Source of the DNA: a virus
Reading direction: 5' to 3' (one strand)
Virus record (IMG/VR): IMGVR_UViG_3300025698_000066
Location: 1 to 21,962 of that record
Length of the DNA: 21,962 bases
Every line of letters begins with the position of its first letter. Positions within the stretch are counted from its first letter, which is position 1. The position numbers were made by a program, and so were the translations under genes. Under the pieces are notes generated by a model. That model did not search any database and was not told where the DNA came from. It saw nothing but the letters and a program-made list of their open reading frames with translations. This document shows positions 1 through 21,962 of the stretch, in pieces.

Positions 1-1
1 T

Positions 2-2812
2 AATTAAAGTCCATGAAGTATATAATTTATCATCACTTCCTGTACTAAAACCTCTCATTAAAGGTTGATTTGTAGTTGCACTATAATTTACTATATTACA
101 ATATGCTTCTAATTCATCAAAAGTAACTGCTCCGTCAACGTCTACATCTTTGATAAAACTACCATTCATATTAGACCAATTACCACCATCATAAGATTTT
201 ATGTAATAATCTCTATTATAATTAGAGTAAGGTAAAGTTTTAAAATTAGGATTAATACCTATAACTAAAGGGTCTGTTTTACTTTGTGCTGGAAAATGAT
301 GATAAGCCCAAACATTTGTACCATCATCAACATCTACAATAATTCTACCAACACCATCATATCCTGCAATTAATGGTGTCCAATTAATACCATTTTCAGA
401 TTCATAATAAATAATTCTACTATGGTCAGAGGAACTATACCCAAATCTAGCAGTAAAAACAAATTTACCATTATCACCAAAATTAGACTTCCAAGCAAGA
501 TGAGGATATGATGTATGACTACCAACTTCTACACCAGACCATGTAGCTGCATCTGTTATAGTTTCTGGAGAATTACTTTTATAAAACATCATTGGAGAAT
601 TATGCTGATTAGAACCTGTACCATAAAGCTTCTCGTAACAAACAAGAATATTACCACTATCATCACTAGATATTACTCCCATTCTATGGGTATCTATTAC
701 ATGTTCCAAAGCATTAGGTAATATATAATCACCACCCATTGTATTAGTATCTAAATCGTAATAAGAAATATGAACATCAATACCATCATTAGAAGGTAGT
801 CCTGAACCATAAGGAGGAGAACTGTAAGTAAAATAAGAACGATTATATACACCATAATAATTATATACAATTGCTTGTTTAAAAACATTATCTATACTAC
901 TTGAAGCAGAATTATTAACAACATCTAAAACAGCGTAAGTAAACATTCCATCATCTTTAAAATTCCAAACACTACTATTAGAACTATTATAATTACCATC
1001 ACCAGCCAAACAATACCAATAATAAGTATCAGTAACAGATAAATCAAGAGTATAATTAAGTGCTGTACCTGTATTATTAGTTCCTAATAAAACTAAATTA
1101 GTAGAATCCTTACTACCATAATAATAATAAGTAAGAGGATTACCTAATGTATTTACTGAACCAGAACAATTAAGTAAAGTATATACTGAAGTATCAACAC
1201 TTGAACTATTTAAAGGACTATTTTGTGTGGGGTCTGTTATAATTGGTCCTATTATTATACTTGTATTTAACCAAGAACTGTTTAATAAACCGTCATTTGC
1301 TCTACAATTAAAAGTCCAATTCTCAGTCTCAGAAGTCAAAGAACTACTAAGATTATTAATATTATATTTAATATTTTGTGTGAAACCATCACCTGAATTA
1401 TTATTATAACCACTAACATTCAAAACTCCATTTTTATACCATTCATAATAATAACTTAAATTATTACCATCAACATCACTAGCGTTACAATAACCTAATA
1501 AGTCATCAGTAAAACTTACGATTACAGGTAAAATATTAACTGTATTCATAATAGGAGAATCACCAGTATAATTAAACTGCCAAATACTAGTATTAGAAGA
1601 ATTATAAATTCCAGCATTAGCTAAACACTTCCAGTAATAAGTTTGACCAGTTATTAATCCAGTCCAATTATAAGCAGTTGAAGTATCATTTACACCAAGT
1701 AAAGTTTCTCCAGTAGAATTATCTCCAAAATAGTAATAAACAATTGCATCACCATCTTCATCTATTGAACCAGAACAATTCAACAAAGTAAAATTAATAT
1801 CAATATTTGAATCATTCACAGGACTATTCTGAGTAGGAATAGATGGGGGAGAATTCTTAATAGTCAAAACATTACTTATAACAGCAATTCCACTATATGT
1901 ACTATTAACAGGTGTAACTGAAACAGTCCAATTATCTCCCTTAACAGTCTCCTCAGAAACAATAGTTTGCAAAGAATGATTAGCCAAACCAGCCTGATAA
2001 GAAACATTAATCTGCTCAGGACTTAAAGAATAATTATAAATTTTAAATTCATCGACCAACCCAGTATAAAAAAGACTTGTTGCTTGTGTGCCCACTCCTA
2101 TTCTTGGGTTTTGAGCATTAGTAATAGTTCCACCAATACTTCCAGGTGTTCCTACAGAACCATCAACATAAGCGTTTACTGTAGTGCCATCCCAAGTTCC
2201 AACAACATGATGCCATTCATCATCAGTAATATCTTCAGAAACAATACCATTAACACTTCCTAAATCAGTGTCTACAAAAAAATTAATTTGACCTACGGGG
2301 TTATCATCTATCCATAAAGTCCAACCATTATTTGGAGAACTAGTCTCTCTACTTTCTATTATTCTATCAGAACCTTGTGTACTGGTTTTAATCCAAGCAG
2401 AAACAGTAATAGCTGTTGGTTCTTCTATACTCGGCATGCTTGGTAATTGAATATAATCATCAGTTCCATCAAAATCGTAACATCCTCCGATTTTACCTGA
2501 AGAAGACCAAGTAGGTAAATGTCCTGTTACATTTCCATTATTTTCAAACGTTGTATAATCCTTTACAGTAGTAGTAGAATCACTAAGTTCAAATGGCATA
2601 TTTAAAACTGCTATACTCACTCCTTCTTTTCTCCAATCTGTAACATTATAATTATTTCCAGAAGTAAACGATACACTCAAATTATCAATGCTTAAATTAT
2701 TACCTGAAGTAGACACTAAAACAACGTTAGAAACCGATAACTCAGCGTACACTATAATACCAAATAATAAAAGAAAAAATAATACAATCATCAACTTCTT
2801 CGTATCAACCAT
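2..2812 (-). CDS. Secreted LamG / Fn3-like / BNR-propeller surface protein (C-terminus off window)
   Basis: An open frame of 937 residues runs off the left edge, so the C-terminus is missing. The ATG lies 2 nt after the TAA of the upstream gene. Residues 1-24 form a Sec signal peptide (MVDTKK, a long hydrophobic run, then VYAEL). Residues ~66-270 look like a LamG/concanavalin-like lectin domain (YDFDGTDDYIQLP, VSAWIKT, DEWHHVVGTWDG, GLVDEFKIYNYSLS). About residues 290-600 hold Fn3/Ig-like modules, two of which are clearly related (TQNSPVNDS...LLNCSGS...YYWKCLANAGIYNSSN and TQNSPLNSS...LLNCSGS...YYWYCLAGDGNYNSSN). From ~residue 620 on, the sequence resembles BNR_4-type beta-propellers (HRMGVISSDDSGNILVCYE, YPHLAWKS, FTARFG, RIIYYESENG). 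N-glycosylation sequons are frequent. I infer an exported, glycan-binding or glycan-cleaving host-attachment protein. Domain calls are by eye; the catalytic role is unproven. Confidence 0.75.
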   Translation of the reverse strand, partial: MVDTKKLMIVLFFLLLFGIIVYAELSVSNVVLVSTSGNNLSIDNLSVSFTSGNNYNVTDWRKEGVSIAVLNMPFELSDSTTTVKDYTTFENNGNVTGHLPTWSSSGKIGGCYDFDGTDDYIQLPSMPSIEEPTAITVSAWIKTSTQGSDRIIESRETSSPNNGWTLWIDDNPVGQINFFVDTDLGSVNGIVSEDITDDEWHHVVGTWDGTTVNAYVDGSVGTPGSIGGTITNAQNPRIGVGTQATSLFYTGLVDEFKIYNYSLSPEQINVSYQAGLANHSLQTIVSEETVKGDNWTVSVTPVNSTYSGIAVISNVLTIKNSPPSIPTQNSPVNDSNIDINFTLLNCSGSIDEDGDAIVYYYFGDNSTGETLLGVNDTSTAYNWTGLITGQTYYWKCLANAGIYNSSNTSIWQFNYTGDSPIMNTVNILPVIVSFTDDLLGYCNASDVDGNNLSYYYEWYKNGVLNVSGYNNNSGDGFTQNIKYNINNLSSSLTSETENWTFNCRANDGLLNSSWLNTSIIIGPIITDPTQNSPLNSSSVDTSVYTLLNCSGSVNTLGNPLTYYYYGSKDSTNLVLLGTNNTGTALNYTLDLSVTDTYYWYCLAGDGNYNSSNSSVWNFKDDGMFTYAVLDVVNNSASSSIDNVFKQAIVYNYYGVYNRSYFTYSSPPYGSGLPSNDGIDVHISYYDLDTNTMGGDYILPNALEHVIDTHRMGVISSDDSGNILVCYEKLYGTGSNQHNSPMMFYKSNSPETITDAATWSGVEVGSHTSYPHLAWKSNFGDNGKFVFTARFGYSSSDHSRIIYYESENGINWTPLIAGYDGVGRIIVDVDDGTNVWAYHHFPAQSKTDPLVIGINPNFKTLPYSNYNRDYYIKSYDGGNWSNMNGSFIKDVDVDGAVTFDELEAYCNIVNYSATTNQPLMRGFSTGSDDKLYTSWTLI

Positions 2813-2814
2813 TT

Positions 2815-5364
2815 TTAATCACACACATCAATAATTCCAGTTCCATTAGGACTATACATTGACATGCAAGTAGAATTAACACTTATTTTAGCACCATTAT
2901 CGAACTTAACACTAACATTATCACTAATCCAAATAGCTTTATCTTTTAAACCACCACTACCATCCGCACCAGCAAATATTTTTAAAAAAGGTTCACCATC
3001 AATACTAAAATTGTAACCTTCTTCAGTGTTTATAGCGGGTGTTGAAGAAACACTCATGTCAACAAGATTAATAACTCCCGAGTCTTCAACAATTCTAATA
3101 GCCCCAATACTAAAATTGGCACCAGCCTCGATAACATCATCAGTATTAACTTTAAACATATTAACAAAACTTGTTCCAGCGTTATTTAATGCTCTAAGCC
3201 AAACATTATTATTAAGTGTTAAATTGTCAGTCACGTTTATTTGAGCAAACACCACTTCACTTTTTTCCAAAACATCTTGGTCCATAGAATAAAGTTCATA
3301 ATTTCCTTGTCCCGTGTTTAATGTTGCAAATTCTGGATTACTGGTTGTGGTTAATGCTTGTCCCGTATTATACGTTAACTGGGTATCACCAATACCGTCG
3401 GCAGTAACTGAAAGACCATCAGAGTCTTGTGTTAACGCAGTGTTTCCTGCAACACTAAAAGTTGTGCCCGAAATATTTATTCCATTACCAGCAGTATAAG
3501 TTGTGTCAGTGTCTCTAGCATCAATAGTAACATTAAGAACTGTTTCATTAAAAGTTATAGTTCCAGAACTAGTTATAGCTCCACCAGTCAAATAAATATC
3601 ATCTGTAGCCACACTCGTAACAGTTCCAACTGTAAGTGTAGTATCACAATCAATTTCTGTATTAGACAAATCATAAATGCAAGTTTTTCCATCTGTAAGT
3701 GTTCCAAGGTCTGTTCCTTCAAGCATATCACTATTATTAACATTTAAGTCTGCTTGACTCGTTTCTGAGTCCCAAGTTGTTGCAATGTCTGATGTTCCTG
3801 TTAAATTTCCTATAAAACTTGTTGCAGTTATATTATAGCTTCCCGCATCCCAATTAGCAGTTAATTCATTATTACCGTCTTTATGAATACTTAAAGGGTC
3901 AATCTCTTGCCCAACAGGTGTTCCAAAACCTTTACTCAATATTACCCAATCAAAATTATGAACATGAGCAGTATTAGGGGGACCAGCCACTTGATAAAAC
4001 CTAACCCTGATAGGATTACTACCATTTACATGGTCTGCATAATTATAAACACCTAATGTTTTAATTTTGTAAGTTGTTGATTCAGTTAATATTCCATAAT
4101 CTTCCCATGAAGAATCTGAATAATCCCATATTTGAATAGACGTTGCGTGTCCTGAATCCAAATTAGTTTTATGTCTTATTATTAATGTTGAAAACTCTGT
4201 AACACCAGTAAAATTGACTATTAATTCATAATCAGAATTTGTTTCGGTTACATTATAAGGAACACCATTATACGTTTGAATATCTGCCAAATTCCCTGTC
4301 CCAGTACCAGTTACGACATCAACAGAACTAGCATTAAAATAATTAACTTCCAATTTGGATTCATTAAACAATAGTTCTGTACCATCAAAAGTGTTCCAAG
4401 TATCACCACTAGTCCAATCATAACTACCATAAAAGTTATCAGCTGTAACACTATAACCTGTAGCATTAATATTAGCAGTTGTATTATAATAAGTACCATC
4501 ATCAGTAATATCCCCTGCGTTTATATCGCTAGGTGAACCAAGGTCATCCCAGTAATCACTAGAGTTAACATTAAGATTAGCTTCATCACCTACAACTATC
4601 CAAGTTCCATCATCAGTGATATCATCACTTCCAATATCACTAGGAGTGTTTAAAGAATCCCAATAATCACTACTATTAACATTCAAATCAGCCTGACTTG
4701 TTTCACCATCCCAAGTAGTAGCTGTATCAGCAATACCGGAAGTAGTAGAGTGATTAACGTTTAAGTCTCCTTCACTAGAAGTATTTATTTTTAAATTTAT
4801 TAAAGTTGCTTGAGTAACATTATTAGCAGCTTGAAGACTTATTTCTGATGCTAAATCAGTAATATTAGCATACCTATTATCTCCACTAGTAGTATTAAAA
4901 CTAAGACTATCACTTTTATTATAAATCCAAGTACCATCTAAAGCCCATTTAGAATCAAAATTGCTACGAGCATCAATAGTATTATTCAAATCAGATTCGT
5001 TAACATTAAACTCTGTACTATTAAGGTACAAGTAGTCACCAGCACTATACTTAGTATCATTATTTCTAGCATCAATAGTAGAATTCATTAATGTTTCATT
5101 AAAACTTAAAACGTTACCACTATCATAAAACCAATCACTAGCAAAACTTGTTACACTAGCCCAAAGAGTAGCAATACTAGCAGTACCGGTAAGGTCACCA
5201 GTAAAGTTACCATAAAAGTTAGAAGCATTAATGTCCACCCCATTAATAATAGAGTAAACACTACGAAGATTAATATTTCCCTGAGGAGTAAAATCCACAG
5301 CACAAACACTAATCGATAATATTATTATAAACACTATTATTGATAAAAAAAACTTTTTCATCAT
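2815..5364 (-). CDS. Secreted tail-fibre-like repeat protein
   Basis: About 849 residues. The frame extends to a GTG at 5373, but AGGAG sits only 1 nt before that GTG and 8 nt before the ATG at 5364, so I take the ATG. The N-terminus is a clear Sec signal peptide (MMKKFF, about 15 hydrophobic residues, then SVCAVDF). The rest is low-complexity repeats typical of fibre shafts: several copies of TW(D/N)xETSQADLNVNxSDYW, DDITDDGTW and FNETxxNxTIDAR. A mid section near residues 340-490 looks like a beta-sandwich, and the C-terminal third carries the phage-fibre phrase QALTTTSNPEFATLNTG. The C-terminus (NSTCMSMYSP...IIDVCD) resembles endings I associate with DPANN surface proteins. It is rich in N-x-S/T sequons. 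The likely role is an exported fibre or adhesin paired with the next gene. The signal peptide is unusual for a virion fibre. Confidence 0.72.
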   Translation of the reverse strand: MMKKFFLSIIVFIIILSISVCAVDFTPQGNINLRSVYSIINGVDINASNFYGNFTGDLTGTASIATLWASVTSFASDWFYDSGNVLSFNETLMNSTIDARNNDTKYSAGDYLYLNSTEFNVNESDLNNTIDARSNFDSKWALDGTWIYNKSDSLSFNTTSGDNRYANITDLASEISLQAANNVTQATLINLKINTSSEGDLNVNHSTTSGIADTATTWDGETSQADLNVNSSDYWDSLNTPSDIGSDDITDDGTWIVVGDEANLNVNSSDYWDDLGSPSDINAGDITDDGTYYNTTANINATGYSVTADNFYGSYDWTSGDTWNTFDGTELLFNESKLEVNYFNASSVDVVTGTGTGNLADIQTYNGVPYNVTETNSDYELIVNFTGVTEFSTLIIRHKTNLDSGHATSIQIWDYSDSSWEDYGILTESTTYKIKTLGVYNYADHVNGSNPIRVRFYQVAGPPNTAHVHNFDWVILSKGFGTPVGQEIDPLSIHKDGNNELTANWDAGSYNITATSFIGNLTGTSDIATTWDSETSQADLNVNNSDMLEGTDLGTLTDGKTCIYDLSNTEIDCDTTLTVGTVTSVATDDIYLTGGAITSSGTITFNETVLNVTIDARDTDTTYTAGNGINISGTTFSVAGNTALTQDSDGLSVTADGIGDTQLTYNTGQALTTTSNPEFATLNTGQGNYELYSMDQDVLEKSEVVFAQINVTDNLTLNNNVWLRALNNAGTSFVNMFKVNTDDVIEAGANFSIGAIRIVEDSGVINLVDMSVSSTPAINTEEGYNFSIDGEPFLKIFAGADGSGGLKDKAIWISDNVSVKFDNGAKISVNSTCMSMYSPNGTGIIDVCD

Positions 5365-5381
5365 TTTACACACTCCTTTCC

Positions 5382-5849
5382 TTAAACGGTTACGTTTCCT
5401 TGACCATCAATAGGAACCCATTCACAAATAAACTTTATAACACCAGCAGTAATATTAGCAGTGGCAACAGTTCCAATAATGTCACCACTATTAGCAGCAC
5501 CAGTAACAATGATTTTTTCTGCAACAACACTACTAGCTTCAACGTTAGTATCAGGACTAGCATCATGCCATAACTCGCTAACATCAATATCTGTTCCCGT
5601 AGTTTGAGCAATAATAGCCGCAGTAGCAGTAGCAGTGCCAATTTCGAGAGTTGAGCTTCCACCAACAAGAGTAGTAGTACAAATAGCATAAACTTTTACT
5701 TTAACATTACCAACAACGGTGAATATAGCGAAAGGATTACCCGTACCATCATAGTCTCCAGTAGCGTTAGCTGTTCCACCAACAAAAGTGATTTCTTTTG
5801 TGATTGTCCTATATGATTCTTTATGAAAATAATTACTTGCATCAGCCAT
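5382..5849 (-). CDS. Small virion structural protein (putative head or fibre accessory)
   Basis: 155 residues with no signal peptide. The start is supported by GAGGT 8 nt before the ATG. It is glycine-, alanine- and threonine-rich and predicted all-beta: a first half with ITFVGGTANATGDYDG and FTVVGNVKVKVYAICTTTLVG, and a second half with ELWHDASPDTNVEAS, KIIVTGAANSGDIIGTVATANITAG and FICEWVPI. This style (a 'DIIGTV...ITAG.I.F...W.P' ending) recurs in small structural proteins of tailed phages found near capsid or fibre genes; I cannot assign a named family. It lies between the beta-helix protein and the secreted fibre protein. A stem-loop with a T-rich tract separates it from the upstream gene, and a TTTAAATA box lies about 21 nt before its ATG, so it may begin its own transcript. 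Confidence 0.6.
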   Translation of the reverse strand: MADASNYFHKESYRTITKEITFVGGTANATGDYDGTGNPFAIFTVVGNVKVKVYAICTTTLVGGSSTLEIGTATATAAIIAQTTGTDIDVSELWHDASPDTNVEASSVVAEKIIVTGAANSGDIIGTVATANITAGVIKFICEWVPIDGQGNVTV

Positions 5850-5866
5850 GTTTTTTACCTCGTATA

Positions 5867-5874
5867 TATTTAAA
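5867..5874 (-). promoter_or_regulatory. Candidate TATA box before the 155-residue virion protein
   Basis: TTTAAATA on the minus strand, centred about 21 nt upstream of the ATG at 5849 and directly after a T-rich terminator-like tract. The spacing is shorter than the ~28 nt of the other two boxes, and GAGGT lies between the box and the ATG, so this assignment is tentative. Confidence 0.35.
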
Positions 5875-5875
5875 A

Positions 5876-5914
5876 AATAAAAAAATAAAAAAATGAACTA
5901 GGTTTAACTAGTTC
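5876..5914 (-). terminator. Stem-loop plus T-rich tract terminator
   Basis: On the minus strand GAACTAG and CTAGTTC form a perfect 7-bp stem (5895-5914) around a 6-nt loop that contains part of the TAA stop of the beta-helix gene. Three T runs separated by single A residues follow (5876-5893). This is the layout of a terminator at the end of the preceding gene. Confidence 0.6.
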
Positions 5915-6923
5915 TTGTTATTATTGCGTCTTCTTGATAATTAGCCACCATGAAAACTGTTGTCGGAATCACTCCACCAGTAACTGTTCCATCACCAAGT
6001 GTTAAACCCGTAAATCCATGCATGTTATTAGAGTATACTCCCACACAACCAGTCAATTCACAATTAACATTCTCATCACCTGAACTAAGTGCCGGGTCAC
6101 AAGGAAAAATATTATTATCAATAATAACACCATTCACTCCACTTCCACCAGCAAGGTATAAATTACAATTTACGTTTGCTGCAGGACCACTAAACAAATT
6201 ATCTTTAATTACCCAATCCTGTGGCACCGTATTACTTGTTCCTACTAAACAAATATCTATCTCGTTTTTATAGAAATGATTTCCTACAAAACTACATTGC
6301 CAACAGTTACCAGCACTAGTTGTATAAATTGCTCCACCTGATGCAGCCACAGTTGTTGTAACTTTACAATTCTTAAAATGACAACCAACAATCATAGTAC
6401 CAAAAGCGCACTTAGCAGCGTAATCATCATCAAGCAATATTCCACCACCAGTACTACTAGCACCATTAAAACCCAAATTTGCTATTAAACAACCAGGCGC
6501 CCTAACAGTAAGCATAGCAGTTGTACCAGCACCAATCTTTATTTGAGGCAAACCACCTTGAGTGTTACCACGACTAACACCAATAATAGATAAACTACTT
6601 GTTGCAGCAGGAATAATAATTGTTTCAGCATAACTAGTAGGGTCACCAGTAAAGTCAGTTAAGTCTTTTGCAGTAACATAAATTGTGTCACCAGGACCAG
6701 CAGCCGTAACAGCTAACTGTATTGTACTAAAAGCTTTACCCCAACTTTTACCATCATTTGTTGTAGCACCATTAGTACCATCAACATACCAAGTTGCACC
6801 TTCACCACTTCCACCAAGAGAAGCATTTGCAAAAGTTATATCTTCACTAAAACTATAAGGTCCGTTAGTGTACGGAGGAGCAGCTATTCCACCACTCGGA
6901 ATTGTTCTAAAACCATTACCCAT
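5904..6923 (-). CDS. Right-handed beta-helix (pectate-lyase-like) spike or fibre protein
   Basis: 339 residues from the ATG at 6923, chosen because GAGGGAG lies 9 nt upstream. The frame opens 12 codons earlier, but nothing supports a start there. The first ~50 residues are a Gly/Pro/Ser-rich linker. Then comes WYVDGTNGATTNDGKSWGKAFSTIQLAV, the usual entry strand of a parallel beta-helix domain, followed by regular short strands with Asn/Gly turns (LIANLGFNG, FGTMIVGCHFKNC, WQCSFVGNHFYKNEID, WVIKDNLFSGP, GVIIDNNIF). Viral proteins of this type are usually trimeric spikes or fibres, some with polysaccharide lyase or hydrolase activity; I cannot point to catalytic residues. Unlike the two large proteins downstream it has no signal peptide, so it could be assembled on the particle in the cytoplasm. 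Confidence 0.7.
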   Translation of the reverse strand: MGNGFRTIPSGGIAAPPYTNGPYSFSEDITFANASLGGSGEGATWYVDGTNGATTNDGKSWGKAFSTIQLAVTAAGPGDTIYVTAKDLTDFTGDPTSYAETIIIPAATSSLSIIGVSRGNTQGGLPQIKIGAGTTAMLTVRAPGCLIANLGFNGASSTGGGILLDDDYAAKCAFGTMIVGCHFKNCKVTTTVAASGGAIYTTSAGNCWQCSFVGNHFYKNEIDICLVGTSNTVPQDWVIKDNLFSGPAANVNCNLYLAGGSGVNGVIIDNNIFPCDPALSSGDENVNCELTGCVGVYSNNMHGFTGLTLGDGTVTGGVIPTTVFMVANYQEDAIITRTS

Positions 6924-7017
6924 TTTTGTTTTCTCCCTCAGAGCACAATAACAATTCAAATTTTTATGAATCGTTTTTCACCATACCACTCTGAGTTGGC
7001 ATGATACAGTCATCACT

Positions 7018-7030
7018 AAAAAAAAAAAAA
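7018..7030 (-). terminator. T13 terminator after the paralogous small virion genes
   Basis: An uninterrupted run of 13 T residues on the minus strand, starting 9 nt after the stop of the second paralog (7040), with no obvious hairpin. Archaeal RNA polymerase terminates efficiently at such U-tracts. About 95 bp without a gene follow before the beta-helix start, room for a new promoter, although I see no convincing TATA box there. Confidence 0.6.
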
Positions 7031-7039
7031 TAAGATAAA

Positions 7040-7318
7040 TTAATATCCTATAAAAGTTATGTTATGAATACCTGTCGAAAGCGTTCCAAAAGTGTAAATT
7101 CCAGTTGCCGGGTCAAAAGTACCATCAACATCTGCACCTACATCATCTTGTGCTAAAGTATTCAAAATTTGTGTCATCACTAAACCTTTACCATCAGTAA
7201 CATCACTATCTAAATCAATAGTGTAACTTGTTGCCGTTGTTGCCGCACATTGAATTGTTATAAACTTTAAACTTCCAAAAACGCCAATTTTTCTAAATAC
7301 TTCAGTTACTTCTGTCAA
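7040..7318 (-). CDS. Small virion protein, paralog B (TTG start)
   Basis: 92 residues. The frame opens at a TTG at 7333 inside the upstream gene, but a better start is the TTG at 7318, one base after that gene's TAA and 7 nt after a GGGG motif. From there the protein aligns end to end with its upstream neighbour (M-T-E-V-T-E-V-F-R-K-I against M-T-A-V-V-E-T-F-R-K-I), about 60 percent identical by hand alignment. Shared blocks are FRKI, TIDL.SD, ILNTL.QDD.GAD and TGIHNIT..GY. It is predicted all-beta. Position right after the major capsid gene suggests head decoration or a head-fibre component; this is inference. A T13 terminator follows. Confidence 0.6.
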   Translation of the reverse strand: MTEVTEVFRKIGVFGSLKFITIQCAATTATSYTIDLDSDVTDGKGLVMTQILNTLAQDDVGADVDGTFDPATGIYTFGTLSTGIHNITFIGY

Positions 7319-7319
7319 C

Positions 7320-7601
7320 TTAATACCCCACAATAGTTATATTATGAATACCTGTTGCCGCTAAAGTTCCCATAGTAATAATTCCTGTTGATGGACTCCA
7401 AGTTGCTTCTTCATCTGCACCTGCATCATCTTGAACAAGAGTGTTCAAAATTTCAGTTATAACTACGCCTTTTGCGTTAGCAGAATCACTACCTAAATCG
7501 ATAGTGTGTCCTGTATCACAAGCAGCACTTGTCTGTATAGTAATTATTTTTAAGTCTCCTGCAACCGCAATTTTCCTAAAAGTTTCTACTACTGCTGTCA
7601 T
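7320..7601 (-). CDS. Small virion protein, paralog A
   Basis: 93 residues, preceded by GGAGGT 9 nt before the ATG, 15 bp after the major capsid gene. Features are MTAVVETFRKIAV at the N-terminus, a hydrophobic strand LKIITIQ, HTIDLGSDS, EILNTLVQDDAGAD, and a C-terminal TGIHNITIVGY. It is one half of a tandem gene duplication with the next gene. Small all-beta proteins directly after the capsid gene are commonly decoration or stabilisation proteins in HK97-fold viruses, but I recognise no named family, so that role is positional inference. Confidence 0.6.
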   Translation of the reverse strand: MTAVVETFRKIAVAGDLKIITIQTSAACDTGHTIDLGSDSANAKGVVITEILNTLVQDDAGADEEATWSPSTGIITMGTLAATGIHNITIVGY

Positions 7602-7616
7602 TTTATATTACCTCCC

Positions 7617-8681
7617 TTACAAGATACCGTACATTTGTGTACAAGCACCTTCGAAAGTAAGAACAGGAGTTATATACTCTTTTAGAATATAAACGTATGT
7701 ATCGTTCTCACTAGCTTTTTCTTCATAAGTCATATCTTGTAGTACAGCCATAAAAAAGTATCTCATATCTAAAAACAAGATTCTTCGACTAGCACTAGTT
7801 GTAGGCATAAAACGGTCTCTAATAAACATTACACCATCAAACTCGAAAGCGTCTGGAATACCAAAACCGAGAGTTGCCATACTAGGATTAGTAACTTGTC
7901 TTTGTAAGTCAAGAAGTAAACCTTTAATATAGTTATGTGTACTAGCATCTGTAACAGCAAGGTTTACTTGACCATTAGCATTGAAACTAGTAGCGAACTC
8001 AGCCCTTATTTGTGCAAGTGTAGGATAAGCACTAGACAAATTTGTAGTATTAGTTGTAATACTAGTAATTAAGCCGTTTGGTTCTTCAGGGTTAGTACTT
8101 GCATCACCATTAATAATAGCATCTTCTTCAGCTTCCATCATACTAGCAGTTTTAACACTCAAATCTAGTTGTGAGGGGTCAATAAAACCTTTCATACTAG
8201 CAATAGAGGGTCCACTAATTCTACCTTTAGCATACAAAAACTTAACAAAAACACTTATTCTATCATAAGTATCAACCTGGTCAGCGATAGCAGCGTTTTC
8301 AGCATACCATGCAGCTCCACCTTTAGCAGTTAAAGGAATATAATCATAAGTTTGACCTTTAATAGCTCTACGAGGAGTCAAGTTTCTCATAGGAGTTTGC
8401 CTTATTGTTCTATTAACTATTGTACTATCAACGTATACTGGAATTAAAGCTGTACCAACAGTACCTGCACCACCTGTTTGAGTATCAATACTTGCTTTAC
8501 TCATAACATGTTTCTTTAAGGCATCTAGCCTATTATTTTTTGTCCAAGGATTTGAATACTCAACACTGTAACCGCCAGTAGAATCTCTTCTAGCTAATTC
8601 GATAGCGAATGCACTACCAAACATGTCATAGCATTTGTCTGCTTCAAATTCACTTGGAGCACTTTTAAACATACTTTCCAT
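7617..8681 (-). CDS. HK97-fold major capsid protein
   Basis: 354 residues from the ATG at 8681, which has GAAGGTG 9 nt upstream. The reading frame continues 19 codons upstream into the protease gene, but those have no translation signal. The N-terminal ~75 residues are mostly helical and charged (FEADKCYDMFGSAFAIELARR...LDALKKHVMSKASID) and may be a delta-like region. The HK97 fold follows: GTVGTALIPVYVDSTIVNR and TPMRNLTPRRAIKGQTYDYIPLT (N-arm and E-loop region), AAWYAENAAIADQVDTYDRISVFVKFLYAKGRISGPS, a P-domain spine helix with EAEEDAIINGDASTNPEEPNGLI, and an A-domain C-terminus. The NGD...PNGL motif is characteristic of this family. It sits directly after protease-scaffold, the standard order, and would be the substrate of that protease. 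Confidence 0.9.
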   Translation of the reverse strand: MESMFKSAPSEFEADKCYDMFGSAFAIELARRDSTGGYSVEYSNPWTKNNRLDALKKHVMSKASIDTQTGGAGTVGTALIPVYVDSTIVNRTIRQTPMRNLTPRRAIKGQTYDYIPLTAKGGAAWYAENAAIADQVDTYDRISVFVKFLYAKGRISGPSIASMKGFIDPSQLDLSVKTASMMEAEEDAIINGDASTNPEEPNGLITSITTNTTNLSSAYPTLAQIRAEFATSFNANGQVNLAVTDASTHNYIKGLLLDLQRQVTNPSMATLGFGIPDAFEFDGVMFIRDRFMPTTSASRRILFLDMRYFFMAVLQDMTYEEKASENDTYVYILKEYITPVLTFEGACTQMYGIL

Positions 8682-8697
8682 TTTATTTTTGCACCTT

Positions 8698-9192
8698 CTA
8701 ATTTGTTTGTATAATAGGGAGTTCACCCGTATTATCATTTGTTTTAATATCTTTGTTTAAGTCATCACTTGACTCGAATCTTGCTTTAAAAACAGGACTC
8801 TTTTTTAAGTTATCAACTTCTTTTCTTAAACTGTCAATTTCGGATAACAACTTTTTTTTGTCATCTTCGTCTTCGTCGTCTTTTGGTTTTTCTTTAGGCT
8901 TTTTGCCTTTTTCTGCTTCAACAACTGGTTCAGTTTCAACAATTGGTTCTACAACCTTTTCGGGTTCTTCAACAACTACTGGTTCTTCAACAACTGGTTC
9001 AACAGGTTCAACCTTTTCGGGTTCTTCAACAACTACTGGTTCTTCAACAACTGGTTCAACAGGTTCAACCTTTTCAGGTTCCACAACTACTTCTTCTTTT
9101 TTGTCAGGATTAACAACTTCTTTCAAATCTTCTAAATCTTTCTTCAAACCATTAATCACAACATTCAATTTTTCATATTCTTTACTAGCCAT
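8698..9192 (-). CDS. Nested in-frame scaffold protein (internal start within the protease gene)
   Basis: A 164-residue product beginning at the internal ATG at 9192, in frame with the protease ORF and sharing its stop. The start is preceded by AAGGAGGT 4 nt upstream, one of the strongest Shine-Dalgarno matches in the window and much stronger than the site of the full-length gene. It falls exactly at the junction between the protease domain and the coiled-coil/acidic region. Nested scaffolds are known from lambda (Nu3 inside C). The expected role is to give free scaffold in excess over protease-scaffold fusion during procapsid assembly. Internal initiation is inferred from sequence only. Confidence 0.65.
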   Translation of the reverse strand: MASKEYEKLNVVINGLKKDLEDLKEVVNPDKKEEVVVEPEKVEPVEPVVEEPVVVEEPEKVEPVEPVVEEPVVVEEPEKVVEPIVETEPVVEAEKGKKPKEKPKDDEDEDDKKKLLSEIDSLRKEVDNLKKSPVFKARFESSDDLNKDIKTNDNTGELPIIQTN

Positions 9193-9726
9193 ATTGACCT
9201 CCTTACTTTTTTTATTATTAATAAACATTTTAGCAACAGCCATTGCTTGACCATGCCTATTACTAGGAATAGCAACAAAGCTTGCTTCTAAAAGTTCAAG
9301 AACAGTATAAACGGTTCTTTTAACACCATCCACTTCTTTTTCCACAAAATCTTTAACTATAGCACCAATACTAATACCTATAATTGCACCCTCATCAAGC
9401 ATTCCTTTAATCATTCTAGCCAAAGGATTACTCAAAAACCATTTAGGTTCAGCAATATAAGCATAATGCTCACCAATCTTTTTAACACGACGATTAGTCC
9501 ACTCACCAACCATGTTCTCAACTTTGTTCTCATGATTAACCAAAATGCTAACACGACCATCATCTTTACTTAAAGTTTTCAATGCTTCAACACCAACGAT
9601 TTCTCCATCACGGTCAACACTATTATCGCTAAGAACAGCAATATAAGAGTCTCCTTGTTTCATAAGCGTTTGGAACAATTCAATATTATCATAACCTTGA
9701 GTTCTTTTTTCCATATTAATTACCAT
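8698..9726 (-). CDS. HK97-type prohead protease fused to an acidic scaffold domain
   Basis: About 342 residues from the ATG at 9726; an ATG at 9714 in the same frame is an alternative, and upstream codons belong to the portal gene. Residues ~1-175 are a U35-type prohead protease: the candidate catalytic His in ILVNHENKV, the Ser in AIIGISIGAIV, and the LLEASFVAIPSN block that follows. A second domain begins at MASKEYEKLN, with a predicted coiled coil (VINGLKKDLEDLKEV), an acidic Pro/Val/Glu-rich stretch made of 19-residue tandem repeats, a Lys/Asp-rich stretch, and another coiled coil (LLSEIDSLRKEVDNLKK). This is the classic layout of a scaffolding protein fused to its protease. The scaffold portion also has its own ribosome site (separate entry). 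The capsid gene follows 16 nt downstream. Confidence 0.85.
   Translation of the reverse strand: MVINMEKRTQGYDNIELFQTLMKQGDSYIAVLSDNSVDRDGEIVGVEALKTLSKDDGRVSILVNHENKVENMVGEWTNRRVKKIGEHYAYIAEPKWFLSNPLARMIKGMLDEGAIIGISIGAIVKDFVEKEVDGVKRTVYTVLELLEASFVAIPSNRHGQAMAVAKMFINNKKSKEVNMASKEYEKLNVVINGLKKDLEDLKEVVNPDKKEEVVVEPEKVEPVEPVVEEPVVVEEPEKVEPVEPVVEEPVVVEEPEKVVEPIVETEPVVEAEKGKKPKEKPKDDEDEDDKKKLLSEIDSLRKEVDNLKKSPVFKARFESSDDLNKDIKTNDNTGELPIIQTN
8955..9080 (-). repeat. 57-bp tandem repeat in the scaffold region
   Basis: Two full copies of a 57-bp unit (8955-9011 and 9012-9068) plus a partial third, encoding a 19-residue period rich in Glu, Pro and Val (EEPEKVEPVEPVVEEPVVV). The copies are almost identical at DNA level, so the array could change length by slippage. 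It forms a probably extended acidic linker between two coiled coils. Confidence 0.85.
9197..9204 (-). promoter_or_regulatory. Internal Shine-Dalgarno site for the nested scaffold
   Basis: AAGGAGGT on the minus strand, 4 nt before the in-frame ATG at 9192, inside the protease-scaffold gene. Such a site is unlikely in the middle of a gene by chance, and its position at the domain boundary supports a dedicated scaffold start. Confidence 0.7.
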
Positions 9727-9733
9727 TTTTTTT

Positions 9734-11941
9734 TTATACTTGCACAAACACAACAGTATCACGGTCATTAGGCATAAACGGAGGGTTCTGACCTCTATAC
9801 TGCTTACCATTATACTCTACAACAAACTCTTCATCAAGAGGAATACTCTTTTCTTTACTACCATAACTTTCACCCATAAGCTTACTAACTTCACTAGTCC
9901 TAGCATCATAAGTAATAATCAAATACTTTTCTAATTCCAACTCAGACTCTTTACTACTTAACAACTTATTCTCATTAAAAAAACGAGACGTTTCAGTCCT
10001 GGCAATTCTTTCAGCCTGAGAATCAACACTACCTTTAAACAAGTCTTTAATATGGTCTTTGATAACAGTTTTTGTAGCACCATTTTTCAAATCTGTTTCA
10101 ACCTGTTTCAAAATCTTTAATTGCAACACTTTGGTCGCACCTTTAATACCACTCCATTGTTTACCAATAGGAGTAATATAACCTTCAACTTGTTGATAAG
10201 TCAAACTCTTAAGCTTCTCATTCATTTTATCAGTGAAACCAATTTGCACATCTAACTCTTTTTCTGCACTATCTAAACCACTAACCATTCCTTGCTTAAC
10301 AAAATGTTTAACAGCAACCAAAAAAGGAAAACTGTTAATACCACTAAAAAGTATTCTAATAAAGTCACCAAACTCTTTATGCATTTTGCCAACATCCAAA
10401 TTGTCAACAGCTTTCAAAGCCTCTTTTTCCCATTTTTTGTAAACTTTTTTATAAAAATCGTAATAGTCACTAGAATCATTCATAATGTTTTTTACATCAT
10501 CATTAAAACTTTTTTCTAATTTGAAACTTTTATCTTCCATATCATTATCTTTAGAATCATCTTCAGGCTTATTATCAAAAGGGTTATCTCCACCAAACAA
10601 GCTAGGAGTCTTATTATAAGGTTCATCACCCCACTCAACAGGTTCTTTACCTTTACTTCTACGATACTCATTAATAGTAAGAGCACCCTTATCAAGCTCT
10701 TGCATTGCCTGGTCAAACTCAACCTGTTCTTCAACCTGGTCTTTAGGAACATACTTAAAAACGAAACCCAATTCTTTATCCTGAAACCTTTCTTTCAATA
10801 TAATATTTGTTATTCTTTCTAACTCTTTATAATAAGGCTTAATAGCATTCTTTACAGTAATACGTTCTTGACCAGCCTGATTACCTTGATTAACATTCTC
10901 ATGAAAACCGGCTTCAGTAGGACTAACACCAAACGCTCCAAACACTAAATGATGATACCATTTTTGACCATCCAACCATTCCATATCTCTTTGAGTCATA
11001 TTAAAGTTTTGGAAAACAGCATCCTTAAGATTATTAAACAATAACCTGTGAGGTTTACCTTTTGTTTGATTAACCCAAGACTTTTTCATCTTTTCCAAAC
11101 TTTCAGGGTTAGCACCAGGAAGAGTAAGCATTCCAGCAGGAATAGCATTATCTTTAAAAAAATCTTTATTATACCTAGTACTCTGAATCAAAAGTTCTAA
11201 CACTTGCACAATGCTTTGAACAGGACTAAAACCGTACAAAGAATAACTACGCTTATTCATCATACTATAAACTACTTCGTCAGGATAAAACATTATGGGA
11301 TTAGTTTTAGGATTCTTAAAACTATACTGGTAGTAAGCTTGAAGCCTACGATAAATATCAATTTGTTTTAGAAACGTTCCAGAATCAGCAGGAAACACTT
11401 GAACAAGTTCTCTATCACCAAAGTCTTTAAGAACAATTCTTAACTCTTTTCCTTTTTCTCTACCGAGCTCGTCTCTTACTTCAACACTTTTTTCTTCATA
11501 ACTATCAGCACTAAACACGTTAACAATTGTTCCAGCATCAATCTCTCCTAAATCGGTAATAATCATTGAATGAATATCGTTAATCGAGTTATGGTTAGTG
11601 TTAAGGTCAAGCAAAAAGTTTTTAGCTTCTTCAATCTCGTTAGTGTAGTCTGTTTCGTCTTCAGAATCTTTTTTCACAAGGTCCCATTTAGTATTGGTAA
11701 CTTCTTTTTTAATAGTGCTTAACACCATTTGTACCCATGCGCTTTTGCTAAAATCTCTTATTTCTGTAACGTTAAGGTTTCTTGGTTGTCCTATTCTTGC
11801 TGTGAAAAACCATTCAGGAAACACTGGTAGTTTATCGCTACTTTTTCCGAAGTTTCCTGTGAAGAAAGCCAAATCTTTAACTCCACTTACGAATTTAGAA
11901 ATTGTTTCTTTTAAACTAGTTTTTTGTTTAGATGGAGCCAT
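9734..11941 (-). CDS. Portal protein fused to a MuF-like head protein
   Basis: 735 residues. Residues ~1-430 are a portal of the HK97/SPP1 broad family: the early segment VTEIRDFSKSAWVQMVLSTIKKEV, a middle with YRRLQAYYQYSFKN, FYPDEVVYSMMNKRSYSLYGFSPVQS and YNKDFFKDNAIPAGMLTLPG, then GAFGVSPTEAGFHENVNQGNQAGQE near residue 345. A charged linker (~450-480, GGDNPFDNKPEDDSKDND) joins it to a helical region and a C-terminal Mu gpF-like module with IARTETSRFFNEN (ARTET at 647-651) and YDARTSEV. Most phages encode these as separate neighbours; here they are one chain. The final motif reads PPFMPNDRD where the family usually has PPxHPNCRC. The ATG directly follows an AAATTTAAAT-type stretch with no Shine-Dalgarno; a TATA box 28 nt upstream suggests a leaderless message. 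Confidence 0.88.
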   Translation of the reverse strand: MAPSKQKTSLKETISKFVSGVKDLAFFTGNFGKSSDKLPVFPEWFFTARIGQPRNLNVTEIRDFSKSAWVQMVLSTIKKEVTNTKWDLVKKDSEDETDYTNEIEEAKNFLLDLNTNHNSINDIHSMIITDLGEIDAGTIVNVFSADSYEEKSVEVRDELGREKGKELRIVLKDFGDRELVQVFPADSGTFLKQIDIYRRLQAYYQYSFKNPKTNPIMFYPDEVVYSMMNKRSYSLYGFSPVQSIVQVLELLIQSTRYNKDFFKDNAIPAGMLTLPGANPESLEKMKKSWVNQTKGKPHRLLFNNLKDAVFQNFNMTQRDMEWLDGQKWYHHLVFGAFGVSPTEAGFHENVNQGNQAGQERITVKNAIKPYYKELERITNIILKERFQDKELGFVFKYVPKDQVEEQVEFDQAMQELDKGALTINEYRRSKGKEPVEWGDEPYNKTPSLFGGDNPFDNKPEDDSKDNDMEDKSFKLEKSFNDDVKNIMNDSSDYYDFYKKVYKKWEKEALKAVDNLDVGKMHKEFGDFIRILFSGINSFPFLVAVKHFVKQGMVSGLDSAEKELDVQIGFTDKMNEKLKSLTYQQVEGYITPIGKQWSGIKGATKVLQLKILKQVETDLKNGATKTVIKDHIKDLFKGSVDSQAERIARTETSRFFNENKLLSSKESELELEKYLIITYDARTSEVSKLMGESYGSKEKSIPLDEEFVVEYNGKQYRGQNPPFMPNDRDTVVFVQV

Positions 11942-11965
11942 ATTTAAATGTAATGATTAACTTAT

Positions 11966-11973
11966 TATTTAAA
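11966..11973 (-). promoter_or_regulatory. Archaeal TATA box for leaderless portal transcript
   Basis: TTTAAATA on the minus strand centred 28 nt before the portal ATG (11941). With the archaeal TATA-to-start spacing of about 26 nt, transcription would begin at or within a few bases of the ATG, and no Shine-Dalgarno is present. The same box and spacing recur before the gene starting at 15312. Confidence 0.65.
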
Positions 11974-11989
11974 GTGTTGCCTTATTAAG

Positions 11990-12060
11990 AGCAGACGTCC
12001 AGATTTGAACTGGGATTTTCAGCTTACAGGGCTGACGTTCTACCGTTGAACTACGAATGC
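11990..12060 (-). tRNA. tRNA-Thr (anticodon TGT), atypical
   Basis: 71 nt including the discriminator. It folds as a cloverleaf: D arm GTTC/GAAC with a GG-containing loop, anticodon stem TCAGC/GCTGA around loop CCTGTAA (anticodon TGT, reads ACA), and T loop TTCAAAT. First pairs G1-C72 and C2-G71 and discriminator T73 match archaeal tRNA-Thr identity. Oddities: position 33 is C rather than the near-universal T; acceptor pairs 4-69 (T-C) and 5-68 (T-T) and the outermost T-stem pair are mismatched. No CCA is encoded. It could be a functional divergent viral tRNA or one starting to decay. It begins one base after the tRNA-Pro ends. Confidence 0.72.
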
Positions 12061-12061
12061 A

Positions 12062-12132
12062 TGGGACATCTCAGAATCAAACTGAGGTCTTGGCAGTCCA
12101 AGTGCCAGATGCTATCACTACACCAATATCCC
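12062..12132 (-). tRNA. tRNA-Pro (anticodon TGG)
   Basis: 71 nt including discriminator A73. The acceptor stem GGGATAT/ATGTCCC is fully paired with one T-G wobble, anticodon stem TGGCA/TGCCA encloses CTTGGAC (anticodon TGG, reads CCA), and T stem CTCAG/CTGAG encloses TTTGATT. The D stem (GTGT/GCAT) includes wobbles. No CCA is encoded. It follows the stop of the 156-residue gene by 14 nt, separated by T-runs, and abuts tRNA-Thr with a single base between them, so the two must be cut from one transcript. Confidence 0.85.
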
Positions 12133-12153
12133 AAAAAACAAAAAAACTAAAAA
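12133..12153 (-). terminator. T-run tract between the 156-residue gene and the tRNAs
   Basis: Minus-strand T runs of 5, 7 and 6 bases, overlapping the TAG stop of the upstream gene and ending directly at the first base of tRNA-Pro. It looks like an archaeal U-tract terminator, yet no separate tRNA promoter is visible, so the tRNAs may depend on read-through. Confidence 0.45.
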
Positions 12154-12617
12154 GGATTAACCAACAACCTATCAACAAAAACAAACCTTTTAACAACATC
12201 CTGCTCAATCTCAAAAACAATCCGAGGATGAGTAAAAATACGCTGCCTAAACTGAGCAAACAACTGAATCCCATTATCCTTATCACTCATACCCTTATCA
12301 AACAAGTAACCCTTAATAGACTCTTCTTTAACAACACCAACAATTTCTTCAATAATATTCTTCAACTTAGACACCTGAACCTCATTAGCCCACTCCTCAA
12401 ACTTCACAATTTTAGCAAACTCCTCCTTCCAATCCTTCAAGTTCTGCTCAATCTTAGGAATATTATCCTTAGCATTCTGCAAATCCTTAACAAGCTTATC
12501 AACATTTTGTCTACAACCCTTAACAGCCTGCAACACTTGTTTACTATCCATTTCTTCATCTTCAATACTAGTCTTCATAACAATCTTGTTACCTTTTTGT
12601 TTAAACACTCTTCTCAT
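12147..12617 (-). CDS. Coiled-coil protein of unknown function, head module
   Basis: 156 residues; the ATG overlaps the stop of the upstream gene (TAATG), with GGAGAGTG upstream. It is charged and mostly helical, with a long predicted coiled coil from about residue 25 to 100 (KQVLQAVKGCRQNVDKLVKDLQNAKDNIPKIEQNL, FAKIVKFEEWANEVQVSKLKNIIEEIV). The C-terminus (FAQFRQRIFTHPRIVFEIEQDVVKRFVFVDRLL) is less charged. I recognise no family. Sitting between terminase and portal and translationally coupled to the gene before it, it may act in packaging or head assembly; this is positional inference. Its sense strand is G/T-rich like TerL and unlike the A-rich accessory genes. Confidence 0.65.
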   Translation of the reverse strand: MRRVFKQKGNKIVMKTSIEDEEMDSKQVLQAVKGCRQNVDKLVKDLQNAKDNIPKIEQNLKDWKEEFAKIVKFEEWANEVQVSKLKNIIEEIVGVVKEESIKGYLFDKGMSDKDNGIQLFAQFRQRIFTHPRIVFEIEQDVVKRFVFVDRLLVNPF

Positions 12618-13057
12618 TATAATTCACTCTCCTTAAACTCTTCTTTCTTTAAAGATTTTCTAAACTCTATTCTTTCAATAACAATCTTTTCCAAAACGTA
12701 ATTAGCATCAACCAACGTTTTTCTTGTTTCACCACGGTCATTAGTAAACACAGAGTATCGTTTGTTTATTTCTTTATTACCAGTTTTATCTTTTTTGTAA
12801 ACCTTGTAATTTATAACGCCAACACCATTACTCATAGTAGCACTAAGACCACAAACAAACATTTTAGGCGGTTCAGTCTTCCAAACATTAATGGTTCCCA
12901 TAGGAATCTTAGTATGTTTAGCACTACTCAACTCTCTTAATTGTTTATACCTTTTTTTGAGTCTTGAATGTACAGGCATTAAAATGTTAACGTCTATTGC
13001 TTCCGCAGCTTTTTCTATAACTCCATAATTCTTTGTGCTATTATCTTTTTCACTCAT
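12617..13057 (-). CDS. Unknown protein, packaging/head module
   Basis: 146 residues with GAGGT 8 nt before the ATG. The N-terminal third has a basic helical patch (VHSRLKKRYKQLREL); the middle has short beta-like stretches (IPMGTINVWKTEPPKMFVCGLSATM, VGVINYKVYKKD); the C-terminus is helical and charged (VDANYVLEKIVIERIEFRKSLKKEEFKE). No motif allows assignment. It starts 14 bp after the wHTH gene and overlaps the next gene by one base, so it belongs to the TerL-to-coiled-coil operon. Confidence 0.6.
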   Translation of the reverse strand: MSEKDNSTKNYGVIEKAAEAIDVNILMPVHSRLKKRYKQLRELSSAKHTKIPMGTINVWKTEPPKMFVCGLSATMSNGVGVINYKVYKKDKTGNKEINKRYSVFTNDRGETRKTLVDANYVLEKIVIERIEFRKSLKKEEFKESEL

Positions 13058-13071
13058 TTGTTTTTACCTCA

Positions 13072-13302
13072 CTATACTTTTTTGTATCTATAAAAAGTTA
13101 CCAACTTATAACAATTAGCAAACTTTTTACCAACAATACGCGTATCACAGATTTGTGTTTCAAAACCTTCCAAACGCCCAATAATTCTTAAATCCTTATA
13201 AACATTTTTAGGATTCAAACTCAATTCTTCTATTAATTGTTTTCCACTAAACCATTGACAAACATGTTCTTCTAAAAAGGTTTCTATTACGAACCTGCTC
13301 AC
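13072..13302 (-). CDS. Winged-helix DNA-binding protein
   Basis: I place the start at the GTG at 13302, which overlaps the TGA of the preceding microprotein (GTGA) with AAGG just before it, giving 76 residues. A longer frame opens at a GTG at 13362, but its extra 20 residues lie over the zinc-ribbon gene in another frame. The sequence reads as a winged helix: a first helix (FVIETFLEEHVCQWF), a helix-turn-helix (SGKQLIEELSLNPKNVYKDLRIIGRLEGF) and a wing (TQICDTRIVGKKFANCYKLVTFY). It lies in the packaging operon after TerL and could be a regulator or a DNA-contacting packaging factor. The function is inferred from fold only. Confidence 0.6.
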   Translation of the reverse strand: MSRFVIETFLEEHVCQWFSGKQLIEELSLNPKNVYKDLRIIGRLEGFETQICDTRIVGKKFANCYKLVTFYRYKKV

Positions 13303-13391
13303 CTTAACTTTTTCCCGCAATAATTGCAGTACTTTTTCTCCTTTTTTTGTTCTTGTTTGCACATTTTACACTCACCAAAATACTTTTTCAT
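13299..13391 (-). CDS. 30-residue zinc-ribbon microprotein overlapping TerL
   Basis: A short ORF starting at an ATG that overlaps the TerL stop (ATGA) and ending in a TGA that overlaps the GTG of the wHTH gene (GTGA). It encodes 30 residues with Cys at 8, 11, 22 and 25: ECKMCK, a ten-residue Lys/Glu/Gln spacer, then YCNYCGKKL. Two CxxC knuckles, the second followed by GKKL, are the hallmark of a zinc ribbon, and all four ligands fit in this one short frame. Both overlaps are of the translational-coupling type used elsewhere in this genome. It could instead be the N-terminal zinc ribbon of a protein split from the wHTH by a frameshift. Confidence 0.65.
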   Translation of the reverse strand: MKKYFGECKMCKQEQKKEKKYCNYCGKKLR

Positions 13392-14710
13392 ATGAACCCC
13401 ATAATAGCCTTAGCCTCCAACTCAAACACCATACGCATCATTAACGTATCAGCAAAATCAGGACTACCAGCCAAATTCTCCTTAATATCATCCTTCTTCA
13501 TAATACGCTGCTTCTTCTCAGTATCATCAATATCCAAACTCTTAATCATACTCAACTCATTAACAATCTGCTCCCTAACACCAGGGTCACCAGTCTTCAC
13601 ACGAATCCGCCTCTGATTAACCATTTCGGCAAGCTTAAAATAACACTCACTACGCAAATTAGCAAAAGTCTCAGAGTTAACAGCCTTACCACCACCATGA
13701 AAAGTTTTAATACCCTCCATATACGATTCCAAATAGTTCCCCATACCATCACTATCAGCAACAACATGACTCCTAGGAACATGACACTTCTTACTAGTCA
13801 ACTTCAAAGCTTGTTCAATACTCTTACCATCACTAATACTTTGAACAATAGGAAACTCACAAACCAAACCCTTCCAACTACTAACAACAAACTTATCACG
13901 CCCCTTCATAGCAAGGTCCGAACTAATATATCTTTCATCAGATTCAAGAATAAACTCATTACTAAACATGTCAATAATGGCATCATACTCAAAAATGCTA
14001 TTAGGGTCATCATCATACTCCCAATTACCAAACATCAACCTCTGCTTTTTGCTCGGGTCACTAAGCTGAGACAAACTAGCCTTATAACTGCTTGCAGTAT
14101 AAGGATTATCAAAATACAAACTTTGAATAAAACAATAATTATCTGGAAGAGTCTTATTTTTCCAACGCTTATAAAACACAGTATACAACCAATTCTTTTT
14201 CGGATTACAACTCAAAAAAATAAAAGCATGAATGTTTAACTCTTTATTAAAATGCCTATTAATACGAGATTTAAGCGTGTCAAAAGCTCCAAAGTGAACC
14301 TCACCAGCCTCTTCAATAAAACCACCAGTAAACTCCAAACTACCAAACCGCTCATACAACGGGTCACTAGGCAAATACTTAAGGTCCAACAAGTCAATAC
14401 GACTACCATTAACAAACTCAATATAGTTATACTGACCATTAAGCTTATAACAAGACTTAGGAAGATTATGAAAACGCATAACTTTCTGAAAAGTAACATA
14501 AGTACTAGCCATCAAACGTTTTAACTCATTCCTACCCATAAACCATTTAGTTCCAGGATAAGCTAAACACATAACAATAAGCCATTCACAACCAAACCAA
14601 CTCTTACCCCCTCCAGCGCCACCACCGAAAAGTAAAAAGTCAGTCTGTTTGTTCTGAGTTATCTTCCATGCTTGGCTTTGTTTCTTCGTTGGTTTTAATT
14701 GTATTTTCAT
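13388..14710 (-). CDS. terL: Terminase large subunit (TerL)
   Basis: 440 residues. The N-terminal ATPase has Walker A GGGAGGGKS (residues ~29-37), Walker B GGFIEEAGEV (~130) and a coupling motif FLSCNPKKNW (~166). The C-terminal RNase H-like nuclease shows acidic residues at SSDLAMKGRDKFV, VVADSDGMG and GSPDFADTLMM. Length and motif order are normal for the phage terminase family (Terminase_6/PBSX-like). It cuts concatemeric genomes and drives DNA into the procapsid through the portal. The gene overlaps TerS by 71 nt and the zinc-ribbon microprotein by 4 nt. No Shine-Dalgarno precedes its ATG, so coupling to TerS is likely. Past the overlap the sense strand becomes strongly G/T-rich. Confidence 0.95.
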   Translation of the reverse strand: MKIQLKPTKKQSQAWKITQNKQTDFLLFGGGAGGGKSWFGCEWLIVMCLAYPGTKWFMGRNELKRLMASTYVTFQKVMRFHNLPKSCYKLNGQYNYIEFVNGSRIDLLDLKYLPSDPLYERFGSLEFTGGFIEEAGEVHFGAFDTLKSRINRHFNKELNIHAFIFLSCNPKKNWLYTVFYKRWKNKTLPDNYCFIQSLYFDNPYTASSYKASLSQLSDPSKKQRLMFGNWEYDDDPNSIFEYDAIIDMFSNEFILESDERYISSDLAMKGRDKFVVSSWKGLVCEFPIVQSISDGKSIEQALKLTSKKCHVPRSHVVADSDGMGNYLESYMEGIKTFHGGGKAVNSETFANLRSECYFKLAEMVNQRRIRVKTGDPGVREQIVNELSMIKSLDIDDTEKKQRIMKKDDIKENLAGSPDFADTLMMRMVFELEAKAIMGFI

Positions 14711-15044
14711 TAGCGGAAGTTAATATTTCGAAAGTCACATTATTAAATGCTTGACCCTCATGTTCAATCACTTGTTTTTCAACATAACCACGATTTTTCA
14801 TTAAAGTTTTTGCTAAGAACATTTGAACTTTGAAATTACCATTTTTAGCATGTTCTAAAAGTCCTTCTTCAACCACATCAAGAACCCTATCTTTAAAATC
14901 GTTAAAAGCTTGTTTAAACTCTGCATGAGAATCCATCCAAGACCTATAAGTGCTTCTAGTAATATTAATACTATCACATGTTTTTCCAATGTTGTAATTG
15001 TTTTTAACGTAGTTTTTTAGAAACTGTATTTGTTTTACTTTCAT
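14640..15044 (-). CDS. terS: Terminase small subunit (TerS)
   Basis: 134 residues. The N-terminal ~45 residues form a helix-turn-helix of the phBC6A51 type (KQIQFLKNYVKNNYNIGKTCDSINITRSTYRSWMDSHAEF). This leads into helices (FKQAFNDFKDRVLDVVEEGLLEHAKNG) typical of the oligomerisation domain, with LAKTLMKNRGYVEK afterwards, and ends in an acidic disordered tail. It recognises the packaging site and loads TerL. The position immediately before TerL with a 71-nt overlap fits. It overlaps the upstream 54-residue ORF by 41 nt. Confidence 0.88.
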   Translation of the reverse strand: MKVKQIQFLKNYVKNNYNIGKTCDSINITRSTYRSWMDSHAEFKQAFNDFKDRVLDVVEEGLLEHAKNGNFKVQMFLAKTLMKNRGYVEKQVIEHEGQAFNNVTFEILTSANENTIKTNEETKPSMEDNSEQTD

Positions 15045-15168
15045 TTTCTTTTTCCAGCAAGGTTATTGTTTCGTTTAGTTTAAGGTTTAGTTCTTTGTCT
15101 TCTATGTTGTCTAGTTTTCCTTGTAGCCAGTATAGGTTGTTTATTGCGTTTTGTGTTGTTTTTTGCAT
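15004..15168 (-). CDS. Small coiled protein upstream of TerS (54 aa)
   Basis: A 54-residue ORF from the ATG at 15168 to a TAA inside TerS. The sequence is helical (TTQNAINNLYWLQGKLDN, DKELNLKLNETITLLEKENE) with a regular coiled-coil pattern. It shares the A/C-rich sense strand of the RHH gene before it, which differs sharply from TerL. It starts 15 bp after the RHH stop. There is no clear Shine-Dalgarno (AAAAGAAA before the ATG). The final 13 codons are constrained by overlap with TerS. I cannot assign a function. Confidence 0.5.
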   Translation of the reverse strand: MQKTTQNAINNLYWLQGKLDNIEDKELNLKLNETITLLEKENESKTNTVSKKLR

Positions 15169-15183
15169 TTTCTTTTATATATA

Positions 15184-15312
15184 TTATTGTTTTAGTTTTT
15201 GTTTAATGTAATCTTTTAAAAACATTTTATTTAAACAACTCTCACTTTTTAATTTTGAATGTGTTTCTGAATCTAGTTCTATTCTTATGCTTTTTGTTGT
15301 TTTTGTTGTCAT
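15184..15312 (-). CDS. Ribbon-helix-helix regulator, 42 aa, leaderless
   Basis: A 42-residue ORF fitting the ribbon-helix-helix pattern: a basic N-terminal strand with alternating residues (TKTTKSIRIEL), helix 1 (DSETHSKLKSES), turn, helix 2 (MFLKDYIKQKLKQ). RHH proteins bind operators as dimers through the N-terminal strands; many are autoregulatory repressors. It has no Shine-Dalgarno, but TTTAAATA is centred 28 nt before the ATG, which fits a leaderless transcript. It heads the RHH-54aa-TerS-TerL series and may control late packaging genes; this is inference. Confidence 0.7.
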   Translation of the reverse strand: MTTKTTKSIRIELDSETHSKLKSESCLNKMFLKDYIKQKLKQ

Positions 15313-15336
15313 TTGTGTTTTTAGTGTTTTTACTTA

Positions 15337-15344
15337 TATTTAAA
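15337..15344 (-). promoter_or_regulatory. TATA box for the RHH-terminase transcript
   Basis: TTTAAATA on the minus strand (wider context CATTTAAATATAAG), centred 28 nt before the ATG at 15312, in the 44-bp gap after the YopX gene. The spacing is identical to that before the portal gene. Confidence 0.65.
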
Positions 15345-15356
15345 TGTTTCTGCCTT

Positions 15357-15701
15357 TTACTCTTTTATCATGTTTAGATTTTCATAAATATTACCAACAA
15401 CTTTCCAATAAGATAAATTTAAAGTAAATGTGGAAAAATATCCTCTCATCCATCTAACTTCTTTTCTATCATGATTATTATATATTGTATTATCTTCTAA
15501 TATTTCTTCATACTCAATAATGTCTCCTTCATAAATGTCAACGCCGTTTTTGTCTTTCAAACCAGTAAACTGCATCCACTCAAATCTATTATCCATAAAA
15601 ATAAAATTTATAGGGTTTAATAAATCTTCTTTAATAATAACTAAATCGTCACCATAATTCATTTTTCCTTTAGCCCATGCTCTAAACTTTATTTCCCTCA
15701 T
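15357..15701 (-). CDS. YopX-family protein
   Basis: 114 residues with AAAGGTG 4 nt before the ATG. The family signature is clear: MREIKFRAWAKGKM at the start, FEWMQFTGLKDKNGVDIYEGDIIEYEE in the middle (the FTGLxDKNGxxIYEGDII core), and the WKVVGNIYEN ending. YopX proteins are common in phages and prophages of low-GC bacteria and have no established biochemical role; the fold is a small beta-barrel-rich domain. It is the first gene after the accessory run and precedes the promoter of the terminase series. Transfer from phage gene pools is likely. Confidence 0.88.
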   Translation of the reverse strand: MREIKFRAWAKGKMNYGDDLVIIKEDLLNPINFIFMDNRFEWMQFTGLKDKNGVDIYEGDIIEYEEILEDNTIYNNHDRKEVRWMRGYFSTFTLNLSYWKVVGNIYENLNMIKE

Positions 15702-15710
15702 TTTTCACCT

Positions 15711-15899
15711 TTAGTTTTTTTTCTTATTAAGTCTTTTCCCTAATTTTCTATGTTCTCTTAAAATATCTCTACACATTAAAGTTATTCTTGTAACAGGATG
15801 ACCTAAATCTCTAAAAATATCAGATGGATAATGATAATCAAACCATTCACAAACATCATACAAACCAACTTTTTTTCCATTTTCTTTATACATATCCAT
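15711..15899 (-). CDS. Small protein of unknown function (62 aa)
   Basis: 62 residues with GAGG 8 nt before the ATG. The central part is aromatic- and acid-rich (VGLYDVCEWFDYHYPSDIFRDLGHPV) and the C-terminus is a basic helix (CRDILREHRKLGKRLNKKKN). No family is recognised. It lies 9 bp before YopX and 24 bp after the repeat protein, in the same direction, so it is probably co-transcribed. Confidence 0.55.
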   Translation of the reverse strand: MDMYKENGKKVGLYDVCEWFDYHYPSDIFRDLGHPVTRITLMCRDILREHRKLGKRLNKKKN

Positions 15900-15923
15900 T
15901 TTGTTTTCCTCTATATGTAATTA

Positions 15924-16877
15924 TTAAAAGTTATCTAAAAAACTTTTAAGTTTTTGTAACTTTTTTTTTGTATCAATAGTTATTCTGGATATTTCAAAAT
16001 TGCAAGATATTTTTAAATTAATTCTTCCAGAAACTCTAGCATTACCAGAAACTCTAGCATTACCATAAACTCTAGCATCACCATAAACTCTAGCATTACC
16101 AGAAACTCTAGCATCACCATAAACTCTAGCATCACCATAAACTATAGCATTACCAGAAACTCTAGCATCACCATAAACTATAGCATTACCATAAACTCTA
16201 GCATCACCATAAACCATAGCATCACCATAAACCCAAGCATTACCAGAAACTCTAGCATCACCATAAACTCTAGCATCACCATAAACCATAGCATCACCAT
16301 AAACCCAAGCATTACCATAAACTCTAGCATCACCATAAACCCAAGCATCACCATAAACCCAAGCATCACCATAAACTATAGCATTACCATAAACTCTAGC
16401 ATCACCAGAAACTCTAGCATCACCATAAACCCAAGCATTACCAGAAACTCTAGCATCACCATAAACTCTAGCATCACCATAAACTATAGCATCACCATAA
16501 ACCCAAGCATCACCATAAACCATAGCATCACCATAAACCCAAGCATCACCAGAAACTCTAGCATTACCATAAACTATAGCATTACCAGAAACTCTAGCAT
16601 CACCATAAACCATAGCATCACCATAAACTATAGCATCACCAGAAACCCAAGCATCACCATAAACCATAGCATCACCATAAACCCAAGCATTACCAGAAAC
16701 TCTAGCATCACCATTTTTTAGTTTTAATGATTCTACCCATCCACCAATAGTTCCTTTTGGTATAAGTCCAAACTTGTTTTTAATATCTACTTTAGCCCTT
16801 ATTTGAAATAGTTTAGTAATTCCATAAGTATCAATTTTACTTTTTTCAGTTAATTCAATTTTTATTTCATTAATCAT
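15924..16877 (-). CDS. YdcK-like left-handed beta-helix protein with 38 hexapeptide repeats
   Basis: 317 residues; AAGGAGG lies 4 nt before the ATG. Residues 1-55 are a cap (NEIKIELTEKSKI...YGITKLFQIRAKVDI...GLIPKGTIGGWVESLKLKNG); the GGWVE motif followed by short repeats is typical of YdcK-like phage and bacterial proteins. Residues ~56-283 are 38 consecutive copies of G-(D/N)-A-(R/W/M/I)-V-(Y/S), one per 18 bp, which should form an extended parallel beta-helix of about 12-13 turns. A C-terminal cap (INLKISCNFEISRITIDTKKKLQKLKSFLDNF) ends the coil. The function is unknown; ladder-like exposed Arg, Trp, Met and Ile columns suggest surface binding or oligomer formation. A 5-codon upstream ORF (16890-16907) with AAGGAG of its own precedes it, its stop touching the gene's Shine-Dalgarno. 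Confidence 0.8.
   Translation of the reverse strand: MINEIKIELTEKSKIDTYGITKLFQIRAKVDIKNKFGLIPKGTIGGWVESLKLKNGDARVSGNAWVYGDAMVYGDAWVSGDAIVYGDAMVYGDARVSGNAIVYGNARVSGDAWVYGDAMVYGDAWVYGDAIVYGDARVYGDARVSGNAWVYGDARVSGDARVYGNAIVYGDAWVYGDAWVYGDARVYGNAWVYGDAMVYGDARVYGDARVSGNAWVYGDAMVYGDARVYGNAIVYGDARVSGNAIVYGDARVYGDARVSGNARVYGDARVYGNARVSGNARVSGRINLKISCNFEISRITIDTKKKLQKLKSFLDNF
16029..16712 (-). repeat. 18-bp tandem repeat array, 38 copies
   Basis: Exactly 38 in-frame units of 18 bp, with no length variation. Every copy has GGT, GCT and GTT for Gly, Ala and Val. Variation is limited to GAT/AAT, one of AGA/TGG/ATG/ATA, and TAT/TCT. No synonymous difference occurs anywhere in the array. It is inside the YdcK-like gene and is not a CRISPR array. 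Confidence 0.97.
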
Positions 16878-16923
16878 TCTTCTTCCTCCTTATCTGTGTC
16901 TATTCATTTTATCAACTCCTTAT

Positions 16924-16940
16924 TTTTAGTTCTCATAATT
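16924..16940 (-). repeat. Leader motif AATTATGAGAACTAAAA, copy 1
   Basis: A 17-bp motif identical to the copy at 17105-17121 and close to 17404-17418. On the minus strand it lies just before an AAGGAG site and a 5-codon ORF upstream of the repeat-protein gene, and overlaps the end of the 49-residue gene. Confidence 0.7.
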
Positions 16941-17089
16941 CATCCTATTATCGCCGTAATAAAGTGTTGTGTTTTTCTTTTTATCAAGAATCCTAGTAAT
17001 CTAATCTCTACAACTATTAATTCGTCTCCATCCTTATTGATTATGGTTATATCCACGTTAATAAAACCTTTAACTTTTTTATGATTCAT
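16940..17089 (-). CDS. Small beta-rich protein (49 aa)
   Basis: A 49-residue ORF from the ATG at 17089, with AAAGGT about 11 nt upstream. The sequence alternates polar and hydrophobic residues (VKGFINVDITIINKDGDELIVVEIRLLGFLIKR), as in a small beta-sheet domain, and ends in KTQHFITAIIG. No family is recognised. It lies between the wHTH gene (17391) and the repeat-protein gene, and its leader contains copy 2 of the 17-bp motif. Confidence 0.5.
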   Translation of the reverse strand: MNHKKVKGFINVDITIINKDGDELIVVEIRLLGFLIKRKTQHFITAIIG

Positions 17090-17104
17090 CTTATTTTACC
17101 TTTA

Positions 17105-17121
17105 TTTTAGTTCTCATAATT
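17105..17121 (-). repeat. Leader motif AATTATGAGAACTAAAA, copy 2
   Basis: Exact 17-bp match to 16924-16940, here 15 nt before the ATG of the 49-residue gene and followed by its AAAGGT ribosome site. A TATAAATA-like stretch lies about 25-30 bp further upstream. Confidence 0.7.
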
Positions 17122-17133
17122 ACACAATATTTT

Positions 17134-17391
17134 TTATTTTCTATTTATAATTTCTAATTTAATCATATTATCTAAATAACTTTGTCTTGTAAAAAAGTTT
17201 CTAACATAAATAATACTTGCACCTATTTTTTCTTCTTTTAACCAATTATTTCTTATTAATATTTTAAGTATTCGTCTTATCGCACCCCTATCATGATTTA
17301 GAGTCTCAGTTATTTCCTTATTTGAAAAAATACCTTTATTAGCATATTTAGTTACATCTTCAATTAATTGTAATGTTGATTTTTTTCCCAT
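17134..17391 (-). CDS. Winged-helix transcription regulator (85 aa)
   Basis: 85 residues with GAGGT 4 nt before the ATG. Helices LQLIEDVTKYANKG, FSNKEITETLN (positioning helix), RGAIRRILKILIRNNWLKEE (recognition helix region) and a wing (GASIIYVRNFF) give a MarR/ArsR-like winged helix. It is probably a DNA-binding regulator. Its 113-bp leader is unusually structured, with three successive inverted repeats and copy 3 of the leader motif, so its own expression is likely controlled. Confidence 0.65.
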   Translation of the reverse strand: MGKKSTLQLIEDVTKYANKGIFSNKEITETLNHDRGAIRRILKILIRNNWLKEEKIGASIIYVRNFFTRQSYLDNMIKLEIINRK

Positions 17392-17403
17392 CTTTACCTC
17401 TGT

Positions 17404-17418
17404 TTTTAGTTTTCATAA
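17404..17418 (-). repeat. Leader motif, diverged copy 3
   Basis: GTTATGAAAACTAAAA on the minus strand, differing at two or three bases from copies 1 and 2, again directly before a ribosome site (AGAGGT). Its first bases are part of an inverted repeat (CATAAC/GTTATG). Confidence 0.55.
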
Positions 17419-17483
17419 CACATGATGTTATGCGATTAATTTGTTTTATTACAAATTGTTCGCATGAACATTAGTTATGCGAA
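17414..17483 (-). promoter_or_regulatory. Structured leader with three stem-loops upstream of the wHTH gene
   Basis: Three consecutive inverted repeats lie between genes. At 17459-17483 TTCGCAT(G)AAC pairs with GTTATGCGAA across a 4-nt loop, with one bulged base. At 17438-17457 AATTTGT pairs with ACAAATT (6-nt loop). At 17414-17432 CATAAC pairs with GTTATG (7-nt loop). The first element recurs before the neighbouring gene at 18051-18075. It could be a cis-acting RNA, or a set of operators for a dimeric repressor. Confidence 0.5.
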
Positions 17484-17504
17484 TTAATATTATCAACCCT
17501 ATTA

Positions 17505-17948
17505 TTAAAATAATTCTTGTCTTGGTGCAACCATATAAGCATAATCTCCACGAACAAAAAAGATAGGTAACATCTTACTACTTTTAGATTTTTCATCTTC
17601 ATATATTAATAAATCTTCTATTTTACATTTATCATAAGCTATATGTTTCATAAGTTGCAAAAATCCATCAACATATTCCTTTGAAACAATTGTATTATTA
17701 ATATATAGTAACCTATTATCCAGACTAACTCTAATCTCTCTATTATTTACGAGTTTATAATCACTTCCATTAAAATCAACATCTTCAAAAAAATCTTTAA
17801 TTAAAATTTTATCTTCTACAACCCTATTAACTTTAAATAATAAAGCAACGTTACATGCGGTCATAATACCTATATCTTTTAATTTCTTCTTAATAACTTT
17901 AGATTCTTTTTTTACTTTTTTATTTATTTCTTTTTTTACTTTTACCAT
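17505..17948 (-). CDS. Unknown lysine-rich protein (147 aa)
   Basis: 147 residues from the ATG at 17948, preferred over the ATG at 17966 because GGAGGT sits 4 nt before it. The N-terminal ~30 residues are very basic (VKVKKEINKKVKKESKVIKKK) and may contact nucleic acid. The rest mixes helices and strands (IGIMTACNVALLFKVNRVVEDKILIKDFFEDVDFNGSDYKLVNN, EIRVSLDNRLLYINNTIVSKEYVDGFLQLMKHIAYDK, MLPIFFVRGDYAYMVAPRQ). I recognise no family; the C-terminal half is reminiscent of small nucleotide- or DNA-interacting phage proteins but nothing specific. A long structured leader precedes it. Confidence 0.55.
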   Translation of the reverse strand: MVKVKKEINKKVKKESKVIKKKLKDIGIMTACNVALLFKVNRVVEDKILIKDFFEDVDFNGSDYKLVNNREIRVSLDNRLLYINNTIVSKEYVDGFLQLMKHIAYDKCKIEDLLIYEDEKSKSSKMLPIFFVRGDYAYMVAPRQELF

Positions 17949-17972
17949 CCTTACCTCCATATGCATTAACCG

Positions 17973-18075
17973 AACCTTTAGTTTAAGGTTTTGTTAATGT
18001 GTGTTATGCGAAAGACACCTTTTTGTCGCTTTTGAGTTTTTACTCAAAAGTTCGCTATAACTATTGTTATGCGTA
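17973..18075 (-). promoter_or_regulatory. Structured leader upstream of the 147-residue gene
   Basis: Four inverted repeats fill this 118-bp gap: 18051-18075 (CGC(T)ATAAC with GTTATGCG, the same element as 17459-17483, overlapping the stop of the preceding gene), 18029-18050 (a perfect 9-bp stem CTTTTGAGT/ACTCAAAAG with a 4-nt loop), 18013-18026 (GACA/TGTC), and 17973-17990 (AACCTT/AAGGTT). No T-run follows the strong stem, so it does not look like a simple terminator. GTTATGCG also occurs at 18003-18010. Confidence 0.5.
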
Positions 18076-18243
18076 GCTTTTAATTTCTTTCTTAATTCTT
18101 TTATTTTCTAAACTCCACATCTTATTTAGTACATCTTGCCAAATATGAGTTCCTAAACCTCTAATAGCTCCACCACTTTCTAATTTATTATATCTTTCTT
18201 TTTGTTTTTCACAATGTTCTTTTAATTCTTGCCACTTATCCAT
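18067..18243 (-). CDS. Small charged protein (58 aa)
   Basis: A 58-residue ORF with a perfect AAGGAGGT 5 nt before its ATG. The sequence is charged and helical (MDKWQELKEHCEKQKERYNKLES, a short GGAIRGLGTHIWQDVL stretch, then NKMWSLENKRIKKEIKSYA). The preceding gene ends inside this ribosome site (AGGAGGTAA), so translation is coupled. No family is recognised. Confidence 0.65.
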   Translation of the reverse strand: MDKWQELKEHCEKQKERYNKLESGGAIRGLGTHIWQDVLNKMWSLENKRIKKEIKSYA

Positions 18244-18246
18244 TTT

Positions 18247-18408
18247 TTACCTCCTTAAACTTCTTCGCTCTTTCAAACGCCCAACACAACACTTCCTATC
18301 CTTCAAAGTAAACTTATTATAAACAATAAAATAATGCTGCAAACACAAATTTTTAACAACACTCCTATTACTACACTTCTTACCCTTCTTAGTAACAAAC
18401 TCACACAT
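18247..18408 (-). CDS. Cys/His zinc-binding microprotein (53 aa)
   Basis: A 53-residue ORF from the ATG at 18408. Its N-terminal half has the pattern C-x9-C-x9-C-x2-H (CEFVTKKGKKCSNRS, then NLCLQHY), which matches the C..T.KGK.C.N.....C..H microdomain seen in many phage and bacterial proteins (DUF5763-like). The C-terminal half is basic (FTLKDRKCCVGRLKERRSLRR). A role in nucleic-acid or protein binding through one zinc ion is likely. It overlaps the upstream wHTH gene by 8 bp, and its stop lies in the next gene's Shine-Dalgarno. Confidence 0.65.
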   Translation of the reverse strand: MCEFVTKKGKKCSNRSVVKNLCLQHYFIVYNKFTLKDRKCCVGRLKERRSLRR

Positions 18409-18589
18409 AACGATACCTCACACTCTTATCCTTCAAAACACCCCTAACAATAAAACCACTCAAACACAACTTTTTCAAACACCTACTCGCACTATTCTCA
18501 CAAGTACCAAACACTTCAACAATATCCTTAATACTAAACTCAACACCCCTATGCTTTTTCATATAAAACAAAATCTCTCTCTGCCCCAC
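18401..18589 (-). CDS. Winged-helix regulator (62 aa, GTG start)
   Basis: 62 residues from a GTG with GGGGTG about 7 nt upstream. REILFYMKKHRGVEFSIKDIVEVFGTCENSASRCLKKLCLSGFIVRGVLKDKSVRYRYV is not quoted in full here but follows a compact winged-helix plan: helix 1 (residues ~2-13), HTH (FSIKDIVEVFGTCENSASR), recognition helix (~34-44) and a two-strand wing (FIVRGVL and SVRYRYV). It is probably a transcription regulator of the early or accessory region. It overlaps the Cys/His microprotein gene by 8 bp. The sense strand is G/T-rich. Confidence 0.65.
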   Translation of the reverse strand: MGQREILFYMKKHRGVEFSIKDIVEVFGTCENSASRCLKKLCLSGFIVRGVLKDKSVRYRYV

Positions 18590-18614
18590 TTTTCACACCC
18601 CAAATCTTTTATTT

Positions 18615-18885
18615 TCAGTTTTGCATCTCTTCCAATTCGTTTCTAACATTTATTTCCCACCACTTCATCTCTTCTTCAATATCAATTACTGCTTTTTTTA
18701 ATTCAAACCTGATTCTATCTCCACCCATTTCTAAATTAACTAAAGGTTTAATCTGAAATACTACTCCAAATTTTATTCAATTCATCCTTGCGAATATGTA
18801 TTAATGCTATTTTATCACTTAGTGTTTCTTTTTTTGCAGGTATTGGCACTAATTTATATTCTCTTATTTCTTTTGTTGTTTTCAT
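18615..18885 (-). pseudogene. Frameshifted small gene (likely ~89 aa if intact)
   Basis: GGAGGAACAAAA precedes the ATG at 18885. The frame gives 45 residues (MKTTKEIREYKLVPIPAKK...IHIRKDELNKIW) and stops at TAA 18748. The +1 frame continues without interruption as FGVVFQIKPLVNLEMGGDRIRFELKKAVIDIEEEMKWWEINVRNELEEMQN-type sequence (segments here, not one quoted motif) to TGA at 18615. Removing one A from the A4 run at 18771-18774 joins both halves smoothly (DELNK-FGVVFQI). This may be a real broken gene, a homopolymer sequencing error, or a recoding site. The start overlaps the upstream gene by 4 bp (ATGA). Function unknown. Confidence 0.6.
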
Positions 18886-19079
18886 TTTTGTTCCTCCAAA
18901 CACTTTTTCTTATACCTATTAAAATAATAAGCACTACGCTGAGAACAAACAAACACAAGCCTATCCTTACGCCTCTCCTCTCTCAACCACTCATCATACG
19001 CTAACTTCTTCCTCCAATCAAGCCTACACTCATCAATAGTAAAAGGACAATCACTCTTAGAAATACTTTTTTCTTGCAT
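18882..19079 (-). CDS. Small Cys-containing charged protein (65 aa)
   Basis: 65 residues from the ATG at 19079, overlapping the zinc-ribbon gene upstream by 23 bp and the frameshifted gene downstream by 4 bp (ATGA). It has CPFTIDECRLDWRKKLAYDEWLREERRKDRL in its first half and VCSQRSAYYFNRYKKKC near the end, with four Cys in total that could bind zinc, though the spacing matches no family I know. A GAGGCG motif lies about 13 nt before the start. It is part of the run of overlapping accessory genes. Confidence 0.55.
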   Translation of the reverse strand: MQEKSISKSDCPFTIDECRLDWRKKLAYDEWLREERRKDRLVFVCSQRSAYYFNRYKKKCLEEQK

Positions 19080-19245
19080 TTTCTAAACACGCCTCACAAA
19101 CCCTTCCATTATAACCTTTTGACAAAACTTTTTTACACTCCAAACACGTTTTAACACCATTCTTACAATCATCACAATACTTTCTACTATCATTACTAGT
19201 CAAAAAAAACCTTTTACACGTTTTACACTTTTTATTAAACATCAT
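19057..19245 (-). CDS. Double zinc-ribbon protein (62 aa)
   Basis: 62 residues from the ATG at 19245 (GGAGG 8 nt upstream); the frame extends to a TTG at 19260 that sits on the ribosome site itself. Two zinc ribbons are obvious: CKTCKRFFLTSNDSRKYCDDC (CxxC-x12-15-CxxC) and CLECKKVLSKG...VCEACL. Such proteins bind nucleic acid or partner proteins in many viruses. The start overlaps the upstream gene's stop (ATGA). Confidence 0.75.
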   Translation of the reverse strand: MMFNKKCKTCKRFFLTSNDSRKYCDDCKNGVKTCLECKKVLSKGYNGRVCEACLENARKKYF

Positions 19246-19421
19246 AGTTTCTGCCTCCAATAATATCCATTATCATCCAAAAATATTTCTGGATGGTCTT
19301 CTAAATAGTTTTGTTTACGATTATGCATACACTCACAACTAATGCAAAACACTATTTCATTAGGTTCAACATAAAAACCCATATGTCTATTACAAACAGC
19401 ACACTTACTAGGAACACTCAT
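19242..19421 (-). CDS. Zinc-ribbon microprotein (59 aa)
   Basis: A 59-residue ORF from the ATG at 19421 to a TGA overlapping the next gene (ATGA). CAVCNRHMGFYVEP followed by FCISCECMHN supplies CxxC-x15-CxxC zinc ligands; the C-terminal half (NYLEDHPEIFLDDNGYYWRQKL) is acidic and aromatic. Its ATG overlaps the stop of the 92-residue gene (ATGA). No clear Shine-Dalgarno precedes it (GATTTAGA), so coupling is likely. It is the second of a pair of adjacent zinc-ribbon genes. Confidence 0.7.
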   Translation of the reverse strand: MSVPSKCAVCNRHMGFYVEPNEIVFCISCECMHNRKQNYLEDHPEIFLDDNGYYWRQKL

Positions 19422-19696
19422 TCTAAATCCTCTTCAGATAAATTAAAAAAGTGCATAATCCAATCAACAACAATACTAGATTCTTGAGTTAGTATTGCTT
19501 TTGTAACTTCAGAACAATCTAGTTCTCCTGATTCAAATTTTATTTCAGGAACTTTATTAAATCCTCCTTTAGATATTGCTTTTGCCCATTTAATAGCTTC
19601 TTTAATTAATTCTTCTCTTTGAATTTTAGCACCAAGACTAAATAATGCTTGATTATTAGATACTTCTAAATCTTTTAACGTTTTTAATTCCTTCAT
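19418..19696 (-). CDS. Unknown helical protein (92 aa)
   Basis: 92 residues, mainly helical: MKELKTLKDLEVSNNQALF, then REELIKEAIKWAKAISKGG, an acidic middle (PEIKFESGELDCSEVTKAIL) and a C-terminal VVDWIMHFFNLSEEDLE. No family is recognised. Its ATG overlaps, in the ATGA style, the end of the reading frame of the disrupted fibre-type gene before it, and its own TGA overlaps the next start. Confidence 0.6.
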   Translation of the reverse strand: MKELKTLKDLEVSNNQALFSLGAKIQREELIKEAIKWAKAISKGGFNKVPEIKFESGELDCSEVTKAILTQESSIVVDWIMHFFNLSEEDLE

Positions 19697-20080
19697 TCTA
19701 ACAACCTCATTTGTTTATCATTATAAACCATATTAAAAATATGCAAACCTGATTCTGGTTCAACACAATTTCTTAACATCATCACACATCACAAAATCAC
19801 ACTTATAACCTTTCAAACCAGGTAATACATGTTTTTTATACTCTAATTTAATAAAACGTTTCAACCACCTTAACAAAAAAGGTAATTTTATAGTTATACT
19901 CCAAACTTTATGTTTTGAAGAAACATTTAAGTAATCAAGACTAGTTCAAGAAAACACACCATTCCCTATTTTTAATTTATTAGTATCTTGTTCAAAACCT
20001 AACTCTCCTAACAAAAGTATAGGATTTTCTTTCACCCAATTATAAGATGTATCTCTTCTTATTTGTGTTGTATATTTCAT
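19693..20080 (-). pseudogene. Disrupted Mtd_N-type fibre gene (TGA at the conserved Trp, plus a frameshift)
   Basis: The ATG at 20080 opens a 44-residue frame that matches the phage fibre N-terminal module: QIRRDTSYNWVKENPILLLG, ELGFEQDTNKLKIGNGVFS, then TGA (19946-19948), then TSLDYL. In this family the residue at the TGA is Trp (KIGDG...W.SL.Y). The frame continues to a second TGA at 19760; a +1 shift near there (one A of the AAA run) leads into VEPESGLHIFNMVYNDKQMRLLE, whose TGA overlaps the next gene's ATG. The middle (KVWSITIKLPFLLRWLKRFIKLEY) is unusual for a fibre. It probably encodes a broken receptor-binding or fibre protein; recoding is less likely but possible. Confidence 0.65.
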
Positions 20081-20084
20081 TTTT

Positions 20085-20480
20085 TTAATTATCCCCCATT
20101 TCTATTTCTAAAACTATCTGCTCAAACTCACTCAAACTAAAACTAGAACCAAAACCAGAATTAAAACGCCTACGAATAGCCTGCAAATCAAAACCACCAT
20201 CAACCAACTTATTAACCTCACAAACAAAACCCAATTGCTCACTACTAAAAGTTTTAATAATATTCCTAACATTCTTCTTCAAAACTTTAACTTCCTTCTC
20301 AATAAGGTTAGCATCACTTCTCAACTTAATAACCCTTCTAAGCTTAGTCTGAGTAGTCAAAAACTCTTCATTAAACCTTAAATTAATCCAATCACTAAGA
20401 TTCAACTTATTAGACTTACAAAACTTTTTAATTTCTTCATCAATATAAACAGTAGTTATCTTTTTATTAAACTCTTCCAT
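20085..20480 (-). CDS. Ribbon-helix-helix protein with C-terminal helical domain
   Basis: 131 residues from the ATG at 20480, preferred because GGTGA lies 6 nt upstream; the frame opens 9 codons earlier over the previous gene. Residues ~5-40 (KKITTVYIDEEIKKFCKSNKLNLSDWINLRF) fit a ribbon-helix-helix: strand, helix, turn, helix with a hydrophobic core. Then a charged helix (RRVIKLRSDANLIEKEVKVLKKNVRNII) suggests a coiled coil, and a C-terminal domain (EQLGFVCEVNKLVDGGFDLQAIRRRFNSGF) follows. It is likely a DNA-binding protein; the palindromes 200-370 bp upstream are possible targets. Confidence 0.65.
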   Translation of the reverse strand: MEEFNKKITTVYIDEEIKKFCKSNKLNLSDWINLRFNEEFLTTQTKLRRVIKLRSDANLIEKEVKVLKKNVRNIIKTFSSEQLGFVCEVNKLVDGGFDLQAIRRRFNSGFGSSFSLSEFEQIVLEIEMGDN

Positions 20481-20643
20481 TCCTTTCACCCATATCATAT
20501 TCTTCAATTTGTTGAACTTGTTCTAATCTGAAAGTAAGTTTTTCACCTTTAATAGTATCAATATGTATTTGGTTTTCAGTTATTCTTATTTTTCCAGTGT
20601 AGAAAAAGTTACCATTGTTTTTGCTTATTTCTATTCGTTTCAT
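20467..20643 (-). CDS. Small beta-rich protein (58 aa)
   Basis: A 58-residue ORF from the ATG at 20643, with GAGGGA 7 nt upstream. Alternating strands (KRIEISKNNGNFFYTGKIRITENQIHIDTIKGEKLTFRLEQVQQIEE is seen as short segments NFFYTGKIRIT, QIHIDTIKGEKL, FRLEQVQQI) suggest a small beta-barrel or PH-like domain. It overlaps the RHH gene by 14 bp. A TATA-like element lies about 50 nt upstream, so it is the first gene of a transcription unit. Confidence 0.6.
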   Translation of the reverse strand: MKRIEISKNNGNFFYTGKIRITENQIHIDTIKGEKLTFRLEQVQQIEEYDMGERNGRV

Positions 20644-20689
20644 ATCATTCCCTCATTAAAAAGTTGTCTTTAAACACTCCTAAATATAG

Positions 20690-20701
20690 CTTATATATAA
20701 A
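20690..20701 (-). promoter_or_regulatory. Candidate TATA box for the 58-aa/RHH unit
   Basis: TTTATATATAAG on the minus strand, about 50 nt before the ATG at 20643. Transcription would begin near 20669 and give a short leader that includes the GAGGGA ribosome site. Confidence 0.5.
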
Positions 20702-20708
20702 TGTTTGT

Positions 20709-20738
20709 AAATAACCATTATTTAAATAATCATTATTA
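20709..20738. repeat. Tandem 15-bp palindromes, pair 1
   Basis: AAATAACCATTATTT (20709-20723) followed directly by the variant AAATAATCATTATTA (20724-20738). Each is a 6+3+6 palindrome (AAATAA/TTATTT). The junction reads TTATTTAAATAA, which is also a TATA-like sequence, so protein binding there would block a promoter. Confidence 0.75.
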
Positions 20739-20739
20739 C

Positions 20740-20800
20740 CTACTACTACTACTACTATACTAAAAAAAAATTATTTATTTTTATTTATTTATTTATTTAT
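20740..20800. repeat. Low-complexity tract: TAC triplets, A9, TTTA tetramers
   Basis: About five TAC triplets (20740-20757), then nine A (20762-20770; a T9 possible terminator on the minus strand for the gene ending at 20852), then TTTA repeats to about 20800. The easily melted stretch lies between two palindrome pairs in the largest gene-free gap of the window (20644-20851). Confidence 0.7.
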
Positions 20801-20823
20801 TCGCAATTCACAAAAAAGACATT

Positions 20824-20853
20824 AAATAACCATTATTTAAATAACCATTATTT
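20824..20853. repeat. Tandem 15-bp palindromes, pair 2
   Basis: Two exact copies of AAATAACCATTATTT (20824-20838 and 20839-20853), the second touching the stop codon of the upstream gene. It is 115 bp from pair 1 and in the same orientation. Confidence 0.8.
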
Positions 20854-21244
20854 ATTCTACTCTCTCATACAAATGAATACTAAAACTACGAACCATAGTA
20901 CCTTCTTTCTGCATCCAACGATGACTATTACTCAACAACTTACTCAACTCAATCTTATAAAGAACACCATTCTTAAACAAAGTATAAACCGTTTCAACAC
21001 CCTTTTCAAGCATAACCTTTAAATGCTCAACATTAACTGAATCACCAACACCAGACTCTCCCAAATCTTGAAACTGATAACCAAAATTGAAAAAAGGTTC
21101 CTTCTTCAAAAGTATTGCTATTGTTTCAAAATCGTGTTTTATAATAGCATACCTATTATGATTGATATATTCTACACTTTGTGGTAATATTTTTAGTTTT
21201 TGACACACAATTTTTACCGCACTATTCTCAAACAAAACATTCAT
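20852..21244 (-). CDS. Unknown protein (130 aa)
   Basis: 130 residues with AAGGTGGT 3 nt before the ATG. The N-terminus (LFENSAVKIVCQKLKILPQSVEYINHNRYAIIKHDFETIAILL) alternates helix and strand; the middle has EPFFNFGYQFQDLGESGVGDSVNVEHL; the C-terminus has VETVYTLFKNGVLYKIELSKLLSNSHRWMQKEGTMVRSFSIHLYE. The layout (acidic residue on a strand, DSVNVEHL and YTLFKNG) might fit a small nuclease or archaeal accessory protein, but I see no firm catalytic set and do not assign one. It overlaps the upstream 26-residue ORF (ATGA) and ends within palindrome pair 2. Confidence 0.55.
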   Translation of the reverse strand: MNVLFENSAVKIVCQKLKILPQSVEYINHNRYAIIKHDFETIAILLKKEPFFNFGYQFQDLGESGVGDSVNVEHLKVMLEKGVETVYTLFKNGVLYKIELSKLLSNSHRWMQKEGTMVRSFSIHLYERVE

Positions 21245-21321
21245 CTTACCACCTTCATATCCAATCCTAACCCTTCAAACACAACCCTCTTCTTAAAAGA
21301 AGGAGTTAACAACTTAACCAA
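21241..21321 (-). CDS. 26-aa ORF with TTG start and perfect Shine-Dalgarno
   Basis: A TTG at 21321 is preceded by GGAGGTGA, the full archaeal anti-SD complement, 5 nt upstream. The 26-residue product (VKLLTPSFKKRVVFEG...LDMKVVR) is basic and ends at a TGA overlapping the next start. It may be a real microprotein or a coupling ORF; the ribosome site is the main evidence. Confidence 0.45.
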   Translation of the reverse strand: MVKLLTPSFKKRVVFEGLGLDMKVVR

Positions 21322-21322
21322 A

Positions 21323-21373
21323 TTAGTCACCTCCAAATAACTCTTTTTCAAAATCTTCTGTTGTTATTTTCAT
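21323..21373 (-). CDS. 16-aa ORF, uncertain
   Basis: A minimal ORF (MKITTEDFEKELFGGD) whose ATG overlaps the stop of the upstream gene (ATGA) and whose last codons contain the Shine-Dalgarno of the next ORF. It could be a leader-type coupling peptide or chance. Confidence 0.3.
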   Translation of the reverse strand: MKITTEDFEKELFGGD

Positions 21374-21543
21374 TGTGCTTCCCTGAAAGTCTTAATAGCA
21401 TCCTTAGTTTCTTTGAACAAAATATCTTTCCTAACCTCATCACTTTTACAACAATCAAACATTGAACCAGTAATTCTACTTCTAACCCTTTTACGTTCAC
21501 TAAAAGGTTCTTCTATACATATACTAATAACATAATCTTCCAT
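21370..21543 (-). CDS. Small protein (57 aa)
   Basis: 57 residues from the ATG at 21543, chosen because GGGGGGAAG lies 4 nt upstream; ATGs at 21576, 21573, 21597 and 21666 are in the same frame, but the codons upstream are basic and low-complexity, like a shadow of another frame. The protein reads MEDYVISICIEEPFSERKR, SRITGSMFDCCKSDEVRKD, then TKDAIKTFREAQ. No family is recognised. The stop overlaps the 16-residue ORF (ATGA). Confidence 0.5.
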   Translation of the reverse strand: MEDYVISICIEEPFSERKRVRSRITGSMFDCCKSDEVRKDILFKETKDAIKTFREAQ

Positions 21544-21572
21544 TTTACTTCCCCCCAATTTATTTACCTGCA

Positions 21573-21666
21573 TCATCTTTTTCTCATTCTCACCCATCTT
21601 TCTCTTTCCTTTTTTTGTTCTTCCATTAAGTTTTCTGCGTATGGTATTATATAATAAATTACTCAT
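21573..21666 (-). pseudogene. Possible frameshifted ~30-aa ORF
   Basis: From the ATG at 21666 the first codons (MSNLLY) lead into a basic, unconvincing sequence. One frame over, IPYAENLMEEQKKERERWV and RMRKR, ending at TGA 21573 over the next ATG (ATGATG), looks like genuine helix. Removing one A near 21647 joins them. This is a weak case. Confidence 0.25.
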
Positions 21667-21667
21667 C

Positions 21668-21838
21668 TCATTCATTTTCTTCAACCTCATCAATTAAGCT
21701 AACACTTAAATGTTTACAATCGATTCTACCTTCATCAATAACCATTATGGTGTGTGCAAGGTTTACATTATTTTCATCTAATGATGTTCTGTCTATTTCT
21801 TCATTGTTTTCAAACAATCCAAATATGTATGCTTTCAT
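21668..21838 (-). CDS. Small acidic protein (56 aa)
   Basis: A 56-residue ORF with GGAGGTG 6 nt before the ATG, which follows the upstream stop with no gap (TAAATG). The sequence starts with a hydrophobic strand (KAYIFGLFENNEEIDRTSL), has NLAHTIMVIDEGRID, and ends acidic (SLIDEVEENE). No family is recognised. It is translationally coupled to the partial gene at the window edge. Confidence 0.6.
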   Translation of the reverse strand: MKAYIFGLFENNEEIDRTSLDENNVNLAHTIMVIDEGRIDCKHLSVSLIDEVEENE

Positions 21839-21962
21839 TTAAAACACCTCCTCTAAACATTCCCAATCTTTAATACGATCATTCAATTTCATATATGAAA
21901 GTAAATGATATATTTCTTCTTCAGAATTGTTTTCATTTAATATTATTTTAACTTTTAATTCT
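21839..21962 (-). CDS. Partial CDS at the right edge (C-terminal 40 aa)
   Basis: The final 40 residues of a gene whose start is outside the window: ELKVKIILNENNSEEEIYHLL, then MKLNDRIKDWECLEEVF. The last codons contain the Shine-Dalgarno (GAGGAGGTG) of the next gene. It is mainly helical and no family is recognised. Confidence 0.5.
   Translation of the reverse strand, partial: ELKVKIILNENNSEEEIYHLLSYMKLNDRIKDWECLEEVF

Follow-up and report, generated by a model that had tools for sequence, protein, structure and literature searches.

What keeps the tandem units of a viral gene identical at some codons and lets them differ at others, when every difference changes the amino acid? The question is raised by a locus in a tailed virus, IMG/VR record IMGVR_UViG_3300025698_000066, of which 21,962 bases were analysed (the window). 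An earlier reading of this DNA had taken the pattern as the mark of a repeat protein that is expanded and reshuffled by recombination or slippage and thereby offers a variable surface. Here we describe the array and the protein that contains it, compare them with relatives in other phages, and weigh the explanations for the observed variation.

An array with invariant scaffold codons

Reading-frame analysis of positions 16029–16712 reveals 38 contiguous, in-frame units of 18 nt on the minus strand, which encode residues 56–283 of a 317-residue protein as a hexapeptide array, G[DN]A[RWMI]V[YS], in ten unit types; TRF independently reports a period of 18 and 38.2 copies at 16027–16714. The scaffold codons are invariant in 38 of 38 units (GGT for Gly, GCT for Ala and GTT for Val). 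The variable sites are an Asp/Asn codon (GAT in 26 units, AAT in 12), a four-way codon, hereafter X (AGA 18, TGG 9, ATA 6, ATG 5), and a Tyr/Ser codon (TAT 27, TCT 11), and a search for synonymous variants among the 38 units returned none. The codon description in the original prediction, i.e., 38 units with fixed Gly, Ala and Val codons and zero synonymous change, is exact.

An assembly artefact is an unlikely source of the array, since the longest exact repeat within it is 70 bp and every 71-mer is unique, which makes it resolvable by usual read lengths, and since all 38 units recur in identical order in a second contig, IMGVR_UViG_3300022868_000005 (39,366 bp). This contig is the only other copy found; it is 100% identical to the window across all 21,962 bases, and is therefore the same virus and uninformative with respect to evolution.

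Codon bias in the window is moderate (GGT 63%, GCT 64%, GTT 68%), and if codons are drawn independently at the frequencies of the remaining window sequence, uniformity of this degree has a probability of ~1e-43. Because the uniformity goes beyond both chance and codon bias, the sequences argue that the units are of recent common ancestry, or have been homogenised. The special meaning originally attached to the missing synonymous change, however, was overstated for this array: taken alone, the lack is weak evidence, because only about six substitutions are required. Six is the minimum from which the ten unit types can be derived, random changes that create no stop codon are synonymous in a quarter of cases, and the chance of zero synonymous changes among six is ~0.18, or ~0.06 if only replacements at the exposed codons are tolerated. 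Zero or one synonymous variant is also found in other long arrays, i.e., those of contigs L002 and L026 and of the phages Javan174, phiST1 (L097), phiRM10 (L113) and P26059A (L109). The search pattern that yielded contigs L002–L033 prescribes the scaffold codons, so the synonymous counts of these contigs are biased; the phage records L093–L119 were found by protein similarity and are free of this bias.

A protein of the YdcK-type β-solenoid family

The gene that contains the array extends over 15924–16877 on the minus strand (ATG at 16877, stop codon ending at 15924). Its product starts with an N-terminal cap (residues 1–55; 16713–16877, minus strand) bearing the family motif LFQIRA...KGTIGGWVE, and ends in a 34-residue C-terminal tail (residues 284–317; 15927–16028, minus strand) with a predicted helix at residues 306–315; the longer C-terminal domain of many streptococcal relatives is absent. 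Pfam PF18836 (B_solenoid_ydck) matches in 15 stretches with an E value of 3.1e-58 (189 bits vs a gathering score of 30), the YdcK structures in the PDB (2f9c, 2pig) match with 4.4e-16, and phrog_7964 and phrog_5070, both annotated as of unknown function, match with 1.4e-100 and 3e-91, respectively. The cap shows the pattern L-x-x-I-x-A ... G-x-x-G-G, and its residues I25, G41, G44 and G45 are invariant in 14 family members (alignment A1). These matches place the protein in the known family of YdcK-type β-solenoid (PF18836) proteins, which is present in at least 66 of 50,697 phage records. It is not YdcK itself, because it scores 106 bits with the NCBIfam equivalog model NF040481 (YdcK_fam), under the curated cut-off of 350.

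The closest known systems differ from the window protein. Salmonella YdcK shares the repeat model (E 3e-58), the N-terminal GGWV(E/D) motif and the β-solenoid fold predicted for the window protein, but its own repeats are degenerate and non-identical, whereas the window units are near-identical. The phage members assigned to phrog_7964/phrog_5070, e.g., Sfi19 orf229 and SFi18 gp229, share the cap, the GxAxVx array and the status of an accessory early-region gene; they have, however, 18 units and the streptococcal C-terminal domain, while the window array has 38 units with another exposed alphabet.

Structure prediction yields a strand every six residues, with pLDDT of about 90 at residues 91–160, but the whole model is weak: mean pLDDT was 66 without an alignment and 51 with one, i.e., adding relatives worsened the prediction. 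With these models, of moderate confidence at best, as queries, the Foldseek matches in the PDB were weak, and none reached E ≤ 0.001. The orientation of the side chains is taken instead from the hexapeptide rule [LIV]-[GAED]-X2-[STAV]-X, in which three hexapeptides form one coil (PMC3046976). V-Y-G-D-A-R fits this rule, and by the rule, rather than by a reliable model, Val and Ala would point inward, and the Asp/Asn, Arg/Trp/Met/Ile and Tyr/Ser positions would face the solvent.

Genomic context and dispensability

In the window, the array gene has as neighbours a YopX-like gene, small ORFs and a block of structural genes; terminase, portal and capsid lie at 7617–15044, and the array gene is outside this block. 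Two further features were noted in the window: adjacent genes for tRNA-Thr (TGT) and tRNA-Pro (TGG) at 11989–12133, between the portal gene and upstream small ORFs, and a second in-frame tandem repeat at 8952–9081 (57-nt period, 2.3 copies, 98% identical), which forms a Pro/Glu/Val-rich linker in the ORF at 8698–9810. Among genome contigs, a relative of the terminase was found only on DYGI01000003.1 (L120), from a Candidatus Microgenomatus MAG (43% identity), which gives a weak hint of a candidate-phyla-radiation host.

Similarity in terminase or portal led to 44 other loci, none of which carries an array within the DNA that was fetched. The region around Sfi19-type orf229 is matched by 272 Streptococcus phage records, five of which, representing three distinct phages (SFi18, CHPC919 and Sfi19), cover most of the gene-containing query; other Streptococcus phages have the flanks without the gene, and CHPC929 has 624 bases there instead of 1,401. 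By this comparison the array gene is an accessory (non-core) gene that is dispensable in relatives. In several phages it adjoins antirepressor, Cro-like, ERF, RecT or Mu Gam genes, and its position in relatives is therefore assigned to the early region.

Whole genes of the family are multiplied as well. Contig L003 carries at 9422–10642 a tandem pair of YdcK-type genes, both of 197 residues and with the same reading, that of a whole-gene duplication, and contig L019 carries at 3684–6538 five consecutive paralogues with a common N-terminal cap and swapped repeat modules; parts of such clusters recur in contigs L004, L005, L008, L010, L012, L018, L029 and L033. Some database labels appear to be wrong. 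All five Vibrio breoganii phage records label parts of the array as CRISPR spacers, an apparent misannotation of repeats that lie inside a coding frame, and in the Streptococcus phages Javan249 (L118) and Javan174 (L119) the YdcK-type gene is labelled 'glycerol kinase', apparently wrongly.

Unit order and reshuffling

The original prediction of a recent expansion from a few unit types is weakened with respect to block duplication. Repeated blocks in the window array reach at most three units, no more than in shuffled order (P = 0.48), unlike those of phiST1, phiRM10 and contig L027. Recurring pairs and triplets are slightly above expectation (P about 0.05 and 0.04), and units 11 apart match nine times vs 2.8 expected (P = 0.002, uncorrected for the 12 lags tested), an excess that may be the remnant of a single duplication. 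Ser associates with Arg (P = 0.0009), and Asn tends to come after Ser (P = 0.006). Every combination of Asp or Asn with Arg, Trp and Ile is present, pointing to exchange within single 18-nt units. The picture that emerges from the sequence is of a homogenised scaffold with well-mixed exposed residues, whereas phiST1, phiRM10 and L027 carry freshly expanded blocks. A ladder of exposed side chains had been envisaged; an ordered one is not supported, as the variable residues show no three-unit (one-coil) periodicity, either in the window array or across 28 arrays. A period-4 order over the arrays (pooled z about 4.8) was dropped from consideration, as it comes mainly from phiST1. The array of this Streptococcus phage consists of near-perfect four-unit blocks, with a 23-unit repeated block at distance 4, and represents a fresh expansion.

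Reshuffling itself can be followed in relatives. In the Streptococcus thermophilus phages SFi18, CHPC919 and Sfi19, the arrays are equally long and differ in the order of their units. Between SFi18 and CHPC919, 13 of 321 array bases differ, compared with four of 3,194 elsewhere (0/369 in the rest of the gene and 4/2,825 in the flanks), i.e., ~30 times the level of the surroundings (odds ratio 34, P = 4e-11); the changed codons comprise 11 replacements and no synonymous change, at constant length. A changed site was scored as templated if the new base, with its nine neighbours on either side, already occurs at another in-register place in the sister array, which is that of SFi18 in the first two comparisons. 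This holds for 10 of 13 sites from SFi18 to CHPC919 and nine of 10 from SFi18 to Sfi19, vs 3% of random replacements; binomial P values are indicative only, since sites of the same tract are not independent. Between CHPC919 and Sfi19, 3/14 sites are templated in one direction and 9/14 in the other. Recombination or gene conversion from unit to unit is the simplest reading of these arrays.

Further relatives show changes of length and order. The arrays of L018 and L019 are a seven-unit duplication apart in DNA that is 99.87% identical; array lengths differ among five Vibrio breoganii phages whose flanks are about 95–99.6% identical; and both the order and the number of units differ among four Edwardsiella phages with flanks that are mostly 98–99% identical. 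Three of the five Vibrio arrays are irregular, two being frameshifted inside the array (phages 1.139.B and 1.209.O; L098 and L094) and one containing an irregular unit, which may indicate that the phages can at times do without an intact protein, or may reflect sequencing error. A diversity-generating retroelement was considered and rejected, there being no PF00078 reverse transcriptase in the window or in the identical 39.4-kb contig, itself possibly incomplete.

Taken across relatives, reshuffling by recombination, as claimed for the window array, is well supported by comparison of arrays within the family. For the window virus itself the claim is less direct, as the differing relatives belong to other species and its only second copy is 100% identical throughout, so that the shared unit order has no bearing on the refuting condition named originally; by analogy, the same recombination is likely. 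We propose that the product is a YdcK-type parallel β-solenoid, in which the N-terminal cap is followed by 38 six-residue steps, and that the array evolves as in relatives, with units exchanging sequence by recombination, gene conversion or slippage. Such exchange would homogenise the scaffold codons and at the same time reassort a few pre-existing variants of the exposed residues. We regard this combination of fold and between-unit exchange as probable.

Diversity at exposed codons

Whether selection in addition keeps the exposed variants diverse was addressed with 16 phage arrays, one per lineage, by measuring heterozygosity among units. Under neutral drift, fourfold sites should match or exceed the exposed replacement sites in diversity. 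Mean heterozygosity is 0.52 at the exposed codon X (first two bases) and 0.21 at fourfold sites; the Tyr/Ser codon reaches 0.58 at its second base and the Asp/Asn codon 0.50 at its first, and X exceeds the fourfold sites in 15 of 16 arrays (Wilcoxon P = 3e-5). The exposed positions had been set beforehand by the hexapeptide rule and the window array, yet were already known to vary, and the test is to that extent not fully independent. It is at the level of the family, in the 16 arrays, that replacement diversity exceeds synonymous diversity at the exposed codons and the special meaning given to missing synonymous change gains support. The result supports maintenance of diversity at the exposed positions; an arms race and a need for a mixed surface composition both fit.

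A reading that dispenses with diversifying selection and with a variable target is neutral turnover of a recombination-prone tandem repeat, whose buried positions are constrained while its surface drifts. It accommodates the window array, where a complete lack of synonymous change is not rare by chance, the changes between sister phages, which are mostly copies of existing units, the unit order, which changes freely and shows no periodicity of faces, and a gene that is dispensable and sometimes frameshifted. It is harder to reconcile with the low diversity of fourfold sites and with the moderate codon bias in the window, and we consider it a possible but lesser candidate.

Alternatively, the composition of the surface may be what is constrained: an otherwise identical repeat may need large and charged as well as small residues on its outside to stay soluble or to avoid aggregation, with their order irrelevant. 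The small alphabet of W, R, K, Q, E, M and L that recurs across arrays would be explained, as would the changeable unit order; however, identical neighbours are not avoided at lag 1 or lag 3 in the pooled arrays, and some arrays, e.g., that of phiST1, are near-perfectly periodic, which makes this explanation unlikely. Selection that keeps the exposed variants diverse, the second element of our proposal, stands at about even chances.

Candidate functions

With respect to function, we commit ourselves, as a tentative position rather than a demonstration, to a putative non-enzymatic scaffold or binding rod with a tunable surface that would act inside the cell, early in infection. Binding to a host target or anti-defence, as originally suggested, would be a guess, and PADLOC gave no match to a known defence protein. 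DNA mimicry is unlikely, the array being near neutral (26 Asp vs 18 Arg) and the sign of the net charge varying among relatives.

A polymer-forming rod like the bactofilins (PF04519), which have a β-helix of the six-residue period predicted here, is suggested by a Bactofilin score of 47.2 bits vs a gathering score of 27.9 and by the annotation of several relatives as 'polymer-forming cytoskeletal protein'. The match is, however, confined to the six-residue repeat, a far higher score is reached with the YdcK repeat model, and the bactofilin cut-off is missed by several relatives, so we hold this assignment to be improbable. Still less credit is given to a tail or receptor-binding part that alters host range: tail fibre and baseplate families in PHROG match weakly and are outweighed by far stronger matches to families of unknown function, and neither the early or accessory regions occupied in relatives nor the position outside the structural block in the window agrees with such a role.

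Another phage-encoded hexapeptide-repeat (left-handed β-helix) protein with a variable-number tandem repeat is the O-acetyltransferase NeuO of prophage CUS-3; there, however, a 7-nt repeat is what varies, in a phase-varying N-terminal extension beside the enzyme, whereas in the window protein the solenoid itself is the repeat, and a catalytic histidine is lacking. An LpxA-like acyltransferase, in line with the shared hexapeptide-repeat fold, weak matches to GlmU, LpxA and LpxD models and the label 'putative acyltransferase' on several relatives, is largely refuted and has next to no probability in our judgement, because the window protein contains no histidine among its 317 residues, while a catalytic histidine is common to the crystallised left-handed β-helix acyltransferases (PMC3046976), and the matches fall far under curated cut-offs; LpxA-type catalysis is thus unlikely and the label unfit.

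Implications

The fold family was already known; for its phage members no function turned up, and a search of the open-access literature found no paper that deals with what these proteins do or how they vary. The comparison of sister phages provides a directly testable case of array reshuffling that is templated and almost entirely amino-acid-changing. It is conceivable, though we would not put it above a speculative proposal, that YdcK-type arrays are a diversification device of phages that works without a dedicated enzyme: recombination among codon-identical units would reassort a small exposed alphabet on a fixed solenoid, and so present new binding surfaces to variable host factors at a higher rate than point mutation allows. 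With diversifying selection on the surface, the target would be a host factor met early in infection; without it, these arrays would be a clean example of gene conversion imitating positive selection.
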